A stretch of 64,000 nucleotides of DNA, taken from Zobellia alginiliquefaciens. Its GTDB lineage: Bacteria; Bacteroidota; Bacteroidia; Flavobacteriales; Flavobacteriaceae. Made by a program: the position numbers and the translations under genes. The notes beneath the pieces were generated by a model. It ran no database searches. It saw nothing but the letters and a program-made list of their open reading frames with translations, and had not been told where the DNA came from. The first letter of the stretch is position 1. Each line of letters opens with the position of its first letter. Of the stretch, positions 1-64,000 are shown one piece after another. Where the stretch lies: positions 744,001 through 808,000 of the forward strand of contig NZ_CP119758.1 in assembly GCF_029323795.1 (NCBI RefSeq), given 5' to 3'.

Positions 1-474
1 CCAATCAGAAGCTTCCAAAGAGAAAAGTGCATTCTTCAACTGACTTTCAACTACTTTAAAATGATTGTCGGATTTTCTATCTTCAAGCTCTTCACCAAAG
101 CAAAACATAACCCGAATGTTCTTTGATAAGGCAGTAGCTACTTTTTTTGCTAAAATCTCATCAGTTTCACCAAAGTAAGCCCTTCTTTCCGAGTGACCAA
201 TTATTGCTGTATCTATACCGATATTCAACAACATATCTGCAGAAATCTCACCTGTATAAGCACCATTTTCAGCAAAGTGCATATTCTGGGCAATAACCTC
301 AACTACCGAAGAATCTAAAGCTTTTACCGCAGATGCCAAGTTTACGTATGTTGGCGCAACCATAACTTCCGCTTGTGTATCTGGCAATTTAGCTGCCAAT
401 TCTGTCAACAAAGCTTCAGTTTCAGCTAAGTTTTTATTCATTTTCCAGTTTCCTGCAACAATTTTACTTCTCAT
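1..474 (-). CDS. tpiA: Triosephosphate isomerase, 3' end outside window (partial)
   Basis: Interconverts dihydroxyacetone phosphate and glyceraldehyde 3-phosphate in glycolysis and gluconeogenesis (cytosolic TIM barrel). Only the first 158 residues are in the window. The reading begins at an ATG at 472-474 with the family's N-terminal VAGNWKMN motif (substrate-binding Asn and Lys), and it contains IIGHSERR with the catalytic His. The catalytic Glu and the phosphate-binding loops lie beyond base 1. It is the last visible gene of a leftward set after the DUF1599 and BT_3928-family genes, 57 bases after the latter, so probably co-transcribed. The gene looks intact as far as it is visible. Confidence 0.96.
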   Translation of the reverse strand, partial: MRSKIVAGNWKMNKNLAETEALLTELAAKLPDTQAEVMVAPTYVNLASAVKALDSSVVEVIAQNMHFAENGAYTGEISADMLLNIGIDTAIIGHSERRAYFGETDEILAKKVATALSKNIRVMFCFGEELEDRKSDNHFKVVESQLKNALFSLEASDW

Positions 475-531
475 TTTCAATGTATTTTGCGTTATGTATG
501 GGGTATGACCTAAAGTTATCGACTTCAAAAA

Positions 532-1629
532 TCAATCGAAAATCAACTCATCTAAATCATTATAATGTACTTTTTGTTTTATAGTTCCTTTTTCCAAAAC
601 CAGGGCTCCAGGATTGGATCGGACAATTGTTTTTAAAGCGGTCTCGTCCGTAAAATAAAATTCAAAATTAAGCTTATATTCTTTCATCAAAGCGTCTTTT
701 AGCTCGTCATTAGAAGCGGACATACCGATTACCTTATAGCCTTTTTTCACCGCTCTATCCGTCACTTTTTTAACCTCGGAATACTTGTCCCTATTTGTCT
801 TATGAAGGTCATACGCTATTATCATTACCAATTTGGGCTCCTGCAATAAAGAATCCGCAAAATTAACGCCCTCCTGCTCTATGGTAAAATCATGAATAGG
901 TGGCTCATAGCCTTTTTGAACTTCGGTAGTTTCTACATCAACAAACTCGCCGTCTACTTGGGGGTAATCTCCTTGGGTAACGATTATTTTATCCTCTCCA
1001 TTAACGTTAAACCGCCAGGCATAATCATAAATTGGCTTGGGTGCATCATCTGGCACCGTCATACCTTCACTAATATTATCTCCAATTTTATACGGCCTAA
1101 AGTCTATAACAGGCAGGTGGTTCAGCACATATACACAGTACCCGACACAAAGCACTAATGATGCAAGTGTTACAATTCTCTTTGCATTAGCTCCAAAAAT
1201 GGGCGTTATATATTTTCTGCCTTTGAAAAGGAGAATAATGAGCGCAAGAAGGATAATATCTTTTGAAAACGATTCCCAAGGTGTAAGTTTAATAGCGTCT
1301 CCAAAACAACCACAATCCGTCACCTTATTGAAGTACGCCGAATAAAATGTTAAAAAAGTGAACCCAATTATCATTAACAACAAGCTCCACACAGTAAACT
1401 TCACTCTAAAACCTACTAAGAGCATCACTCCTAAAAGCACTTCAAAAATCACTACAAAAATAGAAATTGCTAAAGCGTGAGGCTCAAAAAATGGAAGGTC
1501 AAGCACACCAGAACTAAAATATTCTTCTAACTTAAACGAAAAACCTACGGGGTCATTCAGTTTTACAAAACCACTAATGATAAAAAGTATACCTACAAAC
1601 ACTCGGCTAATGCCTACAAGATATTTCAT
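532..1629 (-). CDS. BT_3928-family DoxX/MauE-like membrane protein with thioredoxin-like C-terminus
   Basis: A 365-aa inner-membrane protein. About five hydrophobic segments lie in residues 1-170, with a CGCFGD motif at residues 106-111 typical of the MauE/DoxX-type redox-associated membrane family. The C-terminal part (about 240-365) resembles a periplasmic thioredoxin-like fold but shows no CXXC pair. The family is widespread in Bacteroidota, where it is named after BT_3928, and its exact function is unknown; a role in envelope thiol chemistry is inferred from MauE. Its ATG is separated by one base from the stop codon of the upstream DUF1599 gene, and tpiA follows, so the three genes probably form one operon. 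Confidence 0.88.
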   Translation of the reverse strand: MKYLVGISRVFVGILFIISGFVKLNDPVGFSFKLEEYFSSGVLDLPFFEPHALAISIFVVIFEVLLGVMLLVGFRVKFTVWSLLLMIIGFTFLTFYSAYFNKVTDCGCFGDAIKLTPWESFSKDIILLALIILLFKGRKYITPIFGANAKRIVTLASLVLCVGYCVYVLNHLPVIDFRPYKIGDNISEGMTVPDDAPKPIYDYAWRFNVNGEDKIIVTQGDYPQVDGEFVDVETTEVQKGYEPPIHDFTIEQEGVNFADSLLQEPKLVMIIAYDLHKTNRDKYSEVKKVTDRAVKKGYKVIGMSASNDELKDALMKEYKLNFEFYFTDETALKTIVRSNPGALVLEKGTIKQKVHYNDLDELIFD

Positions 1630-1630
1630 A

Positions 1631-2179
1631 TTATGATTTAGGGGTTACACCAAGATGGATCATCGCAAAAATTGCATAGTTGACCATATCTTGATAATTA
1701 GCATCAATACCTTCGCTTACTAGAGTCTTTCCTTTATTGTCCTCAATTTGTTTAACCCGTAAAAGTTTTTGCAAAATTAGGTCTGTTAAAGAACTGACTC
1801 GCATATCTCGCCAGGCCTCACCATAATCATGGTTTTTATTTTCCATAAGTGTTTTGGTGGTAGTAGCATGTTTATCAAAAAGAGATACGGCCTCTTCTAC
1901 GGAAAGATCTGGCTGATCGGCAATACCCTTCTCCAATTGAACAAGTGCCATTATAGAATAGTTAATAATCCCTATAAACTCGGAACGTTCGCCTTCGTCT
2001 ACTCTGCGCACTTCATTTTCTTGCAAACTTCGGATGCGCTGCGCCTTAATAAAAATCTGATCCGTTAATGAGGGAAGTCTTAAGATCCGCCAAGCACTAC
2101 CGTAGTCTTTCATTTTCTTTTCAAAGAGGTCTCTACAAATTTTGATTACCTCATCATATTCTTCGGATGTCTTATGCAT
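1631..2179 (-). CDS. DUF1599-domain protein (nucleotide-modification-associated type)
   Basis: A 182-aa soluble, helix-rich protein of the DUF1599 family, whose reaction is not known. It carries an internal duplication. A DYGSAWR motif at residues 25-31 and a DYGEAWR motif at 118-124 are each followed by an R(L/V)xSLTD stretch and a Lys/Arg-rich helix, so the protein is two copies of one roughly 90-aa unit. The family is annotated as related to nucleotide-modification-associated domain 1 because of this motif; that link is family knowledge and not visible here. It is the first gene of the leftward operon and is divergent from folP across 106 bases. Confidence 0.85.
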   Translation of the reverse strand: MHKTSEEYDEVIKICRDLFEKKMKDYGSAWRILRLPSLTDQIFIKAQRIRSLQENEVRRVDEGERSEFIGIINYSIMALVQLEKGIADQPDLSVEEAVSLFDKHATTTKTLMENKNHDYGEAWRDMRVSSLTDLILQKLLRVKQIEDNKGKTLVSEGIDANYQDMVNYAIFAMIHLGVTPKS

Positions 2180-2285
2180 GGCTATCCCTTCTAATTTGCG
2201 TAAATTTCACTCAAAATTTTGAATTATTCAAAGTTCGTGTTTTAAACTTGGTTAATCAAGGGATACGGCTTCAACTTTATCACAT

Positions 2286-3113
2286 ATGACCCTAAATTGT
2301 AAAGGCAAGCTCATTGACCTATCTACTCCAAAAGTAATGGGCATTTTAAACCATACCCCCGATTCGTTTTTCGACGGTGGAAAATACCAAAATGAGACTG
2401 CAATTCTAACGCAAGTCGAAAAAATGCTGAATGATGGAGCCACCTTTATTGATGTTGGCGGCTACAGTTCTAGACCCGGTGCCGACCATGTTACAGAAGA
2501 TGAGGAATTAAATCGTATGGCACCTCTTACAACCTTATTAATCAGTCATTTTCCTGAAATTATTCTATCCATAGATACGTTTAGAAGTAAAGTAGCTTCC
2601 ACTTGTCTCGATGCAGGCGCCGCTATTATTAATGATATATCTGCAGGAAAACTTGACGAAAACATGCTTTCTACGGTAGCCAAACATCACGCACCATACA
2701 TTATGATGCACATGAAAGGGTCTCCTCAAAACATGCAGCAACAAACAGACTACAACAACCTTTTGGTAGATATCATACAGTATTTTTCAGAGCGAATTGC
2801 AGCTGCCAAAGCATTGGGGATTAATGATATTATGGTAGACCCAGGCTTTGGTTTTGCTAAAACCACGGATCAGAATTATGAAATTCTACAAAAACTTGAG
2901 CTTTTTAAGAACTTAGACCACCCTATTTTAATTGGTGTAAGCAGAAAATCCATGATTTACAAAGTACTTAAAACCGATGCAGAGAGGGCCTTAAACGGCA
3001 CAACGGCACTTCATATGGCAGCATTAATGAAAGGCGCCAATATTTTAAGGGTTCATGACGTTAAAGAAGCGTATGAATGTGTTAAACTTGCAGAAGAATT
3101 AATGCCTTGTTAA
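2286..3113 (+). CDS. folP: Dihydropteroate synthase
   Basis: Condenses 6-hydroxymethyl-dihydropterin pyrophosphate with p-aminobenzoate in folate synthesis. The 275-aa TIM barrel has the standard motifs in order: MGILNHTPDSFFDGG at residues 18-32, the DVGGYSSRPGA loop at 56-66, SIDTF at 95-99, NDISAG at 116-121, DPGFGFAKT at 185-193 and the GVSRKSMI substrate loop at 217-224. The length is normal for the family. The start is the ATG at 2286. cdaA begins 41 bases downstream on the same strand, a pairing common in Bacteroidota. Confidence 0.97.
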   Translation: MTLNCKGKLIDLSTPKVMGILNHTPDSFFDGGKYQNETAILTQVEKMLNDGATFIDVGGYSSRPGADHVTEDEELNRMAPLTTLLISHFPEIILSIDTFRSKVASTCLDAGAAIINDISAGKLDENMLSTVAKHHAPYIMMHMKGSPQNMQQQTDYNNLLVDIIQYFSERIAAAKALGINDIMVDPGFGFAKTTDQNYEILQKLELFKNLDHPILIGVSRKSMIYKVLKTDAERALNGTTALHMAALMKGANILRVHDVKEAYECVKLAEELMPC

Positions 3114-3154
3114 AAGTGTATGGTTTTCATTAATTTTACAAAAACACCTCCGAA

Positions 3155-3943
3155 TTGGATTTTCTGAATTTTCTTGAATTTAAGATTACCGACATACTAG
3201 ATATTATTCTGGTAGCCATACTGCTGTACTACATTTACAAATTAGTACGCGGCTCTGTAGCTATTAATATTTTTATCGGTATCGTTATTGTTTGGGGTTT
3301 TTGGAAACTTACAGAACTATTGGGCATGGAAATGATCAGTAGCCTGGTGGGTGCCTTTATGCAAGTAGGCCTTATTGCCTTGATTATTGTTTTTCAACAA
3401 GAAATTAGAAAATTTCTTTTAATGATTGGATCTACCAACTTTGCCAATAAAAGAAACTTCATAAAACATTTTAAGTTTTTAAAGCAGGATGGTGTCTCCG
3501 TAAGCATGGATGTGGATGCCATTATTTCCGCTTGCAAAAAAATGAGTTCTACTAAAACAGGTGCCTTAATTGTTTTAGAACGAAATAACTCTTTGGACTA
3601 CATAAAATCTTCTGGGGACAAAATGCATATTGAAGTAAACAAGCCTATTTTAGAAAGCATCTTTTATAAGAACAGCCCGTTGCACGATGGTGCCGCAGTC
3701 ATAGAAAACAACTACGTGGTTGCTACTAGGGTAATTTTACCTGTTTCTAACGAACGCAACATACCTTTGCGCTATGGTCTTCGCCACAGGGCGGCTGTTG
3801 GTATTTCTGAAAAAACAGACGCACTGGCATTGGTAGTCAGCGAAGAAACCGGACATATCTCGTACATTAAAAATGGACGGTTCGTAGATTTTGGCAGTAT
3901 GGATGAATTAAGTTCTATTATCAAAGACGACCTAATAGATTAA
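3155..3943 (+). CDS. cdaA: Diadenylate cyclase, CdaA type
   Basis: Makes the second messenger c-di-AMP from two ATP. The 262-aa protein has three N-terminal membrane segments (about residues 12-82), a short linker and a DisA_N-type catalytic domain with DGA at 178-180 and RHR at 210-212, the two signature nucleotide-binding motifs. The reading frame starts at a TTG at 3155; there is no ATG in frame near the membrane segment, so TTG is the best start. It lies 41 bases after folP. Its stop codon overlaps the stop of the convergent ABC exporter gene by four bases, leaving no room for a terminator between them. The effector proteins it controls are not visible in the window. Confidence 0.95.
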   Translation: MDFLNFLEFKITDILDIILVAILLYYIYKLVRGSVAINIFIGIVIVWGFWKLTELLGMEMISSLVGAFMQVGLIALIIVFQQEIRKFLLMIGSTNFANKRNFIKHFKFLKQDGVSVSMDVDAIISACKKMSSTKTGALIVLERNNSLDYIKSSGDKMHIEVNKPILESIFYKNSPLHDGAAVIENNYVVATRVILPVSNERNIPLRYGLRHRAAVGISEKTDALALVVSEETGHISYIKNGRFVDFGSMDELSSIIKDDLID

Positions 3944-5715
3944 GCAACTTCCTCAGAAAGAAACTGAGCTTCATAAAGACTGCTATAATATCCACCTTTT
4001 TTCAACAGTTGTCTATGTGTTCCCGTTTCAACTATTTTTCCGGCATCCATCACAATAATCTTATCCGCTTTCTTTATGGTAGCCAAACGGTGTGCAATGA
4101 TGATTGAAGTTCTACCTTCAGTAATTTTTTCAGTTGCCCTTTGTATCAACTGCTCAGAATAGGTATCCACAGATGATGTTGCCTCATCTAAAACTAAAAT
4201 ACTTGGGTTACTTACGTAGGCGCGCAAGAACGCAATTAGTTGGCGTTGCCCACTAGACAGCATTGTACCCCTTTCTTTTACATTATAAAGATAACTGCCC
4301 GGCAGACTGGTAATAAACTCATCTACCCCGATCTCTTTGGCAGCCGCTTCAATTTGTTCAAGACTAATGGCATCGTTCTTTAAAGAAATATTATTCTCAA
4401 TTGTATCGGCAAAAAGAAAAACATCTTGTAATACAACAGCAATCTGGGACCGCAACGACGTTAAACTAAAATCCTTAATATCTACATCATCAACCAAAAT
4501 AGAACCTGAATTAATCTCGTAAAACCTATTCAATAAATTAATAATAGTAGACTTTCCGGCACCAGTCGCTCCAACAATGGCAACAGTCTCGCCTGCTTTC
4601 ACCTCAAAAGAAACACCATGAAGCACTTCTTCATCTTCCAAGTACCCGAAACGTACATCTTTAAAAGCAATATCTCCCTTAACATCGTCTTTAACGACTG
4701 TTCCTAAATCTTGAATATTGCTCTGCGTATCCAAAATTTTAAAAACCCTGTTTGCTGCTACCATCCCCATTTGTAGCGTATTGAACTTATCTGCGATTTG
4801 CCGTAAAGGACGAAAAAGCATATCGATCAACAGTATAAAAGCGAACAACGTACCCAGCTCTTCTTTAGAAAGATTGGAAACATTCTGAAGCCCTCCATAC
4901 CACACAATTAGCCCCACCGCAATAGACGAAGAAATTTCTGCAATCGGAAAGAAAATGGAGTTGTACCACACCGTTTTTAACCATGCATTCTGGTGCTTCT
5001 CATTAATAACTCTAAATTTCTCACTTTCAATTTTCTCACGAGTAAACAATTGTACGATTTTCATACCCGTAATCCGCTCCTGTACAAATGAATTAAGATT
5101 GGAAACCTGTGCTCTTACCTCCGCAAAAGCAACTTTCATAGCCTTTTGAAATAGGCGAGTTGCATAAAGTATTAATGGTAGAATGGCAAAAACGATAAGT
5201 GCCAAACGCCAGTTCATTACTAACATTACCACAGCAGCAATCAGCATTTTTAGCAAATCTGCGACGATAACAAAAAAACCTTGGCTGAAAATCTCACCTA
5301 TTCGTTGCATATCCGCAACTGCACGAGTAACCAAAACACCTAATGAAGAGTTATCAAAATACTTCATCCTAAAGCCTAGCATATGCTGAAATAGCTTGAT
5401 GCGAATATCCTTAATAACCGATTCACCCAACCAGTTGGCGTAATAATTGAACAAAAGTTGACAAATAACCTGCCCTAAGAGAACACCGGCCATTGCCAAG
5501 GTTAGCATTAATAACTTCTCCTCATCCCCTAATTTAATGGCGTCATCAATAATCTTCTGGACGATTATTGGAGTCATCACAGCAAAGCCCGATAAAAGGA
5601 TTGCCGCAAAGGCAACCCCATAAAAGGTGGTTCGATACGGACGCGTATGCGCCAAAAGACGCTTAAACAAACGCATATCAAATGCTTTTCCAGACTCTTT
5701 ATCCATGCTTTTCAA
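3940..5715 (-). CDS. ABC exporter, fused membrane and ATPase domains (MsbA-like)
   Basis: A 591-aa half-transporter expected to work as a homodimer in the inner membrane. An ABC-type transmembrane domain (six helices, about residues 25-320) precedes the nucleotide-binding domain with Walker A GATGAGKST at 382-390, the LSSGQ signature at 486-490, Walker B ILVLDE at 506-511 and the switch His at 542. All catalytic residues are present. Substrate is unknown; lipid A core, lipids or drugs are usual for this subfamily. Its start overlaps the 3' end of truA by 17 bases, so the two are co-transcribed. The start could also be Met4. Confidence 0.93.
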   Translation of the reverse strand: MKSMDKESGKAFDMRLFKRLLAHTRPYRTTFYGVAFAAILLSGFAVMTPIIVQKIIDDAIKLGDEEKLLMLTLAMAGVLLGQVICQLLFNYYANWLGESVIKDIRIKLFQHMLGFRMKYFDNSSLGVLVTRAVADMQRIGEIFSQGFFVIVADLLKMLIAAVVMLVMNWRLALIVFAILPLILYATRLFQKAMKVAFAEVRAQVSNLNSFVQERITGMKIVQLFTREKIESEKFRVINEKHQNAWLKTVWYNSIFFPIAEISSSIAVGLIVWYGGLQNVSNLSKEELGTLFAFILLIDMLFRPLRQIADKFNTLQMGMVAANRVFKILDTQSNIQDLGTVVKDDVKGDIAFKDVRFGYLEDEEVLHGVSFEVKAGETVAIVGATGAGKSTIINLLNRFYEINSGSILVDDVDIKDFSLTSLRSQIAVVLQDVFLFADTIENNISLKNDAISLEQIEAAAKEIGVDEFITSLPGSYLYNVKERGTMLSSGQRQLIAFLRAYVSNPSILVLDEATSSVDTYSEQLIQRATEKITEGRTSIIIAHRLATIKKADKIIVMDAGKIVETGTHRQLLKKGGYYSSLYEAQFLSEEVA

Positions 5716-6451
5716 TACTCTTTTTGGGGTATAAAACAGAGGTCAAATATAGCCCTTTTGCCGGTACCGATGGCCCTGCATTACTTCTGTTCTTGCTATT
5801 TATGATTGATTTAACATCGTCCACTTTTATTTTGCCTGTGCCTACATCTAGCAAAGTACCTACCACGGCACGCACCATATTTCTTAGGAACCGGTCTGCA
5901 GTTATGGTAAAGACAAGTTTATCTTCTTTTAACTCCCAAACCGCCTTTTTCACATCGCATAAATACGTCTTTACATCTGTATGCGTTTTTGAAAAACATT
6001 CAAAATCATTATACTGAAGAAGTAAACGTGCAGCTTCGTTCATTGCCTCAACATTCAATGTGTGTTTTATGTAATGTGCAAAATCACCTAAAAACGGGTT
6101 CTTATATTGCAACACCCAATATTCATAAGTACGTTCTTCCGCATCAAACCGTGCATGGGCATCAGAGTTTACCAGAAAAACATCATGCACCGCAATGGCT
6201 TCTGGCAATAGGGAATTCAATCTATATACTAACTGCTCTAAATCTTGAATTTCATCAACGTTAAAATGGGCGAACATTTGCTTGGCATGAACACCTGCAT
6301 CCGTCCTTCCCGCTCCCGTTAATGCTACCGGCATACGCAACAAAGTGGAAAAAGCTTTTTCTAGAACTTCCTGCACAGTAATGGCGTTAGGTTGGTTCTG
6401 CCAACCATGATAGTCTTTACCTAAGTATGAAAATTCAACGAAATATCTCAA
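5699..6451 (-). CDS. truA: tRNA pseudouridine synthase A
   Basis: Converts uridines 38-40 of the tRNA anticodon arm to pseudouridine. The 250-aa protein begins RYFVEFSYLGKDYHGWQ and contains the catalytic GRTDAGVHA motif at residues 48-56, with the nucleophilic Asp at 51. The FLRNMVR motif near the C-terminus is also present. Length is normal. It lies upstream of, and overlaps by 17 bases, the ABC exporter gene, suggesting translational coupling. It is divergent from the phosphodiesterase gene at 6565. Confidence 0.96.
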   Translation of the reverse strand: MRYFVEFSYLGKDYHGWQNQPNAITVQEVLEKAFSTLLRMPVALTGAGRTDAGVHAKQMFAHFNVDEIQDLEQLVYRLNSLLPEAIAVHDVFLVNSDAHARFDAEERTYEYWVLQYKNPFLGDFAHYIKHTLNVEAMNEAARLLLQYNDFECFSKTHTDVKTYLCDVKKAVWELKEDKLVFTITADRFLRNMVRAVVGTLLDVGTGKIKVDDVKSIINSKNRSNAGPSVPAKGLYLTSVLYPKKSIEKHG

Positions 6452-6564
6452 CTGAAACCTTTAATTTTGTGAAGCTCAAAGATACTTCTCTTTAAGTAGA
6501 CAGAACAAGGCCTTAAAAATTATTGATAAGGTTAAATCTCACAACATAATTTCTTCCCAATTAG

Positions 6565-7059
6565 ATGACCAAAATCCTATTACTTTCCGATACCCATTCA
6601 CACATAGACGACACTATTTTAAAGTATGCCCGTCAAGCGGATGAAATATGGCATGCGGGTGATATTGGCTCTTTGGAAATAACCGATACACTTCAAAAAA
6701 TAAAACCTTTAAGAGCTGTGTATGGAAATATTGATGACCATGTGATTCAAAAAGAATTCCCCCTAAACGACCGTTTTTTCTGTGAAGGTGTTGAAGTTTT
6801 TATGACCCACATTGGTGGCTACCCCCCTAAATACAATGTTAGAACCCGAGATATTATCAGAGCGAATCCGCCTAAATTATTTATATCCGGACATTCCCAT
6901 ATCCTTAAAGTTATGATGGATAAAAAATTGGGCGTGCTACATATGAACCCTGGCGCTTGTGGCAAACACGGTTTTCATCAGGTAAGGACCATGCTTCGTT
7001 TTGTTATAGACGGAAAGGAAATAAAAGATTTAGAAGTTGTAGAACTTGGAAAAAGATAA
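6565..7059 (+). CDS. YfcE/MJ0936-type metallophosphoesterase
   Basis: A 164-aa calcineurin-like phosphoesterase expected to use two divalent metals to hydrolyse phosphodiesters. The metal ligands are all visible: D9 and H11 in SDTH, D33 in AGDIG, N55 in YGNID, H82 in THIGG, and H110 and H112 in SGHSH. The size matches the small single-domain YfcE group. The physiological substrate is unknown. The ATG at 6565 follows an AT-rich leader of about 110 bases, divergent from truA. It converges with the outer-membrane protein gene at 7104. Confidence 0.92.
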   Translation: MTKILLLSDTHSHIDDTILKYARQADEIWHAGDIGSLEITDTLQKIKPLRAVYGNIDDHVIQKEFPLNDRFFCEGVEVFMTHIGGYPPKYNVRTRDIIRANPPKLFISGHSHILKVMMDKKLGVLHMNPGACGKHGFHQVRTMLRFVIDGKEIKDLEVVELGKR

Positions 7060-7103
7060 AAATATAGGGCAGCAATTCTATTGGCCGCCCTCATTTTTCT
7101 CTA

Positions 7104-7964
7104 TCAATATTCTAACGAAACTCCCAAAGAGAAGGTACCTCCGTCGTATATATTTTTGCGCTCCACTAAAAAACCTGAATAATCAGAATAATTGGCTACC
7201 AAATTTAAATGGTCCGTTAGCTTATACATAGATGTAATTCCAAAATTGGTAAAAGTCGTGCCTTCGCCATACAGGAAAGAACCACTTTGATTGTTGGTTT
7301 CTGAAGATAATTTTTCCTGAATTTTCAATTTACCTATTAAATATAGCTTATCAAAGAACAAGTGCCCCACCTCTGCACCTACCTGAAGTTGGTTGCTAAA
7401 AGATTCCGTTCTAAAATTCACACTGGTAAATGCAGAGGCATATGTCTTTCCGTTTGCAAAACCATGGGAAGCCGTTAAGGTGGTCCACACATTAAACTCA
7501 CCATCTGACAACGGGAGATTAATTTCATTGAATTGACCAAAGTCATCCGGGGTAGTAGACTGAGCAAAATTTTCTCCATTATTACTTGGAATATCCAGAG
7601 CCACTTGCAAGGACAGTGGAAAGTTCTTTAGCAGCTTATATTTTACGGCCAATTGAATATTTCCTACTCCAGCAACCGTTTCGGTAGTACTAAAACTATT
7701 CAACCGCACAATAGGAACGTCCACTAAAGCCGTAAATCGGTCTGTGATACCATATTCTCCGTATAACAACAATCCGCCACTATTAAAGGTACTACCTTGG
7801 TCTGCCAATCTACCTTCCGTAGTGTAGTAATCATTAGAGGAAAAATATGATGCCGTGGCTTGCACATAAAATCCTTTTGCTTCTCGTGTCCATCCACTTT
7901 GTGCTTGTGAAAAATATGCACAAAAACCGCATATTACGAGTATGATATATTTATTTGTTTTCAT
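7104..7964 (-). CDS. Outer-membrane beta-barrel protein, MetA/phenol-degradation-like transporter family
   Basis: A 286-aa exported protein. Residues 1-21 are a signal peptide ending in FSQAQ, and the rest is alternating amphipathic beta strands ending in SLGVSLEY, as expected for an outer-membrane barrel. The pattern resembles the uncharacterised transporter family that includes MetA of the phenol-degradation pathway (pfam13557-like). This is recognised from overall pattern only. It lies downstream of the DM13 lipoprotein gene on the same strand, with a strong terminator-like hairpin (8028-8078) between them, so the two may be expressed separately. No ligand can be assigned. Confidence 0.6.
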   Translation of the reverse strand: MKTNKYIILVICGFCAYFSQAQSGWTREAKGFYVQATASYFSSNDYYTTEGRLADQGSTFNSGGLLLYGEYGITDRFTALVDVPIVRLNSFSTTETVAGVGNIQLAVKYKLLKNFPLSLQVALDIPSNNGENFAQSTTPDDFGQFNEINLPLSDGEFNVWTTLTASHGFANGKTYASAFTSVNFRTESFSNQLQVGAEVGHLFFDKLYLIGKLKIQEKLSSETNNQSGSFLYGEGTTFTNFGITSMYKLTDHLNLVANYSDYSGFLVERKNIYDGGTFSLGVSLEY

Positions 7965-8027
7965 AATTCTGTTACTTTATTGATAGGTGTCATCCAGTAG
8001 CAAACCGAAGGCCTAAAAAGAAAAAAA

Positions 8028-8078
8028 GCCTTTGGGAGACATAGAAAAACAGAATTATGCGTCTCTATTCCCAAAGGC
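8028..8078 (-). terminator. Intrinsic terminator after the DM13 lipoprotein gene
   Basis: Ten-base arms GCCTTTGGGA (8028-8037) and TCCCAAAGGC (8069-8078), with a further GAGAC/GTCTC pairing inside. Read on the minus strand, the stem is followed by TTTTTTTCTTTTT, which makes this a good Rho-independent terminator for the gene ending at 8092. Confidence 0.75.
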
Positions 8079-8091
8079 CATAAAATTTTAT

Positions 8092-8589
8092 TTACTGTAA
8101 CTCTGCATTTCCGAAAGGAATATTGGCAGTAGCACACCATAAGATGATATGCGAGTATTTGGCTTCTGGCGTTGCATCTAGTTTAATGTACATCTCACCA
8201 TTGCCCTGCACATTACCAATCAGCATTAAATCAGGGTTTCCATTTGCCGGATCAGCAGTAAAAGTTTCTGAAGTAGACAAAAATATACCAACTGTACCCG
8301 TACCTAGTTCCGTCATAAAATCATCTGCAAAATGAACAAAATCCGTATCGTTCGTATCTTTTCCTAATTCCACAAGCCCTTCTGTAGGCGTACCACTTTC
8401 AGCAGTTAAATTTCCGCTACTAGCTACGGTAAAATCACCAACCGGCATGGATGAATCTACTTCAACGGTTTCAGTTTCAGTAACCGTTTCGGTAACGGTT
8501 ACAGTTTCCACATCGTCATCTGAACAACTTACTACTAACGCTGTCATGGCAAAAGCTACTAGTGCAAAAGAAAATTTTCTGTTTTTCAT
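8092..8589 (-). CDS. DM13-domain lipoprotein
   Basis: A 165-aa lipoprotein. The signal peptide has a lipobox ending at Cys22 (VVSC), followed by an acidic SDDD stretch. A low-complexity linker made of repeated (V/T)TET units occupies about residues 28-43. The C-terminal 110 residues match the DM13 pattern: a glycine-rich start, FVHFADDF, a LMLIGNVQGNG strand pair, and the characteristic ILWC...FGNAEL ending with its conserved Trp-Cys. DM13 domains are proposed to be extracellular redox or haem-type domains; the function here is unknown. It sits upstream of the outer-membrane protein gene on the same strand. Confidence 0.72.
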   Translation of the reverse strand: MKNRKFSFALVAFAMTALVVSCSDDDVETVTVTETVTETETVEVDSSMPVGDFTVASSGNLTAESGTPTEGLVELGKDTNDTDFVHFADDFMTELGTGTVGIFLSTSETFTADPANGNPDLMLIGNVQGNGEMYIKLDATPEAKYSHIILWCATANIPFGNAELQ

Positions 8590-8801
8590 AATCGTAAAAT
8601 TTAATTGTTTATCATTATGAAACAGATGTAATACTGACTATCAATACCCCCTCTGTTTCTTGAGACAAACATAGAGCGGCGGTATCACGAAGAATTCAAG
8701 AAAGTATGAAAAGTCTATCACAACAATTAAGCATCTTGGGATACTTTTGTGATATTCCCAAAGAAAGTGGCAGATTTTCCTAGAAAAAAAGCATAAAAAA
8801 A

Positions 8802-8823
8802 ACCCGGTAACTACTCCGGGTTT
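8802..8823 (-). terminator. Intrinsic terminator after the DUF4293 gene
   Basis: AACCCGG (8802-8808) pairs with CCGGGTT (8817-8823). On the minus strand the stem runs into a T-rich tract (complement of the A-run at 8796-8803). It lies 30 bases past the DUF4293 stop codon. Confidence 0.8.
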
Positions 8824-8852
8824 TACGCACTAATACTACTAAGATGTTAGGC

Positions 8853-9263
8853 TTATCGCAAACGATCAACAGATTTCACAAGATCCTCATCCTTCTTAAT
8901 GGCCCTATTTGCAAGAACCAAGAAAACGATAGAAATAATAGGAATGAGCATCCCAATACCCTTCTCCGAGACCAAAATCTCTCCGGATAAGTTTAGCGAA
9001 CGGTAAACGAAAAATCCTAGTAAAAAAAGATTCAATATCATATTCAATCTGTTTACCACAAATTGATTTTTTCTATTTTTAAATAATACTATAGCTACAA
9101 GTGCAAGCAATGCCGAAACATAAAATGCACCTGATATAAAAACGTCATTTTTTGCAAAAATTTCATTTCCTTCCGCATCTGACCACAGGTTTACCCAAAA
9201 AGGCAGTATTCCGGTAATAAGGATAACTATCAATAAATAAACAGTCTGTATTCTTTGAATCAT
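8853..9263 (-). CDS. DUF4293 family four-helix membrane protein
   Basis: A 136-aa integral membrane protein with about four hydrophobic helices and a charged C-terminus (KKDEDLVKSVDRLR). The family is typical of Bacteroidota and of unknown function. The frame is open for 22 more codons upstream, but the ATG at 9261-9263 is chosen because family members begin MIQRIQTVYLL, which is exactly what follows this codon. The gene is divergent from rho, an arrangement often seen in this phylum. A terminator follows the stop. Confidence 0.85.
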   Translation of the reverse strand: MIQRIQTVYLLIVILITGILPFWVNLWSDAEGNEIFAKNDVFISGAFYVSALLALVAIVLFKNRKNQFVVNRLNMILNLFLLGFFVYRSLNLSGEILVSEKGIGMLIPIISIVFLVLANRAIKKDEDLVKSVDRLR

Positions 9264-9455
9264 TCTATAAATGCCGTTTTGCTCCACAAAAATACACGTC
9301 TTTTTGAAAAAAAACAGTGTCACAAGCAAAATAATTCGTAATATTGTGAGATTATTAGTTATTACACTTACCTTTTGGGAAATCTTTCCCTAGTAATACT
9401 CGGATAACAATTCACTTCTTACCAATACTAGAACGTATAATTTATATCATACTTA

Positions 9456-11072
9456 ATGTTTGAAATTTCAGATTTAAAAGCAAAAAAACTGCCTGAATTG
9501 CAGGAAATTGCCAAAGGCCTTAATGTGCCAAAGTTCAAAACCCTAAAAAAACTGGACCTTGTTTATCAAATCTTAGATGTACAGGCAGCCAATCCGAAAG
9601 TTGTAGCAGAAGTTACTGCACCAAAAACAGAGGAAAAACCAAAGCCCAAGCCAAAACCAAAACCTAGGGCTCGAAAGCCAAGAACGGCACCCGCGGCCGA
9701 GGCTAAAAAAGCAGAAGTTAAAACTGCTTCTCCAGAAAAAACAGAAAAAACAGAGCAGGCTGCACCAGCTCCGTCTGAAACAAAAAAACCACGTCCTAGA
9801 CCGGTAAAGAGAGAGCCTAAAAGCAACCAACAGCACAAAAACCAAAATTCCTCCAACGGTAACACTAAAAATCAACGTCACCAAAAATCCTCTAATTACG
9901 ATAAGAGTAACTTTGATAAAGACTTAAAAAACCGTTACAAAGAACCAGAATTTGAGTTTGACAGTATTATTGAAAGTGAAGGGGTTCTTGACATCATGCA
10001 GGATGGTTACGGATTCTTACGCTCTTCTGACTATAACTACCTTTCTTCCCCTGATGATATTTATGTATCTCAGTCGCAGATTAGATTGTTTGGCTTAAAA
10101 ACCGGAGATACCGTATTAGGAAATGTAAGACCTCCTAAAGAAGGTGAAAAATATTTTCCTTTAATCAAGGTGAACAAAATAAACGGAATTGACCCTCAAG
10201 TGGTGAGAGACCGTGTTTCTTTTGAACATTTAACTCCACTTTTCCCTCAGGAAAGATTTAAATTAGCAGAGAGACAAAGCAATATATCCACTAGAATTAT
10301 AGACTTGTTCTCCCCTATCGGTAAAGGACAAAGAGGTATGATCGTTTCGCAACCTAAAACAGGTAAGACCATGCTGTTGAAGGATATCGCAAATGGTATT
10401 GCGGCCAATCACCCTGAAGTGTATCAAATTATACTTTTAATAGATGAACGTCCTGAAGAGGTAACGGATATGCAACGTAATGTTCAAGGTGAAGTAATTG
10501 CTTCTACTTTTGACAAAGAGCCTTCTGAGCACGTTCGTGTAGCCAATATAGTTTTAGAAAAAGCAAAACGTTTGGTTGAATGTGGCCATGATGTAGTGAT
10601 CCTATTGGACTCCATTACACGTTTAGCAAGAGCATACAACACCGTACAACCTGCTTCTGGTAAGGTATTGAGCGGTGGTGTAGACGCCAACGCATTGAAC
10701 AAACCAAAACGGTTCTTTGGAGCGGCCCGTAATATAGAAGGCGGAGGATCGCTTTCTATAATTGCAACGGCCCTTACAGAAACCGGTTCTAAAATGGACG
10801 AAGTTATCTTTGAAGAATTTAAAGGAACAGGTAATATGGAACTTCAATTGGATCGCAAAATATCCAACAGAAGAATATTCCCTGCTATTGACCTTACTTC
10901 TTCCAGTACTCGTAGAGACGATTTATTATTGGACAAGGAAACCATACAGCGTATGTGGATCATGCGCAAGTACCTTGCGGATATGAACCCAATAGAAGCA
11001 ATGGAGTTTATTGAGCAACGTTTTAAACAGACCAAGAACAACGAAGAGTTCTTGCTCACCATGAATCAATAA
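9456..11072 (+). CDS. rho: Transcription termination factor Rho, with long N-terminal insertion
   Basis: A hexameric RNA-dependent ATPase that ends transcription. The 538 residues comprise the Rho_N helical domain (1-45), a Lys/Pro/Ala-rich disordered insertion with a [10 protein letters not shown] run (about 50-165), the cold-shock RNA-binding domain (about 172-245), and the RecA-like motor with Walker A SQPKTGKT at 298-305 and Walker B VILLD at 381-385. The motor is complete. E. coli Rho is 419 aa; the extra length is almost all in the insertion, a feature known from Bacteroidota and Actinobacteria. A 192-base leader with several short dyads precedes the ATG, and an intrinsic terminator follows. 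Confidence 0.97.
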
Positions 11073-11108
11073 TATCGACTTGATAGACTAAAAATATCAA
11101 ACTTTAAA

Positions 11109-11141
11109 ATCCCGAATTCCTTATTACACGGAATTCGGGAT
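11109..11141 (+). terminator. Intrinsic terminator after rho
   Basis: Perfect 12-base arms ATCCCGAATTCC (11109-11120) and GGAATTCGGGAT (11130-11141) with a nine-base loop, followed by TTTTTATGG. It is 37 bases downstream of the rho stop codon. Confidence 0.9.
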
Positions 11142-11346
11142 TTTTTATGGTTTAGATTCACCTACTTTTTCTTCAAAAAAATAGCTAATAATACCACTTT
11201 TTTAGACTTATAGTTGGCAAAAGATTACGGAATTCTATAGATCACATTCTAATTATCCAATTTTTCGGATATCTTTATAGCGCAAAAATTAATTACTTCC
11301 CCCGAATTTTGCATGTATAACAAGTAGAACTTAAAAACTTTATGTC

Positions 11347-12099
11347 ATGAAAAATTCGTTGAAATTAGCGCTTACCTGCGCCACATTTATCCTTTTATTA
11401 TGTATTTCCAGTTGTGTTGAAAAAAAGAACACACCTTGCCCAGAATGCCCATCTGAAACTGTCGCGGACACAGCCTACAGTAATGGCATTATCATGCCGG
11501 ATAAAGCCCATAAACTTTACGCTAACTATAAAGATAGACGCGTAGACCTTATTCAAGATTATGAAGATGCTATAGACAATGAAAACAAAGACCCTAAACA
11601 GCAATACGATAAAAAAAACCAAAGTACCGAAAGCAGCAATGAAGACACTGCCAATTCAAGAAAATTTAAAGTAGCACGCTATGTCTCTTATGAATATGAA
11701 GACCTGAAAAAATACTTGGCCTATATTGAAAAAGAAGCTGAGCTATCAGACGAGAAACTCACTACCTTACGATTTTATTTTGGTAACTACGCCAACGAAA
11801 AGAAATTTGAAGACGGCAAACCGGTAAAACACCCAAGACAGAATACCGTTATGATGTCCCCTACCGTGAACCGAGACGGCGCAGACCATATATTTTACAT
11901 TGATGACGCAAAAGAAGGGAAGGACAGAGTTGTTCTTTTAGACAACAACTTTAACAAAAGAAAAGGAGATGGAGCAAATCAAATGACGCCAAACACAAAA
12001 AATGAAGCTTCATTTTTACCTGGATTTTTATCCGCACCAAGCGCACCATTCTTTGCAGCAAAAAGCACAACTAAGAATGAAGGACATTCCAATCCATAA
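11347..12099 (+). CDS. Lipoprotein of unknown function
   Basis: A 250-aa lipoprotein with lipobox ISSC (Cys23) followed by a CPEC pair four residues later. The mature part is highly charged and predicted mostly helical, with a Lys/Asn/Ser-rich linker at about 75-100 and a FYIDD strand region near 180. No known domain is recognised. The C-terminus is low-complexity (FLPGFLSAPSAPFFAAK). It starts 274 bases after rho, beyond a terminator, and is followed after 30 bases by the first of two multi-pass membrane protein genes, so the three may be one functional unit. Related proteins appear to be common hypothetical proteins of Flavobacteriaceae. Confidence 0.7.
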   Translation: MKNSLKLALTCATFILLLCISSCVEKKNTPCPECPSETVADTAYSNGIIMPDKAHKLYANYKDRRVDLIQDYEDAIDNENKDPKQQYDKKNQSTESSNEDTANSRKFKVARYVSYEYEDLKKYLAYIEKEAELSDEKLTTLRFYFGNYANEKKFEDGKPVKHPRQNTVMMSPTVNRDGADHIFYIDDAKEGKDRVVLLDNNFNKRKGDGANQMTPNTKNEASFLPGFLSAPSAPFFAAKSTTKNEGHSNP

Positions 12100-12129
12100 A
12101 ATAGAAAATTTAGGTTAAAAATCACCCTT

Positions 12130-12819
12130 TTGGCAGATCTTGATTTTTTTTTAAAGAATGCACTAATCCCAATGTATGCCATTACGTTGGGATTAGCTTT
12201 ATTTAAGTACCCAAAGTATTTTGAATCAAAACTTAAATATCTACCTATCATCTTCATTTACACTTTACTAAATGAATTTTTAGGGTATTTAATTAATAAT
12301 TACGAGGAGTTTAGCTTAATCTCGGCAAAGACCTATCAAAATTACAACTGGCTAATATATAACATCTATATGGTGGTTTTCTACCTATATTTTTTTTATG
12401 TTTTTAGATTCTATATTGAAGATTCAAAACAAAAACAAAATATACAGTATGGCGCAATTTTCTTTTTGTTCATCTGTTTGATAAATGCTTTTATTGATAG
12501 CTTTAGCAAATTACCACAAGTGTATTCTTATATCATGGGAGGAATCATCCTTGTGTACTGTTGTTTTTCGTATTTAAATAAGTTTTACAAAATCAACAAA
12601 ATTTTCATAGCCAAGGAAAATCTTCTATTCTGGCTAAGTATTGGCTTATCGGTTTTTTACATCGGATACCTTCCTCTTAAAATCATAAGACACATACATC
12701 TAATTAACGATACCACACCCTCAATACTAATCAAACGAATTCATTTCACCTTAATCGTGGTAAACTACCTATGCTTTATTATCGGTTTTCTAAGAATGAA
12801 AAGAAGATTACCCAAATAA
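12130..12819 (+). CDS. Seven-helix membrane protein, paralogue of the gene at 12989
   Basis: A 229-aa integral membrane protein with about seven hydrophobic segments and a basic C-terminal tail (RMKRRLPK). No named family is recognised. It is clearly paralogous to the protein at 12989-13675: KYPKYF, YLPIIF, Y(T)xLNExLGYLI and the C-terminal GFLRMK motif occur at matching positions. The start is a TTG at 12130, since aligning with the paralogue places the N-terminus here; the first in-frame ATG would remove part of helix one. It lies 30 bases after the lipoprotein gene. Such 7-helix modules are sometimes membrane sensors, but no signalling domain is attached here. Confidence 0.7.
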   Translation: MADLDFFLKNALIPMYAITLGLALFKYPKYFESKLKYLPIIFIYTLLNEFLGYLINNYEEFSLISAKTYQNYNWLIYNIYMVVFYLYFFYVFRFYIEDSKQKQNIQYGAIFFLFICLINAFIDSFSKLPQVYSYIMGGIILVYCCFSYLNKFYKINKIFIAKENLLFWLSIGLSVFYIGYLPLKIIRHIHLINDTTPSILIKRIHFTLIVVNYLCFIIGFLRMKRRLPK

Positions 12820-12988
12820 AGTTATGTTTTCATTAGACTTACACAATTCTTTATTGATAGCTTAATTTCAAATACACTTTTCCAATATAATTTATAATTT
12901 CGTCACTCCACAGGGTGAAAATCTCTTATAAAGTTCATCAATTCAACTAATAACCTTAGGTCAATATCAAATTACACTATATTGCCAT

Positions 12989-13675
12989 ATGCTAGAACAG
13001 TTATTAGATAATCTATTTATGCCATTCTATGGAATAACCCTGCTAGTATCTCTGTATAAATACCCTAAATATTTTGACACCAAGTTACAGTACCTACCCA
13101 TTATCTTCTTATACACTTTTTTAAATGAGCTTCTTGGGTACCTAATTTTCTCAAACTACAACATCAGCTTGTTTAAAAACAGCACTTACACTAAATATAA
13201 TATAGCTATCTACAACATTTACAATATTATATTCTACTTATATTTCATCTACATCTTTATGTATTACATAAAAGATTCTAAAATCAAAAAAAACATTAAA
13301 CATGGGATGATGGTTTTTGTAGTAGTAGCTCTTGCAAATCCACTTTTTCAAAGCTTTTCTCGCTCGTCGCAGATAGGCACCTACGTTTTTGGGGGAATTG
13401 TTTTATTAGGGTCCATTTACTCGTATCTAAAAGAACTCCCTAAGAAGCAAAAAAACAAATGGAGCAAATGCCTACTTTTTTGGCTCGCTTCTGGCCTACT
13501 GATATTCTATATTGGCTATATTCCCATAAAAGTTTTCAGACACTACTTCAACATACCTGCAGCACTAGAGAACTCCATACTGCGACCATTACATATAGCC
13601 CTAATTATAGTTTGCTATGTATGTTTTACCATTGGTTTTCTAAGAATGAAACAGAGGCTACCCGAACAAGGCTAG
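12989..13675 (+). CDS. Seven-helix membrane protein, paralogue of the gene at 12130
   Basis: A 228-aa protein with the same seven-helix layout and conserved motifs as its upstream neighbour (KYPKYFDTKL, YLPIIFLYTFLNE, LGYLI, GFLRMKQRLP), so the pair arose by tandem duplication. The conserved positions cluster in the first two helices and in the cytoplasmic tail. The start is an ATG at 12989, which supports the non-ATG start chosen for the paralogue. The two are 169 bases apart, far enough for a separate promoter. A bidirectional terminator follows. Function unknown. Confidence 0.75.
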   Translation: MLEQLLDNLFMPFYGITLLVSLYKYPKYFDTKLQYLPIIFLYTFLNELLGYLIFSNYNISLFKNSTYTKYNIAIYNIYNIIFYLYFIYIFMYYIKDSKIKKNIKHGMMVFVVVALANPLFQSFSRSSQIGTYVFGGIVLLGSIYSYLKELPKKQKNKWSKCLLFWLASGLLIFYIGYIPIKVFRHYFNIPAALENSILRPLHIALIIVCYVCFTIGFLRMKQRLPEQG

Positions 13676-13700
13676 TTTGTTAACCATTAGGCATAAAAAA

Positions 13701-13730
13701 AAGCCCTGATGTACAGTTACATCAGGGCTT
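13701..13730. terminator. Bidirectional intrinsic terminator
   Basis: Perfect 13-base arms AAGCCCTGATGTA (13701-13713) and TACATCAGGGCTT (13718-13730) with a CAGT loop, flanked by an A-run on the left and TTTTTAT on the right. It serves the rightward membrane-protein gene and leftward rpsT. Confidence 0.93.
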
Positions 13731-13749
13731 TTTATAGATTTTATAAATC

Positions 13750-14001
13750 TTACAATGCAGCTACGTGCTTTGCTAATTTACTCTTTAAGTTTGCTGCTTT
13801 GTTATTATGAATAATATTTCGTTTAGCCAATCTATCGATCATACTAACAATGCTAGGCAATAAAGCTTCAGCATCCTTCTTATTTTCTTCACTACGCAAT
13901 TTCTTTATAGCGTTACGTGTAGTTTTGTGCTGATATCTGTTACGAAGACGTACCGCTTCGTTTCTTCTGATTCTTTTTAATGCTGACTTGTGATTTGCCA
14001 T
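13750..14001 (-). CDS. rpsT: 30S ribosomal protein S20
   Basis: A primary 16S rRNA-binding protein of the small subunit. The 83 residues are very basic and helical, starting [15 protein letters not shown] and continuing with [16 protein letters not shown], the recognised S20 N-terminal pattern. Length is normal. It lies downstream of two tRNA-Glu genes and proS on the same strand, so it may be part of a translation-related transcription unit, and it ends at a strong bidirectional terminator. Confidence 0.97.
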
Positions 14002-14051
14002 CTTCTTCTAACTTGTTATAATTTTTTAAAAAATTCCTTTCGAACCTTTTG

Positions 14052-14123
14052 TAGTCCGTAGGGGAATCGAACCCCTGTTACCAGGATGAAAACCTGGCGT
14101 CCTAACCCCTAGACGAACGGACC
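14052..14123 (-). tRNA. tRNA-Glu (anticodon TTC)
   Basis: The minus strand folds as a cloverleaf: acceptor GGTCCGT with ACGGACT (a G-U pair at 1-72), a D-arm starting CGTCTAGGGGTTAGGACG, anticodon stem CCAGG/CCTGG enclosing TTTTCAT, and T-arm CAGGGGTTCGATTCCCCT. The anticodon is TTC, for glutamate. CCA is not encoded. It is identical in sequence to the copy at 14162. Confidence 0.97.
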
Positions 14124-14161
14124 ATTAAATCAATCTTTGGATAAAAATCCAGTTACTCTTG

Positions 14162-14233
14162 TAGTCCGTAGGGGAATCGAACCCCTGTTACCAGGATGAA
14201 AACCTGGCGTCCTAACCCCTAGACGAACGGACC
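14162..14233 (-). tRNA. tRNA-Glu (anticodon TTC), second identical copy
   Basis: Same 72-base cloverleaf as at 14052-14123, with anticodon TTC. The two copies are separated by 38 bases, and one flanking base pair group (TTGTAGTCC) is also shared, so they are a recent tandem duplication or kept identical by gene conversion. Both lie between proS and rpsT on the same strand. Confidence 0.97.
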
Positions 14234-14302
14234 ATACTTTGCGCAATTGCGGATGCAAAAATACAATTATTTTTTACTAACGCAATAGTTAGCATAATTT
14301 TT

Positions 14303-15781
14303 TTAATAAGCTTTTGCAAAAAGTACTCTTTTTGATGATGATTTTCCGGTCACCATACACTTACCCTCTTTGTTTTCGGCATCTAGAGGAATACATCTTA
14401 TGGTTGCCTTGGTATCATTTTTTATTTTTTCTTCGGTTTCATTGGTTCCATCCCAATGAGCAGAAATAAACCCACCTTTTTCATCCAAAACCTTCTTAAA
14501 CTCCTCATACGTATCTACTTCGGTAATATTTTCCTCTCTAAACGAATGAGCTTTTTGATAAATGTTCGTTTGAATATCCTCTAAAAGAAATTCAATTTTA
14601 GCAACTACATCATCCATTGGCACAGTTTCTTTTTCCAAAGTATCCCTACGTGCCACTTCATATGTACCGTTTTCTAAATCACGTTGCCCAATTGCCAAAC
14701 GAACTGGAACACCTTTCAATTCATATTCATTAAACTTGAAACCAGGCTTGTGCGTATCCCTATTATCAAACTTCACAGATATTCCTTTAGCCCTTAACTC
14801 CTTCACCAACGGCTCAACTTTTTCAGAAATAGCATCCAATTGTTCAATGCCTTTATAAATAGGCACGATTACAACTTGGATTGGTGCTAACTTCGGAGGC
14901 AAAACCAATCCATTGTCATCACTGTGGGTCATTATCAATGCTCCCATAAGGCGAGTAGAAACTCCCCAAGAAGTAGCCCAAACATGTTCTTGCTTCCCTT
15001 CTTTTGTTGCAAATTTTACATCAAAAGCTTTGGCAAAGTTCTGCCCTAAAAAGTGAGATGTACCTGCCTGTAAAGCTTTTCCGTCCTGCATTAAAGCTTC
15101 TATGCAATAGGTTTCAACCGCACCGGCAAAGCGTTCACTTTCCGTTTTCACCCCTTGTATAACCGGCATGGCCATGTGCTCTTCGGCAAACTCGGCATAA
15201 ACACCGTTCATTCTTTCCGTCTCTTCTATTGCTTCTGCTTCAGTAGCGTGTGCGGTATGCCCTTCTTGCCATAAAAATTCCGCAGTTCTAAGGAACAAAC
15301 GCGTACGCATTTCCCAACGGACCACATTGGCCCATTGATTGATCAACAAAGGCAAATCCCTATACGACTGTATCCACCCTTTGTAGGTATTCCAGATAAT
15401 AGCTTCACTTGTTGGACGTACTACCAACTCCTCTTCCAACTTAGCATTTGGGTCCACCCTTAATTTACCTGGACTATCAGGATCATTCTGTAGTCTGTAG
15501 TGCGTAACTACCGCACATTCTTTTGCAAAGCCTTCTGCATTCTTCTCTTCGGCTTCAAATAAACTTTTAGGCACAAATAATGGAAAATAAGCATTTTCAT
15601 GGCCTGTCTCTTTGAACATCTTATCTAGAGCCGCTTGCATTTTCTCCCAAATAGCAAAACCGTATGGCTTGATTACCATACAACCTCTTACCGCCGAGTT
15701 TTCAGCTAAATTGGCCTTCACTACGAGTTCGTTATACCATTTGGAATAATCCTCGCTGCGCTTTGTCAAATTCTTACCCAT
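14303..15781 (-). CDS. proS: Prolyl-tRNA synthetase, archaeal/eukaryotic type (ProS type 3)
   Basis: Charges tRNA-Pro with proline. The 492-aa protein is the short class II form without the bacterial editing insertion. It contains the class II motif 2 region ([11 protein letters not shown], then [24 protein letters not shown]), motif 3, an anticodon-binding domain, and the C-terminal zinc-type domain ending in FAKAY with the terminal Tyr typical of this type. Bacteroidota normally carry this type. Two tRNA-Glu genes and rpsT lie downstream. It is divergent from the low-complexity lipoprotein gene at 15878. Confidence 0.96.
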
Positions 15782-15877
15782 TATATTTAGTTTGGCACAA
15801 AACTTGTGCTTATGTTAGCAAAATAATTGGGTAAAACTACTTATTTTTACTATGTTCAACAATAAAAAATTGCACCC

Positions 15878-17137
15878 ATGATATATTTACTATCCCGCAG
15901 TAAAATACGCTTTATCGCACTTTGCACCCTAACGGGCATTGTTGCAGTATCTTGTGGCTCATACCAGTCCGCATCGTACTATGACAATGATGGAATTTAT
16001 TCCAGCAACAACCAAGTCAGTGTAGAGCGACAAGAAAGACAACAGCAAACTCAGGCCAATGACGAACCTTATTCCGATTATTTTGGCCAACAAGCGGGTC
16101 AATATGACCAAATGCTGGATGGAGAAATTTTTACCGATATAGATTCATACTCAAGTGGAACTGCACAGGATAGTATTTCTGATGGGCAACTTACAGATTA
16201 TTACAACAACGACAATGACTATGCCGGTTACGCAGGATGGGGCGATAATTCAACCGGTGTAAGTATAAATATTTATGATAACGGCTGGGGCGGTTACGGT
16301 GGTTTTGGCTGGAGTTCGCCTTGGTTATATAGTGGATATGGTTGGGGCGGTTACGGATACGGAGGCTACTATAACCCTTGGAGATACCGTTATAGCCCAT
16401 GGGGATGGGGCGGTTACGGATATGGCTATGGTGGTTTTTACGGTGGATTCCGTGGCTATGGCTGGGGCGGATACGGAACTTGGTGCCCTCCATACGGTTA
16501 TTACAACGGATACAATAATTACTCTTATAGAAACCAAAGATATGCCTACAACCGAAGCAGAAGAGGGTATTACACAAATACCAATGCTATTGCCGGCGGG
16601 AATTCAAGATATGTTTCACGGAGCTCTAACGTAAGCAGAAGCAGCAGGTCTACACCAAGATACTCTGCAAACAATTCAAGATCAAGATCTACTACCAACA
16701 GAAGTTCTGCCTCGGGCAGCTCTAGAAGCTATAGCAGTAACCGTTCAGGAACATCTGCATCTAGAAGAACTGTGGGTGTTGACAGAAACAGCGCATACAG
16801 AACAAGCAGAAGCACAAGGGCTACACCAAAATACAACAGCTCTTCACGAACCAGCACATCTAGAAGCAGCTCGTCTACCCCAAGAAGTTCTACCTACAGA
16901 AGTTCGGGAACAAGAACAAGTAGCAGCGGTACCTACAGAAGCTCAACACCTAGATCAAGTACTTACAGATCATCCGGTACAAGCAGAAGCACTTCTAGCG
17001 GAAGTACCTACAGAAGCTCAGGCAGGTCTTCAAGTAGTTCTAGTTCTTATAGAAGCTCTGGTAGTTCAAGTAGGACTTCATCCGGTTCTAGATCATCTGG
17101 ATCAAGCTCCAGGTCATCATCAAGCCGAAGAAATTAA
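15878..17137 (+). CDS. Low-complexity Gly/Tyr- and Ser/Arg-rich lipoprotein
   Basis: A 419-aa lipoprotein with lipobox AVSC (Cys26). The mature chain has three parts. Residues 27-125 are acidic and Gln/Asp/Tyr-rich. Residues 125-215 are a Gly/Tyr/Trp-rich block with repeated GWGGYGYG-type units. Residues 220-419 are Ser/Arg/Thr-rich with many TYRSSG-type units, ending RSSSSRRN. No catalytic domain is seen. The composition suggests an unstructured, sticky surface protein, possibly structural or adhesive; that is inference. The FadL-like porin gene begins about 40 bases after its stop, so they probably share a transcript. The start is the ATG at 15878, giving a normal signal peptide. Confidence 0.75.
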   Translation: MIYLLSRSKIRFIALCTLTGIVAVSCGSYQSASYYDNDGIYSSNNQVSVERQERQQQTQANDEPYSDYFGQQAGQYDQMLDGEIFTDIDSYSSGTAQDSISDGQLTDYYNNDNDYAGYAGWGDNSTGVSINIYDNGWGGYGGFGWSSPWLYSGYGWGGYGYGGYYNPWRYRYSPWGWGGYGYGYGGFYGGFRGYGWGGYGTWCPPYGYYNGYNNYSYRNQRYAYNRSRRGYYTNTNAIAGGNSRYVSRSSNVSRSSRSTPRYSANNSRSRSTTNRSSASGSSRSYSSNRSGTSASRRTVGVDRNSAYRTSRSTRATPKYNSSSRTSTSRSSSSTPRSSTYRSSGTRTSSSGTYRSSTPRSSTYRSSGTSRSTSSGSTYRSSGRSSSSSSSYRSSGSSSRTSSGSRSSGSSSRSSSSRRN

Positions 17138-17179
17138 GTCCAAAATCCAAAAAAGTAACTTACTTTAAAATTGCTAGGA

Positions 17180-18697
17180 ATGAAAAGATATTTAACATTC
17201 ATAGGGCTATTTGCGTGTGTTATGGCAAGTGCCCAAAATATTAATGATGTTCTACGTTACAGTACGGAAAACCTTCAAGGTTCCGCGCGTTTTCAAGCCA
17301 TGGGCGGTGCTTTTGGGTCCCTTGGTGGCGATTTGTCCGCTTTGAACATTAACCCTGCAGGAAGCGCAGTCTTTAATAACGGATTGTTTTCTATTTCCGG
17401 AACAAATTATCACAGGAACACAGATTCAGATTATAATGGTACACTACGCAACTCTACAGATAATAATTTTGACATCAATCAAGTTGGTGGTGTTTTTATT
17501 TTTAAATCTACCGATCCAGATAGCAAATGGAAAAAATTGTCGTTAGCCGTAAATTATGATGTAGTTCAAAATTTTGATGATCGCATTGTAACGTCAGGAA
17601 GAAGCAATGAAGGTATCGACAATTACTTTCTCGATTTTGCAGATGGAATTGAGTTGCAACCACTAAAACTGAGAGACAATGAAAGAATTGGAGATGCTTA
17701 TTTAGACATTGGCGCAACAAATGGTCTTGGTTTTGCTGGCCAACAGGCTTTTTTAGGATTTCAAACGGGAATTATTGAACCTACGGTAGACGAAGATGAC
17801 AATACTAGTTATTTCTCTAACGTCAACTATCAAGGAGTTGACCAAGATTTTCGTCAAAACATATCAGGTTACAACAGTAAATTTACGGTGAATGCCGCTA
17901 CACAATATGGAGACAATTTCTATTTTGGGGCATCGTTGAACTTCCACACTATTCAATACGACAGATTGAATAGATATGATGAATCTCTTACCGATACCGA
18001 TTCACAGGAACTAAGAACCGTGGCTTTTGACAATCTTCTGGTTACAGAAGGTACAGGGTTTTCACTGAGTCTTGGCGCAATTGCCAAGCTTAATGATGTG
18101 ATTCGTCTAGGCGCCAGTTACCAATCTCCTACCTGGTATAGACTAACAGATAATTTCTCACAAGGAATAGATTCTAACTACCCACTGAAAGAAGATAGTT
18201 TTAACTTTTTTGATTTGAATTACGTTAACATCTTTGATTACCAGATTAAAACACCTGGAAAAATAACAGGAAGTGTTTCAGCCGTTTTTGGCAAATCAGG
18301 ACTTTTAAGTGTTGATTACGGATACCAAGATATGTCTAATGCGGAGTTAAGACCAACAAGCGACTCAGGTTTTGCTGATGAAAATACTTTTATTTCCGAA
18401 AGTTTAGGTACTGTTTCATCTATTAGGGTTGGTGGCGAATACCGTATTCAAAGAGTTAGTCTAAGAGCTGGTTACCGATACGAGCAAAGCCCATACGAAA
18501 GTGGAAACATTGTTGGAGACCTTAATGGTATTTCAGGTGGTGTTGGGTACAATTTTGGAAGAAGTAGATTAGATTTAGCGGTGAACAGAACAGAGCAAGA
18601 CGTGCTTCAATATTTCTTTGATACGGGAATAAACACTCCAGCATTGCTCAACAATGTAAACACCAATGTAACCATTGGATACACTTTAAATTTCTAG
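17180..18697 (+). CDS. FadL/OmpP1-like outer-membrane transport protein
   Basis: A 505-aa outer-membrane beta-barrel of the FadL/toluene-transport type. A signal peptide (to ASAQ) is followed by the recognisable N-terminal plug region LQGSARFQAMGGAFGSLGGD and LNINPAGSAVF, then about 400 residues of amphipathic strands ending TNVTIGYTLNF with the terminal Phe. Ligands in this superfamily are hydrophobic compounds; this one is unknown. The ATG at 17180 is preferred to the TTG at 17171 because it gives a standard signal peptide. It follows the Gly/Ser-rich lipoprotein gene and ends at a terminator shared with the convergent T9SS gene. Confidence 0.85.
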   Translation: MKRYLTFIGLFACVMASAQNINDVLRYSTENLQGSARFQAMGGAFGSLGGDLSALNINPAGSAVFNNGLFSISGTNYHRNTDSDYNGTLRNSTDNNFDINQVGGVFIFKSTDPDSKWKKLSLAVNYDVVQNFDDRIVTSGRSNEGIDNYFLDFADGIELQPLKLRDNERIGDAYLDIGATNGLGFAGQQAFLGFQTGIIEPTVDEDDNTSYFSNVNYQGVDQDFRQNISGYNSKFTVNAATQYGDNFYFGASLNFHTIQYDRLNRYDESLTDTDSQELRTVAFDNLLVTEGTGFSLSLGAIAKLNDVIRLGASYQSPTWYRLTDNFSQGIDSNYPLKEDSFNFFDLNYVNIFDYQIKTPGKITGSVSAVFGKSGLLSVDYGYQDMSNAELRPTSDSGFADENTFISESLGTVSSIRVGGEYRIQRVSLRAGYRYEQSPYESGNIVGDLNGISGGVGYNFGRSRLDLAVNRTEQDVLQYFFDTGINTPALLNNVNTNVTIGYTLNF

Positions 18698-18722
18698 AAA
18701 AATAGAATTATATACAATCTAA

Positions 18723-18744
18723 AAGTCTGGCCCACGCCAGGCTT
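18723..18744. terminator. Bidirectional intrinsic terminator
   Basis: AAGTCTGGC (18723-18731) pairs with GCCAGGCTT (18736-18744), with one G-U pair and a CCAC loop, followed on the plus strand by TTATCTTTTT. It lies between two convergent genes, 47 bases apart. Confidence 0.8.
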
Positions 18745-20169
18745 TTATCTTTTTAAGGCAAAGTGTGCCTTTGTGGTTTTAGCCACTTCAATATTATTTT
18801 CCTGCTCTCCATACTCAATCTTAAACCAATACGTAGATGAAGGCAAGGGATTACCATTAAGTGTTCCGTCCCAAACTGAGTTAACTCCCAATTGCGCTAA
18901 AAGCTTTCCGTAGCGGTCAAAAACAAACACGATTGGATCCGTTAGTTCTTCTATTCCTTTAATATTCCAAGTATCATTAGCGCCATCATTGTTTGGAGTA
19001 AAAAACTTGGGATAACCAACTACTAGAAACTCTATAGGTTCTGTGGTTCCGCAACCATTCTTATCGTTAATGACCAAAGTATTTATACCCGGAGGAACAT
19101 CATTAAAAACCGCATCATCTTGAAACTCCCCTTCATTTATTGCGTATTCATAATCTCCATCACCGTCAACGAATATTTCTATATTGTTCATATCCGGATC
19201 TAAGGACAAATTTGAATTCAAGGTCTCCACACGATCAAGAACAGGCATTCCATAATAGGTGATAAGAATATCATCTAAAATATGACCTCCAGCATCCGTA
19301 GTAATATCAACATGGTACCTTCCCGATTCAGGACTAGGAACCGTAATTTGCGTAGCAGAAGGACCTGAACCTAATGGCGCATCTATTGTACCATCGTCAT
19401 CATAATCAACAGACCAAGCAATATTAGAAATATCGGGCCCTGCAGGGGAATTCAATGCACTCAAAGTAATATCCGGATCACCTTCACAAGCGGTTATATC
19501 CAAACCTAAAAACTCATCTCGTAACGTACAATCAAGAGCTGTATTTTGATCAGCCCTTACAGAACTTCCGGTAAACGTTAGCATAAAAGGCTCTTCCTCG
19601 TCATCAAAATTGGTGTTAAAATTATTGATCAAAATATAGTACACCTCCCCTGGCAGTACATCTAAATACTCATCATAAGTATTTAAATTCTGAGTTGTAG
19701 AGGGTACGCCAGCTTGGCCATTTTCCGGGTTCACCCCTAGCCCAGTAAATCTGGTATTATTCACTTCGTAATTACAACGTATAGGCTGCACCGATCCGGT
19801 GCCTATAGCCGTACAATCCACATCCGGACCATAAACGGCAAAATCCCATTCGGCCGTAGGTGTACCAGAACCACTCACCGGTAACGCTTCCAAGTCAAAA
19901 CCAACTTGACCTTCCGTTCCTGCCCTAAACACGAACCAAGATGTATTATTCTCTATGTTGGCATTGCTTACACTTCCTTTCTCAAGACAACCCGTTTCCG
20001 TAATAATTTCAGGATCAAAATCATCAATAACTCCGCTGCCGTCAGCATAACCCATAATAGGTGCATCGGCACATACGGGAATGGCCGTCCGGCAATCAGC
20101 TGAATTTTGTGCTTGAATTTCTGTGCCGAAAAAGAAAACAACGCAGATAACAGATAGTAAAAAACGCAT
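18745..20169 (-). CDS. T9SS type B sorting-domain protein (gliding-motility C-terminal type)
   Basis: A 474-aa secreted protein. The signal peptide ends at IQAQ. The N-terminal half holds a Cys-containing module beginning NSADCRTAIPVCADAP, with a CNYE segment and a YYILINNF strand. The C-terminal 90 residues are the CHU_C / type B sorting domain: PKFFTPNNDGANDTW, VFDRYGKLLAQL, WDGTLNGNPLPSSTYWFK, ending in HFALKR. This predicts export through the type IX system and surface attachment or release. It is paralogous to the protein at 20287, which lies upstream on the same strand 117 bases away. The physiological role is unknown. Confidence 0.92.
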   Translation of the reverse strand: MRFLLSVICVVFFFGTEIQAQNSADCRTAIPVCADAPIMGYADGSGVIDDFDPEIITETGCLEKGSVSNANIENNTSWFVFRAGTEGQVGFDLEALPVSGSGTPTAEWDFAVYGPDVDCTAIGTGSVQPIRCNYEVNNTRFTGLGVNPENGQAGVPSTTQNLNTYDEYLDVLPGEVYYILINNFNTNFDDEEEPFMLTFTGSSVRADQNTALDCTLRDEFLGLDITACEGDPDITLSALNSPAGPDISNIAWSVDYDDDGTIDAPLGSGPSATQITVPSPESGRYHVDITTDAGGHILDDILITYYGMPVLDRVETLNSNLSLDPDMNNIEIFVDGDGDYEYAINEGEFQDDAVFNDVPPGINTLVINDKNGCGTTEPIEFLVVGYPKFFTPNNDGANDTWNIKGIEELTDPIVFVFDRYGKLLAQLGVNSVWDGTLNGNPLPSSTYWFKIEYGEQENNIEVAKTTKAHFALKR

Positions 20170-20286
20170 AAGAATGGGGCTAAATCAATACTATTAAATA
20201 ACTCACAGACAGTGATTTTAGTATGTTTAAGCGTAAAATTGAGTAGTTTATCGATAAAATACCTGCCTTGAAGCAGATTCTAAAGC

Positions 20287-22089
20287 CTATCGTTTTAAAG
20301 AAAAATGATTATTGACATACTTGGCCGATACGGTTTCTCCATTTACAGAAGTATACGTTAACTTAAACCAGTAATCTGATTCGGGTAAAAGCTTTCCATT
20401 AAATACCCCATCCCATTGCTCATTGGAAGGGTCCAATTGAGCTAATAATTTCCCAAAACGATTGTAAATTGTGAGTACGGGAGAATCTAAAAATTCCGCT
20501 CCCGTAATGGTCCAATATTCATTGGAACCATCTCCGTTTGGTGTAAAAAACTTTGGAAAACCTATCACCACAATTTGTTCGGTAACATCTCCGCAACCTT
20601 GTGGATTATTTACAGTAACGGTATACATACCCGGCTCTACCTGATAGAACTTATTACCTGTTTGATAAGCACCATCATCTAACCGATACTCATAACCATC
20701 CGAAACTTCGGTTACCACTGTAACCGTATTATTATTTTGCAAGTCTTCAATTTCAATATCAATAATTTGCGGTGGTCTGGAGGTTAATACGGTTACCCTT
20801 TTAGAATCGCTACAACTTAAGCCTGATTGAGAATTTGTAACCGTTAGCTCATACTCTCCTTCTTCAGACACCAATATATTTGAAGTAATTTCACCCGAAC
20901 TCCACAAATAAGAATAGTTAGGGTTTGTACTTTCCATACCAATTGTGACACCAGCATCCGTCTCACATAAAAAGACATCTTGAGGAAAATCCAAAATAGG
21001 AGTTTCTATATTGATTAGCTGAAATTGCTGAGAAGCATCAAAACATCTAGAATTACGAATTGAGGTAAGGCGAACAAAAATAGTTTGAGAGCCAGACTGA
21101 GTTTGATATTCTTTTGGAAGAGCATTAGCCCCACCAACTGCATCGGCCATTGTGGTGTGATAGCTGACCAAAAATTCATTTGAATTTTGACTTCCTAAAA
21201 CTTCCATGTCTTTTTGAGAAAGATCATAAACCTCCAAACCACTGCATGAAGCATCATCAGAAACAGGATTTGCAACTGGCATAGCAGAAAAAGAAACCTG
21301 AACATCACTAATAATAGTTTCCGATGGCCTGACTACTTCCACTCTGTAATTAGCAGATGTAGTAACTTCATATGTGGGACTGTTTTCTCCCATTATTTCC
21401 GTAAATCCACTTCCCGAGTCCAGAAACCACCGGTAAGACAAAGCACCAGAAGTTGTTCCATCCAAAATAATAGTTTCATTCTCGCAAGCTGCTATTGGTG
21501 GCCCTAGAAGATTATTTATAATAGAACAATCCAGGGCATCAAAAGGATTGGTCACGAATATATGTCCAGAAAACTGAATAGAAAATCCAGAATTGTTATT
21601 ACTGAAATTATTTATAAGTAAATAATAATCTTCACCAGGAGTTACATCCAACCAAGCCTCATATTGAACATTTTCAGTATTGCCCGATGGATCTTCCCCC
21701 ACCCCAACAAATGCATTCTCATCCTGATTATCAAAAAAATTACATCGTATCGGCTCCCCTAAGTTACTACAGTCATTTGATTGGTACAGAGCAAAATCCC
21801 AATCTTCCAAAGTATCTATTCCTATATTAAAACCTAATTGCCCGGAAGCTCCTGTTCTAAATCGGTACCAAGCGGAATTGGACTCAATTGCCCCGCTCAA
21901 TGTTCGTTCCAAACAGCCAGTAGTTGCCGCCCCACTAAAGTCATCCACACCAAAGCCTGTAGTACCTCCGTTCACCGGAGTATTGTTACAAATAGGAATA
22001 GCGCTGCCACAATCTGCAGAAACCTGTGCCATAACAGCATTTATCCCCAGAAAAAACAACATAAACCATAAGCTGGCAAAACGACTCAT
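20287..22089 (-). CDS. T9SS type B sorting-domain protein with Ig-like region
   Basis: A 600-aa secreted protein, paralogous to the downstream 474-aa protein. It has a signal peptide (to VMAQ), the same N-terminal Cys module starting VSADCGSAIPICNNTP, two or three Ig/PKD-like beta modules in the middle (for example YRWFLDSGSGF and SYLWSSGE with flanking Cys), and the C-terminal type B sorting domain PKFFTPNGDGSNEYW, IYNRFGKLLAQL and HFSLKR. It is longer than its paralogue because of the extra central modules. The gene is divergent from folE. Function beyond T9SS export is not known. Confidence 0.92.
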   Translation of the reverse strand: MSRFASLWFMLFFLGINAVMAQVSADCGSAIPICNNTPVNGGTTGFGVDDFSGAATTGCLERTLSGAIESNSAWYRFRTGASGQLGFNIGIDTLEDWDFALYQSNDCSNLGEPIRCNFFDNQDENAFVGVGEDPSGNTENVQYEAWLDVTPGEDYYLLINNFSNNNSGFSIQFSGHIFVTNPFDALDCSIINNLLGPPIAACENETIILDGTTSGALSYRWFLDSGSGFTEIMGENSPTYEVTTSANYRVEVVRPSETIISDVQVSFSAMPVANPVSDDASCSGLEVYDLSQKDMEVLGSQNSNEFLVSYHTTMADAVGGANALPKEYQTQSGSQTIFVRLTSIRNSRCFDASQQFQLINIETPILDFPQDVFLCETDAGVTIGMESTNPNYSYLWSSGEITSNILVSEEGEYELTVTNSQSGLSCSDSKRVTVLTSRPPQIIDIEIEDLQNNNTVTVVTEVSDGYEYRLDDGAYQTGNKFYQVEPGMYTVTVNNPQGCGDVTEQIVVIGFPKFFTPNGDGSNEYWTITGAEFLDSPVLTIYNRFGKLLAQLDPSNEQWDGVFNGKLLPESDYWFKLTYTSVNGETVSAKYVNNHFSLKR

Positions 22090-22195
22090 TTTAAAGATGA
22101 TACCTTATATATTATAAAAGTACTTTCTTCCTTTTCTTAACAGCAATTTATGTTGTGTATCAAGACATATAGAACATAAAGTGCCATATTATGTA

Positions 22196-22203
22196 TATCT
22201 TTG
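22196..22203 (+). promoter_or_regulatory. Possible -7 promoter element for folE
   Basis: TATCTTTG fits the Bacteroidota -7 consensus TAnnTTTG and lies about 87 bases before the chosen folE start. A good -33 TTG is not seen at the ideal spacing, so support is partial. Confidence 0.35.
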
Positions 22204-22289
22204 CAGTTCGTTTTACTCAGCACAACGTGTAATGTATTGAAACTTTTTAAGACGAATTGGACATTATAAATGTCAATAGATATAAGCAG

Positions 22290-22973
22290 ATGAAAATTGA
22301 TAGTACTTTGGAAAAGCAATTTGATGAATTAGGAGACGACCACGTTTCTGCATCGGAAGATACCCCCTTACGTGAAGACGCATTCGTATTAAACGATGAT
22401 GATAAGATTGAAAGAATTAAAGATAACGTAAGAGACATATTGCTCACTTTAGGTCTAGACCTAGATGATGACAGTCTTAAAGGCACCCCTAATAGAGTTG
22501 CCAAAATGTTCGTAAAAGAGATTTTTGGAGGTCTACACCCAGATAGAAAACCTAAATCCTCTACGTTCAGCAATAAATATAAATACGGAGAAATGCTTGT
22601 AGAAAAGAACATTACGCTCTACTCTACCTGCGAACACCACCTTTTACCAATCGTTGGCCGTGCACACATTGCCTACATCTCTAACGGAACGGTTGTTGGC
22701 CTTTCTAAAATGAACCGTGTAGTAGATTATTATGCAAAAAGACCTCAGGTACAAGAACGCTTGAACATCCAGATTGTTAGGGAACTTCAAAAGGTATTAG
22801 GTACCGATGATGTTGCCTGTGTTATAGACGCCAAGCACCTTTGCGTAAATTCAAGAGGTATACGCGATATAGAAAGCAGTACAGTAACAGCAGAATACGG
22901 TGGCAAATTTAAAGAAGAAGCCGTACGTCGTGAGTTTTTAGATTATATAAAATTAGAGACCAACTTCCAATAG
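22290..22973 (+). CDS. folE: GTP cyclohydrolase I
   Basis: Converts GTP to dihydroneopterin triphosphate, the first step of folate and tetrahydrobiopterin synthesis. The chosen ATG at 22290 gives 227 aa; the frame also opens at a TTG at 22257, adding 11 residues. The core has GTPNRVAKMFVKEIF, the zinc and catalytic STCEHHLLP segment, GLSKMNRVVDYYAKRPQ and CVIDAKHLCVNSRGI, so the zinc ligands (Cys, His, Cys) are all present. The N-terminal 60 residues are acidic and variable. cysS starts 13 bases downstream, so they form an operon. The folP gene of the same pathway is at 2286, in a separate unit. Confidence 0.96.
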   Translation: MKIDSTLEKQFDELGDDHVSASEDTPLREDAFVLNDDDKIERIKDNVRDILLTLGLDLDDDSLKGTPNRVAKMFVKEIFGGLHPDRKPKSSTFSNKYKYGEMLVEKNITLYSTCEHHLLPIVGRAHIAYISNGTVVGLSKMNRVVDYYAKRPQVQERLNIQIVRELQKVLGTDDVACVIDAKHLCVNSRGIRDIESSTVTAEYGGKFKEEAVRREFLDYIKLETNFQ

Positions 22974-22986
22974 CCAATAGTATAAC

Positions 22987-24465
22987 ATGCAATTGTACCA
23001 GAACCAGAAGTTAAAGATTTACAATTCCCTTTCCGGTAAAAAAGAAACATTTAAACCTTTAAACGAAGGTCACATAGGCATGTATGTTTGCGGTCCTACG
23101 GTGTACAGCAATGTGCATTTGGGCAATTGCCGTACTTTTATGTCTTTTGATATGATCTTTAGGTATCTCAAACATTTGGGATACAAAGTACGCTATGTCC
23201 GCAACATTACGGATGCCGGACATTTGGTTGATGATGCGGAAGACGGTGAAGACAAGATTGCTAAAAAAGCTAGACTGGAAAAATTGGAACCTATGGAAGT
23301 GGTACAGCGCTACACCATAGACTTTCATAACATCTTAGAACAGTTTAATTTTTTACCCCCAAGTATAGAACCTACTGCTACTGGGCATATTATTGAGCAA
23401 ATAGAGATTATAAAAAACATTCTTGACAAAGGCTTTGCCTATGAGGTAAACGGTTCTGTATATTTTGATGTTTCCAAGTTCAATGACCATAATGAATACG
23501 GCCAATTGAGTGGAAGAAAGTTAGAAGATATGATTGCTAACACCCGCGAACTTGCCGCTCAAGACGACAAAAAAAGTCCACAAGATTTTGCGCTTTGGAA
23601 AAAAGCCGAGCCACAGCATATTATGCGTTGGCCCTCTCCTTGGGGAGATGGTTTTCCTGGATGGCACCTTGAGTGTACTGCCATGAGCACCAAATATTTA
23701 GGTGAAACTTTTGATATTCACGGTGGTGGAATGGACCTGAAATTCCCACATCACGAATGTGAAATAGCCCAGGCCGAAGCATGCTACGGCCATTCACCTG
23801 TGAACTATTGGATGCATGCCAATATGTTGACCATGAACGGTAAAAAAATGGCTAAATCTACTGGGAACAATATACTTCCTGGGGAGATTTTTACCGGTGA
23901 GAACGATATTCTTAGTAAGGCCTTTTCTCCGTCCGTAGTTCGCTTTTTCATGATGCAGGCACACTATACCAGTATTCTAGATTTAAGCAATGATGCGTTG
24001 TTGGCGTCCGAAAAAGGATTTGGTCGTTTAATGGACTCTCTTTTGGTTTTAAAAGGATTAGATACCGGTTCTACCAGCAATTTTAATGTTGAAGCATGGA
24101 AACAACAGTGCTATGACGCCATGAACGACGATTTTAATACTCCTATTTTAATTGCCAATCTTTTTGAAGCCGTCAAACATATCAATCTAATTAAAGAAGG
24201 AAAAGAGAGTATTACCGCTACGGATAAAGAACTACTTATACAGACTTTGAACGGGTTTATCTTTGATATTTTAGGGTTAGAACAAAAAGGAGGTTCTACT
24301 GAAGATGCAGGTAAACTTTCAGGTGTTGTAGAACTATTGATTCAATTGCGAAAAGAAGCTCGTGAGAATAAGGATTTTGCCACATCAGATAAAATACGTG
24401 ACCAGTTAGCAGAACTTGGCATTCAGTTGAAAGATGGCAAAGAAGGCACCACCTTTAGCATCTAA
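22987..24465 (+). CDS. cysS: Cysteinyl-tRNA synthetase
   Basis: Charges tRNA-Cys. The 492-aa class I enzyme has the first zinc ligand Cys35 in YVCGPTVY, the HIGH-equivalent HLGN at 44-47, the WHLECTAMS zinc loop, [10 protein letters not shown], and the KMSKS-equivalent KKMAKSTGN. The C-terminal DALR-type helical domain is present. Length is normal. It follows folE by 13 bases and converges with the AraC-family regulator gene with only eight bases between stop codons and no clear terminator. Confidence 0.97.
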
Positions 24466-24473
24466 AAAACATT

Positions 24474-25391
24474 TTAAATAATGGTATTCGTTGTTTTCGC
24501 CTGGTAATCACCGGGCGAAATATGTTGATGTGCCTTAAACACTCTATTAAAGTAGGACCGGCTCTCAAAACCACACTCCATATAAACGTTTTTAATACTT
24601 CGGTTCGGATCCTGCAATAGCCCTGCCGCTAATTTAATTCGCTCATTATTGATAAACTCTATAGGCGAAATACCAAGTTCGGTTTTAAAAACCCTGTAAA
24701 AATGAGAGGGACTTAAATAAGCCTTTTTGCTCAGCTCTTCTACACTTAAATTTTGATGAAGGTGCTCTCTAATATATCGGACCACCCCGGCCAACCTACT
24801 ATTTTCATGGAGTTTTAAAGTCGAGTTTGAATAAATTTTCCGCTCATTCGTCTGCAGGATTCTTATAATTAATTCACGCAGCATATTATCCACAAAAAAA
24901 TCTTTAGACGGATGATTTTCCGTAAACAGAAATAGCAGGCGCTTTAAAATTTGATAGATACCCGCGTCATTGACAAAATGAAAATTATAATCCATTAAGT
25001 CCCATTCCTTACCATTATGTTTTGGCATGGTCTCATTCATAAGCTGTAGCACCTTGTCTATTTTATCCTCAGAAATAGCGAGCGCCAAACAACGGGTAGG
25101 ATTTTTGCGCATAGCTTCCGGAAAATCAATACACATAGTTTCATTAGAAGGAAGCACCAAAGATTCTCCGGGCAGAAAACTAAAAGACTCATAGTTTCTT
25201 AGATGCATTATTTTCTTTCCTTCTATCATACTTGCCAAAACAGGTTGGTCAAATTTTAATAGCACCCGTTCCGCCTGTTGATGTGTTTCAAAAACATGCA
25301 ATGCAGCATTATTCAAAGTATACGAGGTTTGGTTTTCGACCAACGTTTCCAACTTCCTATTTGATAGAAATTTATCCGATAATTCAACCAT
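24474..25391 (-). CDS. AraC-family transcriptional regulator
   Basis: A 305-aa regulator. The N-terminal part is a cupin-like sensing domain of about 190 residues that resembles regulators of aldehyde dehydrogenase genes. The C-terminal double helix-turn-helix domain (about 205-300) includes LSVEELSKKAYLSPSHFYRVFK, GISPIEFINNERI and CGFESRSYFNRVFK, with the classical AraC second-helix pattern. It is transcribed divergently from the aldehyde dehydrogenase gene across 222 bases, the usual layout for a regulator that controls its neighbour. The inducer is unknown; an aldehyde or alcohol is likely from context. Confidence 0.9.
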   Translation of the reverse strand: MVELSDKFLSNRKLETLVENQTSYTLNNAALHVFETHQQAERVLLKFDQPVLASMIEGKKIMHLRNYESFSFLPGESLVLPSNETMCIDFPEAMRKNPTRCLALAISEDKIDKVLQLMNETMPKHNGKEWDLMDYNFHFVNDAGIYQILKRLLFLFTENHPSKDFFVDNMLRELIIRILQTNERKIYSNSTLKLHENSRLAGVVRYIREHLHQNLSVEELSKKAYLSPSHFYRVFKTELGISPIEFINNERIKLAAGLLQDPNRSIKNVYMECGFESRSYFNRVFKAHQHISPGDYQAKTTNTII

Positions 25392-25613
25392 AACTGCACC
25401 AGTATCAATTCAACCTATTAATCCCTAAGAAATATACAAAATAAGCATCAGTAAAATATCAATTTAACAAAGAATGATAGAATTGTTCATACCTATAGTA
25501 GAATAGGTCAGATAATTTCAGTTCAACTCCACTACATTTAGAAAACCAATTGTACTCATCTGAAAAAGAGACACATACTAAGAAACGTATCTATTAACTT
25601 AATATACTTAACT

Positions 25614-27134
25614 ATGAGCACACAAACAGTTGAACAAGACGTATTACAAAAACCAAAGTTCAAAAGTCAATATGAAAATTATATTGGCGGAAAATGGACA
25701 GCCCCTATGAAAGGTGAGTATTTTGACAACCTTTCTCCTGTAGACGGAAACGTATTCACTAAAATAGCCCGTTCCACATCAGAGGATATAGAACTTGCCA
25801 TTGATGCCGCATGGATCGCCGCTTCCGAATGGAACAGATCGTCAGCAACCACTAGAAGCAATATGCTATTAAAAATTGCCGACGTTATGGAACGTAATCT
25901 GGAGACCTTGGCAAGAGCCGAAACTTGGGACAACGGTAAAGCCATTAGAGAAACCACTGCTGCAGATATACCTCTGGCCATAGACCATTTTAGATATTTT
26001 GCCGGTGTCATCAGAGCGGAAGAAGGCTCCGTCAGCGAATTAGATTCAAACACCGTTGCGTTAAACGTTACCGAACCACTTGGGGTAGTAGCACAAATCA
26101 TTCCTTGGAATTTCCCAATTCTTATGGCCACTTGGAAATTGGCACCCGCATTGGCAGCAGGAAACTGTGTCGTATTAAAACCCGCAGAGCAAACCCCGGT
26201 AGGCATTCTGGTTCTTATGGAACTAATTGAAGGTATTTTACCGGCAGGCGTATTAAACGTTGTAAACGGTTTTGGCGCGGAAGCAGGCAAACCTTTAGCC
26301 TCAAGCCCAAGAATAAATAAAGTAGCTTTTACGGGTGAAACAACAACAGGACAGTTAATCATGCAATATGCATCTAAAAACATTACTCCCGTCACATTAG
26401 AGCTAGGTGGAAAATCACCGAATATCTTCTTTGAAAGCATTATTGATGCCGATGATGATTTCTTTGACAAATGCCTGGAAGGAGCCGTAATGTTCGCACT
26501 TAACCAAGGAGAAGTTTGCACTTGCCCATCAAGAATGTTAGTTCAGGAAAGCATCTATGACCGCTTTATGGAAAGAGTTATAGAACGTACCAAGGCCATA
26601 AAATTAGGTCACCCGTTAGATCCAACAACAATGATGGGTGCACAGGCTTCAAACGACCAATATGAAAAAATTCTCAATTACATTAATATCGGCAAAGAGG
26701 AAGGGTGCGAAGTACTGACTGGTGGAGAGGCGGCCTACAACGAAAGTCTTGAAGGTGGTTATTATATACAGCCTACGATTCTTAAAGGAAACAACAAGAT
26801 GAGGGTATTTCAAGAAGAAATATTTGGTCCCGTAGTTTGCGTTACCACTTTTAAAGACGAAGCCGAAGCCATAGAAATCGCCAATGACACCCTTTACGGA
26901 CTAGGTGCCGGGGTTTGGACCAGGGATACACACCAGGCCTACCAAATTTCCAGAGCGGTCCAAGCGGGTAGGGTCTGGGTAAACTGTTACCACTTGTATC
27001 CTGCTCACGCTCCTTTTGGAGGATACAAAAAATCAGGTATTGGCAGAGAAAACCATAAGATGATGTTAGCACACTACAGACAAACTAAAAATATGCTGAT
27101 TTCATACGATAAAAAGGCCATGGGTTTCTTTTAA
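25614..27134 (+). CDS. NAD(P)-dependent aldehyde dehydrogenase (acetaldehyde dehydrogenase-like)
   Basis: Oxidises aldehydes to acids with NAD(P). The 506-aa protein has the ALDH fold with IIPWNFP near 162-168, the LKPAEQTP cofactor segment, the FTGET Rossmann motif near 239-243, the general base in ELGGKSP (Glu263), and the catalytic Cys302 in NQGEVCTC. The sequence is closest in character to the bacterial acetaldehyde/ExaC-type group that lacks an extra domain. A DUF779 gene follows after a single base and an AraC regulator lies divergently upstream. Together they suggest an inducible aldehyde-oxidation unit. The exact substrate cannot be read from sequence. Confidence 0.92.
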
Positions 27135-27135
27135 T

Positions 27136-27507
27136 ATGAAAACACAAAGAGTTCTAGTTACGGAGGAAGCAAAAAAGGTTATTGAAAGCCTTAAGAAAAC
27201 GCATGGTGAACTTATGTTTCACCAAAGTGGTGGTTGCTGTGATGGCTCTTCGCCCATGTGTTTCAGCAAAGGTGAACTTATTCTGAACGAAACCGATATT
27301 TGGCTTGGCAATATTGCCGATTGTGATTTTTACATGTCTCAAGACCAGTTTGAATATTGGAAACACACCCAGTTAACGATTGATGTGACCAAAGGAAGAG
27401 GTGCCAGTTTTTCTTTGGAAATTCCATTAGGAGTTCGGTTTGTGATAAAGTCAAGGTTGTTTTCTGAAAAGGAAGCCCTAGAATTAGAGCCGGTCCATCA
27501 CGCATAA
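27136..27507 (+). CDS. DUF779 protein linked to aldehyde dehydrogenase
   Basis: A 123-aa soluble protein of the DUF779 family. The hallmark is a Cys-rich GGCCDGSSPMC loop at about residues 35-45, which could bind metal or do thiol chemistry; that is inference. It begins one base after the ALDH stop codon, so the two are translationally linked, and an intrinsic terminator follows. DUF779 is known to occur next to acetaldehyde dehydrogenases in many bacteria, but its role is undefined. It may be an accessory or maturation factor. Confidence 0.88.
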   Translation: MKTQRVLVTEEAKKVIESLKKTHGELMFHQSGGCCDGSSPMCFSKGELILNETDIWLGNIADCDFYMSQDQFEYWKHTQLTIDVTKGRGASFSLEIPLGVRFVIKSRLFSEKEALELEPVHHA

Positions 27508-27537
27508 TAAATAGTAAAATCTTTACACAAAGTTTAA

Positions 27538-27561
27538 AATCCGCATTATAAAATGCGGATT
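27538..27561 (+). terminator. Intrinsic terminator after the ALDH-DUF779 operon
   Basis: AATCCGCATT (27538-27547) pairs with AATGCGGATT (27552-27561) around an ATAA loop, followed by TTTTTATTTG. It lies 30 bases after the DUF779 stop. Confidence 0.92.
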
Positions 27562-27640
27562 TTTTATTTGGTGATCATAAGTTTTCAGATAAATCTATTC
27601 ATCAAATAGTTGTATTTTTACGTCTCTAAATCTCATTATA

Positions 27641-27874
27641 TTGGCACTTACATTAAAAAAAATCATGATAGCTCCTTTCGTATTTTTAGTTAGGTTTTAT
27701 CAACTCGCCATCTCTCCTTATACACCTGCAACGTGCCGCTACTCCCCTACTTGCTCACAATACACCTTAGAAGCTTTAAAAAAACATGGCCTATTTAAAG
27801 GAGGTTGGTTAGCTATTAAACGTATATTTAGCTGTAATCCATGGGGAGGGAAAGGTTACGACCCAGTACCTTAA
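27641..27874 (+). CDS. yidD: YidD, membrane protein insertion efficiency factor
   Basis: A 77-aa protein thought to assist YidC-dependent membrane insertion at the inner face of the membrane. It has the family signature [21 protein letters not shown] with three conserved Cys, then [13 protein letters not shown] and the C-terminal [13 protein letters not shown]. The length is normal. The start is uncertain: a non-ATG start near 27641 keeps the usual N-terminal LKKI segment, while the first ATG is at 27665. It lies upstream of lgt on the same strand. In this genome it is not next to rnpA or yidC within the window. Confidence 0.93.
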
Positions 27875-28010
27875 ACCATTAAAACAAGTTCAATTTATAT
27901 TGATTGGCATGCTCTCTACTGATCGTTAAAATTTATAACTACGATTTAAGATATAGGAAAGCCTAACGGCTATCTATTTTATTATCTTAGTGCCCTTAAA
28001 ACTCCTTAAC

Positions 28011-28973
28011 ATGTACTTTTTAGGTATTATCTGGAATCCGAATGAAACCCTTTTTTCTCTCGGTCCGTTACAGATCAAATATTACAACTTACTTTGGATT
28101 ACGTCTTTTGCTCTAGGTTGGTATATCATGAAACGTATTTTCACCAATGAAAATAAAACTGTAGAGCAATTAGATTCGCTTTTTATCCATACAGTTCTGG
28201 CTACAATGTTAGGTGCACGGTTGGGGCATGTTTTCTTTTATGACTGGCCATATTACAAAAATCACCTGCTAGAGATATTGCTGCCTATTCGAGAGAGTGC
28301 GTCAGGGCAACTCTTTGGTTTTATTAACGGCTACGAATTTACCGGCTTTACCGGTCTTGCCAGTCATGGCGCCATTATTGGGGTACTGATAGGCACGTAT
28401 CTATACCAAAAGAAGTATCCAGATATGAAAACCCTTTGGCTACTGGACCGTATGGTAATTCCGTTTGCAATTGGAGCATTTTGTGTGCGATTGGGCAACT
28501 TTTTCAATTCTGAAATTAACGGAAAAATCACTGACGAATCTTTTATTTTCGCCACAAAATTCATTCGTGATTCAGACGATATGCATCCGTCACAAGCATT
28601 AGCCATTACTCAAGAAAAGACTTTAAGTGTGGCGTATGATGCTTTAGAAAACAATCCTCAGTTTGCCGATCAGTTGGCTCAGATTCCTTTTCGCCATCCA
28701 GCACAATTGTATGAAGGGGTCGCTTACATCTTTGTATTTGTTCTCCTTTACTACCTCTACTGGAATACGGATAAACGAAACAACTCAGGCTACCTTTTTG
28801 GTCTGTTCCTTGTATTGCTTTGGACCATACGTTTCTTCGTAGAATTTGTAAAGAAAAGTCAAGGTGGTTTCGAAGAAAGTCTTGGACTGCTTTCAACCGG
28901 ACAGTGGTTAAGTATTCCGTTCATTCTAATTGGTCTTTATTTCATGTTTAGGCCAAAAGTTGCAAAATCATAA
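28011..28973 (+). CDS. lgt: Phosphatidylglycerol-prolipoprotein diacylglyceryl transferase
   Basis: Adds diacylglycerol to the lipobox Cys of prolipoproteins in the inner membrane. The 320-aa multi-pass protein contains GARLGHVFFYDW, the periplasmic RLGNFFNSEINGK signature segment with its essential Arg and Asn, and HPAQLYEG. The ATG at 28011 is chosen over a GTG at 27990 because it gives the usual short N-terminus before the LGPLQIKYY segment. The window encodes many predicted lipoproteins, including the giant one at 30480, that would be substrates. A DUF192 lipoprotein gene follows 103 bases downstream. Confidence 0.95.
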   Translation: MYFLGIIWNPNETLFSLGPLQIKYYNLLWITSFALGWYIMKRIFTNENKTVEQLDSLFIHTVLATMLGARLGHVFFYDWPYYKNHLLEILLPIRESASGQLFGFINGYEFTGFTGLASHGAIIGVLIGTYLYQKKYPDMKTLWLLDRMVIPFAIGAFCVRLGNFFNSEINGKITDESFIFATKFIRDSDDMHPSQALAITQEKTLSVAYDALENNPQFADQLAQIPFRHPAQLYEGVAYIFVFVLLYYLYWNTDKRNNSGYLFGLFLVLLWTIRFFVEFVKKSQGGFEESLGLLSTGQWLSIPFILIGLYFMFRPKVAKS

Positions 28974-29076
28974 TTAATATTGATTTTCTTTTACGACTGA
29001 AAACTAAAGTCGGTGTTTTGACAATGAGCAAAACACTTCATTTATCATCGACTTTTTAAACGTAAGCGATACTAAA

Positions 29077-29565
29077 ATGAAATACTTAAAAAATTATTTG
29101 TATTTGACCATTGCCATGTTTCTGTTCAATGGATGTAAAGAAGAATCAAAAAAAGTAATTAAAGCAGAACCTGTGGTCTTTAAAAAAGAAGGAGAACTGT
29201 CCATCTTTAAAAAAGAAACCGATAGCGTTATTGGTTCTTTTGATATAGAAATTGCAGATAGCGAATATGAAACCCAAACTGGTCTGATGTACAGGAAGAG
29301 CATGAAGGTGGACCGAGGTATGTTATTTGTTTTTCCTGAAGTTGCAGGGCATTCATTTTATATGAAGAATACGGAGTTCCCCTTAGACCTTATTTTCATT
29401 AAGGAAGATATGACCATTGCCAATTATCACGAAAATGCACAACCCATGAACGAGTCTAGCCTACCTTCACAAGGTGCCGTTCAATATGTTCTAGAATTGA
29501 ATGCTGGTCTGGTTCAAAAATTAGGTATCCAAACAGGAGACAGTATAGCTTACAAAAAAATGTAA
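29077..29565 (+). CDS. DUF192-domain lipoprotein
   Basis: A 162-aa lipoprotein with a signal peptide ending in FNGC (Cys20). The DUF192 domain spans about residues 55-160. Its hallmarks are QTGLMYRKSMKVDRGMLFVF, SFYMKNTEFPLDLIFI and the AVQYVLELNAG strand near the end. The function of DUF192 is not established. It lies between lgt and the GNAT gene, which begins six bases after its stop codon, so the genes are probably one operon. Confidence 0.88.
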   Translation: MKYLKNYLYLTIAMFLFNGCKEESKKVIKAEPVVFKKEGELSIFKKETDSVIGSFDIEIADSEYETQTGLMYRKSMKVDRGMLFVFPEVAGHSFYMKNTEFPLDLIFIKEDMTIANYHENAQPMNESSLPSQGAVQYVLELNAGLVQKLGIQTGDSIAYKKM

Positions 29566-29571
29566 TTTTAA

Positions 29572-30090
29572 ATGGATTTGCTTTTGGAGGGAGAAAACAC
29601 CGAACGATTGGTATTCCGAAAAGTACTCCCCTCTGATTTTGATACATGGCTGCCCTTTCATGAAGATAAACGGTCTTCAGAATTCTGGAAAGGATTACCG
29701 AGCGACCCAAAAATTGCTTGTCGGCAACAGTTTGATCACATATTTGAACGGTATGAAAACGGCTTGGGTGGTATGAATGCCCTAATTTTAAAATCAACTG
29801 GAGACTTAATTGGCTTATGCGGACTTCTTAAGCAAAATGTAGATAACATAGAAGAACTAGAAATAGGCTATTCCATCCTACCAAAATATTGGAAACAAGG
29901 TTATGCCTCCGAAGCTGCTAAAAAATGTAGAATGCACGCACGAAACAATCGTTTAGCTCCTTCCTTAATTTCCATAATCCACATAGACAACATCCCTTCT
30001 CAAAGAGTAGCTATGAATAATGGCATGCATTTAGAGAAAATTACAACCTATCATAACAATCCCGTATATATTTTTAGAGTGCAATTATGA
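29572..30090 (+). CDS. GNAT-family N-acetyltransferase (RimJ/RimL-like)
   Basis: A 172-aa acetyl-CoA-dependent acyltransferase. The fold is indicated by LVFRKVLPSDFD at the start, then LIGLCGLLKQN, the EIGYSILPKYWKQGYASEAAK acetyl-CoA-binding segment, and the late IDNIPSQRVAMNNGM motif typical of RimJ/RimL relatives. Its TGA stop overlaps an ATG as ATGA, the start of a 17-codon stub of an ABC-ATPase gene, showing that the two were translationally coupled before the insertion at 30141. A diverged copy of its last codons occurs at 35725-35847. The substrate is unknown. Confidence 0.88.
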   Translation: MDLLLEGENTERLVFRKVLPSDFDTWLPFHEDKRSSEFWKGLPSDPKIACRQQFDHIFERYENGLGGMNALILKSTGDLIGLCGLLKQNVDNIEELEIGYSILPKYWKQGYASEAAKKCRMHARNNRLAPSLISIIHIDNIPSQRVAMNNGMHLEKITTYHNNPVYIFRVQL

Positions 30091-30123
30091 CACAAAAACA
30101 TTGGGCTATATTTACTGCCAATA
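29986..30123. repeat. Left copy of the diverged GNAT/ABC junction duplication
   Basis: This segment aligns without gaps to 35743-35880. It covers the last GNAT codons, the shared ATGA and the first ABC codons. I count about 103 identities in 138 aligned bases (75%), mostly third-position and conservative changes, so both copies evolved under protein constraint before or after they were brought together. Confidence 0.85.
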
Positions 30124-30140
30124 CATCTCACATAAGATGA
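30087..30140 (+). pseudogene. 17-codon 5' stub of a double-ABC ATPase gene
   Basis: The reading MTQKHWAIFTANTSHIR, then stop, starts at the ATG that overlaps the GNAT stop codon. It matches the first residues of the intact ABC ATPase at 35844 (MTPKHWAVFTANTSQKG) and ends abruptly in unrelated AT-rich DNA. It is the broken-off beginning of the gene that originally followed the acetyltransferase. Nothing functional is expected from it. Confidence 0.8.
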
Positions 30141-30305
30141 TTTGATATAAAACATGAACATTCCCCTTTTTCCATGGAACCTTAAAAACTGAATGCAGGA
30201 ATGTTTTCTTTTTAAAATGAATTCTCTGAATATCACAGTTATTCTATTGGTAGTAATGATAAACGGTATGAGCTCAAAATACACAGTATCAATAAATCCC
30301 ATATT

Positions 30306-30373
30306 CCCTTACATCCATCTTATCCATAAATTATACGTTTCATCGATAGTTGGGTCCAAAATGGATGTAAGGG
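30306..30373. repeat. 13-base inverted repeat upstream of the giant lipoprotein gene
   Basis: CCCTTACATCCAT (30306-30318) is the exact reverse complement of ATGGATGTAAGGG (30361-30373). The 42-base spacer contains, on the minus strand, a TTG followed 21 bases later by TATAATTTA, loosely like a Bacteroidota promoter. It could be a hairpin, an operator pair or a very short invertible segment. Confidence 0.6.
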
Positions 30374-30403
30374 TATCTATAATTTAAACCGATTCCATAT
30401 CTT

Positions 30404-30435
30404 GTAGGACTTTCTTGTTAAAAAGAGAGTTCTAC
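30404..30435 (+). repeat. Imperfect hairpin in the leader of the giant lipoprotein gene
   Basis: GTAGGACTTTCTT (30404-30416) pairs with AAGAGAGTTCTAC (30423-30435), with two G-U pairs and a six-base loop. It lies 45 bases before the ATG at 30480 and would form in the 5' untranslated RNA. It has no T-tract, so it is not a terminator. Confidence 0.45.
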
Positions 30436-30479
30436 CGTTTACGGTGTTTAAAAAAAAGAATCGATAGTCCCTCGGAAAA

Positions 30480-33400
30480 ATGAAGAAGTACCTTAAGGTT
30501 TCAGTCTGCTGTTTCAGTCTTTTTTTAATAGCGTTGGCGTGCACCAAGGAGGTGGGCCTTATCACCGAGGTGGAGTTCGAGCTTACCGAGCAGCACACTG
30601 CGGAAGGCTTCGTGAACCAAGGGCTTCCCAGTACATTTACGATCGTACCGGAAGAGGTACTGGAGGACTACGAGTACAATATCACCTACGAGATACTGGA
30701 TGGCGAGGGCCATTTCGAGGATATGGAGGGCAACCCCTTGGAATCCGGAAAGGGATGGTCCATGCCCACGGGACTTAGCGCCCCACTTCTGTACAAGGGT
30801 TCCGCAACGGGGGAGCACAGGGTAAGGATAACAGGGGCCGACAACTTCGGCATCTCGGAGGATATCGAGGTCATGTACGAGCTTTCCGATGTCCCGGTGG
30901 TCTGGGAGGCCTCGAGCGAACTCTCACAGCTCGAACTTGAAAAGCCTGTAGCGCTTTCCCTTCTGTTGGAAACGGACGAGGCCTCGCAGGACGTGGACTA
31001 TGAGGCCATCTACGGGTTCGCTTCGGGCTCCGGGAGCCTTGAGCCGTCCGAGGAGAACGGCTATGCCCCGAACGGGGAATATGGTCCTATCTCGGCAGGT
31101 ACCTATCCCCTTGTCTTTACACCTTCCGAACTGGGGCCACAGCGATTGGTCTTCACCCTTAGGGACAGTAACGGCCAGGAAATAGAAACGGGACTGGACT
31201 TCAACGTTTCCGAGTTCATCGAGGTGATCTCCATAACCCTTTCGAGCCAGGATACGATAAAGATGAAACTGGGGGACGAGATACCCCCGGCCTTCGTTTT
31301 CGAACCGTCCAACGCTACCGACCAAGAGGTAACGGTGGTCTCCAGTGATCCCGATGTCGTATTCATCGACGAAAACAACGTTTGTATCGCGGTCGGGCTG
31401 GGTACGGCCCAGGTTACCGTTACCTCGGTCTCCAACCCCGATGCTAGCGACACGGTCACCGTAGAGGTGATCCCGCCGGACAGGGTACCGGTAACGGGCA
31501 TCACCGTTTCCCAGGAGAATCCCGGGGCCACGGGAGCGCAGCGCCAACTGGTGGCCGCGGTCCTTCCCCAGAACGCCACGGACCCGAGCGTGACCTGGTC
31601 CTCCGGTGACGATACGATAGCATCCATAGACGATAACGGCCTTCTGACCGGTCTTTCCGCGGGAACGGTGACGATAACGGCCACTTCGGTCTCCGACCCG
31701 GACGTGACGGGAAGCGTCATAGTGGAGATCACCGGTGTATCGTTGTTGTCGGCCAACGATATTGAGGCCTTCGCCCTGAACGGACAGATAGAGACCGCAA
31801 CGATAGACCCTTCCGCCCATATCGTTTCGGTGACCGTTCCCGAGGGTACGCTACTGAGCGTAGCACCTATTATGCTGACGGTATCGGAAGGGGCCACCGT
31901 AGAACCGGGGCTTCTACAGGCACGGGACTTCGGTTCCCCTGTTCAATATACCGTCACCTCGGGCAACGGTACAGAGCAGGTATGGACGGTGACCGCCAGT
32001 GTACTGACCATTCCGGTGGTGGGCGGTAACGACATCCTCGCTTTCGAGCTGCCCGGACAGAACGCTTCGGACATAGATACGGACAACCGTACCGTAACGG
32101 TGAACGTGCCAGATGGTACGGACCTGAACGTAGCGCCGAGCGTAATGGTCGTTTCACCGGACGCCACGGTGGACCCTGCGATAAATATTGTTAGAGATTT
32201 TTCGAGTGCCGTTACCTATACGGTCACCGCGGAGAACGGAACGCAACAGGAGTGGACCGTGAACGTGACCGTTTCCGCCCCGACGGGAAGCGATCAGAAC
32301 GCAATAACGGCCTTTGAGTTCCCGGGCCAGACCGATGTGGATATCGATGGAACAACCAATACGGTCATCGTTACGGTTCCCGATGGTACCAACTTGAATA
32401 CGGCCCCTTCGGTATTGAATATTTCCCCCAATGCTACGGTGACTCCCGCGATAGGGGATATACAGGATTTTAGCCAACCCGTAGCGTATACGGTCACCGC
32501 TGAAAATACTGATGAAAGAGTTTGGACGGTCAACGTTACCGTTACTGAAAACCAAGCACCTATCGCCAATGATGATACAACCGCAGTAGAATTGGGAGAA
32601 ACCGTACGCATCAATGTCATCGATAACGATTCAGATGTTGATAATCCAAATTCCGATCTGGTTATATCTGGTGTTCTTGGGGTACAACCTGAAAATGCAG
32701 GTTCGTTTACAATCGATGGTCAGGAAATCGTATTCACCAGTTCCGGTGATTATACCGGGGATGCCACGTTCGGCTATACCATTAACGACGGTAACCCGGG
32801 CAATGACGATTCTGCAGTAGTGACTGTAACAATAGCCCCACAAGCGAACGCAGCCCCTTTAGCGGATGCCGGTCCCGACCAGGCCATTACCCTTCCCACG
32901 AGTTCGGTTACCCTGGACGGTTCCGGAAGCAGTGATACCGCCCCCGGAACGATCGCCTCGTACGCTTGGACACAGGTCAGCGGTCCCACAACGGCGACGA
33001 TTGCTGCCCCGGGGAGCGCGAGTACCTCGGTAACGGGCTTGACGGAAGGAAACTATACGTTCAGGCTGACGGTGACCGACGATGGGACCCCGGCACTCAG
33101 CGATACGGACGATATCGTTATAACGGTGGGGGCCTTGCCCAACGTAGCTCCCGTAGCGGATGCCGGTCCGGACCAGGCCATTACCCTTCCCGCGAGTTCG
33201 GTAACGTTGGACGGTTCTGGAAGCAGCGATACCGCCCCCGGAACGATCGCCTCGTACGCTTGGACACAGGTCAGCGGTCCCACAACGGCGACGATTGCTG
33301 CCCCGGGGAGCGCGAGTACCTCGGTAACGGGCTTGACGGAAGGAAACTATACGTTCAGGCTGACGGTGACCGACGATGGGACCCCGGCACTCAGCGATAC

Positions 33401-35477
33401 GGACGATATCGTTATAACGGTGGGGGCCTTGCCCAACGTAGCTCCCGTAGCGGATGCCGGTCCGGACCAGGCCATTACCCTTCCCGCGAGTTCGGTAACG
33501 TTGGACGGTTCTGGAAGCAGCGATACCGCCCCCGGAACGATCGCCTCGTACGCTTGGACACAGGTCAGCGGTCCCACAACGGCGACGATTGCTGCCCCGG
33601 GGAGCGCGAGTACCTCGGTAACGGGCTTGACGGAAGGAAACTATACGTTCAGGCTGACGGTGACCGACGATGGGACCCCGGCACTCAGCGATACGGACGA
33701 TATCGTTATAACGGTGGGGGCCTTGCCCAACGTAGCTCCCGTAGCGGATGCCGGTCCGGACCAGGCCATTACCCTTCCCGCGAGTTCGGTAACGTTGGAC
33801 GGATCTGGAAGCAGCGATACCGCCCCCGGAACAATCGCCTCGTACGCTTGGACACAGGTCAGCGGTCCAACAACGGCGACGATTTCCGCCCCGGGGAGCG
33901 CGAGTACCTCGGTAACGGGCTTGACGGAAGGAAACTATACGTTCAGGCTGACGGTGACCGACGATGGGACCCCGGCACTCAGCGATACGGACGATATTGT
34001 TATAACGGTGGGGGCCTTGCCCAACGTAGCTCCCGTAGCGGATGCCGGTCCGGACCAGGCCATTACCCTTCCCGCGAGTTCGGTAACATTGAACGGTTCA
34101 GGAAGTAATGATACCGCCCCCGGTACAATCGCCTCCTACGCCTGGGCGCAGGTCAGCGGTCCCACAACGGCGACGATTGCCGCCCCGGGGAGCGCGAGTA
34201 CCTCGGTAACGGGCTTGACGGAAGGAAGCTATACGTTCAGGCTGACGGTGACCGACGATGGAACCCCGTCCCTTAGCGATACGGACGATATTGTTATAAC
34301 GGTGGGGGCCTTGCCCAACGTAGCCCCTGTAGCGGATGCCGGTCCCGACCAGTCCATCATCTTGCCTACGAGTTCGGTAACATTGAACGGTTCAGGAAGT
34401 AATGATACCGCCCCCGGTACAATCGCCTCCTACGCCTGGGCGCAGGTCAGCGGTCCTACAACGGCGACGATTGCCGCCCCGGGGAATGTGAGTACCTCGG
34501 TAACGGGCTTGGCGGAAGGAAGCTATACGTTCAGACTGACGGTGATGGACGATGGAACCCCGTCCCTTAGCGATACTGACGATATTGATATAACGGTGGG
34601 GGGCTTGCCCAACGTAGCTCCCGTAGCGGATGCCGGTCCGGACCAGGCCATCGCCCTTCCCGCGAGTTCGGTAACGTTGGACGGATCTGGAAGCAGCGAT
34701 ACCGCCCCTGGAGCGATCGCCTCCTACGCCTGGTCACAGGTCAGCGGTCCAACAACGGCGACGATTGCCGCCCCGGGGAGCACGAGTACATCGGTAACGG
34801 GCTTGGCGGAAGGAAGCTATACGTTCAGGCTGACGGTGACGGACGATGGAACTCCGGCACTCAGCGATACGGACGATATCATCGTTACTGTCGAAGCCTT
34901 AGTTCAGACACTAACATTAACTTCTGTTGATGTTAGCTATAATACAAACATAACCTCAACAGAGTATTTATCTGGTGGGCCTGGAGAATTGTGGGAAGAT
35001 TATGAAAAACATGAAATTAGCTCTGTAGAATTAGTTATTTCCAATGTAATTTCATCGAATAATAACTTAAATTACTTGTATATAGATGGAGTTAGATTCA
35101 ACTACAACGATACCGGAATTATTAAACCAATAGCAGGGTTTTTATCCAACAATGAAACTGGCCACTATGAAATGCAATTTGGATTTCCTCAGTTACTTGA
35201 TATAGAAAATGATTTCACCGATTCAGGTATTATGGAATATAGAAAGTCAAGAGCTGGAACTCCTAATATTATTACAATTCAAATAGAAGATACTAACGGA
35301 ATATTAAGTAATATAATTCAAGTAAATACACCTTCAAATTATGGGTTTAAAATAAGAGTTCATGAAACGCCATATACACCAATAGGAGGATTGTTTCCAA
35401 TGACGAAAAGGGTTAAGGTTGATGGTATTTTACAAACACCATATATTGAGGGGATATACAAATATGTGGATTTCTAA
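30480..35477 (+). CDS. Giant multi-domain Ig-like surface lipoprotein, GC-rich and repeat-bearing
   Basis: A 1665-aa predicted outer-membrane lipoprotein (lipobox ALAC, Cys21). Domain order: an N-terminal beta-rich region (22-240); two Ig-like group 2 (Big_2-like) domains (about 249-335 and 337-420); three DUF5018-like modules of about 90 aa, each with VP(D/E)GT and ending in xWTV (about 425-690); a cadherin/VCBS-like module (about 692-788) starting QAPIANDD; seven 98-aa PKD-like repeats (790-1475); and an unrelated 190-aa C-terminal domain (1476-1665). No T9SS sorting domain is present. Codons are GC-rich up to about 34900 apart from the VCBS region, then AT-rich. This suggests an acquired, mosaic adhesin-like protein that projects its C-terminal domain from the cell surface. 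It replaced the direct GNAT/ABC junction. Confidence 0.85.
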   Translation: MKKYLKVSVCCFSLFLIALACTKEVGLITEVEFELTEQHTAEGFVNQGLPSTFTIVPEEVLEDYEYNITYEILDGEGHFEDMEGNPLESGKGWSMPTGLSAPLLYKGSATGEHRVRITGADNFGISEDIEVMYELSDVPVVWEASSELSQLELEKPVALSLLLETDEASQDVDYEAIYGFASGSGSLEPSEENGYAPNGEYGPISAGTYPLVFTPSELGPQRLVFTLRDSNGQEIETGLDFNVSEFIEVISITLSSQDTIKMKLGDEIPPAFVFEPSNATDQEVTVVSSDPDVVFIDENNVCIAVGLGTAQVTVTSVSNPDASDTVTVEVIPPDRVPVTGITVSQENPGATGAQRQLVAAVLPQNATDPSVTWSSGDDTIASIDDNGLLTGLSAGTVTITATSVSDPDVTGSVIVEITGVSLLSANDIEAFALNGQIETATIDPSAHIVSVTVPEGTLLSVAPIMLTVSEGATVEPGLLQARDFGSPVQYTVTSGNGTEQVWTVTASVLTIPVVGGNDILAFELPGQNASDIDTDNRTVTVNVPDGTDLNVAPSVMVVSPDATVDPAINIVRDFSSAVTYTVTAENGTQQEWTVNVTVSAPTGSDQNAITAFEFPGQTDVDIDGTTNTVIVTVPDGTNLNTAPSVLNISPNATVTPAIGDIQDFSQPVAYTVTAENTDERVWTVNVTVTENQAPIANDDTTAVELGETVRINVIDNDSDVDNPNSDLVISGVLGVQPENAGSFTIDGQEIVFTSSGDYTGDATFGYTINDGNPGNDDSAVVTVTIAPQANAAPLADAGPDQAITLPTSSVTLDGSGSSDTAPGTIASYAWTQVSGPTTATIAAPGSASTSVTGLTEGNYTFRLTVTDDGTPALSDTDDIVITVGALPNVAPVADAGPDQAITLPASSVTLDGSGSSDTAPGTIASYAWTQVSGPTTATIAAPGSASTSVTGLTEGNYTFRLTVTDDGTPALSDTDDIVITVGALPNVAPVADAGPDQAITLPASSVTLDGSGSSDTAPGTIASYAWTQVSGPTTATIAAPGSASTSVTGLTEGNYTFRLTVTDDGTPALSDTDDIVITVGALPNVAPVADAGPDQAITLPASSVTLDGSGSSDTAPGTIASYAWTQVSGPTTATISAPGSASTSVTGLTEGNYTFRLTVTDDGTPALSDTDDIVITVGALPNVAPVADAGPDQAITLPASSVTLNGSGSNDTAPGTIASYAWAQVSGPTTATIAAPGSASTSVTGLTEGSYTFRLTVTDDGTPSLSDTDDIVITVGALPNVAPVADAGPDQSIILPTSSVTLNGSGSNDTAPGTIASYAWAQVSGPTTATIAAPGNVSTSVTGLAEGSYTFRLTVMDDGTPSLSDTDDIDITVGGLPNVAPVADAGPDQAIALPASSVTLDGSGSSDTAPGAIASYAWSQVSGPTTATIAAPGSTSTSVTGLAEGSYTFRLTVTDDGTPALSDTDDIIVTVEALVQTLTLTSVDVSYNTNITSTEYLSGGPGELWEDYEKHEISSVELVISNVISSNNNLNYLYIDGVRFNYNDTGIIKPIAGFLSNNETGHYEMQFGFPQLLDIENDFTDSGIMEYRKSRAGTPNIITIQIEDTNGILSNIIQVNTPSNYGFKIRVHETPYTPIGGLFPMTKRVKVDGILQTPYIEGIYKYVDF
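32847..34904 (+). repeat. Seven in-frame 294-bp tandem repeats
   Basis: Units start at 32847, 33141, 33435, 33729, 34023, 34317 and 34611, each exactly 294 bases (98 codons), with the motif ADAGPDQ and later SYAWxQVSGP. Units 2 and 3 appear identical at base level, unit 4 has a few changes, and units 5-7 share other variants (NGSGSND, GSYTF). Each unit encodes one PKD/Ig-type beta domain. The near-identity points to recent expansion or gene conversion, and to likely copy-number variation. Confidence 0.95.
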
Positions 35478-35721
35478 CCGCTATTTTTATAAGTTTAGCG
35501 ATATCTTAAAAAAGGTAACACTATATAATTAGAACAGAAAGCATATTTTGTAGGATTTTATTTAGAAATGTTTATCATTTCGCACATCTTTCTAAAGTAA
35601 TATTTCGAAGATACTGATAAAATTAGATAATTCATACCACTAAAATATTACCTACAACGCTATGTTAGTGACGTTTTATTAAATGTAAAATCAATGTGCA
35701 AAAAAACTTTTGATCTATTAA
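35478..35721. other. AT-rich non-coding segment after the giant lipoprotein gene
   Basis: No gene, tRNA or clear terminator is seen. A CGCTA/TAGCG five-base dyad sits just after the stop codon but lacks a proper T-tract. The segment is AT-rich, like the host genome and the gene's own C-terminal codons. It ends where homology to the acetyltransferase gene begins. Confidence 0.5.
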
Positions 35722-35724
35722 ATA

Positions 35725-35847
35725 GTTTCTATAATTCAGGTAGATAATATTCCATCTCAAAAGGCAGCCCTAACCAACGGAATGTATTTAGACAAAACCA
35801 CTATATACCATAACAATATTGTACATATTTTTAGAGTTCTTTTATGA
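35725..35847 (+). pseudogene. 3' fragment of a GNAT acetyltransferase gene
   Basis: An open frame (stop codon at 35719-35721) reads SIIQVDNIPSQKAALTNGMYL and continues to IFRVLL, matching the last 40 or so residues of the intact acetyltransferase at 29572 (SIIHIDNIPSQRVAMNNGMHL to IFRVQL). The TGA at 35845-35847 overlaps the ABC ATPase ATG as ATGA, the same coupling seen at 30087. The 5' three-quarters of the gene are missing. It is the right-hand half of the duplicated junction. Confidence 0.85.
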
Positions 35848-35880
35848 CACCAAAACATTGGGCCGTTTTTACGGCTAATA
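35743..35880. repeat. Right copy of the diverged GNAT/ABC junction duplication
   Basis: Partner of 29986-30123 (about 75% identical, no gaps). Here it is the ABC side that continues into an intact gene, while the GNAT side is truncated. The two copies bracket the 5.7-kb segment with the giant lipoprotein gene. Confidence 0.85.
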
Positions 35881-37085
35881 CTTCACAAAAAGGAGAACTG
35901 ATTACAGCGCTTCTACAAGGACCACTTCCCGAGGGTTTTTATGAGCTGAAAAACCTAAAGGGTGCCCTAATGTCCAAATTGGCCGTTGAGCGCTTTATTG
36001 ATATAGAAGACCGCCATGAGGCTAAAATAATTACTTCGAATTCCGATCAAAGTTTAAAATCTATGTCTAGCGGTGAACAGAAAAAAGCGCTGTTAAAACA
36101 TATTTTGAGTTCAAATCCTGATTTTATAGTACTAGACAATCCTTTTGACAACTTGGATACAACTTCACAAGAGGACCTTAAAATAACACTTCAGAAAGTT
36201 TCTGAACATACTCCCATAGTGCAATTATTGAGTCGTAAAACGGATCTCTTGCCTTTTGCCAATACTTTCGCAAAACTGGAGGGTAAGGATTTATTTTTTC
36301 ACGAGAGTGTCAGTTCACTTTCCGATAATACGTTAAAAGACCATTTTCAAGGAGATATACCTAAACCTATCAACTCTTATAAAATTGACGAAGAAACTTT
36401 AATCGCGTTAAAGAACGTGGGGGTCTCTTACAGTGAAAAGCTGATTTTACATGACATTAATTGGACGATTAAAAAAGGTGAGTTTTGGGAATTAAGAGGT
36501 AGAAATGGTAGTGGAAAAACAACCATACTCTCTATGATAACCGGAGAAAACCCAAAAGGCTACGGACAAGAACTCTATATTTTTGGACGCAAAAAAGGAA
36601 CTGGTGAAAGTGTTTGGGAAATAAAAAAACGAATAGGCTATTTCACCCCTTCAATGACCGATAAATTTACAGGCTATCATTCCGTAAGCCATATGATTAT
36701 TTCGGGGCTTAACGACTCTATTGGACTTTACATTCAACCTACCGAAGCGCAACTTAGACTTTCCAAAGAATGGCTTAAGTTAATTGGATTATGGGATATG
36801 AAAGATGAGCTATTCCATGATTTGTCCATGGGTCAAAAAAGATTGATTATGTGCGCTAGGGCCATGATAAAACACCCTCCACTGCTTATTCTTGACGAGC
36901 CCACTGCGGGACTAGACGATGACAGTGCTTCTTTGTTTGTTGCTCTGGTAAACAAGTTTGCCACCCAAAGCGACACTACGGTCATCTTTGTATCACACAG
37001 GAAAGAACCCGGTCTTGAAGCGGAATGCATTTATCAATTAGAGAAGTCTGATACAGGTTCAACTGGGAAAGTGTTAACTACGTAG
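35844..37085 (+). CDS. Soluble double-ABC ATPase with degenerate first domain (ModF/PhrA-like)
   Basis: A 413-aa ATPase without membrane helices. The first ABC half (1-180) keeps the SSGEQ signature at 75-79 and Walker B FIVLD at 94-98, but the Walker A position reads GPLPEGFYEL and lacks the GKS/T, so it probably cannot bind ATP normally. The second half is complete: Walker A GRNGSGKTT at 219-227, signature LSMGQ at 317-321, Walker B LLILDEP at 337-343 and H-loop His375. The arrangement resembles ModF/PhrA-type ATPases of uncertain role. Its ATG overlaps the stop of a GNAT gene remnant, showing ancestral coupling to an acetyltransferase. Confidence 0.85.
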   Translation: MTPKHWAVFTANTSQKGELITALLQGPLPEGFYELKNLKGALMSKLAVERFIDIEDRHEAKIITSNSDQSLKSMSSGEQKKALLKHILSSNPDFIVLDNPFDNLDTTSQEDLKITLQKVSEHTPIVQLLSRKTDLLPFANTFAKLEGKDLFFHESVSSLSDNTLKDHFQGDIPKPINSYKIDEETLIALKNVGVSYSEKLILHDINWTIKKGEFWELRGRNGSGKTTILSMITGENPKGYGQELYIFGRKKGTGESVWEIKKRIGYFTPSMTDKFTGYHSVSHMIISGLNDSIGLYIQPTEAQLRLSKEWLKLIGLWDMKDELFHDLSMGQKRLIMCARAMIKHPPLLILDEPTAGLDDDSASLFVALVNKFATQSDTTVIFVSHRKEPGLEAECIYQLEKSDTGSTGKVLTT

Positions 37086-37131
37086 CGCCTATCTATTATC
37101 ATAAAAAACAAGACATTCGTCAAATACAAAA

Positions 37132-37153
37132 GCCGATTGCATATGCAATCGGC
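37132..37153. terminator. Bidirectional intrinsic terminator
   Basis: GCCGATTGCAT (37132-37142) and ATGCAATCGGC (37143-37153) form a perfect dyad, flanked by an A-run and CTTTTAT. It separates the convergent ABC ATPase and secDF genes. Confidence 0.88.
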
Positions 37154-37205
37154 CTTTTATATTAATTGAGTTAGTTAGTTCTTAACTCTTCAAATATAGA
37201 GAAAT

Positions 37206-40199
37206 TTATTTTACTTCCTTGGTTTCCGGCTCAACTGTACTATTTTCTAGTCCGCCTGCTTTTGAAGACTTGTTCAATGTATCGAACATTACAGGGGTTG
37301 CAATGAACAATGATGAATATGTACCTACAATAACACCAATTATCATAGCGAACATAAATCCTCTTAATGATTCTCCACCGAAAATAAATATCGCCAATAA
37401 TACTACCAAAGTAGTCAAAGACGTATTTAATGTACGGCTCAATGTACTGTTCAATGCCAAATTAATATTGTCGCCACCGCGCCATCCTTTCTCACCGATA
37501 ATCTCACGAATACGGTCAAACACAACCACGGTATCATTCAACGAATACCCAATTACCGTTAATATAGCCGCGATAAAAGCTTGGTCAATTTCCATATTGA
37601 AAGGCATTATGGTTCCAAACAATGAGAATATACCCAACACTATCATCACATCATGGAAAACAGCTGTTACTGCTCCTAATGAGAATTGCCATTTCTGGAA
37701 ACGCAACAAGATATACAAGAACACCACTGCCAACGACCCTAAGATTGCCAAGAAGGCATTGTTCTTAATATCATCTGCTATTGTTGGTCCTACTTTTACA
37801 GATTGTAAAATACCAATTGACTTATCTCCCGAACCACTTACAAAGCTCTGTTCACTAATACCGTCTGGCAAATATTTCTGTAAAGAAGTATAAAGCTTAT
37901 TTTGGATTTCATTATCCACTTCAATACCTTCCACATCCACTTTGTAAGGTGTAGTAATCTTAATCTGATTAGATTCACCAAACGTCTTCACGTTGGTTCC
38001 ACTACCAAACACTTCATTTAACTCAGAGGCTATTTCAGATGGGTTAACAGACTGTTCAAAACGAACTTGATACGAACGTCCTCCTATAAAATCAACTCCT
38101 TGTTGTAACCCTTTTGTAGCCAAAGAGAAAACACCAATACCCACTAAGATAGCAGAGAATATATAAGCAATCTTTCGTTTTGAAAGAAAGTCGATATTAA
38201 TATTCTTGAATAATCCTTTTGTAATAGCGGTAGAAAAATCCAATGAACGCCCTTTGCCATCAATATACCAATCTACCAATAGACGTGTAATAAAGATAGC
38301 CGTGAACAATGAAGTTACAATACCGATAAGTAAAGTAGTTGCGAAACCTTTAATTGGACCCGAACCGAATATAAATAAAATGATTGCAGTAAGGCCTGTG
38401 GTTATGTTCGCATCAAGAATAGAAGAAAGCGCGTTTCCGAAACCATCTGCAACAGCTAATGATTTCCCTTTTCCTTTAGCTAATTCTTCTTTAATACGCT
38501 CAAAAATAAGTACGTTCGCATCCACGGACATACCAATGGTAAGAACGATACCTGCAATACCTGGCAAGGTCAATACCGCACTTAAGCTGGTAAGAACTCC
38601 GAATATCAATAAAATGTTCAATAGTAAAGCGATATCCGCGAAAGCACCTGCTTTACCATAATAGAAAACCATCCATACCAATACGATTGCCATTGCAATC
38701 ATGAAGGACATAAAACCACTATCAATAGCTTCTTGACCTAAAGATGGCCCTACAACTTCTGATTGTATAATTTCTGCCGATGCCGGTAACTTACCAGCAC
38801 GCAATACATTAGAAATATCTTTTGTTTCGTTAACGGTAAATGTACCCGTAATCTCTGAACGACCTCCTGAAATAGGCCCAGAAGAAACACCTGGAGCAGT
38901 ATATACTTTATTATCCAAAACAATAGCAATACCTGTTCTATTGGTATATGCATCTCCCGTTAGTTTTTCCCATTCCTTAGCTCCTTTGGTGTTCATGCTC
39001 ATGGTAACTGCCGGCTTACCGTTAACAAACTCATCACGAGCATCACTAACCACATCACCACTAATTCTTGGTGTATTATCCCGGTTAGATTTAAGTGCGT
39101 ACAATTCTGCAATTTCAGAACCCTCAGATGGTCTTTCCCATAAGAACTTTACAAACTGCATGCTTGCAGGAAGTAATCTTCTAATTTCTTTCATTCTAAG
39201 GTACGAACCAATCTCGGCCGTATCTTGAATAGCAGCAACACCTACAGCATAACTAGGCGCGCCTATTTGAAACTTATCGAATAATGGGTTACGCTGTCCA
39301 GAGATGTCCAATGAATCTTGAGAAACGTCCGAAAGAAGGGAATCTAATTCCGATTCTTGCTTAACAGGCTCTTCAATATCATCTACATCAATAAGTGTTT
39401 TCAGTTTTTCATTCGCCTGAAAAAAGAAACCTTGTAATTCAGGATTGTTAGGCTGGTATGTTTCCCAGAACTCTAACTGTGCCGTACTTGACAACAACCC
39501 TTGCGCACGAGCAATATCTCTAGCACCAGGCAATTCTACCAAAATACGACCGGAATTCCCTTCTCTTTGGATGTTTGGTTGTGTTACACCAAAACCATCT
39601 ATACGCTCACGAAGTACTTCAAAAGCAGAAACAATGGATTCGTCAATCTTTGTACGGATGATAGGCTTAACCTCATCATCTGACATCTGAAAATTAACCT
39701 CACCACTCAGGCCTTTATTCGCAAAAATATCTGGAGAAGCTAATTTCGTATCTCCTTTAATTTTGTCAAAAGCATTGAAGAAAAGCTCAATATACGTATC
39801 ATCACTGTCCTTAGAGGCTGCATCGGCATCTGCCAAAGCCTTATTGAAAATAGGATTTTTGGTATTATTTGCCAAACCTTTTAAGATATCCTTTACGGAA
39901 ATCTGAAGGGTAACGTTGATACCCCCTTTAAGGTCAAGCCCTTTGTTCAGCTCTTTCTTTTTGGCTTCGTTGTAGTTGGTGAAACCAAGGATTGAATTGT
40001 CTCCAATTGAATCTAAATACCTAGTCTCTAGCTCATCACGTTTAGAAACATAATTTTCTTCAGCGTCCGAAATGCGGCTTTCCGCATACGCTTTTGCTTC
40101 GTTTTCTACCTTACCTCCTATAAAAGTATAGGATAATTGATAGATACTTACTAGCCCAAAGAGTAGGGCAAAAAGCTTAATAAGTCCTTTATTCTGCAT
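37206..40199 (-). CDS. secDF: Fused protein translocase subunit SecDF
   Basis: Uses the proton gradient to complete Sec-dependent export across the inner membrane. The 997-aa single chain fuses SecD and SecF, each with six membrane helices. The SecD half has the N-terminal helix, LNKGLDLKGGINVTL, an extended periplasmic P1 domain, the VELPGARD motif, and GMSVDANVLIFERIKEEL. The SecF half has GVDFIGGRSYQVRF, GYSLNDTVVVFDRIRE and NTSLTTL. Both conserved Asp positions for proton transport are seen. A fused form is usual in Bacteroidota. The insert between residues 130 and 330 of the P1 region is longer than in E. coli SecD. It follows mdh on the same strand. Confidence 0.96.
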   Translation of the reverse strand: MQNKGLIKLFALLFGLVSIYQLSYTFIGGKVENEAKAYAESRISDAEENYVSKRDELETRYLDSIGDNSILGFTNYNEAKKKELNKGLDLKGGINVTLQISVKDILKGLANNTKNPIFNKALADADAASKDSDDTYIELFFNAFDKIKGDTKLASPDIFANKGLSGEVNFQMSDDEVKPIIRTKIDESIVSAFEVLRERIDGFGVTQPNIQREGNSGRILVELPGARDIARAQGLLSSTAQLEFWETYQPNNPELQGFFFQANEKLKTLIDVDDIEEPVKQESELDSLLSDVSQDSLDISGQRNPLFDKFQIGAPSYAVGVAAIQDTAEIGSYLRMKEIRRLLPASMQFVKFLWERPSEGSEIAELYALKSNRDNTPRISGDVVSDARDEFVNGKPAVTMSMNTKGAKEWEKLTGDAYTNRTGIAIVLDNKVYTAPGVSSGPISGGRSEITGTFTVNETKDISNVLRAGKLPASAEIIQSEVVGPSLGQEAIDSGFMSFMIAMAIVLVWMVFYYGKAGAFADIALLLNILLIFGVLTSLSAVLTLPGIAGIVLTIGMSVDANVLIFERIKEELAKGKGKSLAVADGFGNALSSILDANITTGLTAIILFIFGSGPIKGFATTLLIGIVTSLFTAIFITRLLVDWYIDGKGRSLDFSTAITKGLFKNINIDFLSKRKIAYIFSAILVGIGVFSLATKGLQQGVDFIGGRSYQVRFEQSVNPSEIASELNEVFGSGTNVKTFGESNQIKITTPYKVDVEGIEVDNEIQNKLYTSLQKYLPDGISEQSFVSGSGDKSIGILQSVKVGPTIADDIKNNAFLAILGSLAVVFLYILLRFQKWQFSLGAVTAVFHDVMIVLGIFSLFGTIMPFNMEIDQAFIAAILTVIGYSLNDTVVVFDRIREIIGEKGWRGGDNINLALNSTLSRTLNTSLTTLVVLLAIFIFGGESLRGFMFAMIIGVIVGTYSSLFIATPVMFDTLNKSSKAGGLENSTVEPETKEVK

Positions 40200-40299
40200 T
40201 GGTTATGTAAATTAATTGCGTGCTTTTTATAACAGCGTGCAAATATATGATTTTCCCATAGGAATTGGCAATATATTTGGAGTTATTGTAAAACAGAAA

Positions 40300-40331
40300 C
40301 ATCTGCCCCTGAATTATTTCAGAAACAGATG
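40300..40331 (-). terminator. Probable terminator after mdh
   Basis: CATCTG (40300-40305) pairs with CAGATG (40326-40331), with a nested CTGAA/TTCAG. On the minus strand it is followed by TTTCTGTTTT. The stem has a bulge, so it is weaker than the other terminators in the window. It lies 26 bases past the mdh stop. Confidence 0.45.
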
Positions 40332-40356
40332 CTCATATCTATTCTTATCGTAAAGA

Positions 40357-41283
40357 CTATAATTCAAGTAGACCGTTGGTCTTTTTTACTCCGGCAGCAC
40401 TTTCTTGCATTTTTTCTTTTTCTGCATCGCTTAATGGAATATCAACTATTTTTTCAATTCCATCTTTACCTAAAACAACAGGCACTCCAATACAAATATC
40501 GTCAAGATCATACTCACCTTCCAACAAAGTTGAACATGGGAATATTTTCTTTTGATCACAAGCAATAGCCTGAACCAAACCAGATACGGCCGCACCTGGA
40601 GCATACCACGCACTTGTACCCAATAATTTGGTCAATGTAGCACCACCTACCTTAGTATCTGCAGCAACTTGCTCTAAACGGTCATCAGATAGAAATTCTG
40701 AAACACGAATACTATTTCTGGTAGCATGAGAAGTTAAAGGAACCATTCCCGTATCACTATGACCACCTATAACCATACCGTCTACATCTGAAATTGGAGC
40801 TTCTAGAGCCTCTGCCAAACGGTATTTAAAACGAGCACTATCCAATGCTCCACCCATACCTATAATCTTATGCTTAGGCAAACTGGTTGTTTTATGTACC
40901 AAATACGTCATGGTATCCATTGGGTTACTTACTATAATTAAAGTAACGTTTGGAGAATGTTCTACTAGGTTTGCAGATACTGTTTTTACAATTCCGGCAT
41001 TGATACCTATTAATTCCTCACGCGTCATTCCCGGTTTTCTTGGAATACCCGAAGTAATTACAGCAATATCACTATTGGCCGTTTTAGAGTAGTCATTAGT
41101 TACACCTGTAATTTTGGTATCGAAACCGTTTAAAGATGCAGTTTGCATCAAATCCATAGCCTTACCTTCGGCATAGCCTTCCTTGATATCCAATAAAACT
41201 ACTTCCGATGCAAAATTCTTTATGGCAATATACTCGGCACAGCTTGCCCCTACTGCTCCTGCCCCTACTACGGTAACTTTCAT
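40357..41283 (-). CDS. mdh: Malate dehydrogenase (LDH-like type)
   Basis: Reversibly oxidises malate to oxaloacetate with NAD in the TCA cycle. The 308-aa enzyme has the GAGAVG Rossmann motif at 7-12, Asp32 for NAD specificity, substrate Arg residues in PRKPGMTR (82 and 88), the catalytic pair Asp148 (GALDSAR) and His175 (GGHSDTGMV), and normal length. It belongs to the lactate-dehydrogenase-like MDH group common in Bacteroidota. It lies upstream of secDF on the same strand. Confidence 0.96.
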   Translation of the reverse strand: MKVTVVGAGAVGASCAEYIAIKNFASEVVLLDIKEGYAEGKAMDLMQTASLNGFDTKITGVTNDYSKTANSDIAVITSGIPRKPGMTREELIGINAGIVKTVSANLVEHSPNVTLIIVSNPMDTMTYLVHKTTSLPKHKIIGMGGALDSARFKYRLAEALEAPISDVDGMVIGGHSDTGMVPLTSHATRNSIRVSEFLSDDRLEQVAADTKVGGATLTKLLGTSAWYAPGAAVSGLVQAIACDQKKIFPCSTLLEGEYDLDDICIGVPVVLGKDGIEKIVDIPLSDAEKEKMQESAAGVKKTNGLLEL

Positions 41284-41578
41284 TTGTTATTATTTATTTG
41301 TTATTAAAGTTTTTCCCTTCAGACACCCTTGTTTTCAACGTATTTGAAAAGGGTTCCCAAATTTAAACAATCTAAAAGTAAAACTACCGCCAAAATTGGG
41401 TTAAATGGCAGAAATGTCATCGATAAACTACTCGGTGAAATACACTCCTGTTAAAAAAGAATGCGCTTTAACGAAGATAAAACCGATTTGTTGCCATACA
41501 TCGAATTATAGCAATAGTACTTTGTAATCTGCCGTTCTACTAACAGTAAAACCCCCAAAATAATTAAAACCTACGACA

Positions 41579-41956
41579 ATGAAAAAAGTCTTTTCATTAT
41601 TAGCCATAATAGCCATTGTACTTGTGAGCAACTGTACAGAAATTCCTGAAAACAATGATCCGGTTATCGGTATTTGGTCAGACGTAGAAGTTACAGCAGC
41701 AAGTAAAACTTCCAAAGGAGGGACTACCATACGTAAAGAATGGATATTTAACGATGCCTACTTAGGAAGGTACCACCAAAAAAGCAATGGCAGTATTACA
41801 TTTAAAACCGACTTTAAATGGAGTTACGATAACGACACATATACAATATCATACCCCGGAACCGACATGGAAGACAAAATTGTCTCCATGAAAGCGTCTG
41901 CAGAAGGAAGCTCATTAGCGGACTCGCAGGGAAACATTATGGCCCTTAGGGAGTAA
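41579..41956 (+). CDS. Small lipoprotein-like exported protein, unknown
   Basis: A 125-aa exported protein with a hydrophobic leader ending VLVSNC; the Asn before the Cys makes the lipobox atypical, but the downstream TEIPEN is typical of a lipoprotein start. The mature domain has GIWSD, EWIFND, SITFKTDFKWSYDND and DKIVSM strands, suggesting a small lipocalin-like barrel. No named family is assigned. It stands alone, and a strong terminator follows. Confidence 0.7.
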   Translation: MKKVFSLLAIIAIVLVSNCTEIPENNDPVIGIWSDVEVTAASKTSKGGTTIRKEWIFNDAYLGRYHQKSNGSITFKTDFKWSYDNDTYTISYPGTDMEDKIVSMKASAEGSSLADSQGNIMALRE

Positions 41957-41982
41957 CAATTTTACTAGGTTTCAAATACGCT

Positions 41983-42014
41983 AAAGCCCATATTCTTAAT
42001 TGAATATGGGCTTT
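41983..42014. terminator. Bidirectional intrinsic terminator
   Basis: AAAGCCCATATTC (41983-41995) pairs exactly with GAATATGGGCTTT (42002-42014) around a six-base loop, followed by TAAATT on the plus strand and flanked by AAA on the left. It separates the convergent lipoprotein and Usp genes. Confidence 0.88.
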
Positions 42015-42059
42015 TAAATTGTATTAAGTTTCCCTTGTAATCTTTTTTAAGCAAATGGC

Positions 42060-42902
42060 CTAATCACGATAAATAGCCATTACCGGTATATTAATATGTC
42101 TTATTAAATCTTCTGTTAGACTGTATGTAAAAAGACGCTGATAAAAATTACGCTTGTGGTTAATTAGGCAAACCATATCAATTTTATTTTCTACGCAGTA
42201 ATCCAACAATGATTTTTTAAGGTCAATGGAATCAATAGTCTTAAAGGCCACATTACTAATATCAAAATCATTGAGGGAATTTTTGAAGCGCTCCATTAAA
42301 GGCACTATTGAGTCTCCATGCGCCAAATCAAAATGTACCACGTGTAATTTTGCATTAAAAGCTTTGGACTCGTTTATTAAGTCCTCCAATGGCTCCTTCT
42401 CATCTTCTTGATAATCTACCAAGAACAAAATATTATCCAAATCTCCATCAAAACTAGAGTTACCGGGAACCACAATGACCGGCTTACTGATCTCATCTAA
42501 TATTTTTAAAGTATTTGTTTCCGTAAACAACTGAAAGAGTCCCGTTTTAGTAATTTGGGTACCCATGACCACCACATCTATCTTATCTTCGCGTTTGTTG
42601 ATATACTCCGTAAAAGTGTCTATAAAATCTCCTTCCCGTACAATATATTTTACGGACAGACTATCTATTTGCCTGTCATTAAGTATCCCTTCAAAAGGAG
42701 GAAATATCTCCTTTTTATTTCTGAAATTTTGGATATCAAGCTCCTCATAAATTTCTTGTTCTTCTTCTGATGATACACTACCTAAATTATAGGCATGAAA
42801 AACAATAATTTTCTTGTCCGTCATTTTTGCATAATCAACAGCGTAAAGAAAAGCGTTAAGAGAAACTTCAGAAAAATCAGTAGGAAAAAGTATCCGCCCC
42901 AT
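42060..42902 (-). CDS. Universal stress protein, tandem UspA domains
   Basis: A 280-aa soluble protein with two Usp domains of about 140 residues each. The first starts MGRILFPTDFSEVSLNAFLYA with the adenine-binding Asp and Thr, and includes VVMGTQ. It also has a FQLFTETNTLKIL segment and the strand PVIVVPGN. The second half is more divergent and ends PVMAIYRD. Such proteins bind nucleotides or respond to growth arrest. A PiT-like membrane protein gene lies 130 bases upstream on the same strand. The specific trigger is unknown. Confidence 0.88.
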   Translation of the reverse strand: MGRILFPTDFSEVSLNAFLYAVDYAKMTDKKIIVFHAYNLGSVSSEEEQEIYEELDIQNFRNKKEIFPPFEGILNDRQIDSLSVKYIVREGDFIDTFTEYINKREDKIDVVVMGTQITKTGLFQLFTETNTLKILDEISKPVIVVPGNSSFDGDLDNILFLVDYQEDEKEPLEDLINESKAFNAKLHVVHFDLAHGDSIVPLMERFKNSLNDFDISNVAFKTIDSIDLKKSLLDYCVENKIDMVCLINHKRNFYQRLFTYSLTEDLIRHINIPVMAIYRD

Positions 42903-43031
42903 AGTTTTATAGTTTGAAAATATTATACGTAGGTTAAGGTGCTAGGCAATGCGCCTTTTCAATTTAAAAATTAATCGTTTTATCCATACTTAAGATAAAA
43001 CTTCTTTTATTCAATACAAAGTAAATGGCAG

Positions 43032-43994
43032 CTACACAGAGGTTGCTAAAAATTTTACGGCAAATACCAATGCAATACTCACTACCAGCCCCACCACAAC
43101 TTTTACAAGGTCCATACCCAAAGATTTGAACATCTTAGCCCTGGGTTCGTTCTTTCTTAGCATATAATTCAATGCTATTTCACGTCCGGCCAAAACCCCT
43201 ATAAAAACCCAGGTTGTGCTCATAGGCACATTATTAAGTTCTTTAAAGTAAAACAGGACTACTCCATAAACAAAATCAATAATTGTAGCAGAACGAATAT
43301 CTACAGTATTGGTTTTAGATTTGATTATACTTTGAATAGCACCACCCTTTGAAGCTATAATATAAGCAAGCAACCCCAAAATGACCACTAATGAAAATAT
43401 CAGGGAATAGATATCTAGTTGCCGCGGTAAATAGACATAGATATTAGCAAAATCCTGAATCAGCCATTGGGACCAAAGAAAACCGGTAGAACACCACTGC
43501 AAGATTGTCCAAAGACGTTCCTGCTGGCTTGTAATAGGGTTTTCAATAAACTTTTTCTCCACCAATTTTGAAATGCCCAAATAAAGCAGAATAGCCGCTG
43601 TAAATGCCACTGCATATCCAGAAAGCGATTTAACGACCATATCCGAAAGATTCTTTTCATTAAAAAACGTGAGAATCAAAAAAGACGTACTGACAGGAAT
43701 TCCCGTACGGGTCAACAACATTAGAATAATAGGAGGCAGCAAGTAGTACCAAGCAAATGGTTCTGGCATAGGATATTTTACCAATCTACCATAAGAAACA
43801 TCTCCGTTATGAGTGATATATCCAAAAATTAGCGTCGCAGCCAGTATCCCACCTGCAAATAACCACAAAACCCACCATTTCTTTCTTTCATTTGAACTTA
43901 AAAAAGTACCCAATGTTTGTATGGTATCATTACCAATAACCGAATACGCGGCCAATATAAAGCCCAAGTACATTACTATGACCGAAAAATCCAA
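43032..43994 (-). CDS. PiT-like integral membrane protein (inorganic-phosphate-transporter relative)
   Basis: A 320-aa membrane protein with about nine hydrophobic helices. Two half-sites resemble PiT phosphate transporters: GNDTIQTLGTF near residues 21-31 (compare GANDVANA) with RTGIPVSTSF near 96-105, and a second VPMSTTWVFIGVLAGREI near 258-275. The length is shorter than a full PiT and the central loop differs, so it may be a divergent permease rather than a phosphate transporter. It is upstream of the Usp gene on the same strand. Confidence 0.65.
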   Translation of the reverse strand: MDFSVIVMYLGFILAAYSVIGNDTIQTLGTFLSSNERKKWWVLWLFAGGILAATLIFGYITHNGDVSYGRLVKYPMPEPFAWYYLLPPIILMLLTRTGIPVSTSFLILTFFNEKNLSDMVVKSLSGYAVAFTAAILLYLGISKLVEKKFIENPITSQQERLWTILQWCSTGFLWSQWLIQDFANIYVYLPRQLDIYSLIFSLVVILGLLAYIIASKGGAIQSIIKSKTNTVDIRSATIIDFVYGVVLFYFKELNNVPMSTTWVFIGVLAGREIALNYMLRKNEPRAKMFKSLGMDLVKVVVGLVVSIALVFAVKFLATSV

Positions 43995-44105
43995 TACAGG
44001 TTAATTTTAAAATTAGGGTGTAAATAAAGAACAAAAGAAACAAGGATGATATGAATTGTAGATTAATAAATATTTAAATTTTTGACAACTTAACAAAAGA
44101 AAGGA

Positions 44106-44127
44106 CCGCAATCATAAATGACTGCGG
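44106..44127 (-). terminator. Hairpin after the gene ending at 44154
   Basis: CCGCAATCAT (44106-44115) pairs with ATGACTGCGG (44118-44127) with one mismatch. On the minus strand it is followed by TCCTTTCTTTTG, an imperfect U-tract. It is a plausible terminator for the exported-protein gene just upstream. Confidence 0.6.
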
Positions 44128-44153
44128 CCCTCATACCATTATTACTGTTATTA

Positions 44154-44918
44154 CTACTTAGAGTTCGATGCCGTATCTTCTAAAAGAAATTCCGTATAAT
44201 CTAATATATAAACTCCCAATAGACTCCACTTAAATTTTTCGCCTTCATACTTGGCCTTAAACTTATCGTTATCCATAAACAAAGATTCAAAATGCTCATC
44301 AAAATCCTTTTTAGTCAACCATAACACCTTTTCATCACCTTTCTTAATGTAGTATGACTTAGCAATACCTCCTGCTAATTTCATTCCTCCAACCCCAAAG
44401 CTAGCTGTTTGCTTAGCCCATGGATCTGAATACACTTCTATAAACTGACTATATTTAGGATTAACGACCTGCATTAAATACTCAGCTTCTTTCTTTTTGT
44501 TTTTTAAAGAAACCATCTGATTTGTATACATGGTATACCCTTTGTTCATGTACTTAGAGGCATCGGTTTTACCCCATTTAGTAGCATCGTTCATGAAGTT
44601 GGTTTGATTGTTTAATTTTTCAAGTCCAGAAGGAGCCATATACAGATCAACAATTTCCTCGGCCTTAACACGAACTTTTTTACCATCGGGCTTAATGAAC
44701 TTTATTTCATTAATCTGGCCCTTTTTACGATCTACATCTTTGATGTCCGCTTCTAATTTAGTGCCATCCTTAAGGGTAACATAAGCTGGTTTTTTCCTGG
44801 AGTAAGACGAATATGCTGGATCAAAAGCAGCTTGTTGTTCGCGCTCTTTTAAACTTTCTTGTCCAAAACAAACAATGCTGGACATAAATAATACCATGGA
44901 TACTAATTGTACTTTCAT
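44154..44918 (-). CDS. Exported protein of unknown function
   Basis: A 254-aa protein with a cleavable signal (to CFGQ). The mature part has a VTLKDGTKLEADIKDVDRKK segment followed by EIKFIKPDGKKVRVKAEEIV, which looks like a small beta domain, then a helical Lys-rich stretch and a GDEKVLWLTKKDFDEHF segment near the C-terminus. No domain name is assigned. It has a terminator-like hairpin downstream and lies after gyrB on the same strand, 87 bases from the gyrB stop. Related proteins are seen as hypothetical proteins in Flavobacteriaceae. Confidence 0.65.
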   Translation of the reverse strand: MKVQLVSMVLFMSSIVCFGQESLKEREQQAAFDPAYSSYSRKKPAYVTLKDGTKLEADIKDVDRKKGQINEIKFIKPDGKKVRVKAEEIVDLYMAPSGLEKLNNQTNFMNDATKWGKTDASKYMNKGYTMYTNQMVSLKNKKKEAEYLMQVVNPKYSQFIEVYSDPWAKQTASFGVGGMKLAGGIAKSYYIKKGDEKVLWLTKKDFDEHFESLFMDNDKFKAKYEGEKFKWSLLGVYILDYTEFLLEDTASNSK

Positions 44919-44958
44919 AATAGGGGTTTAGGGTTATTGTACTGCCCCTAAAATAGAT

Positions 44959-44978
44959 CGTCCGCCAAGTGGCGGACG
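44959..44978 (-). terminator. Terminator-like hairpin after gyrB
   Basis: CGTCCGCCA (44959-44967) and TGGCGGACG (44970-44978) form a perfect GC-rich stem. On the minus strand it is followed by ATCTATTTTAGG, a poor U-tract, so termination efficiency is uncertain. It sits 27 bases past the gyrB stop. Confidence 0.55.
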
Positions 44979-45004
44979 AATATTTGTTGTGAAAACCCTA
45001 TTTC

Positions 45005-46972
<1,968 letters not shown>

Positions 46973-47008
46973 TTAGACTTAATTTTTGGCAATCTCACAA
47001 ATATAGGC

Positions 47009-47033
47009 AAAACCCCATAAAATATGGGGTTTT
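47009..47033. terminator. Perfect hairpin with A/T flanks 51 bases upstream of gyrB
   Basis: AAAACCCCATA (47009-47019) pairs exactly with TATGGGGTTTT (47023-47033). It reads as a terminator in both directions. Because it lies between the asnB terminator and the gyrB start, it may be a backup terminator or, if the gyrB promoter is farther upstream, an attenuator in the gyrB leader. Confidence 0.65.
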
Positions 47034-47246
47034 GAGAATTGTGATACCTCTAAGTTATCAACAAAAATTGTGGAAAATTACATATACAGAATACCTTCTT
47101 CAATTACTGATATTTAAACCTTAAGTTACTCAAATTCAAATCCTAAAATTTGAATATTTTATCAGCATAAGCACTCCAAATTTACGTCATTCCTCAAATT
47201 ATAAAATAATACCTGTTGTCTTTTCCGCTTTAGGGCACATACAAAA

Positions 47247-47279
47247 AGACCTGCCGAATGCTTTGCAAACAACAGGTCT
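47247..47279 (-). terminator. Intrinsic terminator after asnB
   Basis: AGACCTG (47247-47253) pairs with CAGGTCT (47273-47279), with further nested pairing, and on the minus strand the stem is followed by TTTTTGTATG. It lies 38 bases past the asnB stop. Confidence 0.78.
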
Positions 47280-47316
47280 ATTCTAAGCTAATTACAAGTA
47301 AAGATCCATACCCGCT

Positions 47317-48981
47317 CTAGTAGGCATCATCGTGAACGTTTGCCACAGCTCTACCAGATGGATCGTTCATGTTTTTGAAGGCTTCATCCCATTCCAACGC
47401 TATTTGCGTACTACAAGCAACCGAAGCTTCTTGAGGCACACATAACGCCGCTGCATCCGATGGGAAATGAGATTCAAATATAGAACGATAGTAAAATTCT
47501 TCTTTTGATGTTGGTGTTTGTAATGGGAACCTAAACTTGGCATTTGCCAATTGTTCATCAGAGACCTCTGTGTTTACAACTTCTTTTAAAGTATCGATCC
47601 AGCTATACCCTACACCGTCAGAAAACTGTTCTTTCTGTCTCCATGCCACACTTTCCGGTAACATATCTTCAAAAGCTTTACGAACTACCCATTTCTCCAT
47701 GCGCTCCCCATTGATCATTTTATCCTGTGGGTTGATGCGCATAGCTACATCCATAAATTCTTTATCCAAGAACGGTACACGACCTTCAATTCCCCAAGAT
47801 GCCAATGATTTGTTTGCTCGTAAGCAATCGTACATATGTAGTTTACTTAACTTACGTACAGTCTCTTCATGAAACTCTTGAGCATTTGGAGCTTTGTGAA
47901 AGTAAAGGTAGCCGCCAAAAAGCTCATCCGCTCCTTCTCCTGAAAGGACCATTTTTATCCCCATAGATTTAATCACCCGCGCCATAAGATACATAGGAGT
48001 GGAGGCTCTAATGGTAGTTATATCATAGGTCTCCAAGTTATAAACCACGTCTTTAATGGCATCTAGACCTTCTTGAATCGTAAATTTGATTTCATGGTGA
48101 ACCGTACCGATGTGATCGGCTACTTTCTGAGCGGCAGCCAAATCCGGAGAACCTTCAAGACCCACTGAGAAAGAGTGCAACTGAGGCCACCATGCATCTG
48201 TAGTATCACCTGATTCTATACGTTTTTGAGCATATTTCTTTGCTATCGCGGATGTAACCGAAGAATCCAAACCTCCCGAAAGCAATACCCCATAAGGCAC
48301 ATCTGACATTAACTGACGGTGTACAGCTGCTTCTAAGGCTTCTTTAATTTCTTGAATGCTCGTTTCGTTTTCCTTAACGGCATCATACTCCATCCAATCT
48401 CTGGAATACCATTTTTTGAACTCCCCGTCTTCACTGCTTAAATAGTGTCCTGGAGGAAACAGTTGAATTTTAGTACAGGTTCCTTCCAAAGCTTTCAATT
48501 CTGAAGCCACATAGAATGTTCCGTTTTGATCCCACCCAATATATAATGGAATGATACCCATATGATCACGTGCCACAAAATAAGAATCGTTCTCGGTATC
48601 ATAAATAGCGAAACCAAAAATACCGTTCATCTCATCTAAGAAATCTGCTCCTTTTTCTTTGTAAAGGGCTAAAATAACTTCACAATCAGATTCCGTCTGA
48701 AAATTATATTTTCCTTCAAATTGCTTACGCAATTCTCTATGGTTATAGATTTCGCCGTTAGCGGCCAAAACCAATTTCTTATCTTCACTATATAACGGCT
48801 GTGTACCGGAAGCTGGATCAACAATAGCCAAACGCTCATGCGCTAAAATGGCTTTTTCATCTGCATAAATCCCACTCCAATCCGGACCACGGTGACGTAT
48901 TTTCTTAGACATCTCCAATAACTGGGGTCTTAAAACATCTGAACTTTCCTTTAAATCAAATGCACATACAATTCCACACAT
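47317..48981 (-). CDS. asnB: Asparagine synthase B, glutamine-hydrolysing
   Basis: Makes asparagine from aspartate, ATP and glutamine. The 554-aa enzyme has an N-terminal glutaminase domain with the nucleophilic Cys2 (MCGIVCAFDL), RHRGPD at 29-34 and NGEIYN at 75-80, then a synthetase domain with the ATP pyrophosphatase loop SGGLDSS at 235-241 and the downstream GEGADELFGGY. Length and order match E. coli AsnB. The gene stands alone on its strand, with a terminator after it and a 239-base gap to the divergent DUF2911 gene. Confidence 0.96.
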   Translation of the reverse strand: MCGIVCAFDLKESSDVLRPQLLEMSKKIRHRGPDWSGIYADEKAILAHERLAIVDPASGTQPLYSEDKKLVLAANGEIYNHRELRKQFEGKYNFQTESDCEVILALYKEKGADFLDEMNGIFGFAIYDTENDSYFVARDHMGIIPLYIGWDQNGTFYVASELKALEGTCTKIQLFPPGHYLSSEDGEFKKWYSRDWMEYDAVKENETSIQEIKEALEAAVHRQLMSDVPYGVLLSGGLDSSVTSAIAKKYAQKRIESGDTTDAWWPQLHSFSVGLEGSPDLAAAQKVADHIGTVHHEIKFTIQEGLDAIKDVVYNLETYDITTIRASTPMYLMARVIKSMGIKMVLSGEGADELFGGYLYFHKAPNAQEFHEETVRKLSKLHMYDCLRANKSLASWGIEGRVPFLDKEFMDVAMRINPQDKMINGERMEKWVVRKAFEDMLPESVAWRQKEQFSDGVGYSWIDTLKEVVNTEVSDEQLANAKFRFPLQTPTSKEEFYYRSIFESHFPSDAAALCVPQEASVACSTQIALEWDEAFKNMNDPSGRAVANVHDDAY

Positions 48982-49220
48982 AACTCTTTGTTTATTTCTA
49001 ATTTGAAGTCAAAAATGCGACTAAACTTTCAATTATAAAACATATACACCTATATTGATTTCATTTTATAATATTAATTCACAATTCAACATCAATACAT
49101 CACTATTTTATATTTTTTGGATAAAAAATCAAACGTTCTGTAAGTAGCGTAAAAATTAACGACTTTTTAGTAGATTTAAATTTCAATACTAACTAGTTTT
49201 AGCCCAAAACAAACACGATT

Positions 49221-49769
49221 ATGAAAAAAGTACTTTTTATTGTTTTGATGGCATTTGCCATGACCATCTCAACCGACGCATTAGCTCAAAAATTTAGTGG
49301 ATTGGATAAAAGTCCTATGGATATGGCCGCTTATCCAAACGATTACAAGGTATCCTCAAAAACTGCCCGTATTATTTATAGCCGTCCACAGTTGAAAGGA
49401 CGTTCGCTTTCTGAACTTGCCCCTGCTGGAAAAGTATGGCGTACTGGTGCTAACGAAGCAGCCGAGATTACTTTTTACTCTGATGTGGATTTTGGAGGAA
49501 AACAAATTAAAGCCGGAACTTACTCTATTTTCACTATACCAAGTAGTGGCGAGTGGACCGTTGTTCTTAATAAAAACCTGAACCAATGGGGCGCTTATTC
49601 TTATGATGAAACCGCAGATGTTGCCCGTGTTACTGTACCAAGCGCAGAAGATTCTACTTCTCTAGAAGAATTTTCTATTGCTTTCAAAGAAGCAGGAGCT
49701 GGTTTTGAAATGGTAATGGGATGGGACAAAACAAGAGTTGCCGTACCTATTACAGCTTCAAAAATGTAA
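49221..49769 (+). CDS. DUF2911 exported protein
   Basis: A 182-aa exported protein. A signal peptide (to ALAQ) is followed by the DUF2911 domain with the hallmark IIYSRPQLKGRS, WRTGANEAAEITFY, AGTYSIFTIP and EWTVVLNKNLNQWGAY motifs, ending with a VPITASKM tail. DUF2911 is of unknown function and common in Bacteroidota. It converges with the amidohydrolase gene, and a bidirectional terminator separates them. Confidence 0.9.
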   Translation: MKKVLFIVLMAFAMTISTDALAQKFSGLDKSPMDMAAYPNDYKVSSKTARIIYSRPQLKGRSLSELAPAGKVWRTGANEAAEITFYSDVDFGGKQIKAGTYSIFTIPSSGEWTVVLNKNLNQWGAYSYDETADVARVTVPSAEDSTSLEEFSIAFKEAGAGFEMVMGWDKTRVAVPITASKM

Positions 49770-49797
49770 CATATCCTGAAACCTATAGTATAAAAAA

Positions 49798-49821
49798 AAC
49801 CGAAGCTTTACAGCTTCGGTT
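49798..49821. terminator. Bidirectional intrinsic terminator
   Basis: AACCGAAGCT (49798-49807) pairs with AGCTTCGGTT (49812-49821) around a TTAC loop. Flanks are a run of A on the left and TTTTTTAT on the right. It serves the convergent DUF2911 and amidohydrolase genes. Confidence 0.93.
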
Positions 49822-49844
49822 TTTTTATGCAGTAATTTCTTGGG

Positions 49845-51461
49845 CTATCTTGTTTTTCCATTTATAAAGGTTTGTTCCGCCATAATACTGGGAATCTCTT
49901 CAACAGGAACCGTCATCATATCCTTATCATAAATAACAAAATCCGCAAACTTCCCTCGTTCTATACTTCCCTTTTCCTCTTCCTCAAAGTTAGAATAGGC
50001 AGCCCAAATGGTCATACCGCGTAATGCTTCTTCCCTGGATAGTGCATCTTGCTTTTGAAAACCACCTTCAGGATACCCTTCAACATCTTTTCTAGTAATG
50101 GCCGCGTAAAATGTCAAAAACGGACTCACCTGCTCCACCGGAAAATCAGTACCTAAAGCAAGTGTACCGGCTTTATCCAAAAGCTTTTTATAAGCATACG
50201 CACCTTTCATACGGTGTTCACCAAGACGGTCTTCGGCCCAATACATATCGCTTGTAGCGTGAGTAGGTTGTACGGAAGGTATCACTCCATTACCAAAATA
50301 ATCAAAATCCAAGGTATCGATAATCTGAGCATGCTCCACCCTCCAACGACGGCCTGGCTTATCCTTTAATACTTCCTGATAGGTTCGCAGCACTACGGCA
50401 TTTGCAGAGTCTCCTATTGCATGTGTATTCATTTGATATTCTGAAATAGCTAAACGTCTTGCCAAATCTTCTATTTCTTCAATTGGCGTAACCATAGCTC
50501 CATAATGACCCCATTTATCCGTATACGGTTTTTTCAATACGGCACCGCGAGACCCAAGAGCACCATCTCCGTACACTTTTACAGAACGTACGTTCAACCT
50601 CTCTGTCTTTATAGGTCCTTGATAAATAAAATAATCTACATCTTCAGGAGTATTGCTCACCATAGCATACACTTTAATAGAAAGTTCACCGGCTTGCTGC
50701 AGGCTATCTATAAGTTCTATTGTACTACGGTCTATTCCGGCATCATCAACAGTAGTTAGACCATTATTCAAACATATTCTTTCTGCGTCCTTTAATGCTT
50801 TTATACGGGCTTCCAAATCTGGAGCCGGGATAATAGCGTAAACCAAACCCATTGGATTATCTACCAATACTCCCGTAATTCCCATAGCTCCCTTTACGAT
50901 TTCTCCACCCTCTACTTTGGTTTGCCAATCAATGCCCGCCAAATCCAAAGCTGCTTTATTTACTAGCAATGCATGCCCATCTATACGGACTAAGGCTACA
51001 GGGGTATCCGGAAAAAGTTCATCGAGCTCTTTACGTGTGGGGTAGTCTTTAACCTCCCAATCGTTCTGGTCCCAACCCCGACCCATTATAAAATCTTTAG
51101 GATTTTCCTTTTGAAAAGCCTGAACACGCTCCAAAACCTCCTCAAAACTTTTGGTACCCACAAGATCAACTACTTGCTGACCGAGACCCAACCCGTAAAA
51201 ATGACAATGCGCATCTATTAGTCCGGGAGTAATTGTACGACCATCTGCATCCACTAATTGGTCAGAAGTGTATTTATCCCTAATTTCCTCCGTAGTGCCT
51301 ACGGCAATGAATTTACCTTTATGGACGGCAAAAGCTTCCGCTTTGGAAAATACTTCATCAACGGTGTACACATTGGCGTTCACTATGACCATGTCCACCT
51401 TTTCTTTCAGGTGTTCACACCCAGTTATAAACAGCAGTAATAAGGGAAGTATTTTTTTCAT
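49845..51461 (-). CDS. Amidohydrolase lipoprotein (YtcJ/ExsB-type metal-dependent hydrolase)
   Basis: A 538-aa lipoprotein (lipobox ITGC, Cys15) with a metal-dependent amidohydrolase barrel. It has the HCHFYGLGLG metal motif (His-x-His), MGRGWDQNDW, a VTPIEEIEDLAR segment, THAIGDSA, and the catalytic GTDFPVE Asp near the C-terminal end of the barrel. The composite N- and C-terminal beta domain is present (VDMVIVNANVYTVD and FADFVIYDKDMM). This subfamily hydrolyses amides or similar bonds, but the substrate is unknown. Signal-mediated export suggests a periplasmic or outer-membrane location. It lies upstream of a terminator and downstream of a small exported protein gene. Confidence 0.85.
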   Translation of the reverse strand: MKKILPLLLLFITGCEHLKEKVDMVIVNANVYTVDEVFSKAEAFAVHKGKFIAVGTTEEIRDKYTSDQLVDADGRTITPGLIDAHCHFYGLGLGQQVVDLVGTKSFEEVLERVQAFQKENPKDFIMGRGWDQNDWEVKDYPTRKELDELFPDTPVALVRIDGHALLVNKAALDLAGIDWQTKVEGGEIVKGAMGITGVLVDNPMGLVYAIIPAPDLEARIKALKDAERICLNNGLTTVDDAGIDRSTIELIDSLQQAGELSIKVYAMVSNTPEDVDYFIYQGPIKTERLNVRSVKVYGDGALGSRGAVLKKPYTDKWGHYGAMVTPIEEIEDLARRLAISEYQMNTHAIGDSANAVVLRTYQEVLKDKPGRRWRVEHAQIIDTLDFDYFGNGVIPSVQPTHATSDMYWAEDRLGEHRMKGAYAYKKLLDKAGTLALGTDFPVEQVSPFLTFYAAITRKDVEGYPEGGFQKQDALSREEALRGMTIWAAYSNFEEEEKGSIERGKFADFVIYDKDMMTVPVEEIPSIMAEQTFINGKTR

Positions 51462-51554
51462 AGCAAGAGAAATTGAAGATTCTCAAAAGTACATAAATAA
51501 TGTACCACTGTCTTACTACAAGCTTTTTTAGAAAAAAAACTATATATCTAAGGA

Positions 51555-51980
51555 TTACATAATTTTCACACGTGCTCCTTTTATGTTAAAAGTTCCGTCC
51601 GCATAGGTATACGTACCCGTTAATGTTTCGCCTTTTGCGGATAGTTTCACTACAAACTGAACACCTTCTAGAGTAACCTCAAAACTGATGGTATTTCCCT
51701 GCAACCGCACATTTTTTCCTAAGATTTCTTTTTCATCAAGTTGAACAAACACATTATCTTCCCCATTTTCCTTAAAAATGGAAAGTGCCCCTAACTTATA
51801 CTGGTCTGGTGCATTTTCTGCCGAATATTCCCAACTTCCCAATAATTCACTCTCAGCCGATACTGTCAAACAATTTAAATCATCAAGATTCAAAACATTA
51901 GCGGCAGCAGTATAACTCACAGTCATACTAAGGAATAAAGCGGTAGATAAGGCGATGGAATTCTTCTTGAAAATTTTCAT
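51555..51980 (-). CDS. Small exported lipocalin-like protein, unknown
   Basis: A 141-aa protein with a signal peptide (to YTAAA) and a compact beta-rich mature domain: LLGSWEYSAEN, LGALSIFKENGED, VFVQLDEKEIL, TISFEVTLEGVQF and LTGTYTYADGTFNI. The pattern of a WEY strand followed by repeated strands and a final TGTYTYADG turn suggests a small lipocalin-like barrel. No named family can be assigned. It is 93 bases upstream of the amidohydrolase gene on the same strand. Confidence 0.65.
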   Translation of the reverse strand: MKIFKKNSIALSTALFLSMTVSYTAAANVLNLDDLNCLTVSAESELLGSWEYSAENAPDQYKLGALSIFKENGEDNVFVQLDEKEILGKNVRLQGNTISFEVTLEGVQFVVKLSAKGETLTGTYTYADGTFNIKGARVKIM

Positions 51981-52068
51981 GCGTCAACAGATTAATTCGT
52001 ATTAATTTTGGACCTATTTTTCATCAAAAAAATTAAGCCGTTTATATAAAACGAATGGAAGACGCTTA

Positions 52069-52836
52069 TTATTTTGTTGAGCGTGATTTTGGCTTGTCGG
52101 CCATTTTTACGTAAACCAGTTTTTTGCGTCCTTTTGAATCTTCGCGACGATCTACCTCTATTGATTTTATGGAATTTATAAGTGGTGTCAATTTTTGAAA
52201 ACCGTAGTTTCTGGAATCAAAATTTGGTTGTTTTTTCTGCAAAAGACTACCTACATCTCCCAAAAACGCCCAACCATCATCATCTGCAACATCATCTATG
52301 GTAGAAGCGATAAACTTAATGTCTTTGGCCGTAATTCGATCAACATTATTTTTGGCAACTTTTGCGTTCTTATTGCTAACAGGACTATCTTCTTCCTCCT
52401 CCTCTTCTTTCTTAAGGATTTCAATATAAATAAACTTGTCACATGCTACTATAAAAGGGTTGGGTGTCTTTTTCTCCCCTATACCAAAAACTTGCATACC
52501 TGCTTCACGAAGACGTGTGGCCAGCCTAGTGAAATCACTATCGCTACTTACAAGACAAAAACCATTGACCTTGCCTGAATAAAGAATATCCATAGCGTCT
52601 ATAATCATTGCAGAATCCGTTGCGTTTTTGCCCTGGGTATACCCGTATTGTTGAATGGGGGTTATAGCATTTTCCAGAAGAACATTTTTCCATTTACCAA
52701 GACGGGGGTTTGTCCAATCTCCATAAATACGCTTAATGGTGGGATTCCCGTATTTTGCAATTTCCTCCATCATTTCCTTAACATAGGCAGAGGGAATATT
52801 ATCACCATCTATAAGTACCGCAAGATTTAAATCCAT
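52069..52836 (-). CDS. NYN-domain nuclease with C-terminal OST-HTH/LOTUS domain
   Basis: A 255-aa predicted ribonuclease. The N-terminal NYN/PIN-like domain carries the acidic site: LIDGDNIPS (Asp10 and Asp12) and a VSSDSDFTRLATRLREAG loop. The C-terminal region (about 165-250) matches the OST-HTH/LOTUS domain, which binds RNA. The frame can open seven codons earlier at a TTG, but the ATG at 52834-52836 is preferred as it is the first Met of the conserved core. The same architecture occurs in LabA-like proteins. A short acidic EEEEEED linker separates the domains. The RNA target is unknown. Confidence 0.85.
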   Translation of the reverse strand: MDLNLAVLIDGDNIPSAYVKEMMEEIAKYGNPTIKRIYGDWTNPRLGKWKNVLLENAITPIQQYGYTQGKNATDSAMIIDAMDILYSGKVNGFCLVSSDSDFTRLATRLREAGMQVFGIGEKKTPNPFIVACDKFIYIEILKKEEEEEEDSPVSNKNAKVAKNNVDRITAKDIKFIASTIDDVADDDGWAFLGDVGSLLQKKQPNFDSRNYGFQKLTPLINSIKSIEVDRREDSKGRKKLVYVKMADKPKSRSTK

Positions 52837-52963
52837 AGCATTAATTGTTTCCTGCAAGTTACGGTGATTCTAAAAAAAATCGATACAATATTCTTACAAA
52901 GAAATTTTAGCTATCCAAGATTGTGCCTTAAAAATTAGTTTAGGTTTTAAAGGCGTTCTTTGC

Positions 52964-52971
52964 TAAGTTTG
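52964..52971 (+). promoter_or_regulatory. Possible -7 promoter element for the NIPSNAP gene
   Basis: TAAGTTTG matches the Bacteroidota -7 consensus TAnnTTTG and lies 24 bases before the ATG at 52995. The -33 TTG is not well placed, so it is only a candidate. Confidence 0.35.
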
Positions 52972-52994
52972 GATTTTCCAAACAATATACCAAC

Positions 52995-53783
52995 ATGAAA
53001 AACTCTATTTACAGTTCCGTTACCACTTTCATTCTAATTTTTGCTTTTGCGATTTCCGTAAACGGGCAAGATAACAAGCGTGAATTTTATCAATTGAAAA
53101 CTTATTTTTTAAAGGATGCCAATCAAGAGAAAGTGGTTGACACTTATTTAAAGGATGCATATCTACCAGCTCTAAAAAGAACCGGAATAGAAAATGTTGG
53201 GGTATTTAAACCGATTCCTAAAGAGGACGCCGATGCGCTTAAAATATATGTCCTGATCCCTTTTAATTCTCTTGACCAATTTTTGAAGCTGGACCATATG
53301 CTTGCTCAAGATAAAAGTTATGTTTCTGCAGGAGCGAACTACATCAATGCCAAACATGACAATGCACCGTATGAGCGTATCAGCTCTACCTTAATGAAGG
53401 CATTTTCAGAAATGCCCGTAATGGAAGCTTCAAAAGTTACCGGCCCAAGAAAAGACAGAGTTTACGAGTTACGCAGCTACGAATCCGCCACTGAAGCCAT
53501 TTATCAGAACAAAGTGGATATGTTCAATATAGGAGGAGAGGTTGAACTTTTTGAATCCCTTGGCTTTAATGCCGTTTTTTATGCGGAAGTAATCTCTGGA
53601 GACCGAATGCCCAATTTAATGTACATGACTACTTTTGAAAACATGGAATCTAGAGATGCTCACTGGGATGCCTTTAGAACTGCTCCAAAATGGCTGAAAC
53701 TAAAAGTTGACCCCAATTACCAAAACAATGTTAGTAAGTCAGATATTCTATTGCTCTACCCTACCGCGTATTCAGGTTATTAA
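52995..53783 (+). CDS. NIPSNAP-family exported protein
   Basis: A 262-aa exported protein with a signal peptide (to VNGQ) and two NIPSNAP-type alpha/beta ferredoxin-like domains. The first starts REFYQLKTYFLKDANQ (about 28-130). The second starts VYELRSYESATEAIYQNKV and ends with the family's WDAFRTAPKWLKLK segment and DILLLYPTAY. NIPSNAP proteins are dimeric barrels of unclear function. It converges with the OmpA-type gene, whose last codons overlap a hairpin that could terminate this gene. Confidence 0.85.
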   Translation: MKNSIYSSVTTFILIFAFAISVNGQDNKREFYQLKTYFLKDANQEKVVDTYLKDAYLPALKRTGIENVGVFKPIPKEDADALKIYVLIPFNSLDQFLKLDHMLAQDKSYVSAGANYINAKHDNAPYERISSTLMKAFSEMPVMEASKVTGPRKDRVYELRSYESATEAIYQNKVDMFNIGGEVELFESLGFNAVFYAEVISGDRMPNLMYMTTFENMESRDAHWDAFRTAPKWLKLKVDPNYQNNVSKSDILLLYPTAYSGY

Positions 53784-53786
53784 AAA

Positions 53787-54908
53787 CTAAAGGGTTGAAT
53801 TGCTTATCATAAATTCAACCCTTCTATTTCGTTTTCTTCCTTCGGCCGTAGTATTATCCGCTATAGGGTTTTCTCCTCCGTGACCCTTCCAAACTACACG
53901 TGCTTTATCTATACCTAACCCAATTAAGTATTCAGCCACTGCTTTTGCCCTTTTTTTAGACAACATCCGATTGTATTTTTTACTTCCCACCGAATCCGTA
54001 TATCCAGAAATAGAAATATGCAATGCTCTATTTTGCGACAGGTACGTATAGATCTCCGCAAGTTCATTCTTTGAAGTCTCCAACAATTTGGCTTCATCAA
54101 AAGAAAAAAGAACATCTTGAAACACATGAATTTTATTTAACTGAAACGTTTTTGATTCCGTATTCAAAGCAACGATTTTGTGTTTGGGAATGGCACTTTC
54201 TGCCTCTGACACCTCAACCATATCCACATAATAATAGGCTCCCTGCTTGGCATTCCTTTTTGTTTTAAAAAGACGGGTTCTGGCATTACTTTTAAAGTTC
54301 CCGATAATTAAATATTGTTCGGTACCCTTCGCTACAAATTGGGTATGCACAGGTATCCAATCTTTTGTATCCGAATAGAAATTTGAATAGCCTATTTCCA
54401 AATAATTATAGGAATTGGATTTCTGTTGATAGAGGTGCTTTTTAGAAAGTTCCTTTTTAATAGGAAAGCTTAATTTATCCTTGGCAAACAATACTCCAAA
54501 TTCTTTGATGGCAAAGTCTGAACGTTCCGCTAAACTTATATAAAATGAAACGCTATACTTTACTCCTTTTTGCAAAGGCCGAAGCAATTTGGTCTGAAAA
54601 TATTCCCTATAATCATCTGGTGCGTAGAGATAAAGACCAGCATAACCCTGACCGAAGTCTGCCGGTTGTGAGCCATTAAAGTTTTCCGGTGTACCCATTT
54701 GGATACTACAGCCATTAAAATAATCGGTTGAACCTTCCGTAGGTATTGACCAACCTTCTAAATCATCGTTAAAATTGCCTAAGCGTTCCGGACAGTTCAG
54801 ATAGGATTCAAAACTTGGGTTTTTCACCAGATTTTGCGCCTTCAACGGAAGCAAACAGCAAATTCCCAACACAATAAAAAGAATCCTACCGAGTGAAAAT
54901 TTTATCAT
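53787..54908 (-). CDS. OmpA-family outer-membrane protein
   Basis: A 373-aa exported protein. The signal peptide ends near LKAQ, and the first 225 residues form a Cys-containing beta domain beginning VKNPSFESYLNCPERLG. The C-terminal OmpA-like peptidoglycan-binding domain (about 255-373) has FSFDEAKLL, HISISGYTDSVGSKKYNRMLSKKRA and NRRVEFMIS. It tethers the outer membrane to the peptidoglycan. The stop at 53787-53789 is almost at the convergent NIPSNAP stop. A 12-bp hairpin lies inside the last codons. Confidence 0.85.
   Translation of the reverse strand: MIKFSLGRILFIVLGICCLLPLKAQNLVKNPSFESYLNCPERLGNFNDDLEGWSIPTEGSTDYFNGCSIQMGTPENFNGSQPADFGQGYAGLYLYAPDDYREYFQTKLLRPLQKGVKYSVSFYISLAERSDFAIKEFGVLFAKDKLSFPIKKELSKKHLYQQKSNSYNYLEIGYSNFYSDTKDWIPVHTQFVAKGTEQYLIIGNFKSNARTRLFKTKRNAKQGAYYYVDMVEVSEAESAIPKHKIVALNTESKTFQLNKIHVFQDVLFSFDEAKLLETSKNELAEIYTYLSQNRALHISISGYTDSVGSKKYNRMLSKKRAKAVAEYLIGLGIDKARVVWKGHGGENPIADNTTAEGRKRNRRVEFMISNSTL
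53790..53823. terminator. Hairpin overlapping the 3' codons of the OmpA-type gene
   Basis: AAGGGTTGAATT (53790-53801) pairs exactly with AATTCAACCCTT (53812-53823), with a ten-base loop, three bases past the OmpA stop toward its coding side. The NIPSNAP gene (stop at 53783) would be terminated by it, although the U-tract is poor. Confidence 0.5.
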
Positions 54909-55013
54909 TCCCGAGCGTTTAAATCCGCTCTAAAATAGAAAATTTAAAACTATATCAGAATTCGCCATAGTTCAACGGCATTCCCATCCTCAATAATTGC
55001 GATCAAAGTTTAT

Positions 55014-56489
55014 TTAATTCAAAGTATCAATATAGGCTTGAATAAGAGCGACACCTTCAGTATGTAATTCTGTAATACCTACAAGTGGCATTGATGGACC
55101 GTAAGCTGGATCCGTCTCGACCCTCAACCTAATATCGGCCTTAAAATCCTCCACATTACTATCTGCATATAAGGTTTCATATCTAAAATCCGGACGAACG
55201 CCCTGATTAGAATTATGGTACCCCCCAGGTTGGTGGCAATGTGCGCAGTTCACATCCATATACGCCTTGGCACGTTCGGTTAGCGTAAACGAATCATCCA
55301 ACCAATCCGGCAGACGCTCAATTTCCGAAACGGCAGGAGCTCCGGAAAGCAAACCTTTATCTATGAAATTTTGCAGTTGATTTTTACCATTGTAAACAAA
55401 ATTCAGGTTTCTGGCTTTTGGCCCAATGGGAATAGTTGTATTGTTCACGTTATGGCACTGCGTACAGTTTACGGTAAACGGCACTTTATACCCCAAAGAC
55501 TGTCCGTTTCCAGAACTGTCTATCCAGTTCACTTGTACAGTAGGGGCTTCATTGCTAAATGTAGCCTCTGTTTGGGCTTCGTTCCAAAGATAATTACCCA
55601 TACTCCACGTACCATTGGTCTTAATTAAGATACGGGTTTCAATTAGCCTTCTTCCAAGGGACTCATCTCTCTCATCATTGTAATAAAAGAAAGTTTTACT
55701 GATAACCGTACCATCGGGAAATTGCAAAAGTCCTTCTCCATTGTATGTCATTTGCCCTCCTTCAGGAAGCGAAATCGTTCTGAACTTATGCGCATAATCA
55801 CTATACAAAGGTGTGCTTAGGCTATATTCATGAGACGTTGTATTCGGAATCAAATCCGCAGGACTACCTCTAAATATTTTAAGATCTGCTAAATTTGGAA
55901 GAAACTCGGCAACCACATAGACGGTATCATCCACATATGGATTACTACCTGCCGCTATTTCATCCCCATTATTAACACCATCCCCATCACAATCCGTACT
56001 TTTCCAAATTGAATTCTGTGCATTGTAGCCGGTATAATTCTCATCTTGAACTGGATCACAGGAACCCTCCTTATCCGTACCATCAGCTTCTTCCTGAAAA
56101 TCTGGAACACCATCTCCGTCCGTATCCTTAGTTTCGTTTACGTAGGGATCTGTTCCATTGGCCAATTCTTCGCTGTTGGTTACTCCGTCCGTATCGCAAT
56201 CCGCTCCCAACCAAATGGTATTGTCAGAATCATACCCATTATAACCAGTGGTCTGTTTGGGGTCGCAAGGGTTGCTTTTGCTTGTACCTTCCAACACTTC
56301 TTGCTGATCTAGAATTCCATCTCCATCGGTATCCATATCAACCGTTTCAGGAGTATTGGAATCATCAGATCCACAAGCTGCTAGTAAAATCATTGAAGCC
56401 ATAAAAGCCGCACGAATTACATTTTCTCTTGGAATAAATCTAAAAGCAGTATTCTGCTTGACCAAGCTATTGAAGATATTACGAACCAT
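55014..56489 (-). CDS. SO2930-type diheme cytochrome c lipoprotein with TSP3 repeats
   Basis: A 491-aa lipoprotein with lipobox LAAC (Cys39). Residues 50-190 are two copies of a roughly 68-aa calcium-binding thrombospondin type 3 unit with DTDGDG and CDTDG / CDGDG motifs. The rest is a SO2930-like domain with two c-type heme sites, CTQCH at 342-346 and CAHCH at 415-419. Heme ligation needs periplasmic cytochrome c maturation. An electron-transfer or sensing role at the outer membrane is inferred. The signal peptide is long; an internal Met at 30 or 33 is too close to the lipobox to be preferred. Confidence 0.8.
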   Translation of the reverse strand: MVRNIFNSLVKQNTAFRFIPRENVIRAAFMASMILLAACGSDDSNTPETVDMDTDGDGILDQQEVLEGTSKSNPCDPKQTTGYNGYDSDNTIWLGADCDTDGVTNSEELANGTDPYVNETKDTDGDGVPDFQEEADGTDKEGSCDPVQDENYTGYNAQNSIWKSTDCDGDGVNNGDEIAAGSNPYVDDTVYVVAEFLPNLADLKIFRGSPADLIPNTTSHEYSLSTPLYSDYAHKFRTISLPEGGQMTYNGEGLLQFPDGTVISKTFFYYNDERDESLGRRLIETRILIKTNGTWSMGNYLWNEAQTEATFSNEAPTVQVNWIDSSGNGQSLGYKVPFTVNCTQCHNVNNTTIPIGPKARNLNFVYNGKNQLQNFIDKGLLSGAPAVSEIERLPDWLDDSFTLTERAKAYMDVNCAHCHQPGGYHNSNQGVRPDFRYETLYADSNVEDFKADIRLRVETDPAYGPSMPLVGITELHTEGVALIQAYIDTLN

Positions 56490-56611
56490 GGCTAAATTTT
56501 CTTTAAAGCAATAGCAACAAAAATAGGTATTCTACCGCCAAGACCCGATTAACAATAGACAAGAGCCTGTAAAAATCGGATGAATACGCTTTGTTGTTTT
56601 ATCAAGAAAAA

Positions 56612-58369
56612 TTAAAGGTCAAATTTATAAGTCAAACCACCCATAACTTGCAAGCCCTGAACGGGATAGTTAGACCAACGTTGGTAATTATTATTTGCAA
56701 TATTGGCCACTTTCAAGAAGAAAGAAAGCTGATCGTTCCAACGGTATCCTACATGGGCATTGGCATCAAAATACCCGTCTAAAGTTACGGGAGTCGCAAA
56801 AAAGTCTGCCGGATTTCCACTTGCAGAAGCAATCGTGGCCACATCATCACGCTCACCAACATAAAACAAGTTAGCACCTGCATACCATTTTTCACCTATT
56901 TGATAATCCATGAACAGGGAACTCGTTAAATTAGGAAGGTTCCACGCCGGATTATCGGTTTCTGTATTGTAATTGAAATACTCAACATTAACACCTAAGC
57001 TAAAGTTTCTATTTACATCTACATTCAACTCACCAAAGGCTGAAATCGTTTTTACGTCATCATAAAAAACTTCAAAAGAATTGCTGTAATAGTATCCTTT
57101 TTCATCGGTTCTCCCTTCATTCTGAGGGTTTAGCTTGTAAAGTGCCTTTCTATCTTCCGTAGTGTAACTCACCTTCGCATTATAACTCAAATTTGTTAAA
57201 ATCTGCCCTTTAAGACCTAAATAAGCATCGTACTTTTTATCTGTAGGGACAATGGTCAACGTTGGTGACACATACGGGTTATCCTCTACAAAACCGTAGT
57301 ATGAGTTCTGCATTAAATCGCCCTCTACACCACCATACACTATTGCCATATCCTCTAACAGTCTGTAAGAAGCGGTAACCGCCGGATAAATATAAAAATT
57401 GCTATCGCTGTTTTCGCTATCAAGACCATATACCAAATTGACGCCCAAATTTAGCGAGAGACCATCTTTTGCCAAGGCCAAACTTGGATTGATTCCCACC
57501 TGAAGATTACTATAGTCTATACCCGGTACATTTGTTGGATTATTTAAACTAGAATTCTCAAAACTACCGCTCACGTAATCAACTTTAGCTTTGATATTAA
57601 AATTTTCATCAGCTACCGGAAAAGAAAATCCCGTATTGAAAACCGCTCGGTTTTCACCAGATTTAACGGCATCCCAAAAACGTCTGTACTCCAATTTAGC
57701 ATTCTCAAAATACGAATCCTCAACATTTATATAACCTGATGCTTCGGCCATGTAATAATTTTGGCGTTCATCAATACCATCTACCTCTTCCTCGGTAAAA
57801 GTAGCATCAGGAATACCATACCAATTGTACAATTGGTGCTGTGCACCTACGTTTACACCCCAATCAAAATCACTATCTCGTTTGGTGTACCCCGCATCTA
57901 ACCTAGAGTTTGAGTAGATATTATCTAGCGCAACACCATCAATATCTCCACGAGATGAATTATGTTCAAGTCCAATTGTATAACCAGATTCACGATCAAT
58001 AGTTCTACTGGTATAAAACTTACCCATTAAATTCGCCGGATTACCTATACCAGCCGAAGCGTACGAATTATATAGCACAGGAGGAGGCGTTTTTTTCACG
58101 GCCGATGCCTTACCCTTTGCAGGGGTAAATGTAGAAGCCACAGGAACCGAAAAAATACTATAGTTTATCTTTTTCTTCTGCAAAACAATAGAATCATTAA
58201 GATTCGGCATTGTTTTAATTTTAAAAGCATCGTTAATCGTTGGTGTATACGCCTTGGTAACGGTAACCGTTTCTGTACCAATATCATCTTTTTCTTCATC
58301 TTCTTGCGCTATAGCAAACTGAAAAACACCAGTAAGAAAAATAAGTGTGAGCTTTATATGTTTGTGCAT
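56612..58369 (-). CDS. TonB-dependent-receptor-like outer-membrane protein
   Basis: A 585-aa outer-membrane protein. The signal peptide ends in FAIAQ, then EEDEEKDD and an ETVTVTKAY segment, reminiscent of the plug of TonB-dependent receptors. The C-terminal 430 residues are a beta barrel with aromatic-rich strands and a typical final YKFDL. It is short for such a receptor and lacks a clear plug domain. The upstream gene on the same strand encodes a 1005-aa TPR protein, 98 bases away. The two are likely co-transcribed, suggesting that they work together on the envelope. Confidence 0.72.
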   Translation of the reverse strand: MHKHIKLTLIFLTGVFQFAIAQEDEEKDDIGTETVTVTKAYTPTINDAFKIKTMPNLNDSIVLQKKKINYSIFSVPVASTFTPAKGKASAVKKTPPPVLYNSYASAGIGNPANLMGKFYTSRTIDRESGYTIGLEHNSSRGDIDGVALDNIYSNSRLDAGYTKRDSDFDWGVNVGAQHQLYNWYGIPDATFTEEEVDGIDERQNYYMAEASGYINVEDSYFENAKLEYRRFWDAVKSGENRAVFNTGFSFPVADENFNIKAKVDYVSGSFENSSLNNPTNVPGIDYSNLQVGINPSLALAKDGLSLNLGVNLVYGLDSENSDSNFYIYPAVTASYRLLEDMAIVYGGVEGDLMQNSYYGFVEDNPYVSPTLTIVPTDKKYDAYLGLKGQILTNLSYNAKVSYTTEDRKALYKLNPQNEGRTDEKGYYYSNSFEVFYDDVKTISAFGELNVDVNRNFSLGVNVEYFNYNTETDNPAWNLPNLTSSLFMDYQIGEKWYAGANLFYVGERDDVATIASASGNPADFFATPVTLDGYFDANAHVGYRWNDQLSFFLKVANIANNNYQRWSNYPVQGLQVMGGLTYKFDL

Positions 58370-58467
58370 TCTGTGTTCTTTTTTGAATTTACACCTTTAA
58401 AACGAAGTCGATTCTAGAAAACTTCGTTTAAATTCAATTTTCAATATTGTTAAACTGTTTTCTAATT

Positions 58468-61400
58468 TTAATCGGTCCTCACGGATGAGTTGCTCTGTGC
58501 TTCTTTTGCCTTGATAATAGACAGCTCGCTTTTTGCATCGGAAACAATATCCTCATACTGACTAAAATTACTGATCACACTATCCAAAATATAGGTGGCC
58601 TGGTAGGCATCTCCCAAAGCATAGAAATTCTTTGCCATGATAATCAATCCTTTTCCGCCCCATTCCTTATAACCTGAATAGTCTTTCGCCAATTTCTGAA
58701 CGGCAATGTTCGAATTCTCATAATCTTGAGACTTGCTTTTAAAATAGGCGTCATAATACAATGCTTCCGCAGCAGTTGCACCAGATGCTATTTTCAACAC
58801 ATCTGCATAAGCGCTTTCTGCTTTAGCTTCATCGCCCGTTGCAATTGCCGAACGTGCAATCATTATCTGTGCATCACTTTTAATACGATTATCGATTATT
58901 GGTGTAGCCAATACTTTTTCGGCATAGGCCAAGGTCTTACCATAATCTTTTTGCTCGTAATACCCTTTCATTAAATTAGACTGTGCAAAAGTTCTATTTT
59001 GCTGAATATCCGCTTGATTTTCCAAACGCTGTAAATAGGGCAACGCCGATGCATAATCTTTTTTACCGATGTAAATTTCACAAACACGGGTCAAAGCCTG
59101 TTCCGCATATTCGCTTCCCATTTTATCGGCAACGAATTTGTAATTCGGTAATGCTTTTTCTTTTTCTCCTTTAGCAAAATAAAGTTGTGCCAAATTAAAA
59201 TTCGCTTTCACGGCACTTAATCCGCTTGGGAATTGTTTTATGTAATTCTCATATCCTCTGATGGCAGCCTCTTTATTGCCTTCCAAGTTTTGTTTATCCG
59301 CAGACTCAAAAGTGGCGTTGTCCAGCTCACTATCGGTAACCTCCACAAAATCGAGTTTCTGCACCCACTCCGCATACTCGTCCACGCGACCTAAATCAAC
59401 ATAAATCAATTTTGCGGTAGACACAGCTTGAATGGCCTCCTGTGTGTTCGGAAAATTATGAACAACAGATTTAAACTCGGTCAACGCTTGCTCGTTTCTA
59501 CTGGCATTATAATGCACCAAACCTTGACGCATCATTGCCTGCGGCACCAATGAACTAGCTTTGTATTCATTGATCATACGTTGATAGGTCTGAAGACCTT
59601 TTTGTTCTTGCCCGGTAGAAATTAAAGTATTTGCCATTTCAAAAAGGGCATCATCTTTTAAGCTAGATTTTGGATATGCCGAAACGAAAGTTCTTAACTC
59701 CTCAATCTTCGTGTCACGTCTGTCAACAAAACCGTAGCTAATTGCCTTTTGATACGCTGCATAATCTTTCTCAGGTCCTGATAATGAAAGTGCCTTATTG
59801 TACGTTTCAATAGCAGGCCAATATTTACTGGTCACAAAATAACTATCGCCTAACCGAAGATAACCATCGTATAATTTTTGGGTATCGCTAGACCCCGCAC
59901 CTGTAAAGTTGCTGAAGTAAGAAATAGCATTACTATAGTCTTTCAGCTTAAAATAGGTATAGGCTAAATTATAATCTAACTCCTTGTATTCTTCCGTTGA
60001 TTTTGCCGCTGGATTTTGTTGAAATTGAATATAATCCACCAATGCGTCACTAAAATTGTTGAGCGCATATTCCGCTTCCGCTTTCCAATAATTTGCTTTC
60101 GCTTTAAAAGTAGCATCTTCCGCACTACCTAAAGACTTTCCTAAATTTTCTGCCGCAGCAGTGTATTCCCCGTTCATGAACAATTCTATCCCACGGTAAT
60201 AGGCCACTTTTTGATACGTCTCCTTACTAGCGTAGTTCTTGTTCTTCTCAAGCAACTCCATGGCTCCTGCAAAGTTTTTAGAGGTGATGTATGAATCTAC
60301 CAACAATTCTTGCATCTCTTCTTTGTTCGGACTATCGGGATACTTCGCCAAATAATCCGTTATGACCTGTGGAACCGGTTCGTAGGCATTCCCTACCTCA
60401 TAGCTCAATCGGGCATAATTTAAGTAGGCATCTTTTTGAATTTCTTGTGAGAAGTCCATTTGCGTAGCATTCCTGAAAGCATTCAAGGCTTCCTGCTTTT
60501 TATCCAACTTCAAATAACATTCCGCTAAATGGTAATAGGCATTTTGAGAAACATTGTTCGTTCCACCTATAATTTTATTGAACTGCTGAACAGCATTGGC
60601 ATAGTCACCTTGCTTGTAGTATGAATATCCTAAAAGGTAATAATCCGTATTGCTCCACTTGCCTTTTTTCCCTTTATAATCTTCTAAATAAGGAATAGCA
60701 TTTGAATATTCTTTTAAGTTGAAATAACTCTCCCCAATAATTTTACTGAGTTCGGATTTCTCTTTACGATCACCCTTTGCCATTTGTTTTTTTGCCAAAG
60801 CGATTGCCTCGTCAAACTTACCAAGCTTAAAATTCATGTCCGCTTGGTAGTAGTCCATTTTTTCCTGAAGAATTTCTGGATCTTTTATCTGGTCAAAACG
60901 CTGGTTGGCCGTATCATAATCATCTTGCTGATATGCGATATAGCCCATATAGTATTTAGCCTGAGAACCGTAAACAGGAGAATTTTCTACCTTTTGAAGG
61001 TAACTTTCAGCTTGCTTTTGCTTACCTGATGAATACAAAGAATACCCATAATTAAAATTGAACTTATCCATCTCTTTCCGAGAAAGTGCACTTTGTTCCA
61101 CTTTATTGTACCATTTTAAGGCATACGGATATTTACCGGTCTCAAAATAATACTCGGCCACATCTACATAAGCTGAATTTCTTTTGGTGGAAGTGGGATA
61201 GTTGGCCACAAAATCCTCCATTAACCTATCAGCTCCCAACTGATTTAAGCGTACAGCAGCATTAGCCTCATAATAGGCACTATTAGATTTAGTCTCTAAA
61301 TTGTCACTGTTTTCTTTTACTTTGGCAAAAATGGACTGTGCGGCTTGGTACTGCTCATTGTTATAGAGTGCCAAGGCATCTTGATATTGTTTTTGATCGT

Positions 61401-61485
61401 GGGTATAAATCTTGGTTTCTTGAGCGACTCCCACAGAAACCATCCCCAGAAAAATAGGGATAAGCGCGGTTATTTTTTTTAGCAT
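58468..61485 (-). CDS. Large tetratricopeptide-repeat exported protein
   Basis: A 1005-aa exported protein. A signal peptide (to GVAQ) is followed by a solenoid of about 25 TPR-like helical pairs, with repeated AYYEANAA, YFxTGKYPYALKWYNKVE, YYLLGYSYYKQGDYANAVQQFNK and similar units. The final segment (about 960-1005) is charged and ends in KAKEAQSNSSVRTD. TPR solenoids bind proteins, and the partner is unknown. The neighbouring outer-membrane receptor-like gene and the divergent ftsE suggest an envelope or division role, but that is inference. It is divergent from ftsE across 284 bases. Confidence 0.85.
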   Translation of the reverse strand: MLKKITALIPIFLGMVSVGVAQETKIYTHDQKQYQDALALYNNEQYQAAQSIFAKVKENSDNLETKSNSAYYEANAAVRLNQLGADRLMEDFVANYPTSTKRNSAYVDVAEYYFETGKYPYALKWYNKVEQSALSRKEMDKFNFNYGYSLYSSGKQKQAESYLQKVENSPVYGSQAKYYMGYIAYQQDDYDTANQRFDQIKDPEILQEKMDYYQADMNFKLGKFDEAIALAKKQMAKGDRKEKSELSKIIGESYFNLKEYSNAIPYLEDYKGKKGKWSNTDYYLLGYSYYKQGDYANAVQQFNKIIGGTNNVSQNAYYHLAECYLKLDKKQEALNAFRNATQMDFSQEIQKDAYLNYARLSYEVGNAYEPVPQVITDYLAKYPDSPNKEEMQELLVDSYITSKNFAGAMELLEKNKNYASKETYQKVAYYRGIELFMNGEYTAAAENLGKSLGSAEDATFKAKANYWKAEAEYALNNFSDALVDYIQFQQNPAAKSTEEYKELDYNLAYTYFKLKDYSNAISYFSNFTGAGSSDTQKLYDGYLRLGDSYFVTSKYWPAIETYNKALSLSGPEKDYAAYQKAISYGFVDRRDTKIEELRTFVSAYPKSSLKDDALFEMANTLISTGQEQKGLQTYQRMINEYKASSLVPQAMMRQGLVHYNASRNEQALTEFKSVVHNFPNTQEAIQAVSTAKLIYVDLGRVDEYAEWVQKLDFVEVTDSELDNATFESADKQNLEGNKEAAIRGYENYIKQFPSGLSAVKANFNLAQLYFAKGEKEKALPNYKFVADKMGSEYAEQALTRVCEIYIGKKDYASALPYLQRLENQADIQQNRTFAQSNLMKGYYEQKDYGKTLAYAEKVLATPIIDNRIKSDAQIMIARSAIATGDEAKAESAYADVLKIASGATAAEALYYDAYFKSKSQDYENSNIAVQKLAKDYSGYKEWGGKGLIIMAKNFYALGDAYQATYILDSVISNFSQYEDIVSDAKSELSIIKAKEAQSNSSVRTD

Positions 61486-61769
61486 AGTGTTCTAACTAGA
61501 AATATATATTACCGTTAATTAATTTAATAACGTTGAATATTGCATATAAGTATACGGTGAAAAGTGTTTTCATCTTTATATTTTTCACTCTCGGCAATCA
61601 TGAAAAAAGCAAAAATATTTTCTCAATGCCTGTCGTACGTTAGTTTTTAACTTATTACTTTTATATCAATATTACGATTCAAAGTTCGAGATTTGGCGAT
61701 TACAATGCGGAACTACGCCCAACCTTTAACGATTGATTAACAAATTGAACCCGAAACCAGGTACCCTTA

Positions 61770-62456
61770 ATGATGTCAGAAACGATTTTAGAGCTAAAGG
61801 ATGCGGCTATTTTTCAAAAAGATAGTCTTGTTTTAAACGAGGTAACACTTGATGTAAGAAAAGGCGAATTCGTTTATTTGATAGGAAAAACAGGAAGCGG
61901 TAAAAGTAGCTTCATGAAAACCCTCTACGGAGACCTACCCCTTAAACAAGGTACTGGAAGTATTGTAGATTTTGACCTCACCAAATTAAGGGAAAAAGAC
62001 ATTCCGTTTTTGCGCAGAAAAATCGGTATTGTTTTTCAGGATTTTAAGTTGTTACCGGACCGCACGATCAATAAAAACCTTCATTTTGTTCTTAAAGCTA
62101 CAGGTTGGAAAGACAACCACAAAATGAACCAAAAAATAGAGGATGTCCTCAATAAAGTGGGCATGAAAACCAAAGGCTTTAAATTTCCACATCAGCTTTC
62201 TGGCGGGGAGCAACAGCGGGTGGCTATCGCCAGGGCACTTCTTAACGACCCTGAGCTCATATTAGCCGATGAACCTACCGGAAACCTAGACCCACAGACC
62301 AGCGTAGAGGTTATGAAAGTGCTACAGGAAATACACAAATCCGGCCGTTCTATTTTAATGGCCACCCATGATTATGCCTTGATTTTAAAATATCCATCAA
62401 AAACCCTAAAATGCGATGGAAACAAAATCTTTGAAGTTGTACAGCGAGTGGTGTAG
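61770..62456 (+). CDS. ftsE: Cell division ATP-binding protein FtsE
   Basis: The ATPase of FtsEX, which controls cell-wall hydrolases at division. The 228-aa protein has Walker A GKTGSGKSS at 39-47, the LSGGEQQR signature, Walker B LILADEPTGNLD, and the family's GIVFQDFKLLPDRT Q-loop. Two ATG codons stand in a row at 61770 and 61773; either can be the start. The partner permease FtsX is not adjacent, since the next gene encodes an EEP-family enzyme, so it must be elsewhere. The gene is divergent from the TPR protein gene. Confidence 0.92.
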   Translation: MMSETILELKDAAIFQKDSLVLNEVTLDVRKGEFVYLIGKTGSGKSSFMKTLYGDLPLKQGTGSIVDFDLTKLREKDIPFLRRKIGIVFQDFKLLPDRTINKNLHFVLKATGWKDNHKMNQKIEDVLNKVGMKTKGFKFPHQLSGGEQQRVAIARALLNDPELILADEPTGNLDPQTSVEVMKVLQEIHKSGRSILMATHDYALILKYPSKTLKCDGNKIFEVVQRVV

Positions 62457-62609
62457 ATAAACATACCAATTACACATAAAACAACCTTATCCCTACATAA
62501 GGGTAACATACAAAGTCTCTAATTTTCATAACTTTAGACAGTCGGCTATGCTATTTTTTTAATGAGCACGTTTTGCCGTGGAAACATAAATTCTTAAAAA
62601 CAAGATGTT

Positions 62610-63695
62610 ATGCCCCATATCAATTTTGCCTGGTGGAATCTTCAAAACTTTTTTGACACGGATGACGACCCTATCTCCAATGACTTCAGCTTTACGCCCG
62701 AAGAAGGTTGGACCGATGAAGTCTTCAACATAAAAAAGAGAAATCTTGCCGAAGGTCTAAACCTCATTTGGCCCAATGAACAAATAGACCTACTAACGGT
62801 CTGCGAAATTGAAAAAGATACGCTTTTACAAGATTTACTGGATGAAGCAGGCATGAACAACCTAAGTGTGGTTTTTGATGCTTCCGGCACAAGCGATTTA
62901 CGAGGTATTGATGTAGCCATGGCATATAATCCAGATAAACTTACCGTAGTATCAAGAACTTCCCACCTCGTGCATTTAAGATACCGGACCCGAGATATTT
63001 TTGAAGTCGTTTTTAAAATAAATGCCACAGGTGAAGAGTTTGTGGTCATAGCATCTCACTGGCCATCCCGTAGTAGAGGGCAATACCATTCCGAACCTTT
63101 GCGTATTGCGGTTGCAGAGCATATAGCCTTCCTTGTGGAAGCACATACCAAAGTGGACTCTACCACTTACGAAACCCTTCAGGCCAATGATGATTTGGCG
63201 GCTATTCAAGCTAAATGGGAAGGCAAAGTTTTGGTTGTGGGTGATTTTAACGATGAGCCTTTTGACCGTAGTATCATTCAACATTTAAAGGCATCCAGGG
63301 ACCTTGACAAGGTTAAAGGAGAGACCAATGACTTTGATAAATTCGTTCACACTTATAAATACCGGGCCAGAGAGACTTTTCTATATAATTTAAGTACCTC
63401 AATAATGAATAAATCGGCTTCTGGAAATACGGGCACTTACTTTTTAAGTGGCTTATATGATGGAACCGTTTTCACCAACCGCTACCAAATGCTAGATCAG
63501 TTGGTGGTTACCCGCGGATTCTTATCCGGTAATGGCATTACCGCAGACATAGGCACTTTTGACATTATTGACGATAATATACTAGCAACCTCTAGCGGAC
63601 GCCCTAGATCATTCAAATACAAATCTTCAAATCCAAACTTTGTACCTAAAGGCTATTCTGACCATTTGCCGCTTAAGTTGAAATTAAATTACTGA
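62610..63695 (+). CDS. Endonuclease/exonuclease/phosphatase-family protein
   Basis: A 361-aa protein of the EEP superfamily with a mixed beta sandwich and metal-dependent phosphodiester or phosphomonoester hydrolysis. Its motifs are in order: FAWWNLQNFFD with the first Asn, the metal Glu in VCEIEK, the ASHWPSR His, the GDFNDEPFD pair, and the final SDHLPLKL with catalytic Asp and His. No signal peptide is seen, so it should be cytosolic. The substrate (DNA, RNA, lipid or nucleotide) cannot be told. A membrane-protein gene follows after 93 bases. Confidence 0.9.
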   Translation: MPHINFAWWNLQNFFDTDDDPISNDFSFTPEEGWTDEVFNIKKRNLAEGLNLIWPNEQIDLLTVCEIEKDTLLQDLLDEAGMNNLSVVFDASGTSDLRGIDVAMAYNPDKLTVVSRTSHLVHLRYRTRDIFEVVFKINATGEEFVVIASHWPSRSRGQYHSEPLRIAVAEHIAFLVEAHTKVDSTTYETLQANDDLAAIQAKWEGKVLVVGDFNDEPFDRSIIQHLKASRDLDKVKGETNDFDKFVHTYKYRARETFLYNLSTSIMNKSASGNTGTYFLSGLYDGTVFTNRYQMLDQLVVTRGFLSGNGITADIGTFDIIDDNILATSSGRPRSFKYKSSNPNFVPKGYSDHLPLKLKLNY

Positions 63696-63788
63696 TATAC
63701 GCTCTTAAAATTAAGGTCAATAATCTGAAACCGGTATCTTTAAATTGTAATTAAAGATTTGCCGCTTTGGCATCCTCAAGCCGATATC

Positions 63789-64000
63789 ATGATCTTAAAA
63801 AAACAAACCTACAGACCGGATAAGCCGGTAAACCCATTCATTGGGGCACTATTATTTGTCATTGCCATTATTTTGCTGGCCATTACCGGACCACTGGGTT
63901 TTGTATATGGTATTTTCCACAGCCTATTTACTCGTGGAATAAAAGGAATTGGAGAGTATTTGCTAAAAATTGCCATTTCCGTAGACCAGTTGGGAAACGT
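63789..64000 (+). CDS. Conserved membrane protein, 3' end outside window (partial)
   Basis: Only the first 70 codons are present. The ATG at 63789 starts ILKKQTYRPDKPVNPF and is followed by one strong membrane helix (about residues 18-42), then FHSLFTRGIKGIGEYLL and ISVDQLGN at the window end. The helix followed by an amphipathic segment suggests a small membrane-anchored protein. The family is not recognised with certainty. It is 93 bases after the EEP-family gene and may be co-transcribed with it. Confidence 0.7.
   Translation, partial: MILKKQTYRPDKPVNPFIGALLFVIAIILLAITGPLGFVYGIFHSLFTRGIKGIGEYLLKIAISVDQLGN

Follow-up and report, generated by a model that had tools for sequence, protein, structure and literature searches.

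Why should a genome carry the boundary between two neighbouring genes twice, in versions that differ from each other by 25%, with a very large gene in between? The question is raised by a stretch of 64,000 nucleotides from Zobellia alginiliquefaciens (GCF_029323795.1, contig NZ_CP119758.1, forward-strand positions 744,001 to 808,000; hereafter the window), in which the end of a GNAT acetyltransferase gene and the start of an ABC ATPase gene occur at 29986-30123 and again at 35743-35880 (Table 1). As the original prediction had stated, the two copies are diverged and bracket an insert, aligning free of gaps with 103 of 138 bases identical, while the runner-up ungapped place within the window reaches 60/138. 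In a search of the whole genome (5.07 Mb, single contig) at E <= 0.001 the two copies are the sole matches of each other, the second at 1.1e-19, and BLAST lengthens the pair to 165 bp (29966-30130 and 35723-35887, 74.5% identity).

On the left, the GNAT gene is whole and its TGA overlaps the ATG of a short ABC stub; on the right, a GNAT 3' fragment leads through an identical ATGA overlap into the whole ABC gene, and this fragment reaches upstream, in decayed form, to about 35620 upon alignment with the GNAT gene of another Zobellia genome (G001). This architecture, too, had been read correctly. Within the 138 bp, the differences between the copies fall on first, second and third codon positions 4, 7 and 18 times in GNAT and 1, 1 and 4 times in the ABC stub (pooled 5/8/22; chi-square p 0.0009), a third-position bias which indicates that both copies diverged mostly as parts of working genes. 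In agreement with the original prediction, an integrase or transposase is not visible in the list of open reading frames of the window; ARAGORN reports no tRNA in 27000-39000, and none of the 9 pairs of inverted repeats (arms of at least 18 nt) connects both ends of the insert. With all three scans blank for a recombinase gene, a tRNA site and terminal repeats, a transposon or integrative element was rejected as a model.

Table 1. Features of the GNAT/ABC site in the window (positions of the window; G005, sister genome; G006, Z. russellii).
Feature	Position	Strand	Remarks
Intact GNAT gene, 172 aa, own lineage	29572..30090	+	PF13302; 95% aa identity to sister G005
Left GNAT/ABC junction repeat copy	29966..30130	+	BLAST extension of 29986-30123
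ABC stub, 17 codons, retains ATGA overlap	30087..30140	+	Open reading frames and alignments
Spacer	30141..30317	.	In a 639-bp alignment (window 29966-30598), 76% to the middle junction of G008
Upstream region and 5' part of giant gene	30318..32246	+	97.3% to second copy at recG locus of same genome; sharp ends
Giant putative lipoprotein gene	30480..35477	+	TraQ-like head (PF12988), DUF5018, Big_2, Big_9 and PKD domains
Repeat block	32211..34899	+	93% identical to recG-site copy of sister G005
C-terminal 192 aa	34899..35474	+	Self-match only, in 9 Zobellia and 249 family genomes
Decayed, apparently older part of GNAT fragment	35620..35726	+	43-71% to G006 GNAT in 30-column windows
Z. russellii-like patch: GNAT 3' end and first ~45-55 ABC codons	35727..35990	+	Both ends approximate
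Intact ABC ATPase gene, 413 aa	35844..37085	+	nt 180-540 100% identical to sister G005

Apart from overlapping frames, the sole long open reading frame between the copies encodes a giant protein of 1665 aa, the head of which matches TraQ_transposon above the Pfam cut-off (34.4 vs 27). Its first 250 aa retrieve no solved structure at E <= 0.01, and neither head nor C-terminal tip has a match in NCBIfam. The lipoprotein-like start and the Ig/PKD domains suggest that the protein is a variable surface stalk. The C-terminal tip finds nothing besides itself in the nine Zobellia genomes (E <= 0.001) or in 249 genomes of the family (E <= 1e-4), and the tips of the giants as a whole are of several types, distributed irrespective of site and species. 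Seven PKD repeats lie at about 32841-34890; several are nearly identical in DNA with a step of 294 bp, so that a recent expansion is probable.

A second giant is located at 4.77 Mb in the same genome, tail to tail with recG, and shares 1929 bp with the window copy. An imperfect inverted repeat (29-nt arms, 79%) is found in the window at 30293-30386, where the identity between the two copies starts. The order at the recG locus is a DUF4138 gene, a TraO gene and then the giant. The element CTnDOT has the gene order TraN-TraO-TraQ, and the home locus resembles Bacteroidetes conjugative transposons in its order DUF4138, TraO and TraQ domain, recognized with Pfam and NCBIfam in the window's genome (G000) and in a genome of another genus (G033), where all three genes are found by Pfam as well. 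In contrast to these transposons, the TraQ domain stands at the front of a long Ig/PKD protein, the DUF4138 gene matches the NCBIfam TraN model below its cut-off (52.6 vs 164), and the three are the only tra genes seen at the locus. In two further genomes (G222 and G087) the gene order at this operon was judged by eye, and in G033 and G222 the operon adjoins putative genes of leu type. G033 (locus L105) carries two tandem giants there. The recG side, after DUF4138/TraN-like and TraO genes, is regarded as the home of the giant. Among the nine Zobellia genomes (G000 to G008), four have a giant beside recG, namely G000, G005, G006 and G008, the copies of G005 and G008 containing runs of N; the other five have none, and G003 shows a 256-aa gene in its place. 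In G005 a TssD/Hcp gene (PF17642) lies upstream of the TraN-TraO-giant operon, and in G000 and G005 small genes in series, the majority of the tested ones free of Pfam matches, precede the operon and are possibly a type VI secretion effector/immunity island. Further, distant giant-like loci were seen in G007 (contig C13), G003 (0.59 Mb), G005 (3.21 Mb) and G000 (3.66 Mb).

Comparison of the GNAT/ABC site within the genus shows that the window is one case among several. GNAT and ABC are adjacent, with the ATGA overlap intact, in G001, G002 and G004, which are the uninterrupted pairs that the original prediction had proposed to look for in sister genomes. They are separated in G000, G003, G005, G006, G007 and G008, and a gene of the giant family occupies 6/9 sites, as inferred in G006 and G008 across contig ends inside the insert (giant hits below 120 aa were dropped from this survey). 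The head of the window's giant (250 aa) is present at the site in G000, G003, G007 and G008; the site giant of G005 retains the first 78 aa of this head and has no TraQ match, and the contig of G006 shows a giant tail only. At each of the six separated sites GNAT is followed by an ABC-like stub, and a 3' fragment of GNAT precedes ABC. As read from alignments, G000, G003 and G005 have a clear stub; that of the other three is weak and was recognised by eye as internally deleted (G006, G007) or decayed (G008). In a tree of four gene pieces, with the non-Zobellia genome G018 drawn outside, G003 and G007 split from the other seven, and empty sites appear in two places, in G001 and in G002 with G004, the latter pair being sister to the occupied G008. 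This distribution suggests that the duplicated junction is most probably the footprint of an old insertion between GNAT and ABC which was later re-cut by recombination, a reading that we hold with some confidence.

Outside Zobellia, adjacency is the rule. Of 114 GNAT loci found, 80 were kept, and GNAT and ABC are adjacent at 65 of these, separated by a short gap at 4, interrupted at 6 and lacking an ABC gene in the stretch at 5. The same interrupted arrangement throughout the family had been named in advance as an observation that would speak against the proposed import; it recurs within the genus and not within the family. A giant is present at just one of the six interrupted loci (Z. uliginosa DSM 2061), and other cargo, likewise anticipated, lies between GNAT and ABC at 5/80 loci. 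Two Ulvibacterium and one other member of the Flavobacteriaceae (L113, L114, L122) have a 922-aa gene on the minus strand there, which we take to be PEP carboxylase; a 363-aa gene is found in L181 and several genes in L185. A separate draw of 120 genomes of the family gave 21 with a GNAT match (E <= 1e-14). According to lists read by hand, GNAT and ABC are no more than about 85 bp apart in 8 of these, 276 bp in one, 1.2 kb in one and 4.8 kb in G018; they are interrupted in both Zobellia drawn, and in the rest one match is absent or placed elsewhere. Giant heads outside Zobellia reach at most 44% identity to that of the window among 299 family genomes, save G018 (76%).

The scars at the site point to exchange with the recG locus. 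Between giant and GNAT fragment lies the 3' end of recG, over about 450 bp in G007 (tblastn E 3.7e-70), 315 bp in G006 and 114 bp in G003. The piece of G007 is 87% identical to recG of G006 and 72% to its own, which indicates a russellii-like lineage as source; the piece of G003 (89% to G002, 89% to G006, 71% to its own recG) is likewise foreign though less well placed, and that of G006 is 88% identical to its own recG. G006 and G007 share one recG/GNAT joint, and that of G003 is different. Conversely, the recG locus of G006 contains some 150 ABC codons that run into giant sequence, as well as a GNAT fragment. These joints (recG/GNAT in G006 and G007 and in G003, ABC/giant at the recG locus of G006) are non-homologous and adjoin homologous giant sequence; the homologous side and the non-homologous joint may have formed in one event. 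With respect to the giants themselves, near-identical copies are found at the two sites in two genomes, the first 750 bp being 98% identical in G000 and, for one of two site copies, 93% in G008, while giants of different Zobellia species are 66-79% identical over this stretch (G005 is too fragmentary for this comparison and the heads of G006 are unseen). The repeat block of the window, in a comparison that dropped pairs below 82% or 150 bp, matches the recG-site copy of G005 over 2692 bp. On the other hand, the first giant at the GNAT/ABC site of G008 is just 73% identical to the other two copies of that genome, so that conversion between sites is not general.

The right fragments are likewise heterogeneous. 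In a junction-copy tree covering 16 of 17 copies (the short rightmost one of G008 was omitted), those of G003, G006 and G007 group with the middle copy of G008 in a single clade (95/97), and that of G005 is shorter, of another type and grouped with the scar at the recG site of G006 (100/100), from which it follows that right sides arose more than once. A rival reading is a Campbell-type integration, in which an excised or incoming circle with the giant and one GNAT/ABC junction fragment would have entered an empty junction by a single crossover, making both sides in one step and leaving repeats that permit excision and tandem arrays. The order of the pieces fits such an event exactly, the three empty sites keep an intact overlap, and the G008 site shows three junction copies around two apparently tandem giants, although across a contig gap inside the first giant. 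A circle has not been observed, however, the right fragments differ in their 5' ends and recG joints, and the two giants of the G008 site are as dissimilar as stated above; this route is held to be unlikely.

The preferred reading, an old and re-cut insertion, also accommodates the 25% difference between the copies in the window, which would reflect overwriting of the right copy by a Z. russellii-like patch of about 265 bp. Over its last ~115 columns the right copy is 92% identical to the GNAT gene of Z. russellii (G006) and 71% to its own left copy; in 30-column windows the match to G006 rises from 43-71% for starts before 35716 to 80% at start 35716 and to 86-100% from 35731. The first three 60-nt windows of the ABC gene are 95/90/87% identical to G006 and 67/60/92% to sister G005, before own-lineage sequence follows. 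Both switches are sharp, with breakpoints near 35727 in the GNAT fragment and between nt 120 and 180 of the ABC gene. In the sequenced G006 a giant lies between the GNAT and ABC parts of this stretch, so the donor likely had an empty site, with GNAT and ABC probably still contiguous. The patch looks to be placed on an apparently older, shared scar: the stretch 35620-35726 is 60-66% identical to four other right copies and 34-36% to the G005 and G006 recG-site copies, though at 72% to GNAT of G001 and 68% to that of G006 it stands apart from the other right copies. The tree places the whole right fragment of the window with the GNAT gene of G006 (88/94), and a 6-bp gap shared with G003 is weak as evidence. 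The mosaic could have arisen in an unsampled donor that also gave the giant its unique C-terminus.

The original prediction had explained the locus by a single homeologous recombination, through which a related genome supplied the operon with the giant and the divergent flank belonging to it. One part of this proposal stands, as a divergent flank did enter by homologous recombination, visible in the Z. russellii-like right copy and the switch within the ABC gene; that the giant travelled with it does not follow. The 5' 1.9 kb of the giant is 97% identical to the own recG copy and the repeats match the recG-site copy of the sister, so that the sequences of own lineage extend through both, the foreign tract is short and abuts a decayed GNAT piece, 6/9 Zobellia sites are similarly scarred, and the site of sister G005 is also occupied with a different right side. 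The lack of a recombinase in the list of open reading frames agrees with such an import, a donor of both C-terminus and flank is conceivable as the genomes searched contain no source for the C-terminus, and G018 resembles an event of this kind in another genus. Overall, a single import is nevertheless rather improbable.

G018, assigned by its label to another genus, deserves attention since it appears to have acquired the cassette together with the scars. DUF192 of G018 is 65% identical to that of G007, and its GNAT gene is 53-78% identical up to codon ~102 and then switches to 86, 92, 88 and 100% by window. The spacer with the same deleted ABC stub (92-94% to G007) and about 2 kb of giant follow, the latter with 81% identity at the start, 64-77% over about 450 bp and 86-95% until homology ends. 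Downstream, a 40-bp recG tail scores 42-55 against five tested Zobellia recG genes versus 30 against its own, and a decayed GNAT fragment outscores 200 of 200 mononucleotide shuffles against G001, G003 and the middle copy of G008; against the fragments of G006 and G007 or its own GNAT it does not exceed all 200. In an earlier shuffle test the GNAT and ABC pieces had scored within or barely above the shuffles (30 vs a maximum of 27, for one target) and recG 48. The ABC gene of G018 has no Zobellia-like 5' tract. These data are best read as transfer from a Zobellia by crossover inside GNAT, the right crossover being not located; an independent, vertically inherited case, considered earlier, was overturned by the GNAT switch, the spacer and the shuffle comparison of the GNAT fragment. 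The chimeric GNAT gene (G018:C18:57104-57607) has an in-frame TAA and may be a pseudogene.

If a transposable element had long ago duplicated its target site and the two copies had since decayed where they lie, this would account for a long direct repeat on both sides of the insert, but such a history is highly improbable and, as simple decay of an old duplication in general, contradicted by the bias to third codon positions, the 92% match of the right copy to another species' GNAT and the mosaic ABC gene, as well as by the lack of a transposase-like reading frame, tRNA or terminal inverted repeats in the scans, in line with the original prediction.

Returning to the old insertion re-cut by recombination, a copy of the recG-side giant, accompanied in some lineages by a 3' piece of recG, would have entered where GNAT and ABC overlap, leaving the ABC stub to its left and the GNAT fragment to its right. 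We infer that a single ancestral event made both stubs, and that DNA uptake and one-sided joints were involved. Subsequently, the site would have been reshaped by gene conversion between the copies at both sites, by homologous or one-sided (homology-facilitated illegitimate) recombination with other Zobellia DNA and by cassette transfer through crossovers in flanking genes; in the window's genome, the russellii-like junction sequence would have overwritten the right copy. The observed joints can be accounted for by homologous recombination in the flanks and in the giants, supplemented by occasional illegitimate joining. The first duplication may have come from an illegitimate joint of this kind, from a single-crossover circle or from template switching. 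A bolder and doubtful view is that of an integrase-less mobile surface-antigen cassette (ABC stub, giant, optional recG tail, GNAT fragment) that might enter, amplify at and leave the GNAT/ABC site via its own junction pieces and RecA, and swap heads, stalks and C-terminal tips with the TraN-TraO-TraQ home operon across genera.

The processes involved are already known, and the two-site system is unusual. A minimal mobile element, reportedly defined by Saunders and Snyder in 2002, is a site at which a given pair of genes encloses, from relative to relative, different cargo or no cargo at all. The GNAT/ABC site conforms to this, being empty in 3/9 Zobellia and filled by other genes at the five loci mentioned, with one cargo family within Zobellia. 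Among the papers listed in literature searches for like systems only analogues were seen, and in searches by name no paper combined TraQ, TraO and DUF4138 or paired Zobellia with TraQ. The term is used in Neisseria (PMC1538595). Such elements share with the GNAT/ABC site optional cargo between two conserved genes and spread via flank recombination, whereas in Zobellia the flanks are partly duplicated and one protein family is the cargo in all six occupied sites. Homology-facilitated illegitimate recombination and the type VI secretion effector-immunity arrays of Vibrio cholerae (PMC5361080, PMC3240628) offer a possible parallel, with one homologous end, one non-homologous joint, retained ends of displaced genes and no integrase; Zobellia differs in having two chromosomal sites that trade one giant family, with neighbour pieces at either. 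In Helicobacter pylori, babA/babB similarly represent two loci of related surface-protein genes that recombine with each other, unlike Zobellia, where the exchanges are marked by scars of neighbour genes and one cassette is found in another genus.

Cumulatively, the two sites show legibly how very large repetitive surface genes can be moved around by bacteria with no transposase, since the transfers leave scraps of neighbouring genes (GNAT, ABC, recG) that often reveal the source site and the donor lineage. One-sided recombination thereby becomes testable in marine Flavobacteriaceae, and a conjugation-type TraN-TraO-TraQ module has apparently been reused as a carrier of variable giant stalks.
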